Positions 1-64,000 of a DNA stretch of 64,000 nucleotides are shown piece by piece. The position numbers and the translations under genes were made by a program. How positions within the stretch are numbered: position 1 is the first letter of the stretch; each line of letters begins with the position of its first letter. The notes under the pieces were generated by a model. It did no database searches. It was not told where the DNA came from and was given only the letters and a program-made list of their open reading frames with translations. The stretch comes from Halovivax cerinus. Its GTDB lineage: Archaea; Halobacteriota; Halobacteria; Halobacteriales; Natrialbaceae. The stretch covers positions 3,224,001 through 3,288,000 of the forward strand of contig NZ_CP101824.1 of the NCBI RefSeq assembly GCF_024498195.1, in the 5' to 3' direction.

Positions 1-434
1 ACCGCGTCGGCGACGTCGTAAAACTCCGGGAGAATGCGATCGAGAACGTCGGACGCGAGCGGAACCGAGTAGAAGGGGTGGCGATCGCGATGGACCACGT
101 GTCCCACGTCGTGTAACGACGCGGCGAGGGCGATGATCACGGGTTCGTCGGCCTCGTCCAGGCCCTGTTGCGTGGCGCCGTTGAACGGCACCGAACTGGC
201 CTTCAGCAGGTCGTAGAGGCAGAGCGCCCGGTTGCGGACGATCTCGATGTGCTTCGGGCCGTGATCGTTGTAACGCATCCGGTCGACGGCGTTGACGTTC
301 TGGGCCTCGAGGAGGGTCTGTATCTCGACGTCTCCGTCGACGAATTCGAGAACAGTATTCACCCGTTCGTCGGGAAAGGCGTGATCGGCGTCGGGATCGT
401 AGACACGGTGTCCGTTTGCCGGCTGCTCGCTCAT
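1..434 (-). CDS. HD-domain metal-dependent phosphohydrolase, C-terminally truncated by window edge
   Basis: Reading leftward from the ATG at 434 gives about 144 residues before the window ends, so only the N-terminal part is seen. The translation contains paired His-Asp elements: an HGPKH segment near residue 56 and an LHDVGH segment near residue 114, the metal-binding signature of HD-superfamily phosphohydrolases. Such proteins hydrolyse nucleotides or phosphoesters in the cytoplasm; the substrate cannot be told. The gene diverges from tatA with a 287-base gap. The family call is from the HD motifs; the specific role is unknown. Confidence 0.75.
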   Translation of the reverse strand, partial: MSEQPANGHRVYDPDADHAFPDERVNTVLEFVDGDVEIQTLLEAQNVNAVDRMRYNDHGPKHIEIVRNRALCLYDLLKASSVPFNGATQQGLDEADEPVIIALAASLHDVGHVVHRDRHPFYSVPLASDVLDRILPEFYDVADA

Positions 435-688
435 AGTGGACGCTCGGTGGGGACAGCCAAAAGGACTCCGCACGACATTCGCGACATGAGACGGCACCCG
501 ACCGAGGTGATCGTTGGAGCTCTCGGCGAGGCGGTTCGTGACACGAGAAGACTGCGGACGCGAACGGAGTTCGAGCGGCGGAGAGAAACGACCCCGTCGT
601 CGCGCGAAGAGACGAGCCCAAATTCGGTAACAAATAAGTACGAACGCCGACGCATCTATCGTTCGCCGGGTCGACTTCTCCAAAAAGG

Positions 689-696
689 TTATAATT
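689..696 (+). promoter_or_regulatory. TATA-like box of tatA
   Basis: The sequence TTATAATT sits about 30 bases before the tatA ATG at 722, the spacing expected for an archaeal TATA box driving a leaderless or nearly leaderless transcript. No ribosome binding site is visible before the ATG. Confidence 0.5.
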
Positions 697-721
697 GCCA
701 GTCGGTAAGGATCGGATAGAG

Positions 722-1012
722 ATGGCACCCGAAATCATCCCGCTGTTCGGCATTCCCATGGGACCGGAGCTCGTCGTCATCCTGTTCCTGGCGATACTGC
801 TCTTCGGCGCGAACAAGATCCCGAAACTCGCACGATCCACCGGCGAAGCGATGGGCGAATTCCAGAAAGGGCGTGAAAAGGTCGAGACGGAACTCGAAGA
901 GATGCGAGATACCGGCGACTTCGACGACACGTCGAGCGACAACGACGAGTTCGTCGACACCGAACCGGTGACCGCAGAGGAGACCACCGAGACCGAGACG
1001 GACTCCGCATAA
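722..1012 (+). CDS. tatA: Sec-independent protein translocase TatA
   Basis: A 96-residue protein of the TatA/TatE family, the pore-forming partner of TatC that exports folded proteins bearing twin-arginine signals. Residues about 12-30 form one hydrophobic helix (ELVVILFLAILLFG), followed by the conserved FGANKIPKLAR hinge/amphipathic helix and then a highly acidic, Ser/Thr-rich tail, as usual in haloarchaea. The ATG at 722 is preferred to the upstream start at 695 because the TATA-like box lies 30 bases before it and the family starts just before the membrane helix. Haloarchaea route most secreted proteins through Tat, and this window holds many Tat substrates. Confidence 0.93.
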   Translation: MAPEIIPLFGIPMGPELVVILFLAILLFGANKIPKLARSTGEAMGEFQKGREKVETELEEMRDTGDFDDTSSDNDEFVDTEPVTAEETTETETDSA

Positions 1013-1026
1013 CTCGATTTTCGACG

Positions 1027-1099
1027 GGACGTGTGGCCTAGCGGAGAGGGCAGGAGGTTCCTAACCTTCTGATCACGGGTTCGAATCCCGTCACGTCCG
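1027..1099 (+). tRNA. tRNA-Arg (CCT anticodon)
   Basis: The 73-base sequence folds as a cloverleaf: acceptor strands GGACGTG and CACGTCC, anticodon stem GGAGG/CCTTC enclosing the loop TTCCTAA with anticodon CCT, T stem ACGGG/CCCGT with loop TTCGAAT, and discriminator G. There is no intron and CCA is not encoded. It reads AGG codons. Its 3' end overlaps the first copy of the hairpin array that follows. Confidence 0.92.
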
Positions 1100-1406
1100 T
1101 TTCCTGCGAGCGATAGCGAGCAGTGAAACCGTCATTGTGGGATTCGAAGCCTGCCAGTCGCAGCGCGCACAGTGAGCGACGCGAACGAGCACGACCGTCT
1201 GGATTCGGTTCGAATCCCGTCACGTCCGTTTCCTGCGAGCGATAGCGAGCAGTGAAACCGTCATTGTGGGATTCGAAGCCTGCCAGTCGCAGCGCGCACA
1301 GTGAGCGACGCGAACGAGCACGACCGTCTGGATTCGGTTCGAATCCCGTCACGTCCGTTTCCTGCGAGCGATAGCGAGCAGTGAAACCGTCATTGTGGGA
1401 TTCGAA
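1080..1406. repeat. Three-copy hairpin array (129-base period) derived from the tRNA-Arg 3' end
   Basis: Three near-identical 69-base blocks lie at 1080-1148, 1209-1277 and 1338-1406, separated by two identical 60-base spacers. Each block starts with TTCGAATCCC and ends with its exact reverse complement GGGATTCGAA, and inside carries a second pairing GTTTC/GAAAC, so each can form a long imperfect hairpin. The left arm of the first block is the T-loop and 3' acceptor of tRNA-Arg; the other copies repeat that 20-base tRNA end. Sequence identity stops exactly at the outer arms of the array, so the hairpin block appears to be the unit that was duplicated. Confidence 0.9.
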
Positions 1407-1637
1407 CTCGACAGGGAACGCGTTCCACCGATGGCTGCTACCAGGCGGCGGGTTGGCTGGAACGATTTCGGAGGGTAGTACCACTCGGTGCCCAGAATCT
1501 CCCATTCACGATCCGATCTGGGGAGAGATGGGGTAACACGATGGGTCGGACACTACGGGCTGGTGAATCGATGGCGAGTCGAGGGACGGGTCGGAGCGAA
1601 CGATGAGATTATCAGGACCGATAATCTACGGATGAAA
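1407..1637. other. Non-coding stretch before the pilus operon
   Basis: Together with the hairpin array this makes about 570 bases without a convincing gene. After the last repeat I see only short frames with no recognisable product. The end of the interval leads into the pilus operon promoter. Confidence 0.6.
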
Positions 1638-1645
1638 CTTTTTAG
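1638..1645 (+). promoter_or_regulatory. TATA-like box of the pilus operon
   Basis: CTTTTTAG lies about 28 bases before the ATG at 1670, in an otherwise GC-rich context, matching archaeal TATA spacing for a leaderless message. It supports 1670 as the start. Confidence 0.45.
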
Positions 1646-1669
1646 GGGTGAGTTCTTTGGAAGGCGTTG

Positions 1670-4600
1670 ATGGCTATTGACGAGGGCGACCACGCCGGCG
1701 GGGGGGAATTTTCTGATGGGACGCCGTCAGATTCGACGCCGGGTGGTGACGAAACGAGTGGGCCCACGAGCGGAGCCGATGTCCGTGTCGGCCGGTACAC
1801 CTGGAAGGAGTTCATGGCCGAGCACGGCCACGAAGACGAAGTGAAGGCGCTCTATCCCGATGATCGCGAGGTGAGCGGCCGACTCGGGCTCGACGCGGAC
1901 AAGACGGCCGCTACGCCAAGTGGCGACGATTGGCAGGGCGTCGACTTCGATCCGGAATCGTACCTGGGCTTTCACCCTGATGAGCTCGACGAACGAATCA
2001 CCGACTATCACGCGCCGAACGCCAAATTTCTCTGGAATCAGTTTCTCGAGTACGTCGACCCCGAGACGACGCCCGTCACGAAGGACGTCTACAGCTGGGA
2101 ACACTACAAGTGGGAGTACTACTACGAAGACGACGGGAGTCGTCCGCGTTCTGGCGGCGAGATAGACCGTTTCGACGGGGAGGCGGCGGTTGGGTTCGAC
2201 CCCGATGCGGTCGAAGAGACGCTACACGCCGCTGGCTCGGTCGCGATGGAGCTCGACGAACTCGTCGACGAACGGACGGTCGACGTCGCCGAAGACATAG
2301 ACGAAGACGAGTTCTTCTCGACCGACCACGGACACACGACGGTCGCCAATCGGTACGATCTGGAGAAGGCGGTTCCGTTCGAGAAGAAGACGCACTTCAT
2401 CGAAACGGAGCGCTACTGGGTGAACAAACCGTACTCCTTCGTCATCATCTTCCACTCGGAGAAGGAAAACGAGAAGAAGTACTACGTCGTCGAACCGTAC
2501 TGCAACGAGATCGAACGCGAACTCCAGGAGTTCCTCTCCGGGAAGTTGCGGACGGCAATCAAGTACGCCGACGAATCCGTCACGGCAACGGCTGACGAAG
2601 ACGATAGACGGACCGTCATCGAACGAGAGACCCGACGCTTGCTGAAGCGCTACGACCTGTTCGAGGGGACCGGGAACGAGACGACGATGGGACTCGTCGA
2701 GACGATCAAACAACTGTTCGACGACACGGACGACGCAGACGACGATCCCACGAATCGTACCACGCAACTCGACGGGATGTCGGTTCGGCCGGAGCCACTC
2801 ATCCTCGAGGAAGATCCCGACACGGTCACGGAATACCAGGTCGAGAAGCTACTGTACCTCCTGAAACGGGATTTCATCGGCTACGAGCGAATCGACCCGA
2901 TCAAACACGACATCAACGTCGAAGACATCTCGTGCGACGGGTACAACTCGCCGGTGTTCGTCTATCACTCCGAGTACGAACAGATCATCTCGAACGTCTT
3001 CCACGGCGAAGACGACCTGGACGACTTCGTCGTCAAACTCGCCCAGCGGTCCGGCAAGGGCATCAGCAAGCGACTCCCGCAGGTAGACGCCACGCTGCCG
3101 GACGGTTCGCGCGCGCAGTTGACGCTCGGTAAGGAAGTCTCGGACCACGGGACGAACTACACGATCCGACAGTTCAAGGACGTCCCGTTCACTCCAATCG
3201 ACCTCATCAACTGGAACACGTTCAGTCTCGACGAGATGGCGTTCCTGTGGCTCTGTATCGAGAATCACAAGAGCCTGATCTTCGCGGGTGGGACCGCGTC
3301 CGGGAAGACGACGTCGCTGAACGCCGTCTCGCTGTTCATACCTGCGAACACGAAGATCGTCTCCATCGAGGACACCCGCGAGGTCGAGTTGCCCCAGCGC
3401 AACTGGATCGCCTCGATGACCCGGCCGTCGTTCGCCGACGACTCCACCGGCGACATCGACGAGTTCGATCTGCTGGAAGCCGCACTGCGTCAGCGGCCGG
3501 ACTACATCGTCATGGGTGAGATCCGTGGGGAAGAGGGGCGGACGTTGTTCCAGGTGATGTCGACGGGCCACACCACCTACACGACGTTCCACGCCGACTC
3601 CGTCGACGAGGTCTTAAAGCGGTTCACGACGGATCCGATCAACGTCTCGAAGACGATGTTCACGGCGCTGGACCTCGTCTCGATCCAGACGCAAACGCGC
3701 GTACAAGGCCGGAAGGTCCGTCGAAACAAGTCACTGACCGAGATCAACCACTACGAGGCCGAAAACGACGAGATCAACGTCCAGGACGTCTACCAGTGGC
3801 AGGCCGAGACGGACGAGTACCTCAAGATGGGGGACTCGAACACGCTCGACGAGATCATGTTCGACCGCGGCTGGAACCACGAGAAGCTCCAGGAAGAGCT
3901 CTTCAAGCGCAAGGCGATACTCGCCTACCTCATCAGAAACGGCCTCAACACGTACGCCGAGGTCGCGGCGACGGTCCAGGCGTTCATCAACGACCCCGAG
4001 ACGATCCTGACGCTGATCGCGAACGGGCAGCTCGAAAATAGCCTCGAAGACTTGCGGAAGATGGAGAGCGTCCTCATCGATGTCGACCCGGAGAAGGAGG
4101 CGCTCGTTCCGAGGCCGGACGCCTCCTCGGAAACGTACAACCTCTCGATGGATATTCTCGAACGCGCGGAGGAATCACTGTTCGAGGAGTACCGCGGAAA
4201 CGTTCCCAGCGGGCTCGCCAGCGCGCTTGGCGAGGTGTCGACGGACGAGGACGACGACTCCGATGCTCTCTTCGAGTTCGACGACGACGGAACGGCCGGC
4301 GACGACTGGGGATCGCTCGACGGAACGGACTCGTTCGACTTCGAACAATCGACCGATAGCCCCGAGGCCGACGTGACGGCTGGGCCTGGCGGAGGCGCCG
4401 AAGCACCGTCGTGGCTCGCCGGCGACGAATCGTTCGAGACGGCGGCGAGCACCGAAACCGAAAGTGTGACCGACAGGCTAGAGGGGGACGATCCGCCTCG
4501 ACTCGAAGGGGCACTCGACGCCCCGGACGCTGCATCGGTACCGCCGGAAAGTGCGTCGAGTCAGGAGGGGCCTGGCGAACGCGCACCTGGCGAGGAGACA

Positions 4601-5230
4601 CTGGAACTCGACGAACCACCGAGTCGAGCCGACGAGTCGGACCAATCGACCGACGATTCCGACGACGGCGGGCTCAATGCCCTCTTTACGGACATGGACG
4701 ACACGCTCGCAGCCCTCGAATCCGGAGATCCGTCACCCGAGGAGGGGCCCACTGAAGGGGTCGCGAACGATGGTGGGCCGGATACGTCGGCGTTCGACGA
4801 GATGTTCCCGGGCGACGACGTGGCATCCATCTTCTCGGACGAACCGGTCTCCGAAACCGGAGACGAGCCGAACTGGGATCTGGGGACGGCATCCGAGCGT
4901 GTCGAAGGGAGCCAACGACGGTCCCCGGACACTGGAACCGACGAATCGTCTACCAGTGACGAACTCACCTCGTCGAACAGCGAGCCGTCGGAGTCGATTT
5001 TCGGTGCCGACGACGCCGGACCGTTCGATGAGTCTGACGAACGGACCGATCCAGACGACGGTACGAGCGATCCAGACCACGAAACGAGCGGTCTCGACGA
5101 GGAATCGGCCTTTACGTCGACTGACGAGTCGGACTCGATCTTCCAGGCGACGTCACAAGGGGACGAGTCCGACCGGGAGGAGGGGAACGGTCGTGACGAA
5201 CTGGACGAGGAGGAGGCCGACGATCGATGA
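1670..5230 (+). CDS. Type II/IV secretion ATPase (PilB/TadA-like) with very long acidic tail
   Basis: A 1186-residue hexameric-type ATPase that powers assembly of archaeal type IV pili at the inner face of the membrane. Residues about 100-530 carry the N-terminal domain; the P-loop GGTASGKTTS is near residue 540, and the Walker B/His-box region with YIVMGEIRGEE near 612, followed by the conserved GHTTYTTFHAD segment. From about residue 860 to the end lies a roughly 320-residue Asp/Glu/Ser/Thr-rich low-complexity tail, which ordinary family members lack. ATG 1670 is chosen over TTG 1667 because of the TATA spacing. It overlaps the next gene by ATGA. Not the archaellum ATPase, since no arlF/G/H-type genes follow and the downstream genes are pilin-like. 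Confidence 0.88.
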   Translation: MAIDEGDHAGGGEFSDGTPSDSTPGGDETSGPTSGADVRVGRYTWKEFMAEHGHEDEVKALYPDDREVSGRLGLDADKTAATPSGDDWQGVDFDPESYLGFHPDELDERITDYHAPNAKFLWNQFLEYVDPETTPVTKDVYSWEHYKWEYYYEDDGSRPRSGGEIDRFDGEAAVGFDPDAVEETLHAAGSVAMELDELVDERTVDVAEDIDEDEFFSTDHGHTTVANRYDLEKAVPFEKKTHFIETERYWVNKPYSFVIIFHSEKENEKKYYVVEPYCNEIERELQEFLSGKLRTAIKYADESVTATADEDDRRTVIERETRRLLKRYDLFEGTGNETTMGLVETIKQLFDDTDDADDDPTNRTTQLDGMSVRPEPLILEEDPDTVTEYQVEKLLYLLKRDFIGYERIDPIKHDINVEDISCDGYNSPVFVYHSEYEQIISNVFHGEDDLDDFVVKLAQRSGKGISKRLPQVDATLPDGSRAQLTLGKEVSDHGTNYTIRQFKDVPFTPIDLINWNTFSLDEMAFLWLCIENHKSLIFAGGTASGKTTSLNAVSLFIPANTKIVSIEDTREVELPQRNWIASMTRPSFADDSTGDIDEFDLLEAALRQRPDYIVMGEIRGEEGRTLFQVMSTGHTTYTTFHADSVDEVLKRFTTDPINVSKTMFTALDLVSIQTQTRVQGRKVRRNKSLTEINHYEAENDEINVQDVYQWQAETDEYLKMGDSNTLDEIMFDRGWNHEKLQEELFKRKAILAYLIRNGLNTYAEVAATVQAFINDPETILTLIANGQLENSLEDLRKMESVLIDVDPEKEALVPRPDASSETYNLSMDILERAEESLFEEYRGNVPSGLASALGEVSTDEDDDSDALFEFDDDGTAGDDWGSLDGTDSFDFEQSTDSPEADVTAGPGGGAEAPSWLAGDESFETAASTETESVTDRLEGDDPPRLEGALDAPDAASVPPESASSQEGPGERAPGEETLELDEPPSRADESDQSTDDSDDGGLNALFTDMDDTLAALESGDPSPEEGPTEGVANDGGPDTSAFDEMFPGDDVASIFSDEPVSETGDEPNWDLGTASERVEGSQRRSPDTGTDESSTSDELTSSNSEPSESIFGADDAGPFDESDERTDPDDGTSDPDHETSGLDEESAFTSTDESDSIFQATSQGDESDREEGNGRDELDEEEADDR

Positions 5231-7290
5231 GTCTGGACGGACACACCGGAACCGATCAGCGGTTCGGCGATTCCGATGCGCTCGGAGACACGTTCTATCC
5301 GCTCTACGCGAAGCTCTTTTCCGACGACAGTCAGTTCGTCTCGGACATCGAGACGAAACTCGCACAGGCGCGCATGACGGATACCGTCGAGATGTACCTC
5401 TCCAGGGCGATCGGTATCGGGTTCATCAGTGGGCTCTTCCTGTGGATTCTTGGGTTACTTATCGGCTGGGGGCTGTTCGGGACGGGAATCATCACGGTAG
5501 ATACGATCATCGGCGTTCCCGTCCCCAACGAGCAGGTGCTCTCGCTGTGGGAGGCGATCAAGATCCCGGTACTGATCGTCGGGTGCGGACTCGTCTTCGG
5601 TTCCCTCGGCTTCCTCCTCGGGTTCGGCTCCCTGGTCGCCGTCCCCTACTCGGGAGCCTCGGCGCGGAAACGAGAGATCAACATGTTGCTCACCGACTCC
5701 GTGTCGTTCATGTACGCCCTGTCGGTCGGCGGCCTGAACCAGCTCGAGATCCTCCAGGCGATGGCCGAGGCGGACGACACCTACGGAGAAGTGTCGAAAG
5801 AGTTCCAGAATATCGTCAACGAGACGGAGTACTTCGATACGGACTACCGGACGGCTATTCGCAACCAGGCGATCGAGACGCCGAGCGACGAACTGTCGCA
5901 GTTTCTGACCGACATGCTCTCGATCGTCAACAGTGGCGGTGACATGGAGAGTTTCCTCTCCGATAAGAAAGAAAAGCACATGCGGACGGCTAAACAGCAA
6001 CAGGAACTCACACTCGAGACGCTCGAGTTGTTCGGCGAGATGTACATGACGCTCTCGCTGTTTCCGCTGTTGCTGATAATTATCCTGGTGGTGATGCAGA
6101 TGATACCGAACTCGAACGCATCGCCGAATATGATATTCGTCGCCGTCTACGGGTTGATTCCGCTCACCGGCGTCGGCTTCATCATCCTCGTCTCGACGGT
6201 CAAACACGACGAAGTCGGTGACGGCTATCTCAGTCCGGACGGCGGTCACGAGCGACTCGAGGCGACGCGGAACAGCGGGTTACTCAACCTCGGGTTGATC
6301 GAACAGTTCACCGGGGACCACCGGGTGTTCGATCGGATCAAGAATCGAGAAGGGACTCACGAGACGATGGTGGTGCTCAAACGACCCCACCACTTCTTCA
6401 GAGAGCACCCGCTGATGACGCTCACGCTGACTGTTCCAGCCATACTGGTCGTCCTCACAGCGGCGATGGTACAGGGCGTCGTCCCGACGACGTGGAGCGG
6501 CCTGGTCGACGATCCCGTGTGGGGGACGTTCGTGTACGTCTACCTGCCAGTGTACGTCACCCTCGTTCCGCTGGCTATCTTCTACGAGTGGAACGTCAGA
6601 ACCCGCCACGCGGTGGTGGCAACGCTCTCCGAGGATCTCCGAAAGCTCTCCAGTGCCAACGACACGGGACTCACGTTGTTAGAATCGCTCCAGTCCGTCG
6701 CGTCGACGACGAGCGGTGCACTCGCCCGCGAGTTCGAGGTGATGCACACCAAGGTCAACTACGGGATGAACCTGAAAGAAGCGATGATCGAGTTCAACAA
6801 CAAATATCACATCCCGCGACTCGCACGCTCGGTCAAACTGATCACCAAGGCCCAGGAGGCGTCGAACCAGATCTCGAACGTCCTCAGGACGGCGGCCCGG
6901 GCCAGCGAGAATCACGACGACATCGAACGCGACCGCAAGTCACGAACGCGCATGCAGGTCGTGATCATCATCATGACGTTCATGACGATGCTCGCAGTCA
7001 TCGCTATCCTCCAGACGCAGTTCCTCAATACGATGGCCGACCTTGGGTCGAGTGCGAGCGGCGACTCCTCGGCCCTCGAGGGGTCGAGCGGACCGATGTC
7101 GCAGATGAACCTGACGGAGAGCGTCGACGTCGAGCAGATGGGGCTGTTGTTCTTCCACGCCATCACCTTACACGCCATCCTCTCCGGGTTCATCAGCGGC
7201 TACATTCGCGACGCCAACCTGTTGAGTGGATTGAAGTACGTCATCGCCCTCTCGACGATCGCACTGGTCGCCTGGGCATTCGTCACGTGA
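5227..7290 (+). CDS. Pilus assembly membrane platform protein (PilC/TadC/ArlJ-like)
   Basis: A 687-residue multi-pass membrane protein, partner of the preceding ATPase. Two type II secretion F-like domains are visible, roughly residues 155-290 (VSFMYALSVGGLNQLEILQA... region) and 470-610 (LRKLSSANDTGLTLLESLQ... region), each followed by hydrophobic helices; further helices occur near residues 55-140, 265-320, 390-455 and 570-590 and at the C-terminus. The ATG overlaps the stop of the ATPase gene (ATGA), implying translational coupling. It is the scaffold on which pilin subunits are polymerised. Assignment to pilus rather than archaellum rests on the neighbours. Confidence 0.87.
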   Translation: MSLDGHTGTDQRFGDSDALGDTFYPLYAKLFSDDSQFVSDIETKLAQARMTDTVEMYLSRAIGIGFISGLFLWILGLLIGWGLFGTGIITVDTIIGVPVPNEQVLSLWEAIKIPVLIVGCGLVFGSLGFLLGFGSLVAVPYSGASARKREINMLLTDSVSFMYALSVGGLNQLEILQAMAEADDTYGEVSKEFQNIVNETEYFDTDYRTAIRNQAIETPSDELSQFLTDMLSIVNSGGDMESFLSDKKEKHMRTAKQQQELTLETLELFGEMYMTLSLFPLLLIIILVVMQMIPNSNASPNMIFVAVYGLIPLTGVGFIILVSTVKHDEVGDGYLSPDGGHERLEATRNSGLLNLGLIEQFTGDHRVFDRIKNREGTHETMVVLKRPHHFFREHPLMTLTLTVPAILVVLTAAMVQGVVPTTWSGLVDDPVWGTFVYVYLPVYVTLVPLAIFYEWNVRTRHAVVATLSEDLRKLSSANDTGLTLLESLQSVASTTSGALAREFEVMHTKVNYGMNLKEAMIEFNNKYHIPRLARSVKLITKAQEASNQISNVLRTAARASENHDDIERDRKSRTRMQVVIIIMTFMTMLAVIAILQTQFLNTMADLGSSASGDSSALEGSSGPMSQMNLTESVDVEQMGLLFFHAITLHAILSGFISGYIRDANLLSGLKYVIALSTIALVAWAFVT

Positions 7291-7292
7291 CC

Positions 7293-7829
7293 ATGAAGCC
7301 GACAATCGAACACGACCGTCCGACCGACGCCACGACCGATCGGTACCGACGTCGGGACCGCGCCCAGACCGTGCAGGATTTCGCGGTCGGCATCGGAATC
7401 TTCCTGCTGGCCGTGGCGTTCGTCTTCACGTTCGTCCCGACGATTATCACCCCGTTCGAGGACGCGGGCGGAGCGGATGCCGCACAGGCAGACCGCATCG
7501 CCGCGACGATCGTCGAAGACGCGTCGACGTCCGGGCCGACCAACGAACTCGACTGGAGCGAGTTCGATGGGGGGACCTACGACGAGGATTCGAGCGAGGA
7601 CCTCGCCGATGAGCTCGGACTTCGAGTAACGGATTCGGGGAACGCGATCACTCGCGTGAACATCACGCTGGTCGAAATCGAGACCGTCGCACACTCGAAT
7701 CCCACGGTCCGAGCGGGTGGTGGCGACGACTACGACGACCAGGTTGGGGCGAGCGCGACGAGAATCGTGACCACTGACAGCATCAGTAACTGCGATCCCG
7801 CCTGTCAACTGGTGGTGAGAGTATGGTGA
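7293..7829 (+). CDS. Small pilin-like secreted protein 1 of the pilus operon
   Basis: A 178-residue protein beginning two bases after the platform gene. A charged N-terminus (RRRDRAQTVQD) precedes a single hydrophobic stretch at about residues 30-52, and the rest is a hydrophilic, acidic extracytoplasmic domain with two Cys near the C-terminus (CDPAC). The layout, positive charges then Q-rich junction then one hydrophobic segment, resembles archaeal class III (prepilin) signal peptides, so this may be a minor pilin. I recognise the family only as a haloarchaeal pilus-cluster protein of unknown exact role. The start is set by ATG 7293, since upstream reading in the same frame is a shadow of the preceding gene. 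Confidence 0.7.
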   Translation: MKPTIEHDRPTDATTDRYRRRDRAQTVQDFAVGIGIFLLAVAFVFTFVPTIITPFEDAGGADAAQADRIAATIVEDASTSGPTNELDWSEFDGGTYDEDSSEDLADELGLRVTDSGNAITRVNITLVEIETVAHSNPTVRAGGGDDYDDQVGASATRIVTTDSISNCDPACQLVVRVW

Positions 7830-8437
7830 CTCCGGGACCACCTGATCCCGCCGGCCGAGATCGCGGACAAGCGTTCACTCTGGAAGGGTTCGCGAGCGCG
7901 ATCATCGTCCTGACGGCGGTCCTGTTCGCCCTCCAGGCCGTCGTCATCACACCGACGACCGGCGGCGCCGTCGACCGGGCCGCCCTCTCCCAGGAAGAAC
8001 AGGAGGTGCGCGACGTGCTCCTCGTCGGAGCCGAGAACGACGATCTCTCGGAACTCGTCCGTAACTGGAACACATCGACGAAGTCCTGGGACGATTCGAC
8101 GCGATCGAGTCAAACCGGCGCGTACAACAGCACCGAATTCGCCGCGACGAGCGACTTCGGAACGATCGTCCACGAGCACTTCGCCAATTCGAGCGGAAAG
8201 TCGTACAATCTGGATTTCATCACACAAAACGGTAGTTCGAGAGACGTCGAACACATCGTCAGGATGGGCGGCGGCAGTTCCGAGTCCGTCGTCTCGGCGA
8301 GTTACACCGTCACGATACACGACGAACAGCCGTTTACCGGTGGGTCTGGAGACGTAGGAGATTCGAATACGAACTATCCGTTCCGTCCTGGAACGGACGA
8401 CTACACGGTCGTGGAGGTGCAGTTGACCGTATGGTGA
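7823..8437 (+). CDS. Small pilin-like secreted protein 2 of the pilus operon
   Basis: A 204-residue protein starting inside the end of the previous gene (7-base overlap). Residues RDRGQAFTLEGF followed by a hydrophobic segment (about 22-46) form a pilin-like N-terminus: the QAFTLEG portion resembles the processing and E5 region of type IV pilins (xxFTLxE). The remainder is hydrophilic with several N-x-S/T sequons. Probably a minor pilin or pilus-associated protein held in the membrane by its N-terminal helix. No specific function can be stated. Confidence 0.7.
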   Translation: MVTPGPPDPAGRDRGQAFTLEGFASAIIVLTAVLFALQAVVITPTTGGAVDRAALSQEEQEVRDVLLVGAENDDLSELVRNWNTSTKSWDDSTRSSQTGAYNSTEFAATSDFGTIVHEHFANSSGKSYNLDFITQNGSSRDVEHIVRMGGGSSESVVSASYTVTIHDEQPFTGGSGDVGDSNTNYPFRPGTDDYTVVEVQLTVW

Positions 8438-8817
8438 CCGAGGACACCCGCGTCGACCGCGGACAACTCCTGCTCGTCGGCGCGATCTCGCTGGCGTTCA
8501 TCCTGCTCGGCGTCGTGATGGTCTTCAACAGCGTCCAGTACACGGAGACCATCAACAGCGGGAGTGCGACTGACGACGTACAGGAGATACGGACGGTGGA
8601 ATCGGAGATTCGGACGGGATTGCAGGTACTGGATAACCGGGGAGAGATCAGCACCGACTCAGACGTCGAAGAGTACATCGCGGATTACTATGCACAGGAA
8701 AAAACCCGGCAACGGCCAGTACACATCACCGTCGAATCCGCTAACGCAGGGACTGATACCGTCACTATACGGTACACCACCGAAGACATCACCGTCACAC
8801 ACGAGGTGAACTGGTGA
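8431..8817 (+). CDS. Small pilin-like secreted protein 3 of the pilus operon
   Basis: A 128-residue protein overlapping the previous gene by 7 bases. After VDRGQLLLVGA comes one hydrophobic segment (residues about 12-35), then a short extracellular domain ending in NW. The RGQLL motif before the hydrophobic run recurs in form across the neighbouring genes, suggesting common processing. Likely a minor pilin or assembly component; function not known. Confidence 0.7.
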   Translation: MVTEDTRVDRGQLLLVGAISLAFILLGVVMVFNSVQYTETINSGSATDDVQEIRTVESEIRTGLQVLDNRGEISTDSDVEEYIADYYAQEKTRQRPVHITVESANAGTDTVTIRYTTEDITVTHEVNW

Positions 8818-9296
8818 TGATCCTCGAACGAGACGAACGCGGCGTTTCGATCGCCGTCACGCACGTCCTGACGGTCGGGATCACGGCCATCCTGATCTCC
8901 GGGCTCCTGATCGCCGGTTCGTCACTGCTCGAGACGGAGCAAGAGCGCTCGACCGAGTCTGCGCTCGAGACGATCGGCGAACGACTCGCGAGCGAGATCG
9001 CCGCCGTCGATCAGACCACCGAGCCAAGCGACACCGTGAGAGTGAACACGTCCCACCCGCGGACCGTTTCAGGGTCCGGATACCGGGTCGCCCTCGCAGA
9101 CGGGAGTACCTGCACAGGCTATCCGCTCGTCGACACTGAGCCCTGCGTGATCCTCGAAGCCGACGGCGAGGACGTGACCGTCGCCGTTCCCCTCGCGGTC
9201 GACTCCGGTGTGGACACGAGCGTCGAGGTCCGTGGCGGAACGATCGAGATCACGAGGAGGGCCAGTGGAGATCTCACACTGGAGGACTATCCATGA
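8817..9296 (+). CDS. Small pilin-like secreted protein 4 of the pilus operon
   Basis: A 159-residue protein whose ATG overlaps the stop of the preceding gene (TGATG), which is why 8817 is preferred to GTG 8814. The N-terminus ERDERGVSIAVTHVLTVGITAILISGLL shows a charged head and a hydrophobic helix at about 11-35, followed by a segment rich in Glu/Ser that may be helical, then a beta-rich domain. This is the DERGVS/T type of haloarchaeal pilin-like start. Probable minor pilin; function inferred only from context. Confidence 0.68.
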   Translation: MILERDERGVSIAVTHVLTVGITAILISGLLIAGSSLLETEQERSTESALETIGERLASEIAAVDQTTEPSDTVRVNTSHPRTVSGSGYRVALADGSTCTGYPLVDTEPCVILEADGEDVTVAVPLAVDSGVDTSVEVRGGTIEITRRASGDLTLEDYP

Positions 9297-10030
9297 TCGA
9301 TCGGACGTCAGGACACGACGACCGCGGCGTGACCGAACTCGTCGGCTTCGTCATCATCTTCGGGATCATCATCAGCTCCGTCGGCATCCTGTACATGACG
9401 GGCTTCAGCGCGATGGGTGACGTCCAGGATCACGAACAGACGCGCAACGCCGAACGGGCGATGGACGCCCTCGGGGAGAATTTGAACGACGTGGTCCGGT
9501 CCGAGGGGGTAACGTATCGCGCCGGCGAACTGAGCCTCCGGTCGGGGACGATCTCGTCGAATTCGACGGGGACGTGGGTCAACGTCTCGGTGGACGGTCA
9601 GAACAACCCCGTGGCGACCGCGAACGGGACGTTCAGCTACGAGTCCGGGGAGACTACGCTCTACTACGAAGGCGGAGCCATCACGAGGGATACAGCGGCC
9701 GGTGGATGGCCGATCAGCGATCCCCCGATCCGCTGTCGCTCGGACACCGCCATCGTTTCGCTGGTCGACCTCCAGGTCGACGAATCGTCAGTCACCGCCG
9801 ACGGAACGCGTCGAATCACAGCTACACAGACGGGAACGAGTGTCGAGACCTTCGACGACGAGACTGTCGAACTCGAAATCAATTCGCCCCGCGAAGGTGC
9901 ATGGCAGCGGTCGCTAACGAACGCAGGGTGGACGGACGAAGGAAGCGGACAATTCTCGTGCGATCCAAGCGATTCAGCTGGCGACGAGGTCATCGTCCGA
10001 ACGACGGCGGTACAGATCGATTACAGTTAA
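9293..10030 (+). CDS. Large pilin-like secreted protein 5 of the pilus operon
   Basis: A 245-residue protein overlapping the previous gene by ATGA. The N-terminus has DDRGVTELVGFVIIFGIIISSVG, very close to archaeal class III signal peptides of the DRAVSPVIG kind, with a hydrophobic helix at residues about 13-35. The extracellular part has at least five N-x-S/T sequons, two Cys and beta-rich composition, fitting a glycosylated pilus subunit. It is the last gene of the operon and abuts the 3' end of the chemotaxis operon on the other strand (20 bases between stops). Confidence 0.7.
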   Translation: MIDRTSGHDDRGVTELVGFVIIFGIIISSVGILYMTGFSAMGDVQDHEQTRNAERAMDALGENLNDVVRSEGVTYRAGELSLRSGTISSNSTGTWVNVSVDGQNNPVATANGTFSYESGETTLYYEGGAITRDTAAGGWPISDPPIRCRSDTAIVSLVDLQVDESSVTADGTRRITATQTGTSVETFDDETVELEINSPREGAWQRSLTNAGWTDEGSGQFSCDPSDSAGDEVIVRTTAVQIDYS

Positions 10031-10049
10031 TCGACCCGCCCGATCTCGA

Positions 10050-11180
10050 TCAGGCGTCCCAGTCGCCGGTCAACATCACTCGGAGACCGGCTCGTTTCGC
10101 CAGCGCCTGAACCCGTTCTGCCCGATCATCGACGGACCCCTCCGTGTTGACGTACAGGTCGTTGGGTAACTGGCGATAGGCCGCCCACCGCTCACCCGAC
10201 GCGTCGCAGGGCTCAGTGGCGAGGACGTCTGGGCCGTCATCCGGTCCCCACGGGATCCGAATCCCCCGGAGACCCCGTTCGAAGAAGTACGTCGCCGCCT
10301 CGGCGAGCGCGCCCGCCGACGTGGAGTGGCCGACGGCGCCAACCGAACCGCGGTCGTTGAACACGCGAACGACGAACTCCCCGCGGCGGTCCGTCTCGGG
10401 TTCGACGTCGGCGGGTAGCTCGACTGCGTCGGTGCCGACATCGGTCGAATCGCTACCGTCGGTCGACTCGTTCGACACCAGTTCCTGCGCGGTCGATGAC
10501 CCTTCCCGGGGGGAGTCAGACGACGCCTCATCTGTCGACAACAGATGTTCAGACGACGCGGCAGACCGGTCGGTCGTCGTATCGATCCCACCGAGAAACT
10601 GACCGAGCGCGTCGTCGTCGATCTCCGGTGTCGACCCGAGCGATTCCGCGAGCACCGATTCGATCGACGAGACAAGTTCGGCTCGCGAGACGGTGAGCCG
10701 TCGACGACGGAGGCGTTCTGCGGAGAGGTCGCGACAGTGATCAGCCACAGCTGACCGCGAGAAGAGTCCGAGCACCCGTTCGTGGTCGAGAAGGCCCTCG
10801 TGATCGAGGAGGAGATGATCGTCACCGTCACCGACGACGAAGACGAACCGACGTCCGTTGGTGTAGATCGCTCGATCGATTCCGGATCGAGACACGGCCT
10901 GTCCGAGCGCGCGGACCCGGTCCGACGACAACGAGGTATCCGCCGACTCACAGGCGGCGACGAGCGCCGGCGTTGGCGGTGTGGTATCGAGCGCGGCGAC
11001 CAGATCGTACTCGACCGATCCGATAGAACCGGCCGGTTCGAACGTGTCGACGGTCCAGCCGAGATGTGCGAGTAGCGGCCTGAGAACCCACGCAGCGGTC
11101 TCCGAGCGCGTTCTCGGTGGGGCCGACTCGAGTACCTCGGCGAGGCGTCCGACGTACACGTCCAGTTCGAGTTCCGCCAT
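10050..11180 (-). CDS. Protein with degenerate type I restriction HsdR_N-like domain, last gene of che operon
   Basis: A 376-residue cytoplasmic protein. Residues about 20-150 resemble the N-terminal nuclease domain of type I restriction R subunits (PLLAHLGW near 33, VEYDLV near 55, then a segment where an E-x-K would be expected but ACES occurs), so the nuclease is probably dead. A Ser/Asp-rich linker spans about 210-275 and a separate C-terminal domain about 280-376. The start at 11180 is chosen because the family-like sequence begins there; upstream residues are Arg/Gly-rich and overlap cheR. It lies immediately after cheR on the same strand, so it probably belongs to the chemotaxis transcript. 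The role is unknown. Confidence 0.62.
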   Translation of the reverse strand: MAELELDVYVGRLAEVLESAPPRTRSETAAWVLRPLLAHLGWTVDTFEPAGSIGSVEYDLVAALDTTPPTPALVAACESADTSLSSDRVRALGQAVSRSGIDRAIYTNGRRFVFVVGDGDDHLLLDHEGLLDHERVLGLFSRSAVADHCRDLSAERLRRRRLTVSRAELVSSIESVLAESLGSTPEIDDDALGQFLGGIDTTTDRSAASSEHLLSTDEASSDSPREGSSTAQELVSNESTDGSDSTDVGTDAVELPADVEPETDRRGEFVVRVFNDRGSVGAVGHSTSAGALAEAATYFFERGLRGIRIPWGPDDGPDVLATEPCDASGERWAAYRQLPNDLYVNTEGSVDDRAERVQALAKRAGLRVMLTGDWDA

Positions 11181-11274
11181 CGATTCGTATTCGGGAGAGC
11201 CGCCACATGTACTTCCCGGCTCGTGACCCGGTCCCCTGAGCCCGCGCCGACGCCCGCCGCCTGTCTTACCCAGA

Positions 11275-12105
11275 TCACGGGGGGTTTCTGGCCGCCGCGT
11301 CAGCACCGGCGAGCCGGTAGATCCGCAGGCGACCTTCGTGAATGCTAAAGCGTGACTTGAGTTCGGGCGGAATCGTCTCTGCCTTTCCGATGACGAGGTA
11401 TCCGTCAGGCTGCATCGATTCGCCGATCGTTTCGAGGATCGGCGCTTTGTAGGCGGGATCGATGTAGATAAACAGGTTCCGACAGACGACGAGATCGAAT
11501 CCTGATTTCGAATCGTCGTTGATCAGATCGTGTCGTTGAAACGTGACCTGCCGTTTGACACGGTCTGTGAGAGAAACTGCGTCGTCCCGACCGGTTACGT
11601 AGTCGTCGTAGTCGTCCAGAAACGATAACTGGGCATCGATGTCCGTCGTCTTCGAACGTTCGTACACGCCCGCGCGGGCGGTCGCCAGTGCGGACTCACT
11701 GATGTCCGTCCCGAGGATGTAGAGGTCGGATTCGTCGATACGGGGATCCGCGTGAGCCAGCATCGAAATCGAGTACGTCTCGCGGCCGTCCGCACAGGCG
11801 GCAGACCAGACGTGAACGGAGCCCGGCGTCGACGAGAGCGTTGCAAGCACCTCGCGAATACCCTCCCAGACGTCGGGATTTCTGAAAAAGCCGGTGACGT
11901 TGATCGAGAGCGAGTCCAGTATTGCGGCCTGTTCGTCGGCGTCCTCGCGGAGCAACTCGAAGTACGCGTCGTATCCGTCGCTGTCCGTTCGCCTGATCCG
12001 CGACGAAATCCGCCGGTCGAGGTAGCTATCGTTGTAATGACTGGTCGCAAAATCGAGTTCGTCCTCGACGAAGGAACAGATCTCTTCGAACCCGTCCTCG
12101 GTCAC
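11275..12105 (-). CDS. cheR: Chemotaxis protein methyltransferase CheR
   Basis: A 276-residue S-adenosylmethionine-dependent methyltransferase that adds methyl groups to glutamates of chemotaxis transducers, counteracting CheB. Visible features are the N-terminal helical domain, the ITGFFR-type element (NVTGFFRNP near residue 70), the SAM-binding WSAACADGRETYS segment near 99, and NLFIYID near 212. The GTG start overlaps the TGA of cheD, indicating coupling. Length is normal for the family. Confidence 0.93.
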   Translation of the reverse strand: MTEDGFEEICSFVEDELDFATSHYNDSYLDRRISSRIRRTDSDGYDAYFELLREDADEQAAILDSLSINVTGFFRNPDVWEGIREVLATLSSTPGSVHVWSAACADGRETYSISMLAHADPRIDESDLYILGTDISESALATARAGVYERSKTTDIDAQLSFLDDYDDYVTGRDDAVSLTDRVKRQVTFQRHDLINDDSKSGFDLVVCRNLFIYIDPAYKAPILETIGESMQPDGYLVIGKAETIPPELKSRFSIHEGRLRIYRLAGADAAARNPP

Positions 12106-12614
12106 AGTTCCGTCACTCCGATTTCTTCGTTGCCTTTGATGCGGAGCGTCCCGGTGCCCGGGGTGAATTCGACCGTCCGTCCGTGACTGCCACCCACGTC
12201 TTCGTCCACGAGCGGGACGCCAAGTTTCTCCAGTTCCTCGCGGGCGGCGACGGCGTTGCGCTCTCCGACGCCCTCGCCGAAACTCTCGAATTGAAACATA
12301 TCACTTCCGCCGGCGATCTTCGCCTCCACGTCGGTGTACGTCGCCCCTCGTTCGACCATCCGACGGAGCAAGGCACGAATGGCCGTGTCGACGTACTTCC
12401 CGGGTTTCATATCGCTGTTTTCCGCGGCGTCACCGTCCGGGAGCATCGTGTGGGCGAGCCCGCCGATACTGCTTCCGGGATCGTACAGCGCGATCGCGAG
12501 ACACGATCCGAGGCCGTAGGACTTCAGGGTATCGTCCCCGGACGAGACCGCGAGTTCGGAGATGCCAACCTGGACGGATTCGGGTGCGCCAGGTTCGCTA
12601 CCGTAGGTCTTCAT
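12102..12614 (-). CDS. cheD: Chemoreceptor glutamine deamidase CheD
   Basis: A 170-residue protein that deamidates glutamines of chemotaxis transducers to glutamates and, in other systems, binds CheC to regulate adaptation. The catalytic Cys (GLGSC, residue 38) and His (residue 55 in LAHTMLP) are present. Its stop overlaps the cheR start, and its own ATG overlaps the stop of the double CheC gene. Confidence 0.93.
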   Translation of the reverse strand: MKTYGSEPGAPESVQVGISELAVSSGDDTLKSYGLGSCLAIALYDPGSSIGGLAHTMLPDGDAAENSDMKPGKYVDTAIRALLRRMVERGATYTDVEAKIAGGSDMFQFESFGEGVGERNAVAAREELEKLGVPLVDEDVGGSHGRTVEFTPGTGTLRIKGNEEIGVTEL

Positions 12615-13852
12615 GTTCCCTCGATGTCGCCAAATTCGGCGGTCGTCGGCGTCTCGTCGATCTTGCTCACGTCCAGGTCGTTGAGCGCCCGTTCGAGATC
12701 GGACTCGTCGGGGATCGCGTAGACTTCACAGTCGAACTCGCGACCGTCGGCGACGACGGTCGTATCGAAGACGAACGCGTAATCTTGGTCCTCCCCGAGT
12801 TGAATTACGATGGGGTCGACCGCTGCGGCACCGATGTCGTGGATGAACTCGGGTGTCGAGTGATCGATGGTCGTGTCGAGGACGTTCGCCCAGCCGTCCA
12901 GGAAGCCACTCGCCATGATGTTTCCGAGTTCCTTGATAGCGCTTTTATCCATCTCCGTGAACTCGTCCGGGGAGCTTCCGGTATCCGTCGGCACCATCGC
13001 GTCGACGATTTCGCTGGCCGACGCTTCGTCGAACAGGAAGAGCAAGTACCCACTCGGTGTCCCGTCGAACTCGAAGGCGACGCCGACCAGGCGCTGGTTT
13101 GCGACCTCCTGTGGAATGGCTTCGAGCGAGACGAAGTTCAGCCTCCGGATCTCGACCGTCGTCTCGATACCAGTGAGGGTCGTGGCCGTCTTCGCGACTT
13201 CTTCGGCCCCCTGCTCTGCCATGCGGTCGAATCCCTCGAGCTTGTCGTACTCGATGCCCTCGTTCGTGCGAAGGCGTTCGAGCAACACCGCCATCGAGTC
13301 GTGCTCGGGAAAGAGGTAGTGACGGAACCCCGTTTCGGCACCGACCGCTTCGATGTGGCTCTGGAAGACCAGCGCCAGGTCGTCGGCCTCGGGAGCCGCC
13401 TCGACGTCGCCGAAGAAGTCCGCCGACGACGTCCCGCTCGCGTACTCGGGCGTGGAAACGTCGATGGCCGTCTCCAGGACGTCAGCCCAGCCGTCGACGA
13501 ACCCGTTGTTCATGATCTGGCCGAGTTCGGTCACCGCAGACTGACTCAATTCGTCACCGAGACCGACCTCGGTATCGGGAAGCAACGCATCGATTATCGT
13601 CTCGGCACTCCCTCGATCGAACACGAGGATGGAGTGGCCGTCGATGCCGCCCGAGAGTTCGACGCGTACGCCGACGTTCTGCGTCTCGTCGTCGAAATCG
13701 TGACGGATCTCGGTGCCGCGCATGAAGTTGAGTTTGGTCACGCCCACGTGCGTGTCCACACCTGTCATCTGTGTCAATCGCCCCGCTGCCAGGCCCGCAC
13801 CCTCTTGAGCCATGCGGTAGAACGTTCCCAGCGCGTTGACGTCCAGTTTCAT
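12611..13852 (-). CDS. cheC: Double-length CheC-family phosphatase
   Basis: A 413-residue CheC-family protein made of two consecutive CheC units. Each unit has the conserved Glu/Asn-containing helix: SAVTELGQIMNNGFVDGW near residue 105 and AIKELGNIMASGFLDGW near 310. CheC proteins dephosphorylate CheY-P and bind CheD. The usual CheC is about 200 residues with two such helices; here the two halves are each about 200 residues, with the first helix of each (near 5-20 and 210-225) less well conserved. Overlaps cheD at one end and the single CheC gene at the other. Confidence 0.85.
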   Translation of the reverse strand: MKLDVNALGTFYRMAQEGAGLAAGRLTQMTGVDTHVGVTKLNFMRGTEIRHDFDDETQNVGVRVELSGGIDGHSILVFDRGSAETIIDALLPDTEVGLGDELSQSAVTELGQIMNNGFVDGWADVLETAIDVSTPEYASGTSSADFFGDVEAAPEADDLALVFQSHIEAVGAETGFRHYLFPEHDSMAVLLERLRTNEGIEYDKLEGFDRMAEQGAEEVAKTATTLTGIETTVEIRRLNFVSLEAIPQEVANQRLVGVAFEFDGTPSGYLLFLFDEASASEIVDAMVPTDTGSSPDEFTEMDKSAIKELGNIMASGFLDGWANVLDTTIDHSTPEFIHDIGAAAVDPIVIQLGEDQDYAFVFDTTVVADGREFDCEVYAIPDESDLERALNDLDVSKIDETPTTAEFGDIEGT

Positions 13853-14454
13853 GCAGTTTGGGGTTCGATGGCGTTGACCATCCCGACGAACTCCTCTAAG
13901 TCCGGAAACGCGTAGATCTCCGCCTCGATCTGGTAACTCGGAACGGAGAGCTCGGAGTCGAAGAAGAGCGCGAGGTCGTCGCCACCCAGCCCTGCTGTAC
14001 GAACGACGATGTCGCCAGCCGGCGCGTACACCAGCTGCGGCGCGGCGGTGTCGATCGCTCGACCGAGTACGTCAGCCCAGCCGTCGATGAACCCTGAGGC
14101 CATCATGTTGCCCATCTCTTCGACGGCACTCCGTGCCATCTTACCGGAGACGTTGCCCATGTCGTCGACGACGTCCCTGAGCATGAGTGCGGTTATCTTC
14201 TTCGCGCTGGCCTCTGGGAACAGGATCAGGATGTGTCCGTGGGGCTCGTCGAGGAGCCTGACGCGAACACCGACGCGCTTGCCCGCGTCGAGTTGTGATT
14301 TGATATCCTGGACGTCGATGAAGTTCGTCTTCGTCACCTCCATGCGGGCGTCTTCGCCCGTGAGCTTTCCCATGTTGTCGGCGACGCCGTTCGTCCCGAC
14401 TTTCGCCATCTCGTTTATGAAACTCAGCTTTCGAATGTCTACTTGTAGCGTCAT
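13849..14454 (-). CDS. cheC: CheC-family CheY-P phosphatase (single)
   Basis: A 201-residue CheC protein with one well-conserved active helix, SAVEEMGNMMASGFIDGW, near residue 110 and a second degenerate one near the N-terminus (INEMAKVGTNGVADNMG). It would remove phosphate from CheY. It overlaps the double CheC gene by ATGA, giving three CheC units encoded back to back. A 46-base gap separates it from cheA. Confidence 0.88.
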   Translation of the reverse strand: MTLQVDIRKLSFINEMAKVGTNGVADNMGKLTGEDARMEVTKTNFIDVQDIKSQLDAGKRVGVRVRLLDEPHGHILILFPEASAKKITALMLRDVVDDMGNVSGKMARSAVEEMGNMMASGFIDGWADVLGRAIDTAAPQLVYAPAGDIVVRTAGLGGDDLALFFDSELSVPSYQIEAEIYAFPDLEEFVGMVNAIEPQTA

Positions 14455-14500
14455 GATTACTCGTGCCTCCGGGACCGGGTATCGTGGATTTCGTTCATTG

Positions 14501-17500
14501 TTACAGGGTACTCACGTCGAGGATAGTAATAACTTCCCCCCGACCGCGGACCGTCGCTCCGCTGATTCCGGGAATGTTCCGCATGAATCCTTCGAACGGC
14601 TTGACGACGACCTCACGACGGGTGTGGACGACGTCGCACTCCAGCGCGACCGATCTGACATCGTCACGGACGCGAACGAGCATTCCGTCGGAATCCGTCG
14701 ACGACGTCGAAGCCGCCTCGAGGGCGTCGTCGAGTCGGACGACCGGGACGCTCTCTTCGTCCGTCTCGTAGACGAGTTCGCCCCCCGTGTCGCGGACGTT
14801 CGCGACGTCTCCAACTTCCCTGACGACGTCGACCGGAATTCCGAACTGCTCGCCACCCGCTTCGACGAAGAGCACGTCGTCGACGGCGACGCTCACCGGA
14901 AGGGTCATCGTGACTGTCGTCCCGTCTCCGGGTTCGCTCTGGATCGAGACGGAACCGTTCAGTTCGTCGACCGTTCTGCGAACGACGTCCATCCCGACGC
15001 CGCGCCCGCTGACGTCTGTCACCTCGTCCGCCGTCGAGAGTCCGGAGTGGAAGACGAGGTCGTACGCCTCATCGTCGGAGAGTTCGTCGGCCTCCTCCCG
15101 ACTGAGGATGTCGGCTTCGACCGCCTCGTCCCGGAGCCGATCGGCGTCGATGCCGCGACCGTCGTCGGATATTTCGATCCGAACCCGGTTCTGTGCGCGC
15201 TCCGCCGAAAGGTCGATCGTCCCCTCGGTCGGTTTGTCGGCCGCCTCGCGCGTCGTCTCGTCTTCGATACCGTGGTCGACCGCGTTTCGAACGAGGTGGA
15301 TCAACGGATCTCCGATCCGGTCCAAGACGCCGCGATCGAGTTCGACGTCAGCGCTCGACTGATCGAACGCGACGGACTTGTCCTGGTCCCGAGCCAGGTC
15401 TCGGACGACGCGCGGGAGTCGATTCGTCACGGTCTGCAGCGGGACGAGTCGGACGTCCATAACCGTCTCCTGGAGTTCAGCAGTGAAGTCCTCGAGATCG
15501 TCGAGTTCACGCTCTAGGGACTCGTAGGGTTCGCGCCGATCGACGGCCGATCGGAGCCGAACCCGGGAGGTGACGAGCCCCTCGACGAGTTGTAAGAGCG
15601 TGTCGACCTGCTCGCGATCGACGCGAACCGACTGGGCGTGTGGATCGAGTTCCGTATCCGTATCCACGGTCGCTTCAGTCGGAACGGTGATATCCGGTGT
15701 GACCATCTCGGGGAGACCAGCGAGCACTTCGTCCGCGGGGTCTGCGTCCTCGAAATCCGTGCCGGTCGTGTCCACCGACATTCCATCCGCGTCCACCGAC
15801 GACGTATCGGTCCGATCCGCCCCCTCGGACGGACCGAACGTGCCGGCAGAATCGAAGTCGGTCTCGCTATCGGGATCCGTCGTGGGTGGATCGGTGTGGA
15901 AGTCGTCTCCGTCGAACTCGTCTCCCTCAGTTGCAACACGGTCGGTCGATACGTCCCCGGAGTCGAGAACGCCACCGTCGAAGTCGGAACCGACGACCTC
16001 CTCGAACGACTCGATAGCATCCGCATCGAAGTCCACCGCATCGTCCTCGAACGACTCGGAAGCGTCCGCGTCGAAGCCCACCGCATCGTCCTCGAACGAC
16101 TCGGAAGCGTCCGCGTCGAAGTCCACCGCATCGTCCTCGAACGACTCGGAGGCGTCCGCGTCGAAGTCCACCGCATCGTCCTCGAACGACTCGGAGGCGT
16201 CCGCGTCGAAGTCCACCGCATCGTCCTCGAACGACTCGGAAGCGTCCGCGTCGAACGCATCCGAATCGTGGTCCGAGTACGACGTGGGAGCAGTTCCGGA
16301 ATACGGATCAACGTCATCACCGAACGCCGAGTCGGCCTCATCGGTGTCGACGGATCCATCCGTGGGAGAGCGTTCGTCGTCGGGATCAGCGACCGCGGAG
16401 GCTTCGACCGGACTCGCCTCGTCACCCACGTCGGCGGGTTCGCCGTCAGATGCGGCAACCGATTCGTCGGACTCGACATCGACGGCAGAATCGTCGGTCT
16501 GGCTCGCATGCGCGGCCTCGGTCGACTGGTCCGTCGATTCGTCGCCCGTCACCGTGAGATCGTCGAGACCACTCGAGAGATCGAACGCCGGTGGCTCGTC
16601 GCCCGACGCGACCCCCTGAGACCCGGTCTCGGCTCCGGGAGTACCACTCCCCACAGCACCCGACTCCTCCTCCGGTGGGACCGCTTCGGACGTATCCGGC
16701 TCGGCAGGTGAATCACCCTCGTCGATATCGAGTCCATCTTCGAAGGGATCGTCTCCATAGGCGGTCGCTCCATCGGTCGGTTCATCGCTCGCTTCGGTGG
16801 ATTCTGCCGGTTCAGCATCGGCAATCGATCCGGAGTCGCCTGCCGTCACACTGTCGTCCGCTGAGTCGGCACCCAGATCGGCTTCGGCTTCCGCCACATC
16901 CTCTGCTGAGTCGGCCTCCAGGTCGACCTCGGCCTCCGCCGCATCCTCCGCTGAGTCGGCTCCCAGATCGACCTCGGCCTCCGCCGCATCCTCCGCTGAG
17001 TCGGCTCCCAGATCGACCTCGGCCTCCGCTGTATCTTCCGATGGGTCGGCCTCCAAGTCGACCTCGGTCTCCGCCGCATCCTCCGCTGAGTCGGCACCCA
17101 GATCGGCTTCGGCCTCCGCCGCATCCTCAGCTGAGTCGGCTTCAATATCGACCTCGGCCCCCGCCGTATCCTCACCTGGGTCGGCACCCAGATCGACCTC
17201 GGCCTCCGCCGCATCCTCCGCTGAGTCGGCTCCAAGATCGGCTTCGGCTTCCGCCACATCCTCCGCTGAATCGGCCTCCAGGTCGACCTCGGCCTCCGCC
17301 GTATCGGTTCGCTCGTCGACGGCGCTACCGGAGTCGCCGAAGGCATCTGCAGGGTCGGTTTCCGTTACACCGTCCGCCTCTGCGTCGGCGGACGATGATT
17401 CTCCATCGATCGACCCACCACCGAACAGTTCGTCCGCGAAGGCGGACGATTCGGACGGTTGGGAGTCTGTCGCGTCGCCAGTCGGTTCGTCGGCCGGCGT

Positions 17501-18931
17501 GGCGTCGATGGACGTCTCGGCAGGCTGTTCGTCGAATTCACCGTCACCGGCCACGACGTCCGTCGACTCCGAATCGTCGGTCGATGGGTCCGAACTCGCA
17601 GCCGTCTCGCTGTCGTCCGCCGTCGACGACGCGACCGTCGGGTCTGACGACGAATCCGTTCCCGACGCCGACGACTCGGGTTCCGATTCCGCGGGTGACG
17701 GTGTCGACCAGGTAGTCGTCGCTGGATCGGACGGGCCCGACGGTTCGTCACCGACAGGGTCGACTGTGGACGAATCGGCATCGTCGACGTCGAGAAACGC
17801 GGCGTCGTCGACGTCGACATCGTCGCCGAGTAACTCGTCCATACTGACTTCCTCTTCGTCGAACTCGTCGAACTCGAGTTCGTCGAGTTCGTCCTGCAGT
17901 TCGTCGAACCCGACCATGTCGACTTCCTGTTTGAGTTCTGCGAAGACAGCGCTCGCGTCCTCGACGTCGTCATCGTCGTCGGGTGCGTCCTCCTGCGGTT
18001 CCTCGTCGGAGTCGACGACGATATCGTCGAACGACCCCGCTTCACCAATGTCCTCGAACTCGCTGACGTCGTCGATTTCGTCGGCGAGCGCGTCGATATC
18101 GTCGAGTTCAGTGAACTGGTCCAGCAGGTCGTCGACCGACATGTCGTTCGCCTCGTCTGAGGAGATGTCGCTCCCGATATCGTCGTCGATCGGAGAGAAG
18201 GGGTCAGCGTCGTCAGCCTGTAGTTCACCGGTGACGGAGAGAATGCTGAAGGCTTCGACTGCATCGACCGGTTCGAGAGCCGCAGAGATTGCCGATTCGT
18301 CGACGGCAGCCCCGAACACGGCATCGATACGGTTGCCGTGCTCTTCGTTTTCGATCGCGGTTCGAGACGGGTCGGTCCCAATGAGGTCGAAGGCGTCGTT
18401 CAACGCCTCGATGACGACGAGACCGTTGTTCAGGTCGGCGGACTCGGCGATCGCCATCCGGACCAGATAGGCGTCGTGGGCCGGGTCCGACGGCGGTGAA
18501 AATCTCGCGAGGGTCGCTTCACGCTCGTCCGGGGTCGGCGGGGTGACGTCGACCGAATCGTCCGACAACGGGGCTCGAAGCGCCGCTATCGTCTCCGCTG
18601 GCTCGGTGCGAATCTCGCCGTCGACCGCAAGCTCGTCCACCATGGTTTCGAGACAGTCGACCGCGGCGAACAGCGAGTCCATCCGTTCCGGAGTCACCTC
18701 GACCGATCCTGATCGAATATCGTCGAGGATGTCCTCCATCGCATGAGCGAGGTCACTCGCTCGGTCGAGTCCCATCGCACCCGCGTTGCCCTTCAACGTG
18801 TGGGCAGTTCGAAATATATCCCGAACGACGTCCGTGTCGTCCGGCGATCGTTCGAGTTCGAGCAGAAGATTGTTCAGTTTCGTAATGGCCGCTTCGGTCT
18901 CGTCGACGAATTCTCGTACGTACTCGTCCAT
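14501..18931 (-). CDS. cheA: Chemotaxis sensor histidine kinase CheA, greatly expanded
   Basis: A 1476-residue kinase that receives receptor signals and phosphorylates CheY and CheB. Order: HPt domain with phosphoacceptor His44 in TAHTLKGNAGAMG; a CheY-binding-like P2 region at about 150-235; a huge acidic, low-complexity linker from about 235 to 1090 holding two 15-residue repeat arrays; the dimerisation domain at about 1100-1160; the ATPase domain with HLVRNAVDHGIED and GRGVGMDVV motifs; and a C-terminal CheW-like domain. Usual CheA proteins have 600-900 residues, so nearly all extra length is in the linker. ATG 18931 overlaps the cheB stop (TAATG) and is preferred to 18949. Confidence 0.93.
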   Translation of the reverse strand: MDEYVREFVDETEAAITKLNNLLLELERSPDDTDVVRDIFRTAHTLKGNAGAMGLDRASDLAHAMEDILDDIRSGSVEVTPERMDSLFAAVDCLETMVDELAVDGEIRTEPAETIAALRAPLSDDSVDVTPPTPDEREATLARFSPPSDPAHDAYLVRMAIAESADLNNGLVVIEALNDAFDLIGTDPSRTAIENEEHGNRIDAVFGAAVDESAISAALEPVDAVEAFSILSVTGELQADDADPFSPIDDDIGSDISSDEANDMSVDDLLDQFTELDDIDALADEIDDVSEFEDIGEAGSFDDIVVDSDEEPQEDAPDDDDDVEDASAVFAELKQEVDMVGFDELQDELDELEFDEFDEEEVSMDELLGDDVDVDDAAFLDVDDADSSTVDPVGDEPSGPSDPATTTWSTPSPAESEPESSASGTDSSSDPTVASSTADDSETAASSDPSTDDSESTDVVAGDGEFDEQPAETSIDATPADEPTGDATDSQPSESSAFADELFGGGSIDGESSSADAEADGVTETDPADAFGDSGSAVDERTDTAEAEVDLEADSAEDVAEAEADLGADSAEDAAEAEVDLGADPGEDTAGAEVDIEADSAEDAAEAEADLGADSAEDAAETEVDLEADPSEDTAEAEVDLGADSAEDAAEAEVDLGADSAEDAAEAEVDLEADSAEDVAEAEADLGADSADDSVTAGDSGSIADAEPAESTEASDEPTDGATAYGDDPFEDGLDIDEGDSPAEPDTSEAVPPEEESGAVGSGTPGAETGSQGVASGDEPPAFDLSSGLDDLTVTGDESTDQSTEAAHASQTDDSAVDVESDESVAASDGEPADVGDEASPVEASAVADPDDERSPTDGSVDTDEADSAFGDDVDPYSGTAPTSYSDHDSDAFDADASESFEDDAVDFDADASESFEDDAVDFDADASESFEDDAVDFDADASESFEDDAVGFDADASESFEDDAVDFDADAIESFEEVVGSDFDGGVLDSGDVSTDRVATEGDEFDGDDFHTDPPTTDPDSETDFDSAGTFGPSEGADRTDTSSVDADGMSVDTTGTDFEDADPADEVLAGLPEMVTPDITVPTEATVDTDTELDPHAQSVRVDREQVDTLLQLVEGLVTSRVRLRSAVDRREPYESLERELDDLEDFTAELQETVMDVRLVPLQTVTNRLPRVVRDLARDQDKSVAFDQSSADVELDRGVLDRIGDPLIHLVRNAVDHGIEDETTREAADKPTEGTIDLSAERAQNRVRIEISDDGRGIDADRLRDEAVEADILSREEADELSDDEAYDLVFHSGLSTADEVTDVSGRGVGMDVVRRTVDELNGSVSIQSEPGDGTTVTMTLPVSVAVDDVLFVEAGGEQFGIPVDVVREVGDVANVRDTGGELVYETDEESVPVVRLDDALEAASTSSTDSDGMLVRVRDDVRSVALECDVVHTRREVVVKPFEGFMRNIPGISGATVRGRGEVITILDVSTL
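15986..16255. repeat. 45-base tandem repeat in cheA, six units
   Basis: Six consecutive 45-base units encode versions of FDADASESFEDDAVD. Four are nearly identical at DNA level; the one nearest the kinase core is degenerate (IESFEEVVGS). The repeat encodes part of the acidic linker. Confidence 0.88.
16850..17299. repeat. 45-base tandem repeat in cheA, ten units
   Basis: Ten consecutive 45-base units encode versions of AEAEVDLGADSAEDA. Substitutions are mostly conservative (G/E, V/A, SA/PG/PS). It is independent in sequence from the second array in the same gene but has the same unit length. Confidence 0.9.
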
Positions 18932-20139
18932 TAGTGTGCACCTCCGCAATCGGCGTTCCCGTCCATCACGGTCGCGACGATTCGCTCCGGAAGCGACGGC
19001 GCAGGGACGATCTCGTCCACGGCACCGGTCGCAATCGCCTGTTTGGGAATCCCGAAAACCGGACTCGTCCGTTCGTCCTGGGCGAACGTTCGGCCACCGG
19101 CGTCGTGTATCGCCTGGATGCCGCTCGCTCCGTCACGACCCATCCCGGAGCAGACGACGCCCACCATGGCCGCCGGCTGGGCAGCGGCGACCGATTCCAT
19201 GGTCACGTCGATCGAGGGCCTGACGCCGTGTACACGCGAACCGGTCGACAGCGAAACGAGGAGACCGGACCCAGTCGAACGAACACACTCGACGTGTGCA
19301 TCGCCCGGGGCCACCAGCGCTTCTCCGGCGGTGAGACGATCGGAATCTGTAGCCTCACGCACCGAGTAGTCGGTTCGGCGATCAAGGCGGTCGGCGAACC
19401 GCTCCGTGAACCCGGCCGGCATGTGCTGTACGACGAGGATGCGCGCGTCGAGCGCTCGTGGAAGCGCCTCGACGATTCCTTCGACGATGCGTGGACCACC
19501 CGTAGACGCACCGATCACGATCGTCGGGGGAGTATCCGGCGATCGATCGAGGTCGACCGACGCGTCGGCCCACGATTCGCTCGCGTCGAGGGCCCGTCGA
19601 GACGACTCGGGAATCGCGGATCCACCGGTCATCGACGCCGTCGACCCCGACGTGACGTCGACAGGTCCGGACGATCCGGTCACCATCCTGGTTCGGGTTC
19701 GCGATCGATGGGCCGCAGCCGTCGTCTGTGCGAGCGCCAGGGCAGCGGTACTGGCGGACGCGAGCTCGTCGACGGTCGAGACGAGTTCGTCGGTCAGGTC
19801 TGCGAGCGACCGATCGTCCGTCCCGTCTGGTTTGTCGATGATGGCCATCGCCCCCCGGTTCAGCGCCTCCATCGAGGCATCCGCGCCGTCGTCGGTGTGG
19901 ACGCTCAGCATGACGATCGGAGTCGGGTCGGTCGCCATGATTCGATCGACGGTTTCGATGCCGTCCACGCCCGGCATCTCGACGTCCATCGTTACGACGT
20001 CCGGTTCGAACGCACGGACCGCATCGATCGCCGCTTCGCCGTCAGACGCCGTTTCGACGTCGTAACCGGCCGCACACAGTGCGTCTTCGACGACCGTCCT
20101 GATGAACCGGGAATCGTCGACGACCAGTACTCTCGTCAT
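18931..20139 (-). CDS. cheB: Protein-glutamate methylesterase/deamidase CheB
   Basis: A 402-residue response-regulator enzyme that removes methyl groups from transducers when phosphorylated by CheA. The receiver domain (1-120) has the acidic pocket, phosphoacceptor Asp52 (VVTMDVEMPG) and Lys103. A Ser/Thr/Ala-rich linker spans about 120-203. The esterase domain has Ser212 (GASTGGP), His239 (VQHMPAGFT) and Asp336 (GMGRDG), a complete triad. It overlaps cheY by ATGA and cheA by TAATG. Confidence 0.95.
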   Translation of the reverse strand: MTRVLVVDDSRFIRTVVEDALCAAGYDVETASDGEAAIDAVRAFEPDVVTMDVEMPGVDGIETVDRIMATDPTPIVMLSVHTDDGADASMEALNRGAMAIIDKPDGTDDRSLADLTDELVSTVDELASASTAALALAQTTAAAHRSRTRTRMVTGSSGPVDVTSGSTASMTGGSAIPESSRRALDASESWADASVDLDRSPDTPPTIVIGASTGGPRIVEGIVEALPRALDARILVVQHMPAGFTERFADRLDRRTDYSVREATDSDRLTAGEALVAPGDAHVECVRSTGSGLLVSLSTGSRVHGVRPSIDVTMESVAAAQPAAMVGVVCSGMGRDGASGIQAIHDAGGRTFAQDERTSPVFGIPKQAIATGAVDEIVPAPSLPERIVATVMDGNADCGGAH

Positions 20140-20498
20140 GCAGCGACGACGTCAGCGAGGGCTTTGCGAACGCTTGGTTCTTCGAACGGCTTCGTCACGT
20201 ACCCGTCGGCCCCAGCCTTGACCGCGAGTTTCATCTTCTCACGCTGGCCGACACTCGTACACATGATGACGCGCGACCGTGGATCGAGCTTCTTGATCGC
20301 GGCCGTGGCCTTGATCCCGTTGCACTTTGGCATCACGATGTCCATCATGACGATGTCGGGGTTCTCCTCTTTGTACAGTTTCACCGCCTCGGCTCCGTTC
20401 GACGCCTCGCCGACGATGCGATAGTCGTCCTCCAGAATCTGGCGAAGGAGATTTCGCATAAAATGGGAGTCGTCGACGATAAGCACCCCTTGCGACAT
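20136..20498 (-). CDS. cheY: Chemotaxis response regulator CheY
   Basis: A 120-residue stand-alone receiver that carries the signal from CheA to the archaellum motor. Asp9, Asp10, phosphoacceptor Asp53 (MMDIVMP), Thr81 and Lys103 are all present. It is first in the seven- to eight-gene overlapping run cheY-cheB-cheA-cheC-cheC-cheD-cheR and is separated from cheW by 213 bases with its own likely promoter. Confidence 0.95.
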   Translation of the reverse strand: MSQGVLIVDDSHFMRNLLRQILEDDYRIVGEASNGAEAVKLYKEENPDIVMMDIVMPKCNGIKATAAIKKLDPRSRVIMCTSVGQREKMKLAVKAGADGYVTKPFEEPSVRKALADVVAA

Positions 20499-20517
20499 TT
20501 AGTTGTACACCAAGGTT

Positions 20518-20543
20518 TTGTAGAAATACAACGACCATAAATG
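20518..20543 (-). promoter_or_regulatory. Probable cheY promoter with short palindrome
   Basis: Upstream of cheY, read on the minus strand, are CATTTATGG at 20535-20543 and the inverted repeat TTGTA-TTTC-TACAA at 20518-20531, centred about 27 bases before the ATG. Either could act as TATA element; the palindrome could bind a regulator. Confidence 0.35.
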
Positions 20544-20711
20544 CTGTCTCCCGAATATCACTCCTGATAAACGGAGCAAGGTGGCCAGTTCCGGATCGGC
20601 GTTCTCCCACGGGAGGACGTCGAACGCGACAGAATCCGCCAGCAGGGCGCCAGGGAGAACCGGCGACCGAGTGAGAGGAGTCGACGCTGTAACCGGATGA
20701 GGCGGGTGCGA

Positions 20712-21548
20712 CTATTCAGGCGACCCAGAATCGATCGACGACTCCGTCGAAGTGGACTCGGCCGACGTCTCCGACGACGCTGAATCGACCGTCTCGCGTC
20801 CTTCGCCGAGGTGACCGGAAGCCAGCAGAAACCGGTCGATATCGAGGATCGGCGTGATTTCGATCTCGACGTCCGCCGGTTCGGCTCGATCGACCCGGTC
20901 GTCGGACTTCGGGCGGTCCTCCGCCTCGTCGAGGGAGAACTCACCGACGACGACACCCGAATCGTCCGGTTCGGGATCCGAACGGTCGGAGACGAGTCCC
21001 CCTCCGGAGCCGATCGCCGAGTCCCCCTCCGTCGCGTGGACCACGGTTTCTACGACGTCGTCGCGCGGGCGATTCTCGAGCCGAATCGCCCCGACGATGA
21101 GCGGGTGCGCGAGCGCCGTCCCCTCGATCTCCTCAGCTGTATACTCGGCGTCGGCGATCACGTCGTCTTCAGGAATCGACTCGACTCCGTCCACCTCATC
21201 TACGTGCATCGCGGCAGGCTGGTCTTGGTCGGCGAACACCAGAAGCGACGTTCGCTCCGACGGCCCACCGCTGTCAGGAAAGAGAACGTGCGGGTCGACC
21301 AGCGTCGTGATCTGTCCGCGTATGTCCGTCACCCCGACGATCGCAGGTGGCGACCGTGGCACCCGCGTCACCTCTATCGAGCGATTGACGATCGAACCGA
21401 CGTCGGCAACCGGGACGGCGAGGCGATGATCGCCGATGTGAACGATCGTAAACCGCTCGTAGACGACGTCGTCCGACCTGGACGAATCGGACGCCTCCTC
21501 CCGATCGCCGCCTGCATCGAGAAGTCCGTCTGGGAGATCACCTGCCAT
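20712..21548 (-). CDS. cheW: Chemotaxis coupling protein CheW with disordered insertion
   Basis: A 278-residue adaptor linking transducers to CheA. The CheW fold is seen from about residue 30 (ERFTIVHIGDHRLAVPVADV) through VTDIRGQITTLVDPH near 75, and closes with ITPILDIDRFLLAS near 235. Between about 170 and 225 is an acidic insertion, and a Ser/Glu-rich tail follows, so it is roughly 100 residues longer than common CheW proteins. It has its own promoter with a striking palindrome and precedes cheY on the same strand. Confidence 0.9.
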   Translation of the reverse strand: MAGDLPDGLLDAGGDREEASDSSRSDDVVYERFTIVHIGDHRLAVPVADVGSIVNRSIEVTRVPRSPPAIVGVTDIRGQITTLVDPHVLFPDSGGPSERTSLLVFADQDQPAAMHVDEVDGVESIPEDDVIADAEYTAEEIEGTALAHPLIVGAIRLENRPRDDVVETVVHATEGDSAIGSGGGLVSDRSDPEPDDSGVVVGEFSLDEAEDRPKSDDRVDRAEPADVEIEITPILDIDRFLLASGHLGEGRETVDSASSETSAESTSTESSIDSGSPE

Positions 21549-21570
21549 GTTCGTCTCTACGTATCTAAGT

Positions 21571-21588
21571 GCACAGTTAAAACTGTGC
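21571..21588 (-). promoter_or_regulatory. Perfect palindrome overlapping the cheW promoter
   Basis: GCACAGTT-AA-AACTGTGC is a perfect 8-base inverted repeat with a 2-base centre, lying 23-40 bases upstream of the cheW ATG. Its A/T centre reads TTTTAA on the coding strand and falls at the position expected for the TATA box of a leaderless transcript, so a dimeric regulator bound here would block transcription factor access. The regulator is unknown. Confidence 0.5.
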
Positions 21589-21676
21589 CCCTCGGTGACG
21601 GGTCAAAAACCACCGTTCGAACGAGCGGCGTCCCAGAATCGAGACAGGTGCTACGTGTCGATGGTCGGACGACCGA

Positions 21677-21728
21677 ACGAGGGATGACACCGGGCACGAG
21701 GGATGACACCGGGCACGAGGGATGACAC
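21677..21728. repeat. 19-base tandem repeat, 2.7 copies
   Basis: The unit ACGAGGGATGACACCGGGC occurs twice in full and once in part between cheW and the lipoprotein gene. It contains no gene; variation in copy number between strains is likely. Confidence 0.85.
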
Positions 21729-21783
21729 AAGATTCGAACGCCAGGACACCCGCGTACGACGGTCCGTCCACGACAGGTGGATG

Positions 21784-22539
21784 TCACTCGGTCCCGTCGT
21801 CCGACTCCACGCTCATCGCCATTCGTCGGCGTTCGAGCCGTTTGATCCGACGGTAGGTCACCGCTGCCGCGACCCCGCCCGCGCCGAGTACGAGAACGAC
21901 GAGCCCGTAGAACAACGTGCGGTCCCGTTCGTGGTAGTACCGGACGGATATCGAGCTATCGACCGACTCCCAGTACAGCGACTCGGTCTCGCCGAGAACG
22001 CGCCGATCGTACGCACCCGGTTCGACCGAACCGAGGACGAACGACGACGATCGATGGCCCTCCGGCAAAGTGACGTTGTACGAACCCTCTCGAACCGCCG
22101 GGAGAGCGAACGTCTTCTTGCCGGCCGGTCCTGACACGGCGAGTGTCCCGTTGTCGGCTGGAAGGCCGATACGCGTCCGCGAATCGCCGCGTTCGACGTC
22201 GAGTTCTGACCCGGTAACGACGGTGTCGTTCGGATACCAGAACCGAACACCGTGGACGGACACGGGGCTGTCACTGTAGAGCCCTGTCCGGTACAGTTCG
22301 AGTTCGTCCGTCCCGTTCACCGTATAGACGGCCCTGAACGAGCCGTCAGAGAGCATCCCACCGGCCTCGAGATCGATCGCGACGGTCGCGTCGCGCTCTC
22401 TTAGGTCGTCGTACTCCGCGTCCTCGTCGAGTTGCTCGTCGGGGATGTCGTTCGACATGGCCGCACAGCCGGCAGTCACGACGAGAACGGCCACGACCAG
22501 GAGTGCGAGGACGAGACGACGGTGGGGGGCAGATATCAT
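21784..22539 (-). CDS. Membrane-anchored lipoprotein (DUF5803-like)
   Basis: A 251-residue exported protein. The signal peptide ends in a lipobox (VTAGC, Cys25), the middle is a beta-rich extracellular domain with several N-x-S/T sites, and a single C-terminal hydrophobic helix (about 208-230) is followed by basic residues (RRIKRLERRR), so both ends may be membrane attached. ATG 22539 is chosen because the signal peptide starts there. It follows the DUF2110 gene with two bases between, third in the tfe operon. This three-gene order is, to my knowledge, recurrent in haloarchaea; the function is unknown. Confidence 0.75.
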   Translation of the reverse strand: MISAPHRRLVLALLVVAVLVVTAGCAAMSNDIPDEQLDEDAEYDDLRERDATVAIDLEAGGMLSDGSFRAVYTVNGTDELELYRTGLYSDSPVSVHGVRFWYPNDTVVTGSELDVERGDSRTRIGLPADNGTLAVSGPAGKKTFALPAVREGSYNVTLPEGHRSSSFVLGSVEPGAYDRRVLGETESLYWESVDSSISVRYYHERDRTLFYGLVVLVLGAGGVAAAVTYRRIKRLERRRMAMSVESDDGTE

Positions 22540-22541
22540 AA

Positions 22542-23216
22542 TCAGGGGACGACACAGCGGAGTTCTGCCGGGAGATAGGATCCGATGCTCGAGAGGAGAC
22601 CCGGCGGATCCGTGTCCGACGTCACGACCACGCTCTGCTCTAAGAGGCCGAGTCGCTCGACAGTGACGTAATCCTGGGCGTGTCCCGCCCGGTTCAGCGT
22701 CGCACGGACTTCTCCCCGCGTGGCGCTGTTGACGTTGAGTCGGCCGTCTCCGCGCGTCCACTCGAACAGCCGATCCCGTTCTCCGTCCGCCAGCCGGTTC
22801 GGGCCGTCGTCGCCGCCGTAGACGAACGTCATCGGCAGGTGCTGGACGAGCCCGAATCGATCGCGAATCTGGGCGGGCGTGCCCGGACCAAGGCCGAGTT
22901 CGTCGGTCGGAATGCGTACCGCCTGACCGGCGTCGAGGACGAATCCCTCCTCGTCCCAGGATTCGAGCGTCCCGACCGCTTCGGCGCCGGTCTCGAGCGT
23001 CGAGACGATTTCGCCCCACTCCTCACGCAGGACGTTCCGGGCGACGACCGCATCGGCTCCCTCGACGGTGACACTCGGGAAGTCGTCGTGGCGAACGCCG
23101 ATCTCGTAGGTGACGTCCAGGTCGCCGAGCGCGTTGTCGACGAGCGAGGTGAGTGACGAGAGGGCGCGCTCGCGAGCGTCCCCGTCGACGTACACCTTGG
23201 TTGCGAGGACGACCAT
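22542..23216 (-). CDS. DUF2110 family protein
   Basis: A 224-residue cytoplasmic protein of the archaeal DUF2110 family, recognised from its overall sequence (MVVLATKVYVDGDARERAL start and the WDEEGFVLDAGQAVRIP core). Its ATG overlaps the tfe stop (TGATG), implying coupling with a general transcription factor. A helix-hairpin-like DNA-binding function is conceivable from the C-terminal part (RLNVNSATRGEVRATLNRAG), but this is inference and no activity is established here. Confidence 0.72.
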   Translation of the reverse strand: MVVLATKVYVDGDARERALSSLTSLVDNALGDLDVTYEIGVRHDDFPSVTVEGADAVVARNVLREEWGEIVSTLETGAEAVGTLESWDEEGFVLDAGQAVRIPTDELGLGPGTPAQIRDRFGLVQHLPMTFVYGGDDGPNRLADGERDRLFEWTRGDGRLNVNSATRGEVRATLNRAGHAQDYVTVERLGLLEQSVVVTSDTDPPGLLSSIGSYLPAELRCVVP

Positions 23217-23740
23217 CAGGCTTCAGCGTCCAGGTTGAGTTCCGCCTCGAGCTGGTCGATCCGTTCGTCCATCGACGACACGAGTCGGTCGTTGTCCATC
23301 GCGTCCATCGGCGTCCCACACTCGGGACACTCGAATCCGAAGTCCATCGCCTCGCCGAACTCGAACCGGATCGAGCAGATCTCACAGAGGTAGAACTCGT
23401 GGGTCCGCTCGTACTCTCGACGGTCCGTGAGCGCGTCGTAGAGCCGGTGGAGTTCCGTCTCCAGGTTCTCGGGGATGTTGTCGTACTCGAACGTCCAGAG
23501 GTACGTCAGCCACCCGGAGTCCTCGTCGCGGAGGCGTCGATAGCTCGCGAGGTCGTTCTCGTAGAGGATGAACAGCGACCTGCGTACGTCGTTCAACTCC
23601 AGATCGAGTTCCTCGGCGAGTTCCTCGTCGGTCACTTCGCCGTCGGGCGGCGCGGCCGCAACCGGCATGCCCTTCGGCCCCACCAGCTCGTGTAAGTACT
23701 TCTGGATGACGGGGTCCTCGAGCAGATCCTCAAAAGCCAT
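23216..23740 (-). CDS. tfe: Transcription factor E (TFE alpha)
   Basis: A 174-residue archaeal counterpart of TFIIE-alpha, which helps RNA polymerase open promoters. The N-terminal winged-helix domain (about 1-85) is followed by a C-terminal zinc ribbon with CEIC near 122 and CPEC near 142 and a coiled tail. ATG 23740 is preferred to the upstream start because the protein family begins there and a TATA-like sequence lies about 28 bases upstream. Confidence 0.93.
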   Translation of the reverse strand: MAFEDLLEDPVIQKYLHELVGPKGMPVAAAPPDGEVTDEELAEELDLELNDVRRSLFILYENDLASYRRLRDEDSGWLTYLWTFEYDNIPENLETELHRLYDALTDRREYERTHEFYLCEICSIRFEFGEAMDFGFECPECGTPMDAMDNDRLVSSMDERIDQLEAELNLDAEA

Positions 23741-23762
23741 TGGGTAACGATTCCCCGATGAG

Positions 23763-23771
23763 CCAATTAAG
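23763..23771 (-). promoter_or_regulatory. TATA-like box of tfe
   Basis: CTTAATTGG on the minus strand sits about 28 bases before the tfe start codon, in an A/T-rich patch, consistent with a leaderless transcript. Confidence 0.42.
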
Positions 23772-23874
23772 TCTTTTGAGAAGCGGACGGCCGGAACCGG
23801 CCGATCGACGCGAATCTGTCCGTCGTCGACACCCCCGACGGTCACCACTCACCCATCGAGACGCTGCGTAACTA

Positions 23875-23885
23875 CCATAAATACC
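23875..23885 (+). promoter_or_regulatory. Possible TATA box of the sequon-rich lipoprotein gene
   Basis: CCATAAATACC lies about 55 bases before the ATG at 23936; transcription starting 25 bases on would leave a leader of roughly 30 bases. Confidence 0.35.
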
Positions 23886-23935
23886 CTGCACTCGACCGGT
23901 CGGAATACTTCGGACGGATTCAGGTACCGCCGACC

Positions 23936-24241
23936 ATGGATGGATCACATCCACTCGACCGACGACAGTACCTGACCGCCGCCTGTGCCACACTCGGAAC
24001 CGTGTTCGTCGCCGGCTGTTCAGACGGTGGCGGGCCGGAAGACGACACGAACGGGGACACCGGTGACGACGGCGTCGGGGACGACGGAACCGACGGGGGA
24101 GTCGGTGACGACAACGAGACCGACGACGGCATCGGTGACGACAACGAAACGGACGACGGCATGGGTGACAACGAGTCGAACGAGACAGTCGGTGGCAACG
24201 AGACCAACGAGACCACAGGAAACGATACGACAGACGAGTGA
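23936..24241 (+). CDS. Small acidic Tat lipoprotein dense in N-glycosylation sequons
   Basis: A 101-residue exported protein. RRQYLTAAC... is a twin-arginine signal ending in a lipobox (FVAGC, Cys28). After the anchor the mature chain is almost only Gly, Asp, Glu, Asn and Thr, with repeats of the DDNETDDG type and seven N-x-S/T sequons in its last 45 residues. Codon use fits its surroundings. It has no fold that I recognise; it looks like a short glycosylated surface bristle. It stands alone, divergent from tfe. Confidence 0.68.
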   Translation: MDGSHPLDRRQYLTAACATLGTVFVAGCSDGGGPEDDTNGDTGDDGVGDDGTDGGVGDDNETDDGIGDDNETDDGMGDNESNETVGGNETNETTGNDTTDE

Positions 24242-24350
24242 CCCTCCGAATCGATCCCGGATCGACGACGTATCGTAGACGGACGCGATAATCGCCACCG
24301 ACGCCGACTGTTTATCGACGAACGTCCACGGGAGTTGGAGAGACTCGAAA

Positions 24351-24430
24351 CGGAGGGCGTGTGACGGTGATCCTGACGCGACGGAGGGCGTGTGACGGTG
24401 GTGCTGACGCGACGGAGGAGCGTGTGACGG
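24351..24430. repeat. 31-base tandem repeat, about 2.6 copies
   Basis: Units beginning CGGAGGGCGTGTGACGGT recur at 24351, 24382 and (partly) 24413, just beyond the stop codon of the Trm56 gene. No gene is visible within it. Confidence 0.82.
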
Positions 24431-24445
24431 AGTATCGACCGAGCC

Positions 24446-24994
24446 TCACTCCTCGTCGACCGATTCGACGAGTTTTCCGGTAGCCTGCGGCACCACTTCG
24501 CGTGAGGCGCCGACCCACTCGCGGTCGAGTTCGGCGCCGTCGAACAGCCTGTCGAGGAAGACGGCCAGCCCGGCCACCTCCGAGTGGGGCTGGTTGGTGA
24601 CGGCGACGTTCCAGTCCGCCGCCTCGTAAATCTCGAACGGCACCTTCTCCGCGCCGACCACGACGAGAAGCGGCTCGCGCCGATCGACGAGGGCCGAGCG
24701 CACGTCCGCCTCGACCGCCTGTACCGGCTCGCCATACATCGTCAGGTGGGCCACGACGCCCTCCCAGTTGCGAACGACGCCGGTCGGCGAGTCTGTCCGC
24801 TCGACGGCGAACGGTCCGCCGAAGCGATCCGTGATGTCGCGTGCGGTCTCGACGGCATCCGTCGCGTTCTCGGGGAAGATAGCGCGATAGGCGCCGAGCG
24901 CCCGCGCGGTCAGCCCGACGTGGGTCGTCATCCGGTCGTCCCGCCCGGGCCGGTGCCCGAGTCGGCAGACGGCGACCTCGGGAAAGCGCTCCAT
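24446..24994 (-). CDS. trm56: tRNA (cytidine(56)-2'-O)-methyltransferase Trm56
   Basis: A 182-residue SPOUT-class enzyme, found in archaea, that methylates the ribose of C56 in the T loop of tRNAs. Diagnostic sequences are EVAVCRLGHRPGRDDR at the start, TTHVGLTARALGA, and the C-terminal SPOUT knot region (LLVVVGAEKVPFEIYE, WNVAVTNQPHSEVAGLAVFLDR). ATG 24994 is chosen as the family begins with this Arg-rich motif; the upstream frame is unrelated. Confidence 0.9.
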   Translation of the reverse strand: MERFPEVAVCRLGHRPGRDDRMTTHVGLTARALGAYRAIFPENATDAVETARDITDRFGGPFAVERTDSPTGVVRNWEGVVAHLTMYGEPVQAVEADVRSALVDRREPLLVVVGAEKVPFEIYEAADWNVAVTNQPHSEVAGLAVFLDRLFDGAELDREWVGASREVVPQATGKLVESVDEE

Positions 24995-25158
24995 ACCGCC
25001 ACCTCGCCCGGCGCTCATATGTGGGTTCGGGTTCGCGGCGCCGTGACAGGCGCTCGTCCCCGTCGGGAGCGGTCCGAACACACGACTGGCCGAGTGGAGC
25101 CCGCGCCTTCACATCCCGGATCTGTGAACGTCCGTTCCTGGGTTCCTAGAGAAGTGAC

Positions 25159-25470
25159 TCAATCGTCCAGTTCTTGCAATCGGTGCTCCAGAGCCGCCGA
25201 CGCCTCACGAGCCGCCTCCAGAAGTTCTTCTTCGTCGATACAACTGCTCACCTCGGCCCGGATCGAGGGTTTGCAATACGCATCGGCTTCTACGAACAAA
25301 TCGTGGAGAATATCGTACGTGTCTTCGGAAAACGGTGTCTCGTCGTACAGACGCATATCGTCTAGGTACATATTCACGTAGGATTGCGAAAATTCGAACG
25401 GTGTTATTGCAGGAGTAGTGAACCACTCGATCAGTTCCAAATACAGCGTAATGTGTTCGGTTTCGTCCAT
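25159..25470 (-). CDS. Small acidic protein resembling colicin-immunity-type proteins
   Basis: A 103-residue, all-helical, acidic protein. Pattern: YLELIEWF...ITPFEFSQSYVNMYLDD...FSEDTYDILHDLFVEADAYC...SIRAEVSSCIDEEELLEAAREA. The EFE-type first helix, DILxxLFxxADAYC and ending IDEEEL-LxAAREA match, in my recollection, the colicin immunity domain family found in many bacteria (small four-helix proteins). No colicin-like or other toxin gene is beside it, so if it is an immunity protein it is an orphan. Homology is by eye only. Confidence 0.5.
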   Translation of the reverse strand: MDETEHITLYLELIEWFTTPAITPFEFSQSYVNMYLDDMRLYDETPFSEDTYDILHDLFVEADAYCKPSIRAEVSSCIDEEELLEAAREASAALEHRLQELDD

Positions 25471-25908
25471 TTTCGGTCGTCTCCGGGACGATCTGGGATG
25501 CGGATCGGCCTCTCTACGCGGGTCGTCCGCTCGGCAGTGCCTTCACCTCGAATGCCAGCAGTCCAATCACCGCGATGTACTCCACACAGACACTATGCCG
25601 AATCCGCGTTCCAGGCCGAACCCAGTCCATCGTGGATGGGTTAGAAACCACGTCTCGGGTGCGTGTTCCACCTGAGGTATGTTTCGGCACGGCCTCTGTG
25701 ACGGATGGAGACGGAATCGCCCAATGCTATCTACGAGTCAGCGAATAGTATACGTTTCGAATAAGAAGAAAGGGAATCGAATGCTCCAAGGGGGTTGCTG
25801 GTTGTGTTCGTTCGAACAGTCAGGCGGCCAGCTTCGCTTTCCCGGTACGATCAGGCCCCACTGTTCAGACCAACGATCTGCTGGATAGCGACAGAGACAG
25901 TCGCTCGG
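25471..25908. other. 438-base region without a convincing gene
   Basis: Base composition drops in A/T-rich patches (around 25745-25790). Short frames exist on both strands but none has a recognisable product, a plausible start context or haloarchaeal acidic composition. It may be decayed mobile sequence. Confidence 0.5.
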
Positions 25909-26232
25909 TTATTCCACCGCCTGCCCGTCGAGCCAGTCAGAGAGGAGCGACCGAACGGCGTCCTCTCGGGGGAGGTATCGTCGTCGACAGTAGTCGTCCA
26001 GATCACCCGCTAGATCGTCCGGAAGACGGATCGTACACTCGATGTCGTCCACGGTGGGAGACCGATCGCCGACCTCGGACCGTATCGAGACTCGTTCCAG
26101 AACGGGCGCTTCGACGGCGTCGGTCTCGTCGGCGCCATCGCTGACACCGTCTCCCTCGCCGTCGGCCGCATCCACAGTTTCACCGTCGGCCGCGTCGACA
26201 CCCTCGTCGTCTGCCGGCGGTCGTCCCGTCAT
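25909..26232 (-). CDS. Small ribbon-helix-helix-like protein downstream of herA
   Basis: A 107-residue protein. The N-terminal half is an acidic linker (Asp/Ala/Gly/Glu rich). The C-terminal half, IECTIRLPDDLAGDLDDYCRRRYLPREDAVRSLLSDWL, has the strand plus two helices of a ribbon-helix-helix or MetJ/Arc-like DNA-binding unit. The gene starts six bases after the herA stop, so it is probably co-transcribed. It may regulate the operon or modulate the HerA/NurA machine; this is inference. Confidence 0.6.
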   Translation of the reverse strand: MTGRPPADDEGVDAADGETVDAADGEGDGVSDGADETDAVEAPVLERVSIRSEVGDRSPTVDDIECTIRLPDDLAGDLDDYCRRRYLPREDAVRSLLSDWLDGQAVE

Positions 26233-26238
26233 CGCGAC

Positions 26239-28074
26239 TCACCGTCCGTGCCTGGTCAGGCAGTGAGGCAGTCCGATCAGTTCGACCGGTTCGGAGTTGT
26301 CCGGAGAGTAGACGACGCGCTGGCCCTTCTCCATGTACGGCACCTTCGATTCGAGCGATCGGGGGATGTTGACGCTCTTGATGGCGTCCTCGTCACCCAG
26401 GTTGAGGACCACCGTCGTGTTGATCTGCTTGAAGACGGCGTCGTCGATATCCTGGGGGTCCTGCGTGACCAGAAAGAGGCCGAGGCGCTCCTTGCGGCCC
26501 TGCTTCGCGGCGTCGGTGAACTTCCCGATGACCTTCCGGGCCTGCACCGAGTCGGCGTCGGTCAGGAAGTTGTGCGCCTCGTCCATCCCCAGCAGGAGGG
26601 GCGTCTCGTCGATGCGCTCGTAGGTCGGATCGTTCGAGAGCTTCTCGTCGATGAGCAGACTCGACAGTGCGAGTACGACGGCCTCCGTCGCCCGCGAATC
26701 CGACAGGTGGTACGTTGGGACGACCGAGAGGCGACCGGGTTTGACGAATTCGTGGACCAGATCGGTGATGGGTCGTGCCGACTGGTCGAACAGGTGGCCG
26801 AAGCCGATGACGCGCCGGCGGACGGCGTCGAACGTGGCCTCGTGGACGAGTCCGCTCTCGTCCAGTTCTTCGCGGAGCGCGGGATCGTCCATGAAACTCG
26901 TGAACTCGTCGTAGGTCGCCTCCGACCCGTAATTTCGCTCGAACCGCGGCAGGAGGACGGAGACGAGCGCGCCGTACTGATTGTCGTTGAGGCCGCTCCC
27001 GGCGACGAGCCACGGATTGTCCCGCACCATCGAGAAGGGGATCGTGAACTCGATCTGCTCGGCGCGGTGGTGGTCGGCCGCGTAGGTGGCCGACCCGACC
27101 TTTGGGACGAACGCGACCGTGTCCTCGTGGCCGCCGTGGGCGATCCCCTCGCGGTCGAGCCGGCGGGCGAACGCGTCGTCGTAGTCCCCGTCGTCGTGCA
27201 TCTGGGCGTACTCGTCCTGCGGGTCGAACTGGACGACGGCGGGGCGAACCTCGCGGCCGTCGCCCATCGGGTAGCGTCGCTCCTCGTCGACGAACTGCCG
27301 GAGGACGTTCTTCGCCGCGTGGGTCTTCCCGGAGCCGGTCCCGCCGGCGACGAGCGTGTGCCGGAAGGCCAGCGGATCGCCGGAGTCGTAGTCGTCGTTC
27401 AATCGGTAGTCGATCGTCGGTGGTTCCGCAGCGGTGCGAACTTTCTCACCGCCGACGGCGAGGTGCCCGAGGAAGATCCCATCCTCCGGGATCTTCAGCC
27501 CGGTCTTGATCTGCGATGGATCGCTCGCGCGTTCGAGTGTCGTCTGGGGCTTCGGGACGCGGTCGGTCATCCGTCGCTTGAGCTCCCCGGCTTCCTCGTA
27601 GAGCACCGCGACCGGGTCGAGACTCGCGACGAACTTGTAGTCGGCCTCGTCGAAGTCGTCGGTTCGCATCGCCCGTCGAGCGTGGATTTCAGTCGCGTCG
27701 TCGGCGTGGAACTGCTGGGCGTACTCGAGTCCAGTGATCCGGCAGAAGAGCAACTCGTCGTCTGGATACGGTGCGACGAGGTAGCTGCCGATCCTGATCG
27801 ACGAGCGGTTCTCACGGGTGACGTACGCCCGGAGCGTCGTGTCCTCGCCGTCCTCCGTGACACGCAGCCCGCGCGAGACCGAGAGTGCTCCGATACCGTC
27901 GGCCGCTTCCGTCGACTCGATCGACGTGCGTTCGAACCGGGCGTCGTCCGTCCCCGCGTCGGGTTCGTCGTCCGCGGACGCGGCCGTCGCTTCCTCGTCG
28001 GCTGCATCGGCCCCTGGCATGGCGGTCTCGGACTCCGACTCCGCGTATTGCTCGAAGTCCCCCAGGTCAGTCAT
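26239..28074 (-). CDS. herA: HerA-type DNA translocase ATPase
   Basis: A 611-residue FtsK/HerA-superfamily ATPase. HerA hexamers pump DNA and, with NurA nuclease and Mre11-Rad50, resect double-strand breaks. The first 60 residues are an acidic extension; residues about 65-200 form a HAS-like barrel; the P-loop GGTGSGKTHA is at 243-252, Walker B LLLGMDEAHNF near 510, and an arginine-finger region near the end. ATG 28074 is used since upstream residues are Arg-rich non-conserved. NurA is 1.5 kb upstream on the same strand. Confidence 0.85.
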   Translation of the reverse strand: MTDLGDFEQYAESESETAMPGADAADEEATAASADDEPDAGTDDARFERTSIESTEAADGIGALSVSRGLRVTEDGEDTTLRAYVTRENRSSIRIGSYLVAPYPDDELLFCRITGLEYAQQFHADDATEIHARRAMRTDDFDEADYKFVASLDPVAVLYEEAGELKRRMTDRVPKPQTTLERASDPSQIKTGLKIPEDGIFLGHLAVGGEKVRTAAEPPTIDYRLNDDYDSGDPLAFRHTLVAGGTGSGKTHAAKNVLRQFVDEERRYPMGDGREVRPAVVQFDPQDEYAQMHDDGDYDDAFARRLDREGIAHGGHEDTVAFVPKVGSATYAADHHRAEQIEFTIPFSMVRDNPWLVAGSGLNDNQYGALVSVLLPRFERNYGSEATYDEFTSFMDDPALREELDESGLVHEATFDAVRRRVIGFGHLFDQSARPITDLVHEFVKPGRLSVVPTYHLSDSRATEAVVLALSSLLIDEKLSNDPTYERIDETPLLLGMDEAHNFLTDADSVQARKVIGKFTDAAKQGRKERLGLFLVTQDPQDIDDAVFKQINTTVVLNLGDEDAIKSVNIPRSLESKVPYMEKGQRVVYSPDNSEPVELIGLPHCLTRHGR

Positions 28075-28225
28075 ACGGACACTCACAGACGCCTGCCTAA
28101 AACGCGTTTCCCTCCGCGGCAGACGCCCGTCAGACGATGGTCCGCCGAGAGACCTCACGAGCGGTCACACCGACGACCCCGTTTCGGGGACGCCGTGACG
28201 ACGGCCGATTCAGCCGAACGGCGTT

Positions 28226-28870
28226 TCAACCCACCAGTGCGTCACTGGGAGCGACCGTCCCCGACGTGTCGTCGTAGGTAACGATTCCAGCGGTGGAGAG
28301 CGCTGGGAGGTGGGAGTGAACGAGCGAGATGCGGATTCGGTCTACGGTCGACGCCGACGGGGCGGACCCCGATGGATCGACCTCCCTCGCCGCGATGCGC
28401 CGGCACAGTTGCGGGACCGAAAGCGGTGACCCTTCGCGCGCGAAGACGTCGACGACGAGCCGCCGGCGGGGATGTGAGAGCGTCCGGAGATGCCGAGCAT
28501 ACCCGGTCGGTGGCACCGATTGCAGGCGGGTTCGCACCTGCGTCGTGGCGACGTCGTCCGCGAGAGCGACCCGTTCGTCCGCCCGGTCCCACTCGACGAG
28601 CGACCGTGACGCGAGTGCCGGAAGGTGCGAGTGGCGAAGCGACGTACCCACCGTCCGTTCTTCCTGCGCGGTGACGCGTTCGGGGCTCGTTCGAGACTCG
28701 TGGGCCGCTACGTTGCGGGTGAGTTCCAATTCGTCCACGGGGTCGTCAGCGTCCGACAGGACCCACAGAATCGTCCCACGTCGCGGGTTCGAGAGCGCCG
28801 CGAGGAGGTCTGACTGCCCGGTGGCGTCGACGACCGATCGTGAGGTTGCGGCGTCGCTCTCGACAATCAT
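28226..28870 (-). CDS. Duplicated winged-helix transcriptional regulator
   Basis: A 214-residue protein made of two similar halves. Each has a LSNPRRGTILWVL / LSHPRRRLVVDVF helix followed by a recognition region ending in LRHSHLPALASRSLV / LVHSHLPALSTAGIV and a short wing. This is a haloarchaeal winged-helix type (DUF7344-like in my recollection) usually considered a DNA-binding regulator. Targets are unknown. It lies 150 bases upstream of herA on the same strand, with its own region before it. Confidence 0.7.
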   Translation of the reverse strand: MIVESDAATSRSVVDATGQSDLLAALSNPRRGTILWVLSDADDPVDELELTRNVAAHESRTSPERVTAQEERTVGTSLRHSHLPALASRSLVEWDRADERVALADDVATTQVRTRLQSVPPTGYARHLRTLSHPRRRLVVDVFAREGSPLSVPQLCRRIAAREVDPSGSAPSASTVDRIRISLVHSHLPALSTAGIVTYDDTSGTVAPSDALVG

Positions 28871-29048
28871 GGTGGTCAGACGCGAAGGGTGGTGAAAAGT
28901 CTCACGCCGTAGGGGGCCATCCTAACCCGAATCCGCCTGGCCTCCGGCACAGGCCGGACGGGACAGGTGCACGGACCGCAGACCGACGGTACCACGGAAC
29001 AGGATCGGACGGACACGTGGGCCGCTCTCCGACACGCGATCCACTCCG

Positions 29049-29399
29049 TCAGTGGATCCGTTCTCTGGATTCGACGCCGGGTTCGACCGAGACGTCGACG
29101 TTCTCCGACGGGACACCGATCCGAAGAAATTGCGTTCGAACGTGTTCCGTCGCGGCCGCGACTGCCTGTTCTTTCGTGTCGAACCCGCGCGGCAGCGGCG
29201 ATTCGAACGCCACGTTGAGCTCTCGGTCGCCGAGTTCCAGTTTCGCTCCGCCGCTATCGACCTCGTAGAACTCATCACAGATCCAGACGTACGCGGAGTC
29301 CTGATCCGGCGCCCCGCGAAACGACGGGGCGTCCTCACCGCGCTCGTAAATCGTCCCGGTGAGTTCTGTCTCGCCGGCCCGGCCGGACACTGTGAGCAT
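29049..29399 (-). CDS. Conserved haloarchaeal protein of unknown function
   Basis: A 116-residue, soluble, mixed alpha/beta protein beginning MLTVSGRAGETELTGTIYERG and containing DSAYVWICDEFYEVDSGG and FESPLPRGFDTKEQAV. I recall similar small proteins in many haloarchaea but no function. ATG 29399 is taken because the sequence upstream is Arg-rich and unlike a protein start. There is no signal peptide or membrane helix. Confidence 0.68.
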   Translation of the reverse strand: MLTVSGRAGETELTGTIYERGEDAPSFRGAPDQDSAYVWICDEFYEVDSGGAKLELGDRELNVAFESPLPRGFDTKEQAVAAATEHVRTQFLRIGVPSENVDVSVEPGVESRERIH

Positions 29400-29473
29400 A
29401 CGTAAAGGTACGCGGCCAGAACGGAAAAGGAATCCGGGGCGCTGGACGATTCGCGAGAGCGTCAGACGGTATC

Positions 29474-29500
29474 GTCGACCGTCCGCTCTCGACGGTCGAC
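29474..29500. other. Perfect 10-base hairpin, possible terminator
   Basis: GTCGACCGTC and GACGGTCGAC flank a 7-base loop. It lies downstream of nurA and upstream of the 29049-29399 gene. No T-run follows, so a classic terminator role is unproven. Confidence 0.5.
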
Positions 29501-29514
29501 GGTCTGAATAGAAT

Positions 29515-29614
29515 CGACTCAGCAGGAATACGGTCAACTCAGCAGGAATACGGTCGACTCAGCAGGGATACGGCCGACTCAGCAGGAATACGGTCAACTC
29601 AGCAGGAAACCGTT
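29515..29614. repeat. 20-base tandem repeat, five copies
   Basis: The unit CGACTCAGCAGGAATACGGT (with one- or two-base variants) occurs five times without gaps, ending five bases before the nurA stop codon. A pentameric array in the 3' untranslated region of nurA. Confidence 0.9.
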
Positions 29615-29618
29615 CGCC

Positions 29619-30911
29619 TCACCACTGACCTGTCGCGCGGTTCGTACCGACGTCGTCGCCCCACCGACGGTCGTCGTAATCGCGATCGGCGGTCGTCTCG
29701 AAGCGCTCTTCGAAGGCCTCGCGAAGGGAGGCCTTCTCCGGGGCACTGATCCGCGCCAGTTCGTCGGCCTTCTCGATAACCGTCGGCGGACCACCCGCCG
29801 TCGCGACGTCGGCGAGGAGTTGTCGCGTCAGCATCTCTCGTCTCTCGTCGTCTCGCGTGAACGCGTACGGCGCCTCGATCCGGTAACAGAGATCGTCGCG
29901 AGGATCGTAGAGGACGAAGAACGTGACCTCGTACGCGGCCGGGTCGAGCGAGCGGTCGACGCCGAGCGCGTCGCCGTCTCTCGACATCGGACCGTCCACG
30001 CCGCCGCGCGAGCGGAACCAGTTCGTGTACGTCAGCGCATCGGTCTCGCGTTCCCACCGTCGTCCGTCGACGTCTTCGACGGTCTCGCCACGTTCGAGGA
30101 CGCGAGTGAAGAATGCGGTATCGTCCGTCCACGGTGCGTCGAGTCCCTTCCCCGAGACCGTTCTGGAAAGCACCCGCGTCGCGGGATTCTTGACGAAGCC
30201 GACGAGCGGGACCGAGCGGTCGACGAATGATTCGACGAGGCGGACGTAGTTCTCGAGGATCGAGCGAGGCTGCTGCTCGGTCACCAGGAGGTCGGCCAAG
30301 TCGGGATGCTGGTCCGCCCAACGGAGCAGGCCGCGCGGGTAAAGCGGCCCGTCCAGGATCAGCAGGTCGTCGACCTCGTTCGCGTGTTCGTTCGCGTGTT
30401 CGCTCTCGGCCATGTACAACGCGAGCGCGTGAACGACGCCCTCTGCGAAGCGCGGCAGCGACGGGACCTTCACCGCACGACTCCGGCTGTAGCCACCGTC
30501 GAACTCGTCCCACCGATCGTCGACGCTCGCGGTGGCGTCGTTCGAGTGAACCGACGCGATGACAGTCCGGGATCGGTGCATATCGAGGTCAGACGGGGTC
30601 GACGCCATCGCAGCCTGCGCGACGTCGATGACGAGTCCGTTCCGGAACGTGGTCGGGTTTATCGTCCCCGCGTCCAGTCCGTGCTCGGTCGTGTACGGCC
30701 GATCGCCGAGGGCGACCGCCTCGGTGTCGACCAGGTAGCGATCGACGCCCGCGATCGGTTCGAGCACGACCCGATCGTCGTCGATCAACGGGTCGAGAAA
30801 GTCCGTCCACACCGTCTCCGCTATGTCGCGATGGTCCTGTTCGGACGCACCCTGGTCGATCCGTCGCGCTAAGCGCGCGATACCGTCGAAGTGGACCGGA
30901 TCGAGCGTCAT
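29619..30911 (-). CDS. nurA: NurA 5'-3' nuclease
   Basis: A 430-residue RNase H-fold nuclease that works with HerA in DNA end resection. Conserved acidic motifs are visible: GVDRYLVDTE near 52-61 and DDLLILDGPLYPRG near 180, with EQQPRSILENYVRLVE following, as in archaeal NurA. ATG 30911 begins the conserved N-terminus (MTLDPVHFDGIARLARRI); the longer frame is unsupported. HerA lies downstream on the same strand, separated by two other genes. Confidence 0.82.
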   Translation of the reverse strand: MTLDPVHFDGIARLARRIDQGASEQDHRDIAETVWTDFLDPLIDDDRVVLEPIAGVDRYLVDTEAVALGDRPYTTEHGLDAGTINPTTFRNGLVIDVAQAAMASTPSDLDMHRSRTVIASVHSNDATASVDDRWDEFDGGYSRSRAVKVPSLPRFAEGVVHALALYMAESEHANEHANEVDDLLILDGPLYPRGLLRWADQHPDLADLLVTEQQPRSILENYVRLVESFVDRSVPLVGFVKNPATRVLSRTVSGKGLDAPWTDDTAFFTRVLERGETVEDVDGRRWERETDALTYTNWFRSRGGVDGPMSRDGDALGVDRSLDPAAYEVTFFVLYDPRDDLCYRIEAPYAFTRDDERREMLTRQLLADVATAGGPPTVIEKADELARISAPEKASLREAFEERFETTADRDYDDRRWGDDVGTNRATGQW

Positions 30912-31072
30912 GCCTCTCGCAACCGATGCCAGCGCCAAAAAGTTCGCGATCCGCTGGATCCGCCGGCGATCGGACACCGACGATCGGTAGTCGCCGCCGA
31001 ACGGGACGTGACGGAGACATCCCGTCGGAAGAGAGCGATAGCTAGTTGGTCGCCCGTCGAGTCGGTTCCGGC

Positions 31073-32653
31073 ATGGACGCGGCGCTGATCGTACTCGACG
31101 GGTGGGGGCTCGCCGCCGACGACCTGCTGTGGGATCGACTCGCGGATCGGGGGCACCAGCCGCCCGACGATTCCGACGGACGAAACGCCGTCGCCGCGGC
31201 GGAGACGCCCACCTTCGACCGCCTCGTCGATTCGGGGGCGGTCTCGACGCTCGACGCTGTCGGGCGAAGCGTCGGGTTGCCGTCGGGCCAGATGGGAAAC
31301 AGCGAGGTCGGCCACCTGACGATCGGTTCCGGGCGGGTCGTCGACCAGGAGTACACGCGGATCACGGACGACATCGCGAACGGGGCATTCGGGGAGAACG
31401 CGGCCATCGACGGCGCGTACGAGTACGCCCGGCGCCACGACGGTCAAGTGCACCTCCTCGGGCTAGTCAGCGACGGGGGCGTCCACTCGGATCAGGCGCA
31501 CCTACATGCGCTCGTCGAACTCGCCGCCGACCGCGACGTCGACGCCGTCACCCACGCGATCACGGACGGCCGGGACACGGCTCCGACAGGCGGACGGACC
31601 TACCTGCGCGCGCTCGAAGAGACAGTCGAGGCGCACGGCACCGGCCACGTCGCGACCGTCTCCGGACGGTACTACGCCATGGATCGCGACCAGAACTGGG
31701 AGCGGACCAGGCGGGCGTACGACGCCATCGTCGATCGGGAGGGCGCGTACGAGGCTCCCTCGGCCGTCGCAGCGGTCGAACGATCCTACGAGCGTGGAGA
31801 GACGGACGAGTTCGTCGAACCGACGCTGATCGACGGCGGACCGGCACTCGAAGATGGCGACGCCGTCGTCTGGTTCAACTTCCGGGCCGATCGCGCTCGG
31901 CAGCTGACGCGGATGCTCGCCGACATTCGACCGTCCGACTGGGAATCCGAGATCGAGACCAGCCCACCCGAAGTCGAGGTCGTCATGCTGACCGAGTACG
32001 ACAAGACCTTCGACCTCCCCGTCGCCTACCCGCCCCACCAGCCCGAAAACGTCCTCGGCGAGGTGCTGGCCGGCGCCGGAAAGACCCAGCTACGGATCGC
32101 CGAGTCGGAGAAGTACGCCCACGTCACCTACTTCTTGAACGGCGGGCGCGAGGTCGAGTTCGACGGCGAGCGGAGGAAGATCGTCCAGAGTCCGGACGTC
32201 CCGACGTACGACGAACAGCCGGCGATGAGCGCGCCCGACGTCGTGGACACGGCGATCGAACGCGTCCGATCCGACGACCCGGACGTCCTCGTCCTCAACT
32301 TCGCCAACCCCGACATGGTGGGCCACACCGGCGATTTCGACGCGGCGATTGCCGCGGTCGAGGCGGTGGACCAGGGTCTCGGCCGACTCGTCGACGCGCT
32401 AACCGAGGCGGGCGCCCACACGCTGGTCACCGCCGACCACGGAAACGCAGACGACATGGGGACGACCGACGACCCGCACACGGCACACACGACGAATCCG
32501 GTCCCCGTCGTCTACGTCGGTCCGGACGGAACGCAAAGCGGACGAACGCTCCGCGACGGCGGGACGCTCGCCGATCTAGCGCCGACGCTCCTCTCGCTCG
32601 TCGGACTCGACCGGCCCACAGAGATGACCGGACGGTCACTCCTCGAAGAGTGA
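31073..32653 (+). CDS. gpmI: 2,3-bisphosphoglycerate-independent phosphoglycerate mutase
   Basis: A 526-residue alkaline-phosphatase-superfamily enzyme that interconverts 3- and 2-phosphoglycerate in glycolysis and gluconeogenesis. Metal-binding Asp9 (LDGWG), nucleophilic Ser77 (MGNSEVGH), the NFANPDMVGHTGDF segment and DHGNADDM near the C-terminus are intact, giving the full Mn2+ site. ATG 31073 begins at the normal family N-terminus. It diverges from nurA with about 160 bases between. Confidence 0.95.
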   Translation: MDAALIVLDGWGLAADDLLWDRLADRGHQPPDDSDGRNAVAAAETPTFDRLVDSGAVSTLDAVGRSVGLPSGQMGNSEVGHLTIGSGRVVDQEYTRITDDIANGAFGENAAIDGAYEYARRHDGQVHLLGLVSDGGVHSDQAHLHALVELAADRDVDAVTHAITDGRDTAPTGGRTYLRALEETVEAHGTGHVATVSGRYYAMDRDQNWERTRRAYDAIVDREGAYEAPSAVAAVERSYERGETDEFVEPTLIDGGPALEDGDAVVWFNFRADRARQLTRMLADIRPSDWESEIETSPPEVEVVMLTEYDKTFDLPVAYPPHQPENVLGEVLAGAGKTQLRIAESEKYAHVTYFLNGGREVEFDGERRKIVQSPDVPTYDEQPAMSAPDVVDTAIERVRSDDPDVLVLNFANPDMVGHTGDFDAAIAAVEAVDQGLGRLVDALTEAGAHTLVTADHGNADDMGTTDDPHTAHTTNPVPVVYVGPDGTQSGRTLRDGGTLADLAPTLLSLVGLDRPTEMTGRSLLEE

Positions 32654-32774
32654 TACCGGTCACCGGTTCGACGCGTTCCCACCACACCGGAAAGATCCGA
32701 ATCGCTCAGGAGAGCACAATAGGTCTCATATAAACGGTCAAACCGGAGCGCGTCGCGCCCCTCCGTACGGTCCC

Positions 32775-33218
32775 ATGGCCACGTCTACGCAGACCACCGA
32801 GTCGAACGGAACCGTCGTCGAATCGTACGGCTTCGGCGTCCGCATCGTCGAGCGGCGGTCAGACCCCGACACCGTCGAGTACGCGTTCGTCGCACCCGAG
32901 CACGCGGACGTCTCGTTCGAGACGCTCCCCGACGCGTACCTCTACGCCGACGTCTACTTCGACGTCAACGGTTTCGTCGAGGCCGACACCGGCACGCGCG
33001 GCGTGCCGCCGGAGATCGTCCAGGCCGGGACGGACACGCTCGCGGCCTATCTCGTGACGATGCCTTGGGCTGACGTCACCTGGGTCGCCTCGTTCTACGG
33101 GACGACACCGACGGTCATCGAGCGATACCTGTCGTGGGTACGAACGCGAGCCAAGGAGGTTCGAACGGCAGCCACCGACGAAGCCGTCGGGCCGGCCGGT
33201 GCCGACGAGTCGGCGTGA
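32775..33218 (+). CDS. Small cytoplasmic protein of unknown function
   Basis: A 147-residue acidic protein with no signal or membrane helix. It has a beta-rich first part (VVESYGFGVRIVERR...YAFVAPEHADVSF) and a helical second part (PWADVTWVASFYGTTPTVIERYLSWVRTRAKEVR) that could form a winged-helix-like or helical tail. A TATA-like CATATAAAC lies 43 bases upstream. I do not recognise the family. Confidence 0.62.
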   Translation: MATSTQTTESNGTVVESYGFGVRIVERRSDPDTVEYAFVAPEHADVSFETLPDAYLYADVYFDVNGFVEADTGTRGVPPEIVQAGTDTLAAYLVTMPWADVTWVASFYGTTPTVIERYLSWVRTRAKEVRTAATDEAVGPAGADESA

Positions 33219-33523
33219 ACGGCCGTCGACCAGGGCGTCTGAATTCTCCCTTCGACCGAGCGGGGAAAGAGCAGAGTGACGGCTACCGCGCGTATCGAAT
33301 CGGCGAATTCACGATTCGATCGTCGAGACTGTCGACGGATCCGGTAGCGAACGGATGTCGAACCTCGGAGCCCAGGTCACGTGTCGACGAAACGTATCGG
33401 ACCGGTGGCCTACGTACCGAACAATAGTCGACCAGTGTGGGGCTGTATTCTCTGACTACTTCGTTAGAAAAATAAATCAATATTATAAACCATAATGTGT
33501 AGTCGGTCGATCTATCGAGTTGC
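33219..33523. other. 305-base A/T-rich promoter region of the PhoX-like gene
   Basis: No gene seen. From about 33455 composition turns A/T-rich. ATTATAA at 33482-33488, 36-42 bases before the ATG at 33524, is the best TATA candidate. Confidence 0.5.
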
Positions 33524-36151
33524 ATGGTGGAATTCACCAGACGTAACCTGCTCGCATCATCGACGGCGGCCGCGCTCGGACCCGGCGTGATCGGGAGTGT
33601 CGGAGCCGCGGGCCGACCCGACGAACACGACACGCCGGAGGCGCCGTACGTGAACGGACGGCTGAAGCGATTCGCCACGACGGCGAAGGGCGCGGAGGTG
33701 ACCGGCCCGTTCGTCTTCGAGACGGGCGAGGTGCTCTTCAGCGTCCAGCACCCGAGTCGCGACAATCCGGCGCCGTTCGACCGGGCGGGCGTCGGCGTCG
33801 TCGAGGGTTTTTCGTTCGCGTTCGACGGCTCGAACGACGACTTCCAGGAAGTAGAGCCGCCGCTCACGAACGCCGAACGGGGACGGGTGAAATCAGCCGC
33901 CGGGGAGTTCGTCTACCTCGTCACGGAGGGCGAGGAGATAAACGGGGGAACGGAGCGCTGGGGGCACCCGCAAACGCTGGACGGGACCGACGTCGCCGAT
34001 CTCGTAGGGGAGAGCTACGAGGGCGTCGGTTACAACCCCGACATGAACGTCTTCGTGGCGACGGACGACGCCGGGGCCGAGGGGTACCTCTTTACGAACA
34101 ACGAGACGACGCCCGGCTGCATCACCCGAACCCCGATCAGTCGCGGCGGGGCTGGCTCCTGGGAGGCGAATCTCGAGGACGCGATGGAGCTCGAAAATAC
34201 CGACGCGTTCCGCGCGGTCGGCGGCACGCGCATCAACTGTTATGGCGACCTGTCGCCCTGGGAGACGCCCCTGTCCGCCGAGGAGGAGTACGGCCACCCG
34301 CGAGTGAACGGGCTCGTGACGGTGAGTGACATCGTCGAAGCCGGCAGCGGCGTCGGCCTCCGCGGCGGCAGCGAGTTCTTCAACCGACCGAACGTCGGCG
34401 CGGTCGAAGCCTCGCTCGAAGACACCTTCGGCGACGATGCCTGGACACCGATGGGGCTCTGGTCGAACACAGGCGTCGAGAAGTTGGCGTACTACCTCGG
34501 CGCCAAGCCTATCGACCGCACCGACGGCGAGAACACCTCGACGCCGATCGGCGACGTCTTCCCCAATCGCTACCGGTACGGGAAGATCGTCGAAGTGACC
34601 GAACCCACGGCCGCGGAACCCGTCCCCGTCAAACACCACGTGTTCGGCCGCGCGGCCTGGGAGTGTCCCGACGTGCTGCCCGACGAGCGAACGGTCTACC
34701 TCGCATCCGACGGCGGCGCGAAGGGCATCTACAAGTTCGTCGCCGAGGAGCCCATCCCGAACTACGACGACCGAATGGACGTCCGTGGCACGCTGTACGC
34801 GATGAAAGCCGCCGAGATCGGCGAGGGAACCGTCGGCGAGACCGACCTCGACGTCGAGTGGCTCGAACTCGGGACGGCGAGTAACGCCGAGGTCGAATCC
34901 TGGATCGCCGACTACGACGACGTTACCCAGGTGGACTACCTCGAAACCCACGCCGAGACCGACTGGGAGGACGACCTCGACGCCGCCCTCGCCGAGGCCG
35001 ACGAGACCGTCGCGATCGAGGGCAACCGGGATTACATCACCGACGAAGAGATCGTCGAGTGGGCCAACCAGTACGACGAACGCGGCCCCGACGGCGTCGA
35101 CGAGGTGCTTCGTCGGGTACCATTCCTGGAGACGCGCGCCGCGGCGAAGGAAATCGGGGCCAGCGTCGAGTTCAACAAGGCGGAGGGGATCGACTCGATC
35201 GACGACGCCGAGCCCGGCGACTACGTCTACTTCGGGATCTCTTCCCTCGGCGGCTACATGACCGACGACCGTGGGGAGCTCCGGTTCGACGAGGTCGACA
35301 CCGGCGTCGTCTACCGCGCCCGCCTCGACGAGGCCTACGACGTCTCGCGACTGGAGCCCGTGATCGTCGGTCCGAACGCCAGTGATCCCGGTTCCCTGCA
35401 GGACGTCTCGCTCGTCAACGTCGACAACGTCTCCGTCATGGACGACGGACGCGTCCTCTGTTGTGAGGACAAGGGGACCTTCGGCCGCTCCTACCCCAAC
35501 GACGCGATGTGGGTCTACCAGCCGCCAGCGACGCTCCGGGTCGGATCCCTCGCGCTGGCGTACGACGCGACCGGGACGGTCGAGCTGACGACCAGTGCGC
35601 TCCCCGACGGACTCGCTGGCGGACGCGTCACGGTGACCGTCTCCCACGCCGACATCGCGGCGATCGCCGACGCGAGCTACGTCGACGAGCTCGCGCTCAC
35701 CGCCGATCCGGTCGTCGCATCCGACGGATCCGCCGTCGAGTTCCGCTTCGCGGACATCGAAGACGCCGTCGAGCCAGGCGCCGGCGAGACGACGCTCGCG
35801 TCGATCGAACTCGAAAGCGTCGAGACGGGGAGTACCGACCTGACGATCGAGACGCACGCCTTCGACGACGATGCAGGTGCACCGATCGAACCCGATTCGA
35901 AACCGGGTGTGGTCGTCGTCGGCCCGCCGCCGATCGGTGACGGACCCGGTGGTGACGCGCCGACGGATCCCGACGGGGACGGCAAATTCGAGGACGTCAA
36001 CGGGAACGGCCGCCTCGACTACGACGACGTCGTCACGCTGTTCTCACACCTGGAGGACGACGCGGTGGAACTCGACCCGGAGGCCTTCGACTTCAACGAG
36101 AACGGACGGATCGACTACGACGACGTCGACGCCCTCTACGACGAGCTGTGA
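33524..36151 (+). CDS. Tat-exported PhoX-like (DUF839) phosphatase with cohesin-like and dockerin domains
   Basis: An 875-residue secreted protein. Residues 1-30 hold a twin-arginine signal (TRRNLLASS...). Residues about 40-660 match the PhoX/DUF839 beta-propeller family (HPQTLDGTDVADLV, EGYLFTNNETTPGCITRTP, INCYGDLSPWETPLS, and metal-binding segments such as VLCCEDKGTFGRSYPNDAMW), whose members are often Ca2+-dependent phosphomonoesterases. Residues about 668-800 are cohesin-like. Residues about 815-875 form a dockerin: two Ca2+-loop/F-hand motifs, DVNGNGRLDYDDV and DFNENGRIDYDDV. Probable role: extracellular phosphate scavenging, displayed on or bound to the cell surface through the following gene product. 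The stop overlaps the next gene's start (GTGA). Confidence 0.83.
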   Translation: MVEFTRRNLLASSTAAALGPGVIGSVGAAGRPDEHDTPEAPYVNGRLKRFATTAKGAEVTGPFVFETGEVLFSVQHPSRDNPAPFDRAGVGVVEGFSFAFDGSNDDFQEVEPPLTNAERGRVKSAAGEFVYLVTEGEEINGGTERWGHPQTLDGTDVADLVGESYEGVGYNPDMNVFVATDDAGAEGYLFTNNETTPGCITRTPISRGGAGSWEANLEDAMELENTDAFRAVGGTRINCYGDLSPWETPLSAEEEYGHPRVNGLVTVSDIVEAGSGVGLRGGSEFFNRPNVGAVEASLEDTFGDDAWTPMGLWSNTGVEKLAYYLGAKPIDRTDGENTSTPIGDVFPNRYRYGKIVEVTEPTAAEPVPVKHHVFGRAAWECPDVLPDERTVYLASDGGAKGIYKFVAEEPIPNYDDRMDVRGTLYAMKAAEIGEGTVGETDLDVEWLELGTASNAEVESWIADYDDVTQVDYLETHAETDWEDDLDAALAEADETVAIEGNRDYITDEEIVEWANQYDERGPDGVDEVLRRVPFLETRAAAKEIGASVEFNKAEGIDSIDDAEPGDYVYFGISSLGGYMTDDRGELRFDEVDTGVVYRARLDEAYDVSRLEPVIVGPNASDPGSLQDVSLVNVDNVSVMDDGRVLCCEDKGTFGRSYPNDAMWVYQPPATLRVGSLALAYDATGTVELTTSALPDGLAGGRVTVTVSHADIAAIADASYVDELALTADPVVASDGSAVEFRFADIEDAVEPGAGETTLASIELESVETGSTDLTIETHAFDDDAGAPIEPDSKPGVVVVGPPPIGDGPGGDAPTDPDGDGKFEDVNGNGRLDYDDVVTLFSHLEDDAVELDPEAFDFNENGRIDYDDVDALYDEL

Positions 36152-36972
36152 ATCCAATGATCCGACCGGATCCCCCAGCCCCTGACACACCGCCGACCCC
36201 CGTCGACGAGTCGTCCGTATCGAGGCGGGTACCTGCGACCGTCGCCGCCGCAGCGCTCGCCATCCTGCTCACGCTGGGCGTCGTCGCCACACCCGTCGAG
36301 GCGACGACGGCGGCGGAGCGTTCGAACCAGACCATCCTCGTTGGGGACGCTACCACGACCCCCGGCCAGGGTGCGTCGGTGGACGTCGTGCTGACGGACG
36401 CGCCCGACGGCCTGGCCGGCTACGAGCTGACGCTCACGCTGGAGGGCGACGGCGTCGCCTCGATTCAGGGCGTCAGTTACCCCAGCGAGTTCGGATTGAC
36501 GTCGAACCCTGTCGTCGGCCCCGAGGGTCGATCGATCACCGTCGAAGCGGCTGACGTCGAAGACGAGATAGTGGCCGGCGACCGCGACGTCACGCTGGTG
36601 ACGATCGACGTTACCGGGCACGAACCCGGCGAAACGAGCCTCAGTGTAACCGGTGCGCGGCTCGACGCGGACGGCGGCGACGCGATCGACGTGTCCGACG
36701 AGGACGGAACCATCGCCGTCGGAGGCGAGGACGCCGATGGGGAACTCGACGACCGAGACACGCCAGCCGAGAGCGAACTCCCCGGCTTCGGACCGATCGC
36801 GGCGCTCACCGCACTCGGCTGGGCCGGGTGGAGACGGTACGACGGTACCGCGACCGAACCAATTGGAGGATCGTCCGTACCAGGTTCGCCCTTCCGATCG
36901 CACGTAGCACCCGGCCGTTCGAAGACTCCACAACCGGCGGACCGGACCGAACGAGGTGACGAGTCGCGATAG
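36148..36972 (+). CDS. Membrane-anchored cohesin-like protein
   Basis: A 274-residue exported protein starting with GTG overlapping the previous stop (an ATG at 36157 is an alternative). A long signal/anchor lies at residues about 25-55. Residues about 60-185 form a cohesin-like domain clearly similar to the one in the upstream protein (shared DGLAG, LT-NPVV, DVED and GETSL/GSTDL segments). A C-terminal PGFGPIAALTALGWAGW segment resembles PGF-CTERM sorting signals, but it is followed by about 47 unusual extra residues instead of a short basic end. It is likely the surface receptor for dockerin-bearing proteins such as the PhoX-like enzyme. Confidence 0.72.
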   Translation: MNPMIRPDPPAPDTPPTPVDESSVSRRVPATVAAAALAILLTLGVVATPVEATTAAERSNQTILVGDATTTPGQGASVDVVLTDAPDGLAGYELTLTLEGDGVASIQGVSYPSEFGLTSNPVVGPEGRSITVEAADVEDEIVAGDRDVTLVTIDVTGHEPGETSLSVTGARLDADGGDAIDVSDEDGTIAVGGEDADGELDDRDTPAESELPGFGPIAALTALGWAGWRRYDGTATEPIGGSSVPGSPFRSHVAPGRSKTPQPADRTERGDESR

Positions 36973-37129
36973 GGAAGCGACTGGGTAGGGACGGTACCGG
37001 TGTGTAGAGAATGGAACTACTTTGATAACATATTGCCAATACACCAATAGAAAAATCGCCTTCGCGTGCTCCGAATGCAATAATACCACGGTGAACTCAA
37101 CAATCGTAATAGTATAACTCATCGATAAA

Positions 37130-37137
37130 TTAATATA
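37130..37137 (+). promoter_or_regulatory. TATA box of metallopeptidase-like gene 1
   Basis: TTAATATA lies 26-33 bases before the ATG at 37163 inside an A/T-rich island (37010-37150), consistent with leaderless transcription. Confidence 0.5.
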
Positions 37138-37162
37138 CTATTGATTGGATTCTTGAGACGGA

Positions 37163-37993
37163 ATGCGACGACGACAAGCGATCAAACTACTCGGAACCGG
37201 AACGGTCGGTGGATCGGTGCTTTCGGGTACCGCATCGGCTGACATAACCAATCCTGGGTACGGCGGAACCGCACCGGAGTGGGAAGCGTTGTACGACCGC
37301 GGAGACATCGATATTGGCACGCGATCGACGCTCGTTATCGACTTCGTCAGCCACTCGCGGAGTCGGGGCTCGGCGACGTGGTCGAATCTGCAGGATCTGA
37401 TCGATCATCTCTGGGACGATATCAACACGTCGTATCTGGACGGGATCCGGGCGTACTGGCACACCTGGAAGTACATCCACACCACGTACGACGACTCGGA
37501 TCGAGTGGGATCGTCGGAAGCGTACCAGGACAAAGCGGCGACGCTACGATCCGTCTCGAATTACTCGGACTACACGGGACCGTTCCTCGTGCAACTGGAC
37601 GCAGGTGACGTAGACGGCGGGAGTGGAACGACGAAATTCGGTGCGGGGTCGAACGATCCGTACGATCCGAACAACCCTGATCATCCCGTCGCGTTCGCAG
37701 AATACGGGACGGATCATCGATACACGATGTGTCACGAACTCGGTCACTGCCTCGTCAATTCGTCTGTGACGAACGTCGACCACGATCACTACCTCGCAAA
37801 CTACGTGGAGTATTACGCTGACCCACCGAAAACTACGCTCATGGGCTACGAGGTAGAACACTTCGACGATGGAATGGCCGATTACCCCGACTTCCCCGAG
37901 GAACACACTGACCCCCTGGATTACGATCGACAAAACGAGTTCTCGTGTTTCTTCGACAACGCCATGTACGACACATATTACGACTATGCGTAA
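37163..37993 (+). CDS. Tat-exported HExxH metallopeptidase-like protein 1
   Basis: A 276-residue secreted protein. MRRRQAIKLLGTG... is a twin-arginine signal, cleaved around ASA (residues 24-26). The mature protein has many Trp, Tyr and Asp, a zinc-binding HELGH at 191-195, a candidate third His (209, in DHYLA) 14 residues later, and an LMGYE segment at 226-230 that could be a metzincin Met-turn. The paired paralogue shares all of these. It may degrade proteins outside the cell. No family name is recognised. It has its own TATA box. Confidence 0.68.
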   Translation: MRRRQAIKLLGTGTVGGSVLSGTASADITNPGYGGTAPEWEALYDRGDIDIGTRSTLVIDFVSHSRSRGSATWSNLQDLIDHLWDDINTSYLDGIRAYWHTWKYIHTTYDDSDRVGSSEAYQDKAATLRSVSNYSDYTGPFLVQLDAGDVDGGSGTTKFGAGSNDPYDPNNPDHPVAFAEYGTDHRYTMCHELGHCLVNSSVTNVDHDHYLANYVEYYADPPKTTLMGYEVEHFDDGMADYPDFPEEHTDPLDYDRQNEFSCFFDNAMYDTYYDYA

Positions 37994-38472
37994 GAGAGAC
38001 TGCGACACGGAGCATCAACATCAGTCGCGGACCGGACCAAATCATCGCACGTTCCGGCGAAGGGAGACGCCACCGTGAGATGTGAGACCGGTCGTCAGGC
38101 CACGGTGCGAGCAAGCGACCGCCTGTAACGGTGAGCGGTCGCTGGGCACACCATTTCCACGGTGACGGCGATTCGGGCATCAACCGGCGAAACGACCGGC
38201 GTCGATTCCGTGGAAATAGTCTTTCGGCCCATCGACTGTCCCCCGTGACACCTGCCACTCGGGCACTCGGAGGGGCATCGGACGCTTCCTCGCGTACGCG
38301 AACATCGATACAATATTACCGAATCCAAACCGAATTGCCGCACACATACAAGATAACTAAATGACAACTCCCCCTGATCTTGGACTATGGAATTATACAA
38401 TCAATATATTAAGTATTTTAATCTAATTTATAGAGAAACCTATATTATAGCGGGGTTGGATTTTCAAGTGCA
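37994..38472. other. 479-base spacer with two strong inverted repeats
   Basis: No gene is convincing. It contains a 9-base perfect hairpin AGCGACCGC/GCGGTCGCT (38114-38122 and 38135-38143, loop 12) and a 10-base inverted pair ATTTCCACGG/CCGTGGAAAT (38153-38162 and 38208-38217) enclosing 45 GC-rich bases. The last 130 bases are very A/T-rich and include the promoter of the next gene. Confidence 0.7.
38441..38449 (+). promoter_or_regulatory. TATA box of metallopeptidase-like gene 2
   Basis: TATATTATA lies 24-32 bases before the ATG at 38473. Confidence 0.52.
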
Positions 38473-39321
38473 ATGCGACGTCGACAAGCGATCAAAGTAG
38501 TTGGTGGAGCCACGATCGGTGGATCGGTACTGTCAACGACGGCATCGGCGGAGTCCGGATCGTACGGAACGTATCAGGAGTTGTACGACCGGGGCGAGAT
38601 CGACGTCTCTTCCCGAAACACGCTCGTCGTCAATTTCGTCTCCCATACCGAAGCATGGGGGCTCGGGGCGTGGTCTAACCTCCAAGACGTGATCGATCAC
38701 ATATATGACGACCTGTATATCCCATATCTCACCGGAATCAGAGCCATCTGGCACACGTGGCCGTACATCTACGAGTACTACGACGACGATGACAAGGATG
38801 CGAGCGCGCAACTGTACCAGGAGAAGGCCAAGTACCTCCGTGAAAATTCGGCATACTCACACTACACCGGGCCGTTCCTGTTTCAACTACGGTCCGAACA
38901 GATGGAGGACTGGAACGGCCTGGCCGAAATCAGTGGCGATGACGCAGATCCGTTCGCCCCGGAAAACGACGACCACCCGATCGCCTGGGCCGAGCTCGGC
39001 ACCGACGACAACTACACGATGTGTCACGAGATGGCCCACTGCATCGTAAACGACGAGTTCGCAGGCGTCGAGGACGACCACTACCTGGCCGATATCATCG
39101 ACCGGAGTGCGAATCCGCCGAAAACCACCATGATGGGGTACGAGAAGAGCCACTTCGAAAACGGCCCCAACGACACGGACGAATACCCGGCGGACCACGT
39201 CGAGGGAGATACCGACGGCGACGGAGATATCGAGGTCGAGTACGACCGCCAGATGCAGTTCTCGTCGTACTTCGACGACGCGGTTCGAGATACCTTCTGG
39301 GAGTACAAATACAACAACTGA
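38473..39321 (+). CDS. Tat-exported HExxH metallopeptidase-like protein 2
   Basis: A 282-residue paralogue of the gene at 37163-37993. The Tat signal (MRRRQAIKVVGG) is nearly the same. Shared blocks include LYDRGEID, WSNLQDVIDHI, TGIRAIWHTW, YTGPFL, and YTMCHEMAHCIVN with HEMAH at 185-189, DHYLAD (candidate ligand His203) and TTMMGYEKSHF. An acidic DTDGDGDIEVEYD insertion is unique to this copy. The two arose by tandem duplication. Function inferred as extracellular zinc peptidase. Confidence 0.68.
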   Translation: MRRRQAIKVVGGATIGGSVLSTTASAESGSYGTYQELYDRGEIDVSSRNTLVVNFVSHTEAWGLGAWSNLQDVIDHIYDDLYIPYLTGIRAIWHTWPYIYEYYDDDDKDASAQLYQEKAKYLRENSAYSHYTGPFLFQLRSEQMEDWNGLAEISGDDADPFAPENDDHPIAWAELGTDDNYTMCHEMAHCIVNDEFAGVEDDHYLADIIDRSANPPKTTMMGYEKSHFENGPNDTDEYPADHVEGDTDGDGDIEVEYDRQMQFSSYFDDAVRDTFWEYKYNN

Positions 39322-39431
39322 GAGAACAGCCTCGGTGAACATCCGCGGGCCAACACTCCCGATAGCTAGTTCGGAAACCGAGGCCGCATCTCCGTTCGAA
39401 GGAGTGGCGGAGACAACTGTTTTCCCGTCCG

Positions 39432-40463
39432 ATGGAGAATCCGAGAGACAGCGTGCTACAGATACTCTCCCTGCTCACCCTGGCGCTAGTCGGGACGGCC
39501 GTCGTCTGGGTCGGAAGCACGAGGCTCGAAGACGCGGCGGCGAACCTCGCGGGCGCCTACGGCGTTCCGTCGGTGGTCCACGGGGCGGTCATCGCCGCCG
39601 TCGGGTCGAGCACCCCGGAACTCGTTAGCGTCCTCCTCGCTGCAACACGGGGTGAATTCGAACTCGGTGTGGGCGCGATCGTCGGGTCGGCCGTGTTCAA
39701 TCTCCTCGTGATCCCGGGGATCGCCGTCGTCATCGGCGATGGAATCGAGACGAATCGCGATCTGGTCTACAAGGAGTCGCTGTTCTACATGCTCGCGGTG
39801 GCGACGCTGTTGCTCACGTTCTCACTCGCGGTGATCTACTACCCCGTCGAGCCCGCAAACGGCCTCATTAGCGGTGACGTGACCCGCGGACTCGCGCTGG
39901 TCCCCATCGTCCTGTACGTACTGTACGTGTTTACCCAGTACCTGGACGCGTCCGAATCGGAAACGCTGGCGGACGAGGGGGTCGATCTCGTCCGGAGCTG
40001 GGTCGTCTTTCTCGTCGGGCTCGTCCTGATCGTCGTCGGGGTGGAGGCGCTGGTACGGGCCGCAGTCGGCCTCGGCGACGCCTTCGGGACGCCCGCGTTC
40101 CTCTGGGGCATGACGATTGTCGCCGCCGGTTCGAGTCTTCCGGACGCCTTCGTCAGCATCGCCGCCTCACAGTCCGGTCGGCCGACGGTCTCTATCGCGA
40201 ACGTCCTCGGCTCGAACACGTTCGACCTGCTGGTGGCGATCCCAGCGGGGGTCGTCGTCGCCGGTTCGCTCCAGATCACGTTCGACCACGTCGTCCCGAT
40301 GATGGCCTTCCTCGTCGTGGCGACGGTCGTCTTCTTCACCATCTCACGAACGAAGATGTACCTCTCCCGTCGTGAGGGGTGGCTCCTGCTCGTCCTCTAC
40401 GGGGGATTCGTCACCTGGCTCGTCGCGGAAAGCGTCGGGCTCACGCGTCTGTTGCCGACCTGA
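39432..40463 (+). CDS. Sodium/calcium exchanger family (CaCA) membrane protein
   Basis: A 343-residue, ten- to eleven-helix cation antiporter. The two inverted alpha repeats that bind cations are clear: AVGSSTPELVSVLLAA...GAIVGSAVFN near residues 52-85 and AAGSSLPDAFVSIAAS...SIANVLGSNTFD near 232-265. It probably exchanges Ca2+ (or another divalent ion) for Na+ across the cytoplasmic membrane. The central loop (about 165-190) is acidic. It is not obviously in an operon. Confidence 0.88.
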   Translation: MENPRDSVLQILSLLTLALVGTAVVWVGSTRLEDAAANLAGAYGVPSVVHGAVIAAVGSSTPELVSVLLAATRGEFELGVGAIVGSAVFNLLVIPGIAVVIGDGIETNRDLVYKESLFYMLAVATLLLTFSLAVIYYPVEPANGLISGDVTRGLALVPIVLYVLYVFTQYLDASESETLADEGVDLVRSWVVFLVGLVLIVVGVEALVRAAVGLGDAFGTPAFLWGMTIVAAGSSLPDAFVSIAASQSGRPTVSIANVLGSNTFDLLVAIPAGVVVAGSLQITFDHVVPMMAFLVVATVVFFTISRTKMYLSRREGWLLLVLYGGFVTWLVAESVGLTRLLPT

Positions 40464-40570
40464 CCGATCGAATTCTGACGTCCGGGCGGGTCACACCGGT
40501 GTCGTCGGCGATACCGGCAGATTCCGACGCGATGGGGAGGTACTACCGACGACCGACGGTATGAACGGGT

Positions 40571-41857
40571 ATGGCAGACGACGAGACACCACGCTTCGAC
40601 ACGCGGACGATCCACGCCGGGCAGGAACCGGATTCGGCGACCGGCGCTCGCGCCCCGCCGATCTACCAGACCACGTCCTACGAGTTCGACGACACGGACC
40701 ACGCGGCCGCCCTCTTCGGACTGGAGGAGTTCGGCAACATCTACTCGCGGATCATGAACCCGACGAACGCGATGTTAGAAGAGCGCGTCGCCAGCCTCGA
40801 GGGCGGCGTCGGTGCGCTCGCGACCTCGTCCGGGATGGCGGCGTTCGACCTGGCGACGTTCATGCTGGCGGAAGCCGGTGACAACATCGTCTCGGCCTCG
40901 TCGCTCTACGGCGGCACGTACACGTATCTTACCCACAGCGTCGCCCGCCGCGGGATCGAGACGAAATTCGTCGACACGCTCGACTACGAGGCGTACGACG
41001 CGGCGATCGACGACGACACCGCGTTCGTCCACCTGGAGACGATCGGCAACCCCGCGCTGGTGACGCCGGACATCCAGCGGATCGCGGACATCGCCCACGA
41101 TCACGACGTCCCGCTGTTCGTCGACAACACGTTCGCGACGCCGTACCTCTGCAATCCGATCGAGCACGGCGCGGACCTGGTCTGGCACTCGACGACGAAG
41201 TGGCTCACCGGCGCCGGGACGACCGTCGGCGGGATCCTGGTCGACGGCGGTACCTTCCCGTGGGACGAGGGCGACTATCCAGAGATCGCCGAACCGAACC
41301 CCGCCTACCACGGCGTCAACTTCTACGAGACGTTCGGCGAGCAGGCGTTCGCGATCGCCGCCCGCACCCGCGGGCTACGCGATCTCGGCAACCAGCAATC
41401 CCCCTTCGACGCCTGGAACACGCTCCAGAAGCTCGAATCGCTCTCGCTCCGGATGGATCGCCACTGCGAGAACGCGCTGACAGTGGCGGAGTACCTGGAC
41501 GACCACCCCGACGTCGCCTGGGTCACCTATCCCGGCCTCGAGTCCCACGAGACGCACGACAACGCGAGCGAGCACCTGGAAGGCGGCTACGGCGGGATGA
41601 TAACGTTCGGCCTGGAGGGCGGCTACGACGCGGCCGAGACCGTCTGTAACGAGGTCGAACTGACGAGCCTGCTCGCCAACGTCGGCGACGCGAAGACGCT
41701 CATCATCCACCCCGGGAGCACGACCCATCAGCAACTAACCGAGGAGGAACAGTTGACCAGCGGCGTCACGCCAGATCTCGTCCGACTCTCGGTCGGGATC
41801 GAGGATCCCGCGGACATCGTCGCCGACCTGGAACAGGCAATCGAGGCCGCGAACTGA
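40571..41857 (+). CDS. metY: O-acetylhomoserine sulfhydrylase (Cys/Met metabolism PLP enzyme)
   Basis: A 428-residue PLP-dependent enzyme that forms homocysteine from O-acetylhomoserine and sulfide. Signatures are FDTRTIHAGQEPD at the start, the PLP lysine Lys210 (VWHSTTKWLTGAGT), the phosphate-binding SSGMAAF near 87, FVDNTFATPYLCNP, and LSVGIED near the end. Length fits the sulfhydrylase subgroup rather than cystathionine gamma-synthase. The homoserine acetyltransferase gene often found next to it is not here. Confidence 0.9.
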   Translation: MADDETPRFDTRTIHAGQEPDSATGARAPPIYQTTSYEFDDTDHAAALFGLEEFGNIYSRIMNPTNAMLEERVASLEGGVGALATSSGMAAFDLATFMLAEAGDNIVSASSLYGGTYTYLTHSVARRGIETKFVDTLDYEAYDAAIDDDTAFVHLETIGNPALVTPDIQRIADIAHDHDVPLFVDNTFATPYLCNPIEHGADLVWHSTTKWLTGAGTTVGGILVDGGTFPWDEGDYPEIAEPNPAYHGVNFYETFGEQAFAIAARTRGLRDLGNQQSPFDAWNTLQKLESLSLRMDRHCENALTVAEYLDDHPDVAWVTYPGLESHETHDNASEHLEGGYGGMITFGLEGGYDAAETVCNEVELTSLLANVGDAKTLIIHPGSTTHQQLTEEEQLTSGVTPDLVRLSVGIEDPADIVADLEQAIEAAN

Positions 41858-42271
41858 TCGAACGATAGGGCACGCGATAATCGCTCATCGGGGCCGAGGA
41901 GTAAACGTATCACTCGTCGAGCTATTTTCCGGACGTGCCAAATTCGATAGACAGATCACCATCCGAGACATTATCGCGCCAATTCGTTCTCAGAAAGAAT
42001 ATTTTCTACCGATCTAGATAGAATTTGTATACGTACCGATACAGTTATATTCCGATACTATAGCATTCATTAACAGTTCGTGGAGGAGGGCACGGCAGAC
42101 GAGGGACAAAGAGACACCGAACGGTGGACCCGGTCGTGGAGGAGATCCTGTCGACGGTGATCCCGTCGAACGGTCCAGAAGCGGGCTTTCGACGCGATAG
42201 GACAGCATACCCGACCGCCGTGGACACCGACCCGTCGAAACTGGTCATCCACGCGAACCGGAGGGACATGA
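41858..42271. other. 414-base intergenic region with A/T-rich segment
   Basis: Bases 41940-42075 are A/T-rich and contain the likely promoter of the next gene (for example GTTATATTCC at about 42045). That would leave an unusually long leader of roughly 200 bases. A short frame in the leader (42124 on) has no recognisable product. Confidence 0.5.
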
Positions 42272-43684
42272 ATGACAGACGACATCACCGACCGAATCGA
42301 GCGACTCGAAACGCTCGTCGAACGGCAACAGGACCGACTCGAATCCCAAGAGAAGACGATCGACCACCAGCGAGAGGCGCTTGAGACACTCCTCGATGAG
42401 CGGGCATCGAGCGTATCGACGTCCGACACCGGACCGGCTATCGGACGACGAACGGCGCTGAAAGCGGGCGGCGCGCTGGCGCTACTCGGCGTCGGCGCCG
42501 GCACGGCGGCGGGGGACACACAGGGCCAGATCGGCACGGCGAGTGACCCGCTGGAAACGTTGTACGCGGACGCGGTACACGCAGGGGATGCGGGCGAAGT
42601 CACGCTGGGTGACACGCTGGACCTCGACGGGAACGCCGTCACGAACGGAGGGACGATCGAGGCTACAACCGGCGGCTCGACTGCGCTCAAAGGGGAAACC
42701 GGGGCAGTGGACTACAACGGAATCCACGGAATCAATACCGCCGATTCGGGCTGGTCCTGGGGCGTACGAGGAGAAACCAATTCGACGAGCGCAAACGCCT
42801 ACGGCGTTCGCGGAGAGGCCAATGCCAGCAGCGGGCAGGCTACCGGCGTCGGGGGAGTGACGGACGCCGAGAACGATGGGGCGGCCGGCGTCCAGGGCGA
42901 AGCGACTGCGACCGTAGGAGAGACGTTCGGTGTCGACGGCGTTACCAAGTCGGCAGACAGTGAGGCCGCCGGCGTTCGAGGGAAATCAACTGGCAACAAC
43001 TACGGCGTCGACGGACGGGTATACGACGACGAATCGGCCCTTCCGACGCTCGCATCGTTCGAATCGGCGGGCGTCTTCGGACGAACAGACAAGGCCGACG
43101 GCTGGGGCGTCGCGGGGTGGAGCGTGAACGATGACGGGATGTTCACGCGTACGGACGACTCCGAATCGTATGCACTCTTTGCCTTCAATAGCGCGAGTGA
43201 CGGCACGGCCATCCATTCGAATGGTAACCTCGAAGTCGATGGTCACACGAGCGTGAGCAAGACGGGCCTGTCGGCGTACCTCTCGGCGAACCAGACGGTC
43301 GACACCGACACCACGACGACGATCGTCTTCGACCAGACGAACCGGGACGACTTCGCCGGCTACAACGCCACCAGCGGGCAGTACACGATTCAAGAAGACG
43401 GCGATTATCACGCTTCGTTCACTATCGACTGGCAATCGAACTTCGGCGACGGCGTCAACATCGGATACGAGTTGCAAATCAACGGCAATTTCACGGGTGG
43501 CGTTCAGGCCGACACGACCACGGCGACGTCCGGGCAGCGCATCTGTCGAGGGTTCAGTCGAACCCTGTTCGACCTCACCGAGGGCGACACCGTGGAAGTC
43601 GCCGTCTCGCAAGACTCGGGAGCGACGGCGGACATCTATGGGTCGGATCAAGAAACGTATCTGACGCTGTACAAAGTCGGATGA
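42272..43684 (+). CDS. Tat-exported protein with coiled coil, GVxGE repeats and C1q-like C-terminal domain
   Basis: A 470-residue surface protein. Residues 1-50 are a predicted coiled coil (ERLETLVERQQDRLESQEK...), followed by an internal twin-arginine-like signal (GRRTALKAGGALALLGVGAG, about 59-80). Residues about 120-310 hold degenerate G-V-x-G-E/T repeats, the kind of beta-helical or fibre sequence seen in phage tail and bacterial surface fibres. Residues about 330-470 resemble a C1q/TNF-like jelly roll (SAYLSANQTV, YNATSGQYTIQEDGDYHASF, LTEGDTVEVAVSQDSG, YLTLYKVG end). It probably forms trimers that bind other cells or polymers. Homologies are by eye. Confidence 0.65.
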   Translation: MTDDITDRIERLETLVERQQDRLESQEKTIDHQREALETLLDERASSVSTSDTGPAIGRRTALKAGGALALLGVGAGTAAGDTQGQIGTASDPLETLYADAVHAGDAGEVTLGDTLDLDGNAVTNGGTIEATTGGSTALKGETGAVDYNGIHGINTADSGWSWGVRGETNSTSANAYGVRGEANASSGQATGVGGVTDAENDGAAGVQGEATATVGETFGVDGVTKSADSEAAGVRGKSTGNNYGVDGRVYDDESALPTLASFESAGVFGRTDKADGWGVAGWSVNDDGMFTRTDDSESYALFAFNSASDGTAIHSNGNLEVDGHTSVSKTGLSAYLSANQTVDTDTTTTIVFDQTNRDDFAGYNATSGQYTIQEDGDYHASFTIDWQSNFGDGVNIGYELQINGNFTGGVQADTTTATSGQRICRGFSRTLFDLTEGDTVEVAVSQDSGATADIYGSDQETYLTLYKVG

Positions 43685-43823
43685 TGGTGTACGCAGACCC
43701 ACGCGTGCCGATACGCAAGACACGCTCCAGGACGGGAACCGCCATCCAACCCGGCTGGAATCCCGATAGCGAAGTGAACGGACGGAAGCTATTCCCTGGG
43801 CTCGGCGGCCGAGAGGTACCCCG

Positions 43824-45005
43824 ATGAGCAATTCGACGCGCGGTCGAGGAATCGGTGTCGTCCTCGTAACGATCGTCATCGTGCTCGCGACGGTCGCCAT
43901 CGGCCTCGGTTCGACTGCAGCTACCGCGAGTAACGCTATGGGTACTGCGGGTGCCGATGAGGTAGATATCGCGTGCACCGAAGGCGCGGGCGGAGGCGCG
44001 GTCTACGTCACCGACAGCGGACTCGCGGTGACGGACAACGACTCCGCCGCGAACGAATCATATCCGACGTTCCCGGACGACCGAACCGTGACCCTGGGCG
44101 ACGGGAACACCGACTCCATCTCGTTCACCGCGGCGGGTGAGTCGTCCCTCAGAGTGGAGAAGCGAAACGGGACGCTCACGTGTCTGGTAGCCGTAAACGC
44201 CACGGAACACGCGATCACGATCGCACCAAACAACGCGTCAAACGTAACTGTCAACGGGTCGCTCGACGCGTTCGCGTTCGACGAAATCGACTTCGACGCG
44301 GACGACGAGACGGACCTGGTGACTGACGCGAACGAAACCGTGTCCGTGATCGTCCACGACACCGGACTGGACGAGGGCGAGACCGTGACGGTCGAGAGTC
44401 TCGACTCTGACGCCGTGGACGAGGACTTCGACGTCGACGGCGAGGGCGATCTCTCGCTCGATATTCCATCGGGAACGCATGATCTGGCGCTGTCGACAGC
44501 CTCGGGTGGCGGTGGTGGCGGAGGACTGCCACCACCGCCACCGGATACCGGCGGTGACGACGACCCGGCGTCGTTCGAACTCTCCGATCTCGAACTCGAT
44601 ACGGAGGAACTCCAGATCGGCGAGACGGTGACGGTGACGGCCACCGTGACCAACGTCGGCGACGAGACCGGTTCGCACGACGTGAAACTGGCGGTCGACG
44701 GCGAGACCGTCGCGGACACGTCGGTCACACTCACCGGCGGAAGCTCCGAATCGGTGTCGCTGTCCACGACGCTCGAGGAGACCGGGACGAGGGAACTGAC
44801 GGTCGGCGGAGAGTCCGTCGGGACGGTTACCGTGACCGATCCCGACGACACCGACGGATCGGACGCGACGAGTCCGGACGGTGGAGACGGCGGAGACGCG
44901 GACGGGGAAGACGGGACCGACCGCGGTGGCATCGTGTTCGGTCTCGGTGCCGTGATCGCGCTGCTCGCTGTCGGTGGCGGTGTCGCCATCTATCTGCGCC
45001 AGTGA
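43824..45005 (+). CDS. Surface protein with CARDB-type domain and C-terminal membrane anchor
   Basis: A 393-residue exported protein. An N-terminal hydrophobic segment (about 10-36) acts as signal. Residues about 45-225 are a beta-rich, sequon-bearing domain; a Gly-run and PPPPPP hinge follows at 227-240; residues about 250-335 are a CARDB/Ig-like domain (FELSDLELDTEELQIGETVTVTATVTNVGDETGSHDVKL). An acidic Gly/Asp linker leads to a final hydrophobic helix (about 370-391) and a short RQ end. The product is likely a cell-surface stalk or adhesin. Function unknown. Confidence 0.7.
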   Translation: MSNSTRGRGIGVVLVTIVIVLATVAIGLGSTAATASNAMGTAGADEVDIACTEGAGGGAVYVTDSGLAVTDNDSAANESYPTFPDDRTVTLGDGNTDSISFTAAGESSLRVEKRNGTLTCLVAVNATEHAITIAPNNASNVTVNGSLDAFAFDEIDFDADDETDLVTDANETVSVIVHDTGLDEGETVTVESLDSDAVDEDFDVDGEGDLSLDIPSGTHDLALSTASGGGGGGGLPPPPPDTGGDDDPASFELSDLELDTEELQIGETVTVTATVTNVGDETGSHDVKLAVDGETVADTSVTLTGGSSESVSLSTTLEETGTRELTVGGESVGTVTVTDPDDTDGSDATSPDGGDGGDADGEDGTDRGGIVFGLGAVIALLAVGGGVAIYLRQ

Positions 45006-45105
45006 ACGGCTGCAGCGGCCGACGCGACACCCCCGCATCGGCCCGGTCAGTAGAAATCGACGCGGGCCACCCTGCCGGCGCCGACGCACGTTCTGCGATC
45101 GATCC

Positions 45106-46056
45106 CTACACCACGCGGTTTCGCATGCCGTCAGGATTCCCCGCGGCGAGGTGTTCGAAGTTCTCGGCGAAGATCTCGGCGACCCGGTCGTAGTAGTGCG
45201 GCGTCGAGCCCGAGACGTGGGGCGTCACGAGGACGTTCGGAAGGTCCCACAGCGGCGAGTCGGCCGGGAGCGGTTCGGTCGAGAAGACGTCGAGTGCGGC
45301 ACCGGCGAGGCGACCCTGTTGAAGGGATTCGACCAGCGCGTCCTCGTCGACGACGTCGCCACGGGCGATGTTCACGACGACGGCGTCGCGGGGCATGGTG
45401 CGCATCGCGTCGCGGTCGATCAATCCGCGCGTCTCGTCGGTGAGCGGGCAGGCAAGAACCAGGTACTCGGCCTGTCGGAGGACCTCGTCGAGTTCGTCCG
45501 CCGGGAAGACCGCGTCGACGGCGTCGGGCGCGGTCGACGGGTCGCGCTTCGTCCCGACGACGCGACAGCCAACGGCCGAGGCGAGTTCGGCGATCCGTCC
45601 GCCGATCGCGCCCAGCCCGACGATACCGACGGTCCGGCTCGCGAGTTCGCCGCCGCTGTCTCGGAGCCAGACGGCGTCGCGTTGGCGGTCGCGCGCGGCG
45701 AACAGGTCCCGCTCGATCCCGAGCATGGCGCCGAGGGCCCACTCGCCGATCGGTTGGCCGTGGACGCCGGTGGCCGTGGTGAGCGCCACGCCAGCCTCCG
45801 AGAGCGCGTCGAGGTCGAAGTGATCGTAGCCTGCAGTCGTTCCCTGGACCCACTCCAGGTCGGATTCACGCTCTAGCCACTCGTGGGGAACACTCGACGA
45901 GACAGCGATCGTCGCCGTCTCGATCCCCGACAGCGTCTCGTCGGGCGTGGTCGCGACGGTGACGTCGGCGTCGTCGAGTTCGTCGAATCGGACCGCGAGC
46001 CGTTCGCGATCCGCCCGGTCGTACCGGTGGGGAATCAGGATCTCGTGGGTACGCAT
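45106..46056 (-). CDS. D-isomer-specific 2-hydroxyacid dehydrogenase
   Basis: A 316-residue NAD(P)-dependent oxidoreductase. The nucleotide-binding motif GIVGLGAIGGRIAEL is near residue 145, the catalytic Arg in NIARGDVVDEDAL near 228, Glu (STEPLPADSPLW) near 257, and His in VTPHVSGSTP near 275. Substrate is unclear: glyoxylate/hydroxypyruvate or phosphoglycerate-like acids. ATG 46056 is used since upstream frame is low-quality Arg-rich sequence. Confidence 0.87.
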   Translation of the reverse strand: MRTHEILIPHRYDRADRERLAVRFDELDDADVTVATTPDETLSGIETATIAVSSSVPHEWLERESDLEWVQGTTAGYDHFDLDALSEAGVALTTATGVHGQPIGEWALGAMLGIERDLFAARDRQRDAVWLRDSGGELASRTVGIVGLGAIGGRIAELASAVGCRVVGTKRDPSTAPDAVDAVFPADELDEVLRQAEYLVLACPLTDETRGLIDRDAMRTMPRDAVVVNIARGDVVDEDALVESLQQGRLAGAALDVFSTEPLPADSPLWDLPNVLVTPHVSGSTPHYYDRVAEIFAENFEHLAAGNPDGMRNRVV

Positions 46057-46132
46057 GTGACTGTGCACGTCGGCCCGACCAATCGACTCTTTCGGTATCG
46101 AGTGGCGAACACGGACCGACGTCCACCGATCG

Positions 46133-46207
46133 GCAGTGACGCCAAAGAGACGACACCGGCACCAACGTGACGGCACCAGCCGACAGTGACGCCAACGAGA
46201 CGGCACC
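46133..46207. repeat. Imperfect 25-base direct repeat
   Basis: CAGTGACGCCAAAGAGACGACACC at 46133 recurs 50 bases on with two changes. Located between the dehydrogenase start and the permease remnant. Confidence 0.6.
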
Positions 46208-46232
46208 GTCCCCTACGACGGGCTGAACTGAC

Positions 46233-46683
46233 TCACGGCTGCCGTTTCGGATCCAGCGCATCTCTGAGGCCGTCGCCGACGAGTTTGAGCGATACCAGCG
46301 TGACGGCCAGTGCGATCGTCGGGAACGTAGAGACCCACCAGATTTCGTGCGGATCGATTTCGAACCCCGCGCCGAGTTTGAACCACGGCGGATCGATCCC
46401 CTCCTGGATGGTCGATCCCCACGAGTACGTCTCGACGTGGTGAAAACCGAGGAACGCGACGCCGGCTTCGACGAGGACGAGAAGTGCGAGGAGGTGGAAG
46501 ACGGCGGGGACGAGCGTGTTCGTTACGTTGGGGATGATGTGTCGACGCCCGATGTAAGACGCCGACCCGCCGAGGCTCCTGGCGACGAGAATGTACCCTG
46601 CTTCCCGCCGTTGCAGGGTTTCGCTGCGGACGAGGCGAGCGACGCCGTCCCAGCTCAGGAGGCCGAACGTAACGAGTAACATT
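46233..46683 (-). pseudogene. C-terminal remnant of a DppC/NikC-type ABC permease
   Basis: About 150 residues match the C-terminal half of peptide/nickel transporter permeases: the EAA-loop region (GVARLVRSETLQRREAGYILVARSLG...HIIPNVTNTLVPA), then hydrophobic helices and the VSLKLVGDGLRDALDPKR end. The N-terminal half and preceding helices are absent; the fragment begins exactly at the end of the TnpB element. A plausible N-terminal piece lies on the far side of the element. No partner transporter genes remain nearby. Confidence 0.82.
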
Positions 46684-48212
46684 GACATCCTCCCCGCTCT
46701 GAAGGGCGAGGATTCCCGACCGCCGATGGGATATTGTGGTTTACGACGTAGCCTGTTCTCGCGGTGCGAAGCATCCGCTCTCTGAATCGAACAAGTACGT
46801 CGATGGCTGTGCCAACCAGCCGTTACTCCTATTCACTGAAAGACTCGGTGAACTCGGAGATACTTTCTGTCGAATGTTCTCAGCGCCGTTCACGTCCGCG
46901 TTCGCCACCAAGCCGCATTCGCCGCACACGTACAACCCGCGTTCAACGCGGTTCGCCTTGCGTTCCCGACCACAACACGAACACGACTTCGACGTATCAC
47001 GCTCGGAGACCTGCTCGACTGTAATACCTTCCATCTCGGCTTTGTATTCGAGCAGGTCGGTGAATCGGTTGAACGCCCACGAGTGCAAGTCGAGATTGCC
47101 GTGCTTGCCCCAGTTTTTCGACTCTCCGTTCTCTTCGTCCTCGCGGATGCCAGAGAGGTCTCCCACTACAATCGTTCCAACACCTTCCTCAACGCATCGC
47201 TGCACGATGTGTTTGGAGAGGGTGTGGAAGTAGTGAGTGCGCCGTCGAGACTTCTTCTGATTCAACCGCGTGGTCTGCTCGGAATCCGAGTCGTCACACC
47301 GAGCAATATGCTTACTGAAGTAGTAGTCGTCCTGTTTCAGGCAATTCAGCGGATACAGTTCGCTGTGACCGTCCTCGTAGGCGAGTGCCGCGAAGTTGTT
47401 GATGCCGAGGTCAACACCCACGGTTTTCTCGCCGGGTGCTTCAGCGACTTCGGTTTCGACTTTGCACACGAAGTGTAGTTCCCACTCGTCACCCGTCCAG
47501 ACTGCACGTACTTGCTGAACGTTTTCTACGGTTGAGAGGTCAACTTCAGGGCGAGTTTCGTACTCGCAGAGTATGAAGTCCGACCAGTACTCTTTGAGAT
47601 TCGACCCCTTCGAGAGTCGGACGCGGTTGTACTGGGTGTCGAGTTTGAAGCCAGCGGCTTTGAACGTGACTGTGCTTCTCGGGTGGTCGTCGTCGTGTTT
47701 GCGGTAGCCGGGTGGGTTCGCTCTCGTATCTCCGTTGCGTCGTTTGCCGTACCAGCCGTTGAACGCTTCAGCGAGTTCTTGAAGGACTCGTTGACTTGAC
47801 TGAGAATGTAGGTCATCGTAGCGTTCGTGTGACTTCAAGTACGCGGTGAGTTCGTCGTGTTCGGGGATGTAGTCGATTTCATCCCAGACACGACTGATTG
47901 TCCACCGTCCGACGTTCCAGAGTTTACTGGCGGCGAACCCGAGCGAATCAAGGTCATCCGACACCTGTTGCTGGTTCCGAATGGAAGCAGTGATGGTGCG
48001 TGTGACGACCTGTTTCGCCATACGTAACCTATGTAGACAAACCTACTCGAAGGTATGGATTGCGCCGCGTGGAATATCCTGCCGTGCTATCGAATGGGTG
48101 TAGGGTAGGATAGTGTCGGATTCATCCACGTCCTTGAAAACGCGAAGCGTTTTCAGTTGCAGCGAGAGCGAAGCTCTCGCCATGCCCCTAAAGGGCGGGG
48201 CTTTCTCCTTGA
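46684..48212 (-). mobile_element. IS1341-type (IS200/IS605 superfamily, TnpB-only) insertion element
   Basis: The element consists of a tnpB gene with non-coding ends. At the 3' side (window left) lies a hairpin-forming CCTCCCC...GGGCGAGG (46689-46711); at the 5' side lies GCCCCTAAAGGGCGGGGC (48184-48201) and further inverted repeats (CGAAGCGTTTTC region, 48140-48180). No tnpA transposase is present, so movement needs a TnpA in trans. Both boundaries are estimated to within about 10 bases from where permease sequence resumes. Confidence 0.8.
46741..48021 (-). CDS. tnpB: TnpB (OrfB) RNA-guided nuclease-like protein
   Basis: A 426-residue TnpB. N-terminal helical domain to about 190; RuvC-I Asp204 (VGVDLGINNF); RuvC-II region IVVGDLSGIRE where the position normally holding the catalytic Glu is Gly287; zinc finger Cys347, 350, 366, 369 (CSCC...CGEC); and RuvC-III Asp376 (NADVNGAENI). 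TnpB proteins are RNA-guided DNA endonucleases; the guide RNA normally comes from the transcript of the tnpB 3' end and element end (here about 46684-46850). Full length with no frameshift. The missing Glu raises doubt about cleavage, unless nearby Glu294/296/297 substitutes. Confidence 0.9.
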   Translation of the reverse strand: MAKQVVTRTITASIRNQQQVSDDLDSLGFAASKLWNVGRWTISRVWDEIDYIPEHDELTAYLKSHERYDDLHSQSSQRVLQELAEAFNGWYGKRRNGDTRANPPGYRKHDDDHPRSTVTFKAAGFKLDTQYNRVRLSKGSNLKEYWSDFILCEYETRPEVDLSTVENVQQVRAVWTGDEWELHFVCKVETEVAEAPGEKTVGVDLGINNFAALAYEDGHSELYPLNCLKQDDYYFSKHIARCDDSDSEQTTRLNQKKSRRRTHYFHTLSKHIVQRCVEEGVGTIVVGDLSGIREDEENGESKNWGKHGNLDLHSWAFNRFTDLLEYKAEMEGITVEQVSERDTSKSCSCCGRERKANRVERGLYVCGECGLVANADVNGAENIRQKVSPSSPSLSVNRSNGWLAQPSTYLFDSESGCFAPREQATS

Positions 48213-48410
48213 TTCTCCGTAATCGATGCGTTCTGTCTCCCAGGTACCGAGGAGGTAGGTTCCGGTCGAACGATCGAACAGGAAGAGGACGAGACAGAGA
48301 CAGATACCGAGTGTGAAGACGATTCGCTCCCCCGTTACACACCGACCAGACCGACTGATACGTTTCCCGTCGACCGCCTCGAATCGCTGTCCGTCATCGG
48401 ATCGGCTCAC
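48213..48410 (-). pseudogene. Probable N-terminal remnant of the same ABC permease
   Basis: From GTG 48410 the minus strand reads about 66 residues: VSRSDDGQRFEAVD, then TGERIVFTLGICLCLVLFLFDR, then LGTWETERIDYGE, after which the TnpB element begins. The arrangement (short cytoplasmic start, first membrane helix, W-E/D-x-T-x-x-D-like segment) resembles the start of haloarchaeal DppC permeases. If so, about 200 residues between the two remnants have been lost. Assignment is tentative. Confidence 0.42.
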
Positions 48411-48634
48411 AACGTGTCGAGGATACAACTGGACTTCGATAACTGTTTCGTCACCTGAACGTTCTCGATTCTGTGGACGGTCCCACTGTATGGGTCGATC
48501 GAAGATGGAACGCACTCCGCCTGGAGACCTGTTCGTGCGACGACGCACCGCGATACCGAACACTCGTTTCACACGACGCGAGGTTCGAACCCATCACACA
48601 TCAGGCTCGAACTCACCACGGAAGCGCAGTTCCG

Positions 48635-50107
48635 TCAGAACGGATACTCCCGCGGTTCGCGCTGGATCGAGACCCACTTGGTCGTCGTCAGTTCGTCGAG
48701 GATCGAGTCGGCGTTGTAGCGCCCGAGGCCAGAGTGTTTCATCCCGCCGAAGGGGACGTGCGGTTCGTCGTTGATCGGTTGGTCGTTGATGTGAATCATG
48801 CCCGTCTCGATGCCGTCGGCGATACGTCGCGCCTGCGCCTCGTCTTCGGAGTGGACGGACCCGGAGAGACCGTGTATCGTGTCGTTCGCCAGGGTCACCG
48901 CGTCCGCGTCGTCGGTGTACGGAATAACGGGTGCGATGGGACCGAAGTGTTCGTTACACGCCGCGGCCATGTCGTTGCTCGCATCGGAGAGCACCGTGGG
49001 TTCGACGACCAGACCGTCGCTCTCACCGCCCGTTTCGACAGTTGCACCCGCGTCCACGCTCTCCGCGACGAATTCGAGCATCTGGTCGCGCTGACTCTCG
49101 TCGATGATCGGCCCGATGATCGTCTCCTCGTCGCGCGGATCGCCGGCCGAAAGCCCCGCCGCACGGTCCGCGAGGGCGTCGACGTACTCGTCGTACAGCG
49201 ATTCGTGGACGAGGTGGCGATTGATCGAGATACAGGCCTGTCCCTGGTGGAGGAAGGATCCGAAGACGCCGCCGTCAACCGCCCGGTCCAGGTCCGCGTT
49301 CTCGGTGACGACGTGGACGTTGTTCCCCCCGAGTTCGAGCGCGGGAAGGGCGATGTTGGCAGCGGCTTTCTGGGCCACTCGCTGTCCGATCTCCGTCGAT
49401 CCGGTGAACGCCAGAACGCGGGGCGTCTCGTGTTCGGCCACGGCGTCTCCGATCTCGGATCCCCGACCCGGTAGGGCGTTCAGGACGCCGTCGGGGAGAC
49501 CCGCCTCGTCGAAGAGCCGAGCGAGCAGGAGTCCGCCAGTGATCGGCGTGTTCGAGGCGGGTTTCAGGACGACGGCGTTCCCCGCAGCGATCGCCGGCGC
49601 GACGGCACGCATCGAGAGGTGAAACGGGAAGTTCCACGGCGAGATGACGCCGACGACGCCCACCGGCACGCGTTCGACGACGTTCGCCTTCCCGGGGACG
49701 ATGGAATCACGATGCTGGCCTGCCATCGTGAACGGATATCCGGCCGCCACCTGCATCATTCCCTTCGCCGTCTGTAACTCGGCGACTGCCTTCACCGACG
49801 CGCTCCCCGACTCGACAGCGAGGAGGTCGATCACGTCGTCCCAGTGGTCCTCCAAGAGACGAATGGCGCGAGTGACCACGCCGGCCCGGCGCTGTGGCGG
49901 CTGATCGGCCCAGGCCTCCTGGGCCCGCGCTGCAACGCGGTACGCCTCGTCGACGTCGTCGACCGTCGCTGCCGGGACGCTGGCGATGGGCTCGCGCGTG
50001 TACGGGTTCTCCACGTCGATCGAGTCTCTATCGCCCGGCGCGACCCACTCGCCGTCTCTGTAGAAGGCGTTCCAGCCGGAGTCGGGTGACAGGGGCAGAT
50101 CCGTCAT
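48635..50107 (-). CDS. NAD(P)+-dependent aldehyde dehydrogenase
   Basis: A 490-residue ALDH-superfamily enzyme. Catalytic Cys292 (GQACIS), general base Glu258 (LELGG), Asn159 (SPWNFPF) and the coenzyme-binding FTGSTEIG (234-241) are all present. C-terminus has the expected HVPFGGMKHSGLGR. It oxidises an aldehyde to its acid; the substrate (benzaldehyde/vanillin or succinate semialdehyde-like) cannot be decided. It stands alone. Confidence 0.9.
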   Translation of the reverse strand: MTDLPLSPDSGWNAFYRDGEWVAPGDRDSIDVENPYTREPIASVPAATVDDVDEAYRVAARAQEAWADQPPQRRAGVVTRAIRLLEDHWDDVIDLLAVESGSASVKAVAELQTAKGMMQVAAGYPFTMAGQHRDSIVPGKANVVERVPVGVVGVISPWNFPFHLSMRAVAPAIAAGNAVVLKPASNTPITGGLLLARLFDEAGLPDGVLNALPGRGSEIGDAVAEHETPRVLAFTGSTEIGQRVAQKAAANIALPALELGGNNVHVVTENADLDRAVDGGVFGSFLHQGQACISINRHLVHESLYDEYVDALADRAAGLSAGDPRDEETIIGPIIDESQRDQMLEFVAESVDAGATVETGGESDGLVVEPTVLSDASNDMAAACNEHFGPIAPVIPYTDDADAVTLANDTIHGLSGSVHSEDEAQARRIADGIETGMIHINDQPINDEPHVPFGGMKHSGLGRYNADSILDELTTTKWVSIQREPREYPF

Positions 50108-50199
50108 ACGGGACCCACCCCGTCAGGTCGCATAATCCACTGACTGGCGTACGCAACCGTCCCCTCCTAGCACCGGATCGATCCGTCGACCGGACGACG

Positions 50200-50643
50200 C
50201 TACGGGAGTTCCGCGTTCGGCATGACGAACGAGAGGGAGACGTACGCGACCGCTACGACGAGCAGGCCGATCGGGAGCGCCGGAACGAACGATTCGGCGA
50301 CGAACAGGTAACTGAAGTACGTGAGACCGCCGGAAACGAGGGCTAATCCGGCGGCCAGTCGGTGAAACGATCGGACGGGGTGGCTATTCGCGTTCGATTC
50401 CATCCCGGGGAGACCGTCGTCCACCTCGGAGCTGGCGATAAACAGCGGTAGAAACAGGAAGATGCCGGTCCCGACGAACAGTCCGGCGAGCGCGCCCGCG
50501 ACCGGATCGCCGAAAACGAAGAATCCGACGACTCCGAACGCGACGACGTCGATACATCCGAACACCGCCCCCAGCAGGTTCGGTGAGAGCGGACCGTCTT
50601 CGAAGCCGGTTTGGTCCTGTGTCGACTCGGCTGACGAGTTCAT
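50200..50643 (-). CDS. Small membrane protein of unknown function
   Basis: A 147-residue protein with four predicted hydrophobic segments: about 24-45, 47-66, 88-108 and 112-135. The N-terminal 20 residues are polar (Ser/Glu/Gln). ATG 50643 begins just before the sequence takes on membrane-protein character; the longer frame is Arg-rich noise. Family not recognised. Confidence 0.65.
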   Translation of the reverse strand: MNSSAESTQDQTGFEDGPLSPNLLGAVFGCIDVVAFGVVGFFVFGDPVAGALAGLFVGTGIFLFLPLFIASSEVDDGLPGMESNANSHPVRSFHRLAAGLALVSGGLTYFSYLFVAESFVPALPIGLLVVAVAYVSLSFVMPNAELP

Positions 50644-50850
50644 ACGTTCACGTCGCAACGGGAGAAACATAACACTACCTCCTCGCTCCGAGAACCCGCG
50701 ATCGACGGATCCCGCGCTCCGTCGTCGAGTCAGGGTCCGACGCGTAGTCGAGCGAAAAACCGGGTATGAGAGGCGACAAACCCGCCGTGGACGAAGACAG
50801 TGACCCGACCGTAATCGGACACTGCGAACCGGCCGCAATTCGAGACGAAG

Positions 50851-51672
50851 TCACCCGCCGGTCCGGAAGGACAGATCGAGCGATGGGGCGGAGTGCGTGA
50901 GGCTACCCATCGAGACGACGTCGACGCCGGTCGCGGCGTACTCGGCCACCGACTCCAGCGTGATCCCGCCACTGGCCTCTGTCAGTACGTCTTCGTGACC
51001 GGCTTCCGACAGGGTTTCGAGCGCGGACCGCACCGTCTCGGGATCCATATTGTCGAGCAAGACGACGTCCGCGCCGGCCGCCGCGGCCGTCGGTGCGTCG
51101 ACCGGTCGCTCGACTTCGGCTTCGATCTTCGTCGCGAAGGAAACGCGGTCGGCGACGTGCTCGATCGCTCCCTCCAGGCCCAGCTCGGCGACGTGGTTGT
51201 CCTTCACCATGACCATGTGCGAGAGGTCGAGCCGGTGAGTGTCGCCGCCGCCAGCCACGACCGCGCGTTTCTCGAGCCCACGGAGGCCAGGCGTCGTCTT
51301 GCGTGTCGCGGCGATCCGGACGTCGGCGGCCGCCTCGCTCGCTCGGTCGACCGCCTCGCGTGTTCGCGTCGCGACGCCCGAGGCGTGCCCGACGAGGTTT
51401 ACAGCGACGCGTTCTCCGCGAAGTACGGCCCGTGTAGACCCGGACACCGCGAGAAGTTCGTCGCCCGGGTCGACGGACGTCCCGGATTCGAGTCGATCCG
51501 TAACACTCGCACCCAGATACTCGAAGACGCGAGCGGCGGGGTCGATGCCGGCTGCGACGCCGGCCTCCGTGGCGAGGAGGCGACCGGTGGTCTCACCCGG
51601 AACCTGATTGGTCACGTCGTGGTGACCGAGATCCTCGCGAAGCCAGCGCTCGATCTGCGAATCAGTGATCAT
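50851..51672 (-). CDS. nadC: Nicotinate-nucleotide pyrophosphorylase (quinolinate phosphoribosyltransferase)
   Basis: A 273-residue enzyme converting quinolinate and PRPP to nicotinate mononucleotide in NAD synthesis. Signatures: EDLGHHDVT near the start, RKTTPGLRGLEKRAVVAGGGDTHRLDL near 125-150, KIEAEVE, and LLDNMDPE near 205. ATG 51672 is used. In haloarchaea nadC usually follows nadB; here a gene on the other strand intervenes. Confidence 0.93.
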   Translation of the reverse strand: MITDSQIERWLREDLGHHDVTNQVPGETTGRLLATEAGVAAGIDPAARVFEYLGASVTDRLESGTSVDPGDELLAVSGSTRAVLRGERVAVNLVGHASGVATRTREAVDRASEAAADVRIAATRKTTPGLRGLEKRAVVAGGGDTHRLDLSHMVMVKDNHVAELGLEGAIEHVADRVSFATKIEAEVERPVDAPTAAAAGADVVLLDNMDPETVRSALETLSEAGHEDVLTEASGGITLESVAEYAATGVDVVSMGSLTHSAPSLDLSFRTGG

Positions 51673-51806
51673 GTGATCGGTATCCGATCCGTTCGCCGGC
51701 GGCCGCTTATCGCCACCGATTTCGGCGGGAGTACCGTCACCAGTCGGTCCGTGACTGGGTCCAGAGCGGCAGTGGTTTGTATCCCCGACCGCCAACGCTC
51801 CGATGA

Positions 51807-53108
51807 ATGGCCGATTGGGACGGATCACGACGCGAGTTCCTCACGGCCGGAGCCGTCGCACTCGGCGTGAGCACCGCCGGGTGTTCGTTCGGGAGTAGCT
51901 CCGATCCGCAGTCTGGTCCATTGCGCTTCGACGGCGTCGACGAGGCCTTTAGAGAACGGACGAAAGCTGTCTACGACCAGCTCTCGGAGATGGTCGGCGC
52001 GTCGATCTCGGACCAGACGACGATTCGGCTCATCGACGCGGACGAGATGCGCGAACGGGCCGGGACGTTTCAGGTGGTCGGCGGGTCGACGACACAGAAG
52101 CTCGCCTATCGTGCGCTCGGTCTGCTCCGGCAACTCGACGCCGAGCGACCGCTCGAATTCGCCGGCGCGTACTACCCGGGATCGACGACGATCCGCCTCG
52201 TCGGCGCCGACGAGGGCGACATCGACGATCAGCTCCTCGCCCACGAACTCTTCCACGCGATTCAGTTCCAGACGGCCGGCGTAACCGACTGGGACCGCAG
52301 CTGGTCGATCGGATTCGACCGGTACGCCGCCCAACAAGCGCTCGTCGAAGGGGCAGCCATGTTCGCAGAGGACGAGTACGTCGATGGCTGTGGGGGCGAC
52401 TTCGCGGGCTGTCACCTCCCGGGTCCGACGCGCGTCGACCCGGACACCCTCGATCCCGCCCTCCTGCTCACGTACGGCTCGTACTTCAACGGACACGACT
52501 TCGTCGCCGCGCTCGCAGAGCGTGGTGGGTGGGACGCCATCTGGGACTGTCACGACGACCCGCCGTCGTACTCCGGACAGGTTCTCAGGCCCGAGTGGTA
52601 TCCGGACCGAGAGCCGGAGTCGGTCGCGCCGCCGACCGAGCCCGAGGGTCGCTGGACCCGCCTCGATACCGAACGGCTCGGGATGCAAGCACTTTTCACC
52701 ACCCTCTGGCACGAGGGCGTCCTGCCCGGCGATGCCGTGTACACACGGGACGCTGACGCGACGGACGAAGTGTACACCTCGCTCGTCCGATTCCGCTCCC
52801 CCGTAACCGACGCCTTGCGCGGTGACGCGTTCACCGGGTTCGAGTCGGACGCACCCGACGATGGACGGGAAGACGGACCGTACGCGTGGCTGTGGCGGAT
52901 CAGGTTCACCGATACTGCAGCCGCGGAGACGGCGTACGAACGGTTCCGCCACTGGGCCGAGACGCGCGGTGCGGGGACGGATCTCGACGACGTTTGGCAC
53001 CGCGACGGTCGATTCGAGGCGCTCGCGCTAGACGGCGACGACGTCGTCGTGACCGCGGCCCCGACGATGGACGACCTCGTCCAGCTATCACCGGTTCGAG
53101 TAGCCTGA
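51807..53108 (+). CDS. Tat lipoprotein with gluzincin-like HExxH site
   Basis: A 433-residue exported protein. SRREFLTAGAVALGVSTAGC is a twin-arginine signal with lipobox Cys26. The zinc-binding HELFH is at 146-150 and a downstream Glu181 (LVEGAAMF) fits the third ligand of gluzincin peptidases. Trp- and Asp-rich C-terminal half. It resembles haloarchaeal Hvo_1808-like surface proteins in layout, though I cannot confirm this. It may be a surface-attached protease. It is inserted, in opposite orientation, between nadB and nadC. Confidence 0.68.
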   Translation: MADWDGSRREFLTAGAVALGVSTAGCSFGSSSDPQSGPLRFDGVDEAFRERTKAVYDQLSEMVGASISDQTTIRLIDADEMRERAGTFQVVGGSTTQKLAYRALGLLRQLDAERPLEFAGAYYPGSTTIRLVGADEGDIDDQLLAHELFHAIQFQTAGVTDWDRSWSIGFDRYAAQQALVEGAAMFAEDEYVDGCGGDFAGCHLPGPTRVDPDTLDPALLLTYGSYFNGHDFVAALAERGGWDAIWDCHDDPPSYSGQVLRPEWYPDREPESVAPPTEPEGRWTRLDTERLGMQALFTTLWHEGVLPGDAVYTRDADATDEVYTSLVRFRSPVTDALRGDAFTGFESDAPDDGREDGPYAWLWRIRFTDTAAAETAYERFRHWAETRGAGTDLDDVWHRDGRFEALALDGDDVVVTAAPTMDDLVQLSPVRVA

Positions 53109-53144
53109 CCGCGTCACGGCGCTCCCCTCGGCAGGACGAACCGG

Positions 53145-54707
53145 TTACTGACCCGAGGGCGCGTTGGCGACCGCATCGTCGATCACGTAGTGACAGCCGA
53201 CCGATTCGGGGTTCTCGCGGGCCGCTCGGGCGATTAGAAGCGCCGTTACGCAGGCGTTTCGCAGTTCGTAGAGGTCCCGACTCGTCCGCGTCCGGGTGTA
53301 GGCGTCGACTTCGCCTTTGAGTCGGCGGAGTACGGCGCCCGCCCGGCCCAGTTCGTCCAGATCGCGTTCGAGACCGAGGTACTCGTCCATCGTCCGTCGC
53401 AGCCGGGTGAACTTCTCGGCCGCGAATCGCGGTGGGAGCGCGGGATCGGTATCACGGAGTTCGGGTGGTTCGACCGGCGAGTGGTCGAGCGACTCGGTCG
53501 CGTTCGCGGCGTCTTCGCCCGCGCGAAGCCCCCAGACGAGGCCCTCCAGGAGGCTCGTGGAGGCGAGGCGGTTCGCCCCGTGGACCCCGGTCCGGGCGCA
53601 CTCGCCGACGGCGTAGAGACCGTCAAGCGACGCCCGGCCCCACCGATCGACGTCGATTCCGCCGCAGAGGAAGTGTTCGCACGGCGCGACGGGGATCCGA
53701 TCGCGGTCGAGACCCCGGTCCGCACACGTTGCGGCGAGGTCCGGGAACGACTCGTCGAACGGTTCGTCGAGGGGGCTCACGTCCAGGACGACCTCGCCCG
53801 TTCGCTCCCGTTCGGTCGCTACCGCCCGCGCGACGACGTCACGCGGCGCGAGTTCGGCGTCGGGGTGGACGTCGGGCATAAATCGCTCGCCGTCGGCGTT
53901 CAACAGGTGTGCACCGTCGCCCCGTACCGCCTCGGAGAGCAGGAAGGGGTCGTCGCCGGCGAACGCCGTCGGGTGAAACTGGACGTACTCCATATCGGCG
54001 ACCTCAGCACCGGCCAGTGCAGCCATCGCGATGCCGTCACCCGTCGACCCCTCGGGGTTCGTCGATCGAGTGTAAAGCGAGCCGATCCCGCCAGTCGCCA
54101 GGATCGTTCGATTCGCGTAGACGGGCAGACCCGATTGCGTCTCGTCCGTGAGAACACCGTGGACGGCCCCTTCGTGAGTCAACAGTTCGAGCGCCGCAGT
54201 GTCCTCGCGGACGTCGATCCGGTCGTGGGCGTCGACGTGGGAGAGAAACGGTCGGAGGATGTGCGTGCCGGTCGAGGCGTCGACGTGGAGGATGCGATCG
54301 GTGGAGTGGGCAGCTTCCCGTGCGTAGTCGAAGTCGTCTCCGTCGGCATCTGGGCCAGTGCGATCGAATCCGATTTCGAGCGTCTCGATGAGGACGTCGC
54401 GGACCGCCGCGTCGGCATCGTCTACGAGGACGTTGACGGCGTCCTCGTCGGCCGTGTTCGAACTCGCCTCGACTATGTCGCGTTTGAACGAGTCGGGGTC
54501 GCCACCAGTCGTGGAGATGCCGCCCTGCGCCCAGTCGGTACTCGCTTCGTCCGGTCTGCTCGCCTTGGTGAGGAGACAGACGTCGCTTCCCTCGCGGGCG
54601 GCGCCGAGCGCGGCCGCACAGCCTGCGATACCCGACCCGACCACCAGGACGTCGGTCGACGCCGACGGACTGTCGTCGTCCCGTTCGGCGTCCGTGTCGT
54701 TCGTCAT
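53145..54707 (-). CDS. nadB: L-aspartate oxidase
   Basis: A 520-residue FAD enzyme oxidising L-aspartate to iminoaspartate, first step of de novo NAD synthesis. The FAD motif VLVVGSGIAGCAAALGAA is at about 20-37; DWAQGGIS, HIL/RILHVD, EYVQFHPTAF, GVHGANRLASTSLLEGLVWG follow in the family order, with the C-terminal helical domain. Two bases separate it from nadA, so the two are translated from one message. Confidence 0.94.
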   Translation of the reverse strand: MTNDTDAERDDDSPSASTDVLVVGSGIAGCAAALGAAREGSDVCLLTKASRPDEASTDWAQGGISTTGGDPDSFKRDIVEASSNTADEDAVNVLVDDADAAVRDVLIETLEIGFDRTGPDADGDDFDYAREAAHSTDRILHVDASTGTHILRPFLSHVDAHDRIDVREDTAALELLTHEGAVHGVLTDETQSGLPVYANRTILATGGIGSLYTRSTNPEGSTGDGIAMAALAGAEVADMEYVQFHPTAFAGDDPFLLSEAVRGDGAHLLNADGERFMPDVHPDAELAPRDVVARAVATERERTGEVVLDVSPLDEPFDESFPDLAATCADRGLDRDRIPVAPCEHFLCGGIDVDRWGRASLDGLYAVGECARTGVHGANRLASTSLLEGLVWGLRAGEDAANATESLDHSPVEPPELRDTDPALPPRFAAEKFTRLRRTMDEYLGLERDLDELGRAGAVLRRLKGEVDAYTRTRTSRDLYELRNACVTALLIARAARENPESVGCHYVIDDAVANAPSGQ

Positions 54708-54709
54708 CG

Positions 54710-55843
54710 TCAGACCTCCAGCATCCGCTCTAGGGCGACGCCGGCGAGTTCCTTCTCCTCGGGGGCGACCTCGATCACGTTACGCTCGCGGCCGGCGACG
54801 AGTTCCTCCAGGACCCAGGTGAGGTAGTTGGGATCGATCTGGCGCATCGCGTTGCAGTCCATGCAGGCGTCGCCACAGAGCGGGAGGACCTCGACCTCGG
54901 GGTGCCAGCGCGAGAGGTGTTCCGTCAGGTGGATCTCGGTGCCGATCGCCCACGTCTCGCCCGGCTCCGCGTTCTCGACCGTCTCGCAGATGGTACTGGT
55001 CGACCCGACCACGTCAGCGGCTTCGACGACCTCGCGGCGGCACTCGGGGTGGACGACGACCTGCGCTCCGGGGTGCTCGGCGCGAACCCGTTCGACGTGG
55101 TCGGCCGTAAAGCGCTCGTGGACCTGGCAGTAGCCGTCCCAGCAGATGATGTCGGCCTCGGCGACCTCGACCGGTTCTTTCCCCGCCGGATCCCAGGGAT
55201 CCCACGTGACCACGTCGTCTTCCATCCCCAGGCGGTGAGCCGTGTTCACGCCGAGGTGTTTGTCTGGCAGGAAGAGGACTTTGTCGCCGCGGTCGAACGC
55301 CCACTCGAACGCGCGGTGGGCGTTCGATGAGGTACAGACGAGCCCGCCTTGATTCGCACAGAACGCCTTCAGGTCGGCGTAGGAGTTCATGTACGTGATC
55401 GGGACGATCTCCGCGTCGGGCGCCGCGGCCGTGATCTCCGCCCACGCGGCGTCGACCTGTAGGGCTTCGGCCATCCCGGCCATCGGGCACGAGGCCTCCA
55501 TGCTCGGCAGGATCACCGTCTGGTCGTCGTCGGTGATGATATCCGCGGACTCGGCCATGAACGTCACGCCGCCGAAGATCACGTACTCGGCGTCGGCCTC
55601 GGCCGCCCGCTTCGACAGTTCGTACGAGTCGCCGACGAAGTCGGCGTGCTCGACGATCTCGCGGCGCTGGTAGTTGTGCCCCAGAACGACCACGTCGTCG
55701 CCGAGTTCCTCCAGGGCCGCCTCGATACGAGGCGTTCGTTCGGCCTCCGAGAGCGTTCGGTACGCCGTCGGGAGTTGTTCTAAGTTGTCGTACTTGAACA
55801 GGCTCAGGTCCGTCTCGATGTCCGCAGTTTCCATCGTAACCAT
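54710..55843 (-). CDS. nadA: Quinolinate synthase A
   Basis: A 377-residue [4Fe-4S] enzyme that condenses iminoaspartate with dihydroxyacetone phosphate to quinolinate. Conserved elements: VVVLGHNYQRREI, DFVGDSYELSK, FMAESADI, EASCPMA, GGLVCTSSNA, HPECRREVVE and GDACMDCNAM, with the cluster Cys present. ATG 55834 (METADIE) is an equally plausible start. Upstream, GATAAAATC at 55889-55897 may be the TATA box. Confidence 0.94.
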   Translation of the reverse strand: MVTMETADIETDLSLFKYDNLEQLPTAYRTLSEAERTPRIEAALEELGDDVVVLGHNYQRREIVEHADFVGDSYELSKRAAEADAEYVIFGGVTFMAESADIITDDDQTVILPSMEASCPMAGMAEALQVDAAWAEITAAAPDAEIVPITYMNSYADLKAFCANQGGLVCTSSNAHRAFEWAFDRGDKVLFLPDKHLGVNTAHRLGMEDDVVTWDPWDPAGKEPVEVAEADIICWDGYCQVHERFTADHVERVRAEHPGAQVVVHPECRREVVEAADVVGSTSTICETVENAEPGETWAIGTEIHLTEHLSRWHPEVEVLPLCGDACMDCNAMRQIDPNYLTWVLEELVAGRERNVIEVAPEEKELAGVALERMLEV

Positions 55844-56242
55844 GGCGATACCTGGTAGTACTGACCCCTCGAATCGCTACCACGAAAAGATTTTATCTTC
55901 AATCGGCGGTTTCGACTGATGTTGTCCCGACAGACCGCCCGGGGTGGCGAACATATTCGCCCAGGTCGACGCCATCGCGTCGACCGCCGACCCCCTCGGG
56001 CTATCCGTCATGCGACGAGCGGGAACCGACGCCCTCTCCAGGGAACCCAGAAACCATCGGCCGTCGATAGTCGACGAAACCGACTTGGAACGGGCGAATC
56101 GCAGATCGATCGTGCGGGCGCCCCGCCGACTGGCCGGGAATTCAGCGAACGTCGAATCGAACGTGGGAAATATTCGTCTCTTCGGGTCTTCACCGGATAT
56201 GGAGCCACTCATTTTATCAATACGGACCGATATTCTTAGTCC
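55844..56242. other. 399-base divergent intergenic region between nadA and nikR
   Basis: It holds the probable nadA promoter (GATAAAATC, 55889-55897, minus strand) and the nikR promoter. No convincing gene in between. Confidence 0.5.
56211..56218 (+). promoter_or_regulatory. TATA box of nikR
   Basis: ATTTTATC lies 25-32 bases before the ATG at 56243, consistent with a leaderless nikR message. Confidence 0.48.
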
Positions 56243-56674
56243 ATGGCAGTCGTCAGTGTCTCGATGCCGGACGAACTTCTCGAGCGACTCGACCAGTTCG
56301 CCGAGGAGCACGGCTACACGGGGCGGAGTGAAGTGGTGAGAGAGGCCTCACGAACCCTCCTCGGAGAGTTCGAGGAAAAGCAACTGGAAGATCGGACGCT
56401 CATGGGCGTCGTCACGGTACTATTCGACTACGAAACGACGACGGTCGAAGAGCGGATGATCTCGCTGCGTCACGAGTACGAACGCCTCGTCGCGTCGAAC
56501 TTCCACAGCCACGTCGGCGATCACTTCTGCATGGAGCTGTTCGTCCTTGAAGGCGATCTCGAAGATATCTCGACGTTCGTGGGCAAGATCCGCGCGACGA
56601 GTGACATTCTGACGGTCGATTACTCCGTCCTCCCGGTCGACGACGTCGACCCCCTTCGAACCGGCGGACACTAG
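56243..56674 (+). CDS. nikR: NikR-family nickel-responsive regulator
   Basis: A 143-residue transcription factor with an N-terminal ribbon-helix-helix ([33 protein letters not shown]) and a C-terminal ACT-like metal domain. The nickel ligands match the E. coli set in number and spacing: His77, His88, His90 and Cys96. It should repress nickel uptake genes when nickel is high. No intact nickel transporter gene is adjacent. Confidence 0.9.
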
Positions 56675-57011
56675 CCGACGGACCGACGGTCGGTATCCGG
56701 TGACGGCTCGAAGCGGCCGGGCAGGCGACGCCTGGAGTGTCCGGCTCAACTGCTGTACGTCGATCGGGTAGGACCGAGACCGCGGCCAGAGCGACCGGTC
56801 CCGTCACCGTTCTCGGGGGGCTGGGTACGAGGGCGAACGACGCACTCTCAGCGACGCTGTACACGTCGGGATCGACCGGTTTGAGTCCGAACCGACATCT
56901 GGACGACCGGAGCGTTCCATCGGCGACACGGGGCAATCGAGGCGACCGTATCCTCGGCTACCGGACGATACCGAGCAGAAAGACTCATTTTGGCCTCGTG
57001 ATTGGGTAGGG
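56675..57011. other. 337-base intergenic region
   Basis: No gene seen. Frames present lack plausible composition. The last 40 bases (GACTCATTTTGG) could hold the promoter of the J-domain gene. Confidence 0.45.
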
Positions 57012-57752
57012 ATGAGAATGGAGCGCCCCAGCGAAATCCTCGGCGTGTCGCCGGATGCATCCATCGCGACGATACGCGACCGCTACCGGGAGCTCCTCAC
57101 CGATCACCACCCCGATCAGGGCGGCCGTCGGGAACGATTCCTCGAGATCAAACGCGCCTACGAGGAACTCACCGGTGAACGGCCGCCCGCCGGGACGACG
57201 TCCAGAGCGCTGTCCGCCGAGCCGATTCGGCCGGACGCCCCCACGTTCGACGCCGAGGCGGTCGAACGGGTGACTGTCACGCCCTCCGTCACCGGGGAGC
57301 TGCTGACGCTCTCGCTCGTCGGATTCGCCGATTCGATCGACGTGGGGCGACTCGCCGCGACACCGGGGATCGGTTCGACCCTCGACCGGCCGGTCGCGTG
57401 TTTCGAGGTTTTCAATACCGGGTCACAGGCCTGCCAGTGGCGTGGCCCGTCGGAGACGCGCTTCATCGGAACTGACGGATTCATGTACGAGGCCGCGTCG
57501 CTGCTCGCGCCGGGACGGTCGTCACTCCCCGACGACTGGTGGCCCGGTCCAACGACACTCGAACCCGGAACCGGGCTGCGCGCCGTCGTCGTCGCCGACG
57601 AGTTGCAGAACGACGCCACTGTCGACCGCATCGTGTACACACAACGGGGCGCTACGGCTGGCGGGTCGACCACCGAACGGTACCTCTTCGAACTCGATCG
57701 CGAGGCGCGAACCCGTCTCGATCCGCTCCCGTTCGACGTCGAGTCCGAGTAG
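57012..57752 (+). CDS. J-domain protein with unrecognised C-terminal domain
   Basis: A 246-residue protein. Residues about 5-55 form a J-domain (SEILGVSPDASIATIRDRYRELLTDHHPDQGG) with the HPD triad at 33-35, which stimulates Hsp70 ATPase. The rest lacks the Gly/Phe and zinc-finger regions of DnaJ; residues about 80-240 are a beta-rich domain I do not recognise. ATG 57012 or 57018 could be the start. It may target DnaK to a specific client. Confidence 0.8.
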   Translation: MRMERPSEILGVSPDASIATIRDRYRELLTDHHPDQGGRRERFLEIKRAYEELTGERPPAGTTSRALSAEPIRPDAPTFDAEAVERVTVTPSVTGELLTLSLVGFADSIDVGRLAATPGIGSTLDRPVACFEVFNTGSQACQWRGPSETRFIGTDGFMYEAASLLAPGRSSLPDDWWPGPTTLEPGTGLRAVVVADELQNDATVDRIVYTQRGATAGGSTTERYLFELDREARTRLDPLPFDVESE

Positions 57753-57803
57753 CGCCGAACAGGAAGACAAGAGGGAAAGCGATCGACTCGAAAGGACCAC
57801 GTA

Positions 57804-58382
57804 ATGGTTACTGTCCGACTTCGCGAGCGGATCCGCACCCGGACGGCGGCGAGCACGGCGCTCCTGACCGTGATCGGCTACGGACTGGTGCTCGGAACCT
57901 TCCTCCTCGACGCGCCGATCTACCCGGATCTCACCCAGGACCAGACCAACGTCCTCACGCACGCCATCGCCGTCATCAACGCGACGACGACGGTCCTGCT
58001 TATCGCTGGCTGGTACTGGATCCGGAACGGGCGTGTGAACGCCCATCGACGCGCGATGTCCGGCGCCTTCGGGACGATTTTGCTGTTCCTCGTCGTCTAC
58101 CTCCTCAAGGTAGGTGGCGGCGGGACGAAGTACTTCGAGGGACCCGACCCCGCGTACTACGCGTACATCCTCATGCTGGCAGTTCACATCGTGCTGTCGA
58201 TGGTCGCCGTGCCGGTGGTCCTCTACGCACTCTTACTCGGGTTGACCCGGACACCCGCGGAACTGCGCGATAGCATCCACGCTCGCGTGGGCCGAGTCGC
58301 CGCCGGATCGTGGATCCTGAGTCTCGTCCTCGGAATCGTGACGTACCTCATGCTGAATCACATCTGGGACTACTCTTTCTGA
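57804..58382 (+). CDS. DUF420 family membrane protein
   Basis: A 192-residue protein with about five transmembrane segments and several membrane His residues (LTHAIAVINA, NAHRRAM, AVHIVLSM, NHIWDYSF), typical of DUF420 proteins associated with cytochrome oxidase/heme genes (CtaM/YozB-like). Consistent with the heme o synthase gene a few kilobases away. Exact role is not known. Confidence 0.82.
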   Translation: MVTVRLRERIRTRTAASTALLTVIGYGLVLGTFLLDAPIYPDLTQDQTNVLTHAIAVINATTTVLLIAGWYWIRNGRVNAHRRAMSGAFGTILLFLVVYLLKVGGGGTKYFEGPDPAYYAYILMLAVHIVLSMVAVPVVLYALLLGLTRTPAELRDSIHARVGRVAAGSWILSLVLGIVTYLMLNHIWDYSF

Positions 58383-58430
58383 ACGAACGGGCCCTCCCGA
58401 TCCCACCGAATTCTTCGACGCGCGGTCGGT

Positions 58431-59228
58431 TCACGATTCCGTCTGTGGAATCGACCGGGCGCCGATCCAGAACAGGACGAGCGACGCACCCGTGAGGACG
58501 ACCAGGTTCCCGATCACCGGGTCGAGGCCGAGGACGGGACCGTAGTCGGCGGCCGGATACGTCGCCGCCCGGACCCCGCGCGCGAAGTACGAGAGGGGCG
58601 AGAGATCGACCAGCGGGAGGAACCACGCGGGCAACTGCGACGGGTTCACGAACGTCGCGGAGAGAAAGAGCACCGGCAACCCGATCGCATTGCTCGCCGC
58701 CACGGCGCCATCCTGCGATTCGGTATAGCTTCCGAGGGCTGCACCGAGTCCACAGAAGCCGACGACACCGACGAGGACGTACACGGGTAACAGCGCCGAG
58801 AACGCGACGGTCGCACCGGTGAGGGCGACGACCAGCACGAGGATCAGTGCGGCCGCGATCGTGATGATGACCGCGTTGACGATCGTTTGCGCCAGGAGCC
58901 ACTCGGTGCGCCCGAGCGGTGTCGTCGCGAGCTTCTCGAACCGGTTGCCCTCCCGGTGGCGAGCCACCTCGCTGCTCATCCGGGAGAGGGGCGTAAAGAG
59001 CACGACGGTGGCGAGGTACCCGGGGACGTAATAGCCCGCCGGCTCCGCGAACAGTCCGCCGCCGCCCGAGCTGGTCCGGACGAGCGCGCCGAAGATGATC
59101 ACGAGGATCGCCGGGAAGAAGAACGTGAAGAAGACGGCCGTCCGCCGGCGGACGAACGCCCGCCAACCGGCACTCACAGCGCCGCGGATCCGTCGGAGGC
59201 GCGCGGCGGGCGAATCGACAGCCGTCAC
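58431..59228 (-). CDS. ABC-2 type transporter permease
   Basis: A 265-residue, six-helix exporter permease. It carries the ABC-2 signature around LSPLSYFARGVRAATYP near 210-225. The GTG start overlaps the stop of the ATPase gene (GTGA), so the two are co-translated and form one exporter. Substrate unknown; in haloarchaea this pair often sits beside heme/cytochrome oxidase genes. Confidence 0.85.
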   Translation of the reverse strand: MTAVDSPAARLRRIRGAVSAGWRAFVRRRTAVFFTFFFPAILVIIFGALVRTSSGGGGLFAEPAGYYVPGYLATVVLFTPLSRMSSEVARHREGNRFEKLATTPLGRTEWLLAQTIVNAVIITIAAALILVLVVALTGATVAFSALLPVYVLVGVVGFCGLGAALGSYTESQDGAVAASNAIGLPVLFLSATFVNPSQLPAWFLPLVDLSPLSYFARGVRAATYPAADYGPVLGLDPVIGNLVVLTGASLVLFWIGARSIPQTES

Positions 59229-60247
59229 GGGCGACCACCTCCGGCATCGGAGACCGGCGGGTTCGACGTCGCACTCGCCTCACCAGCGACCGAGTCACGC
59301 CCGTCCGGCTCGGAACCGGTCTCCGCGTCCGCGAGCGCGTAGTAGACCGCCTCGAGGCCCGGCTCCGTCCAGCGGAGGCCGGTGTACCCGATTCCTGCCG
59401 CCGACAGGTCGTCCGCTACCGACCCGATGTCGGTCGGGTCGACGTCGTGGACGATCAGATGTGATCGATCCCGCTCGATCCGGTTGGGGAGTGTCTCGCG
59501 CGCTGTGGCGAGGAGGTCATCTGCCGTCGTCGACGGGGCGTCCGTATCGATCCCCGTCTCGGCCTGCTCGACGACGAGTCGGTCCGACCCGGCGTGGCGG
59601 TCGACGAGCGCGGCCGGCGACCCGACGTCGAGAACGGTGCCGTCGGCGAGCAGGCCGACGCGATCGGCCAGACGCTCGGCCTCGGCCATGTCGTGGGTCG
59701 TGAGGAGGACAGTCGTGCCAGCCGCCGCGAGGTCTTCTATCAGACGATGGATCGTTCGCCGGCCGGCGGGATCGATCCCCGTCGTCGGTTCGTCGAGCAC
59801 GAGTACGTCGGGGTCGTTTAACAGCGTACTCCCGACGCACGCGCGACGCTGCTGCCCGCCGGAGAGGTTCTCGTACCACGTCTCCGCCGAGTCTTCGAGT
59901 CCGACCTCGGCCAGGACGGTGTCGGGATCGCGCGACTCCGGATACAGCGACGCGTAGTAGGCGAGGAGTTCGCGTGCGCTCAAGCGGTCGGGCGGCGAGA
60001 ACGACTGGGGGAGGACACCGAGGCGGCTGGCGTCGACGTCGGCAGGTGACGCCCCGAGTACGGAGACCGAACCCGAGTCCGGGGAGACGGTCCCGGTGAG
60101 CGCCCGAACGAGTGTCGTCTTGCCGGCACCGTTCGGCCCGATGAGGGCGAACACCTCGCCGGCGTCGATCGAGAGTGACGCGCCGTCCAGGGCGATCGTC
60201 TCGCCGTAATGCTTCGCCACGTCCTCGGCCACGACGACCGGATTCAT
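59225..60247 (-). CDS. ABC transporter ATP-binding protein (ABC-2 partner)
   Basis: A 340-residue ATPase. Walker A GPNGAGKTT at 37-45, signature LSGGQQRR near 130, Walker B VLVLDEPTTGID near 150, and the switch His (LLTTHDMAEAERL). After the ATPase core (about 220) comes an extension of about 120 residues of the type found in CcmA/NatA-like exporters. ATG 60247 begins the conserved fold. Confidence 0.9.
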   Translation of the reverse strand: MNPVVVAEDVAKHYGETIALDGASLSIDAGEVFALIGPNGAGKTTLVRALTGTVSPDSGSVSVLGASPADVDASRLGVLPQSFSPPDRLSARELLAYYASLYPESRDPDTVLAEVGLEDSAETWYENLSGGQQRRACVGSTLLNDPDVLVLDEPTTGIDPAGRRTIHRLIEDLAAAGTTVLLTTHDMAEAERLADRVGLLADGTVLDVGSPAALVDRHAGSDRLVVEQAETGIDTDAPSTTADDLLATARETLPNRIERDRSHLIVHDVDPTDIGSVADDLSAAGIGYTGLRWTEPGLEAVYYALADAETGSEPDGRDSVAGEASATSNPPVSDAGGGRP

Positions 60248-60386
60248 GCGCCGGGGTAGGCAACCGACCGGGGTAAGGTGTTCGATTCCGGTCCCGTAAC
60301 CCACCGCGGGCTGACTCCACGGGTCCAGACCGAGTCCGATGGCAGGCCCAACCGATATGCGTCGACCCGTGGTCCACCCTGCCACC

Positions 60387-61343
60387 ATGACGGACGTCGG
60401 CTACACCCTGTCCAGCGAGGAGCACGGTCCGGACGCGTTGATCGAGCAGGCCAGGCGTGCGGAGGAGGCCGGGTTCGACTTCGTCTCGATCTCCGATCAC
60501 ATCCACCCGTGGGTGACCGCCCAGGGCGAGTCGCCCTTCGTCTGGACGACCCTCGGCGGCATCGCCGCCGCGACGGACGAGATCGACGTCGGTGTCGGCG
60601 TCACCTGCCCGACGACGCGCATCCATCCGGTGAACGTCGCCCACGCCGTCGCGACCGTCGCCGTCCTCCTGGGTGATCGGTTCACGTTCGGCGTCGGGAC
60701 GGGGGAGAACCTGAACGAACCCGTGACCGGCGACCGCTGGCCGGAGCACGCGATCCGACTCGATCGACTCGAAGAAGCGCTCGACGTGATGCGGGCGCTC
60801 TGGACCGGCGAGAACACGAGCCACCGCGGCGACCACTACACGGTCGAGAACGCGAAGCTGTTCACCTGCCCCGACGAGCAGCCGACGACCGTCGTGAGTG
60901 CGTTCGGCCCGCGGACGGCCCAGTGGGCGGCCGACCACGGCGACGGCCTCTGGTGTTCGGGCCCCAAGGGAGACGTCGTCGACGCGTTCGACGACGCCGG
61001 CGGGAGTGGACCGACGATCACCCAGCTCCACGGCTGTTACGCCGAGAGCGAGTCTGCGGCCGTCGACACGATCTACGACAGCTGGCCGAATGGCTCGCTC
61101 CCGGGGGAGCTGGGCCAGGAACTCCCCACACCGAAACACTTCGAACAGGCCGCGACCATGGTCGAACGAGACGATATCGCCGAGTCGTCGACGCTCACCG
61201 ATCCCGACCCGGAACCGTGGATCGACTCGTTCGAGACCGCCGTCGACGCCGGCTTCGACCACGTCTACGTCCACCAGATCGGGCCCGATCAGGCCGCGTT
61301 CTTCGAGTTCTTCGAAGACGAACTGGCACCGGTACTCGCCTGA
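60387..61343 (+). CDS. F420-dependent (LLM class) oxidoreductase
   Basis: A 318-residue TIM-barrel enzyme of the luciferase-like family, G6P-dehydrogenase (FGD)-like branch. Recognisable segments: VGYTLSSEEHGPDALIEQARRAEEAGFDFVSISDHIHPW, GVGVTCPTTRIHP, and FGVGTGENLNEPVTGDRWP. It would use coenzyme F420 to oxidise or reduce an unidentified substrate. ATG 60387 begins the family N-terminus. Confidence 0.86.
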   Translation: MTDVGYTLSSEEHGPDALIEQARRAEEAGFDFVSISDHIHPWVTAQGESPFVWTTLGGIAAATDEIDVGVGVTCPTTRIHPVNVAHAVATVAVLLGDRFTFGVGTGENLNEPVTGDRWPEHAIRLDRLEEALDVMRALWTGENTSHRGDHYTVENAKLFTCPDEQPTTVVSAFGPRTAQWAADHGDGLWCSGPKGDVVDAFDDAGGSGPTITQLHGCYAESESAAVDTIYDSWPNGSLPGELGQELPTPKHFEQAATMVERDDIAESSTLTDPDPEPWIDSFETAVDAGFDHVYVHQIGPDQAAFFEFFEDELAPVLA

Positions 61344-61472
61344 ATCCGACGCCCGGCGGAGGTCGGGACGATGTCGAACGATGTGCCACGCCAGAAGGGA
61401 CACCGACCAGCTGGTTCCGGGCGATGGTACCGACGCCGGCGTTTATTACTCGGAGCGGCGTAGACTACCCAC

Positions 61473-62027
61473 ATGGGGCGGGACGTTACCCCGAGAACCC
61501 GACGTGGCTACCTCACGACCGTCGGGTCCACGGCCGCGACCGTCTGGGTGAGCGGGTGCACCGGTGGCGAACCGCACCCGTCGAACGAATCGACGAACGC
61601 CCCCTCGTCGAATCCCGACGATCAGCCGATCCACGCCGGCTACGAGACGACCGAAGTGGCCGTCTCGACGCAGGATGGGGACCCACTGGGATCCGTTACG
61701 GCCGCAATCGCCGACACGCCCGAGTTGCGACGGCTGGGGCTGAGCGACACGGAACGACTCCCCGACGACCGCGGCATGCTCTTCATCTTCGGCCGCGACC
61801 GCGACCGCCAGTTCGTCATGCGCGAGATGGACTTCGGGATCGACATCGTCTACGCCGGCGGATCCGGGACGATCACCCGAATTCACCACGCACAGGCACC
61901 CGGGCCCAACGAAGACGGGGAGAACCAGCGGTATCCCGGTCGGGGCCAGTACGTCCTCGAGGTTCCCTACGACTGGACGACGGAGCGGGGCGTCGAATCC
62001 GGTGACCGACTCGACTGGGGTGAGTGA
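61473..62027 (+). CDS. DUF192 lipoprotein
   Basis: A 184-residue Tat-exported protein (RRGYLTTVGS, lipobox VSGC with Cys29) followed by a linker and a DUF192 domain (LGLSDTERLPDDRGMLFIF...FVMREMDFGIDIVYAG...PGRGQYVLEVPYDW). DUF192 proteins are small extracytoplasmic proteins of uncertain function. Confidence 0.83.
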   Translation: MGRDVTPRTRRGYLTTVGSTAATVWVSGCTGGEPHPSNESTNAPSSNPDDQPIHAGYETTEVAVSTQDGDPLGSVTAAIADTPELRRLGLSDTERLPDDRGMLFIFGRDRDRQFVMREMDFGIDIVYAGGSGTITRIHHAQAPGPNEDGENQRYPGRGQYVLEVPYDWTTERGVESGDRLDWGE

Positions 62028-62132
62028 CACCGATAGTGATGAGTTTGCTCCGCCCGAGATGCACGCACCGAGCCGCGGGGCTCTCCGCCACCAGAGGGGT
62101 TTTTTCGGTGCCGGTAAAACACCCATCCGCCT

Positions 62133-63122
62133 ATGGAGTACGTCACGCTCGGCAACACCGGGACGACGGTATCGCGACTCTGCTTCGGCACCTGGCGCTT
62201 CGGCAAGCGCCACGGTGACGAGGTCGAAACAACGAGGGAGGAAGCACACGACCTCCTCGACGCCGTCGCAGACCACGGCATCAACTTCATCGACACGGCG
62301 AACGTCTACGGCGACCCCGACGGGACGAGCGAGGAGTGGATCGGCGAGTGGCTGGAGGATAGAGACCGTGAGGACTTCGTCCTCGCCTCGAAGGTCTACT
62401 TCCCGTTCGACGGCTGGGGCGAACCGGGTCCGAACGACTCCGGGCTCGGACGCAAGCACATCCGCCGCCAGATCGAGGGGACGCTCGACCGGCTCGGGAC
62501 GGACTACCTCGACCTCTACTACATCCACCGCTGGGACGACGAGACACCCATCCGCGAGACCATGCAGACACTGACGGAACTCGTCAGGGACGGGACAGTC
62601 AACTACCTCGGCGCCTCGTCGATGGCCGCCTGGAAGTTGACCAAGGCGCTGTGGACGAGCGACGTCGAGGGACTGGAACGGTTCGACGTCACCCAGCCGA
62701 TGGTCAACGCCGCCCACTACGATCAGGTCGGCGACTACCTCGACGTCTGCGCCGATCAGGACCTCGCCGTCTGCCCCTACTCGCCGCTGGCCGGCGGCTT
62801 CCTCACCGGGAAGTACGACCGCGCCGACGACGGCTCCGTCGAGGCCCCGGACGGCTCGCGCGCGACGCTCGAAGATCGCTTCGGCGAGTACTACGCGACC
62901 GACACCGCCTGGGACGTCCTCGACGCGGTCGAGGCCGTCGCCGACGAGCGAGATGCCTCGCCCGCGCAGGTGTCGCTGCGCTGGCTGATGGACCAGGACC
63001 GCTTTACCTGCGTGCCGATCGTCGGCGCGCGAACGCCCGACCAACTCGAAGAGAACGTCGGCGCCGTCGACGTCGATCTCACCGACGACGACGTCGAACG
63101 GATCGCCGAGGCTCGACAGTAA
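62133..63122 (+). CDS. Aldo/keto reductase
   Basis: A 329-residue NADPH-linked oxidoreductase. The catalytic tetrad Asp54, Tyr59, Lys87, His132 (FIDTANVYG, LASKVYF, YYIHRWD) is complete, and the C-terminal PIVGARTPDQLEENVGA coenzyme segment is present. Substrate unknown. Confidence 0.9.
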   Translation: MEYVTLGNTGTTVSRLCFGTWRFGKRHGDEVETTREEAHDLLDAVADHGINFIDTANVYGDPDGTSEEWIGEWLEDRDREDFVLASKVYFPFDGWGEPGPNDSGLGRKHIRRQIEGTLDRLGTDYLDLYYIHRWDDETPIRETMQTLTELVRDGTVNYLGASSMAAWKLTKALWTSDVEGLERFDVTQPMVNAAHYDQVGDYLDVCADQDLAVCPYSPLAGGFLTGKYDRADDGSVEAPDGSRATLEDRFGEYYATDTAWDVLDAVEAVADERDASPAQVSLRWLMDQDRFTCVPIVGARTPDQLEENVGAVDVDLTDDDVERIAEARQ

Positions 63123-63183
63123 CGACCGCCGAAACGGCTACTCGTCACGTTTTCGAGCGTCGAACGGGACCGTTCCGACCCGC

Positions 63184-64000
63184 CTACAGGACGATCATCG
63201 CGTCGACGAGAATCGAGACGAGGACGGCACCGAGGAAGGCGTTCGACGCGTGGAACGTCCGCATCGCTGCGCGCTCGGTCCGGGCAAAGTGCAGTTCCAC
63301 CGCGGCCGCGAGGAAGATCCCGCCGAAGACGACGACGGCCGTCGCGTAGATGGCTCCGAGGTCGGTCACCCAGGCGAGTGCGGCCGCACCGACGAGCGTC
63401 GCGCCGAGGTAGTAGACGATGTGCTTTCGGGTGACGGTGTCGCCGCGAACGACCGACAGCATCGGGAAGCCGCCGCGCTCGTAGTCTTCGCGATAGGCGA
63501 GCGCGAGGTTGTAGAAGTGCGCGGGCGTCCAGAGGAAGATGAGACCCGCGAGCGCGAGCGCCGGGGCGCCGATCTCGTTCGTGACGGCGGCCCAGCCGAT
63601 AAGGGCGGGCAATGCACCGGCGAACCCGCCGATGACCGTGTTCTGGACCGTATTCGGCTTCAGAACCAGCGTGTAGACGACACTGTAGAAGACGATCGCG
63701 ATCAGACCGAGAGCCGCCGCGAGCGCGTTGATCGTAAAGAAGACCGAGATGGATGCGCCAGTCAGGACGAACCCGAACAGAAGCGCGTTGGTGACGGGAA
63801 CCAGGTCCGTGGCCAGGGGCCGGTCGGACGTTCGTTTCATGCGGCGATCGACGTCGCGTTCGAGGACGTGATTGAACGTACCGGAGGCGCCGATGGCAAG
63901 CACGCCGCCCGCGAGGGTAGCCACGACGGTCTGGGCATCCAGGTCGGGCCCCGCAGCGAGAGCCATCCCGGCCGCCGCGACGAGACAGAGCAGCCACATC
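63184..64000 (-). CDS. ctaB: Heme o synthase (protoheme IX farnesyltransferase), N-terminus outside window
   Basis: About 270 residues of a UbiA-family prenyltransferase that makes heme O for terminal oxidases. The active-site motif NHVLERDVDRRMKRTSDRPLA is near the start of the visible part, and the second motif YREDYERGGFPMLSVVRGD farther on. At least six membrane helices are seen. The gene runs off the right edge. DUF420 and ABC genes, commonly next to ctaB in haloarchaea, are 3-5 kb away. Confidence 0.9.
   Translation of the reverse strand, partial: MWLLCLVAAAGMALAAGPDLDAQTVVATLAGGVLAIGASGTFNHVLERDVDRRMKRTSDRPLATDLVPVTNALLFGFVLTGASISVFFTINALAAALGLIAIVFYSVVYTLVLKPNTVQNTVIGGFAGALPALIGWAAVTNEIGAPALALAGLIFLWTPAHFYNLALAYREDYERGGFPMLSVVRGDTVTRKHIVYYLGATLVGAAALAWVTDLGAIYATAVVVFGGIFLAAAVELHFARTERAAMRTFHASNAFLGAVLVSILVDAMIVL

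Follow-up and report, generated by a model that had tools for sequence, protein, structure and literature searches.

The closest described counterpart of the locus analysed here is a pair of consecutive ORFs in Archaeoglobus fulgidus, in which the C-terminal dockerin of ORF2375 (residues 432-506) binds the N-terminal cohesin (residues 29-162) of the following ORF2376 (AfuDoc75-AfuCoh76, PMC9705933). Larger assemblies have been described in the archaeal ANME-1/2, which possess dockerin-bearing cargo and scaffold-like proteins that carry as many as 5 cohesins, while earlier-surveyed archaea are without large scaffoldins (PMC9012536). What cohesins and dockerins do outside of cellulosomes has been described as unknown (PMC5244752), and the haloarchaeal dockerins of some polysaccharide-degrading enzymes have been taken as substrate-binding modules (PMC10963439, PMC13260240). 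Papers describing haloarchaeal cohesins were not found in the open-access library that was searched.

The window, i.e. the whole stretch of 64,000 nucleotides that was analysed, belongs to the complete 3.90-Mb genome of Halovivax cerinus and contains two overlapping reading frames, here termed genes A and B. As in the A. fulgidus pair, the first gene encodes a C-terminal dockerin and the second a cohesin near its N-terminus, and the pair therefore is of an already known kind; moreover, the best fold match of the B domain is an A. fulgidus cohesin. The differences are that the upstream gene encodes a PhoX enzyme, that B has a membrane anchor, and that the pair recurs across haloarchaea. While binding has been published for the A. 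fulgidus proteins, A and B are known here from sequence and predicted folds. A sequence-only reading had described two overlapping genes with these domains, and both the genes and their domains were confirmed:

33524..36151, + strand: gene A, Tat-exported PhoX-family protein of 875 aa with C-terminal cohesin-fold domain and dockerin (ORF, PF05787, PDB 3zwu)
33524..33613, + strand: Tat-type signal region of A, TRRNLLASSTAAALG, boundary approximate (twin-arginine motif in relatives)
33614..35503, + strand: PhoX catalytic region of A (PF05787; invariant Cys in NCYGDLSPW aligned with Cys179 of 3zwu)
35522..35923, + strand: cohesin-fold domain of A (AF2, Foldseek, hhalign to the B domain)
35954..36148, + strand: dockerin of A, the sole window-type dockerin in the genome (PF00404 genome search, tail family profile)
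35993..36028, + strand: Ca-loop 1 of the dockerin, DVNGNGRLDYDD, with Tyr at loop position 10 (Tyr conserved with the partner)
36089..36124, + strand: Ca-loop 2 of the dockerin, DFNENGRIDYDD (loop reading)
36148..36972, + strand: gene B, membrane-anchored single-cohesin partner of 274 aa with GTG start (ORF; 4-nt overlap with A)
36148..36321, + strand: Sec-type signal region of B (N-terminus hydrophobic in all 46 relatives, 43 of which have no Tat motif)
36322..36726, + strand: cohesin-fold domain of B (AF2, Foldseek top match 2xdh)
36772..36840, + strand: PGF motif, C-terminal hydrophobic segment and RR of B, a probable membrane or archaeosortase anchor (TIGR04126 below cut-off, TM in relatives)

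The GTG start of B overlaps the stop of A by 4 nt, and such an overlap or a close spacing is kept in 46 pairs. As the arrangement is conserved across several haloarchaeal families, the pairing is not due to chance. Further downstream in the window, two adjacent paralogous secreted proteins with a twin-arginine-like start and an HExxH-like motif (CHELGH and CHEMAH) are encoded at 37163-37993 and 38473-39321; a Pfam scan gave no match for them.

The enzyme part of A matches PhoX (PF05787) in a Pfam scan of the protein (E 2.5e-20, 73.6 bits). A phmmer search of the PDB with the PhoX region alone gave no match, but the family profile of this region did match the solved PhoX of Pseudomonas fluorescens (3zwu, E 4.7e-11), and the assignment to the family is based on the profile matches together with an active-site Cys that aligns with residue 179 of 3zwu, which we take to be the iron-binding one. 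The Pseudomonas enzyme thus shares a homologous catalytic region with A but is without a cohesin or dockerin tail. In the relatives of A that carry a dockerin, a Tat motif is present in 55 of 56. Family membership makes A a predicted phosphatase with a putative role in phosphate acquisition. A paper on an H. volcanii polyphosphatase (PMC13318637) turned out to be unrelated to the pair.

Structure prediction gave a cohesin jelly-roll fold for the two domains that had been regarded as cohesin-like from the sequence. The AF2 model of the B domain (pLDDT 94.7, pTM 0.89) was compared with the PDB by Foldseek, and all 50 matches listed are cohesin-containing chains, headed by the non-cellulosomal cohesin 2xdh of A. 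fulgidus (E 3.3e-10, TM 0.75). In case of A, the whole tail consisting of cohesin and dockerin was modelled (pLDDT 87.2, pTM 0.72), and ranks 1-49 are again all cohesin-containing chains. Such fold comparisons were required because a sequence-only PDB search with the B profile had given zero matches. The Pfam Cohesin family PF00963 matches neither domain, even at E 10, and the term “cohesin-like” therefore rests on the fold and on profile-profile comparisons, in which the A and B domains match each other with 99.9% probability (hhalign), and in which the PF00963 cohesins of the same genome are matched by the B profile over its full length with 90.5% and by the A profile with only 12.8% probability. 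We therefore class both, on the basis of their models, as cohesin-fold domains and not as PF00963 members. Mean column identity is 62% for the A cohesin and 56% for the B cohesin.

The dockerin of A comprises two Ca-loops of 12 residues with a helix after each of them (AF2 helices at 173-181 and 205-214 of the tail), which agrees with its earlier description as a true two-loop dockerin. Dockerin_1 (PF00404, cut-off 22.9) scores 25.3 bits in the genome search and 20.5 bits in hmmscan of the protein, and the family profile of the tail matches the solved dockerins 1daq and 2mte (E 0.0076) and scores generic EF-hands better (E 1.5e-4).

The protein encoded by the overlapping next gene had been considered membrane-anchored, and this was borne out by its signal-like start and its C-terminal hydrophobic segment. 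Among B-type proteins, a signal-like hydrophobic N-terminus is found in 46/46 and a C-terminal transmembrane or hydrophobic segment in 45/46; a PGF-like motif is present in 25/46, and a Tat motif is missing from 43/46. Although the PGF-CTERM model TIGR04126 scores B with 13.9 bits, i.e. under the cut-off of 24.5, the C-terminus nevertheless has a PGF motif, a transmembrane segment and RR, and the genome encodes an archaeosortase A (285.6 bits). By the hydrophobicity threshold that we chose, a C-terminal transmembrane segment of their own was found in none of the 56 dockerin-bearing PhoX proteins, while the untailed PhoX proteins of loci L114, L143, L150 and L156 terminate with a moderately hydrophobic stretch that is PGF- or glycine-rich. 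This is consistent with the idea that the tail plus B and an own C-terminal segment are alternative routes to membrane retention.

A B-type domain is present in 136 of 391 Halobacteria genomes. The loci of 122 PhoX gene models were taken and classified with HMMs, whereby L164, a short untailed model of 237 aa, proved to be part of a frameshifted tailed gene and was left out of the counts. Loci with a partner had been picked in part by their match to B, and with this proviso a B-type gene lies directly downstream of 47 of the 56 dockerin-bearing PhoX genes, and another four stand first in a tandem pair that shares one B, so that 51/56 have a partner and five have none that was detected. All 56 also have the cohesin. 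In contrast, B is directly downstream of none of the 64 untailed PhoX genes and of neither of two genes with a cohesin tail but without a dockerin (0/~66 without dockerin overall). The latter two (L094:1982-4828 and L096:3536-6181), which have neither dockerin nor partner, are possible natural intermediates. On a tree of 123 PhoX catalytic domains including that of the window (FastTree only), the dockerin was gained or lost at least 12 times, and in nine branch-disjoint comparisons the partner changed in the same direction in 8.6 on average and in the opposite direction in 0 (sign test, median p 0.004). The divergence of B also tracks that of the dockerin beyond what the catalytic domain explains (partial r 0.30, p 5e-4); the correlation of B with the A cohesin is higher (0.47), which may merely reflect the common domain family.

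In dockerins of C. thermocellum, loop positions 10-11 hold the Ser-Thr recognition pair, and the S45A/T46A mutant complex 2ccl is among the Foldseek matches listed for B. In the dockerins studied here, Tyr10 of loop 1 is kept in 51/51 with a partner (50 by a script pattern, and L165, DTNGNGRLDYDD, read by eye) and in 0/5 without, which have Asp or His at this position (Fisher p 1.6e-6, computed with L165 counted against). These five orphans occupy about three places on the PhoX tree and thus do not represent five independent events. No other window-type cohesin was found in the orphan genomes at E 0.001. The loss of the socket is thus accompanied by the loss of the recognition residue of the plug, and Tyr10 of loop 1 likely is this residue, as judged from its conservation.

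The pair is probably a Ca2+-dependent two-gene tether by which B holds A at the cell surface. We infer the physical binding, its Ca2+ dependence, the surface location and the phosphatase activity. Mechanistically, A would be exported by the Tat system, presumably folded and with its metals, whereas B, exported separately, would remain membrane-bound through its C-terminal segment. A would then plug its dockerin into the cohesin of B, and an enzyme that itself has no C-terminal anchor would be retained at the surface. In this respect, most of what the sequence-only reading had proposed holds: the folds, the two-loop dockerin, the anchored partner, and also a functional dockerin-cohesin pairing, for which the phylogenetically controlled co-occurrence and the loss of the recognition residue argue. 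The comparison with a miniature cellulosome-like scaffold does not hold, as there is exactly one cohesin in 46/46 B-type proteins, which makes B a one-socket tether and not a scaffoldin. With clostridial (type I) cellulosomes, the pair has in common the cohesin fold, the two-loop dockerin and the logic of surface attachment, but it contains neither a multi-cohesin scaffoldin nor a glycoside hydrolase, there is only one enzyme per socket, and the enzyme has a cohesin of its own. The single cohesin per B and the non-polysaccharide PhoX cargo rule out membership in a cellulosome. From the likewise archaeal ANME systems, it differs in being a defined haloarchaeal two-gene unit with one anchored cohesin per enzyme pair and a PhoX cargo.

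How else could the tail of A be explained? The cohesin of A may be a chain link, an intramolecular cap or a spacer. If the dockerin of one A molecule bound the cohesin of another, head-to-tail chains would result, with B as the membrane end. Such self-assembly would agree with the facts that every dockerin-bearing PhoX has the cohesin as well, that the cohesins of A and B are closely related, and that the A cohesin is conserved at least as well as that of B. The residual divergences of the A cohesin and the dockerin are also correlated (0.65), but this may be linkage within one protein. What also speaks against the chains is that Tyr10 is lost along with B although the A cohesin remains, which suggests that B, and not the A cohesin, is the essential partner, and we consider self-assembly unlikely. 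Similarly doubtful is the extended proposal of a PhoX polymer that ends at B and that recognition residues would insulate from the multi-cohesin protease system of the same genome; if true, it would be an enzyme filament built from one gene and one anchor.

A capping of the own cohesin by the dockerin, with B binding something else, appears more improbable still. The tail pTM lies above our own estimate for freely moving domains, which, from the pTM only, hints that the two domains pack against each other in a defined way, but capping would leave both the co-gain and co-loss with B and the loss of Tyr10 in the orphans unexplained, and L094 and L096 retain the cohesin without a dockerin. Very unlikely is finally that the dockerin serves to bind a substrate or ions and that B is an unrelated surface protein: the tail profile does match generic EF-hand proteins too, but the conserved gene pairing, the co-loss and the cohesin fold of the neighbor argue against such a function. 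A reading of the tail as a generic EF-hand or stalk was ruled out by the fold, co-loss and Tyr10 results, and as far as testable here, the tail is more than a generic Ca2+ loop.

For the two-gene tether, a genetic natural experiment thus assigns to a dockerin its specific anchored partner and names the likely recognition residue. The reason for this design may be that a Tat-exported, metal-loaded enzyme gains a membrane anchor that is exported separately. The tether can be tested in culturable haloarchaea, as Haloarcula, Natrinema and Halorubrum carry the cohesin-dockerin tail, and it would provide a docking pair that is salt-stable and possibly orthogonal.

The search for other dockerin proteins in the genome, suggested together with the scaffold idea, revealed seven, all of them parts of other systems. 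The H. cerinus genome has a single window-type dockerin and two window-type cohesins, which are those of A and B, and no competing dockerin of this type was found in it. Dockerins of a protease cluster have, for example, Ser-Leu and Pro-Ala where A has Tyr-Asp, and an insulation between the systems is therefore predicted from these residues. This cluster (G000:C1, about 468-493 kb; L017:12985-19035 and L018:1-18106) is cellulosome-like and comprises subtilase genes that encode a type I dockerin along with one or two PF00963 cohesins, one cohesin-dockerin protein that is not a protease, and anchored proteins of 1, 1, 8 and 1 cohesins. In another genome of the genus (G207), an anchored protein of 2089 aa has 14 cohesins (L185:5165-11431, - strand) and is encoded beside dockerin-type relatives and an anchored 3-cohesin protein (L186). 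The proteins with 8 and 14 cohesins exceed the archaeal scaffoldins described in the open-access literature examined. A third pair of a dockerin gene followed by an anchored cohesin gene is present in the H. cerinus genome (L020:7347-9406, - strand; G000:C1, about 809-811 kb), downstream of a subtilase-like ORF of 2199 aa. At L074:2-11558, two GSDH/malectin dockerin proteins lie on either side of a protein that combines three cohesin-like domains with a dockerin and resembles an adaptor scaffoldin.

The tail is not confined to PhoX. Choice-of-anchor-I proteins (L174, L175, L177) have the same cohesin-dockerin tail, and so do GIFT/SNase proteins (L078, L082) and a protein without family assignment (L083), in which case an anchored single-cohesin gene follows. 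A glycoside-hydrolase-like protein of Methanophagales (L183) has such a tail with an adjoining cohesin gene, and related cohesins are spread through the phylum. Outside Halobacteriota, a Thermoproteaceae MAG (L225, L226) encodes relatives of the cohesin and dockerin tail with 36-37% identity.
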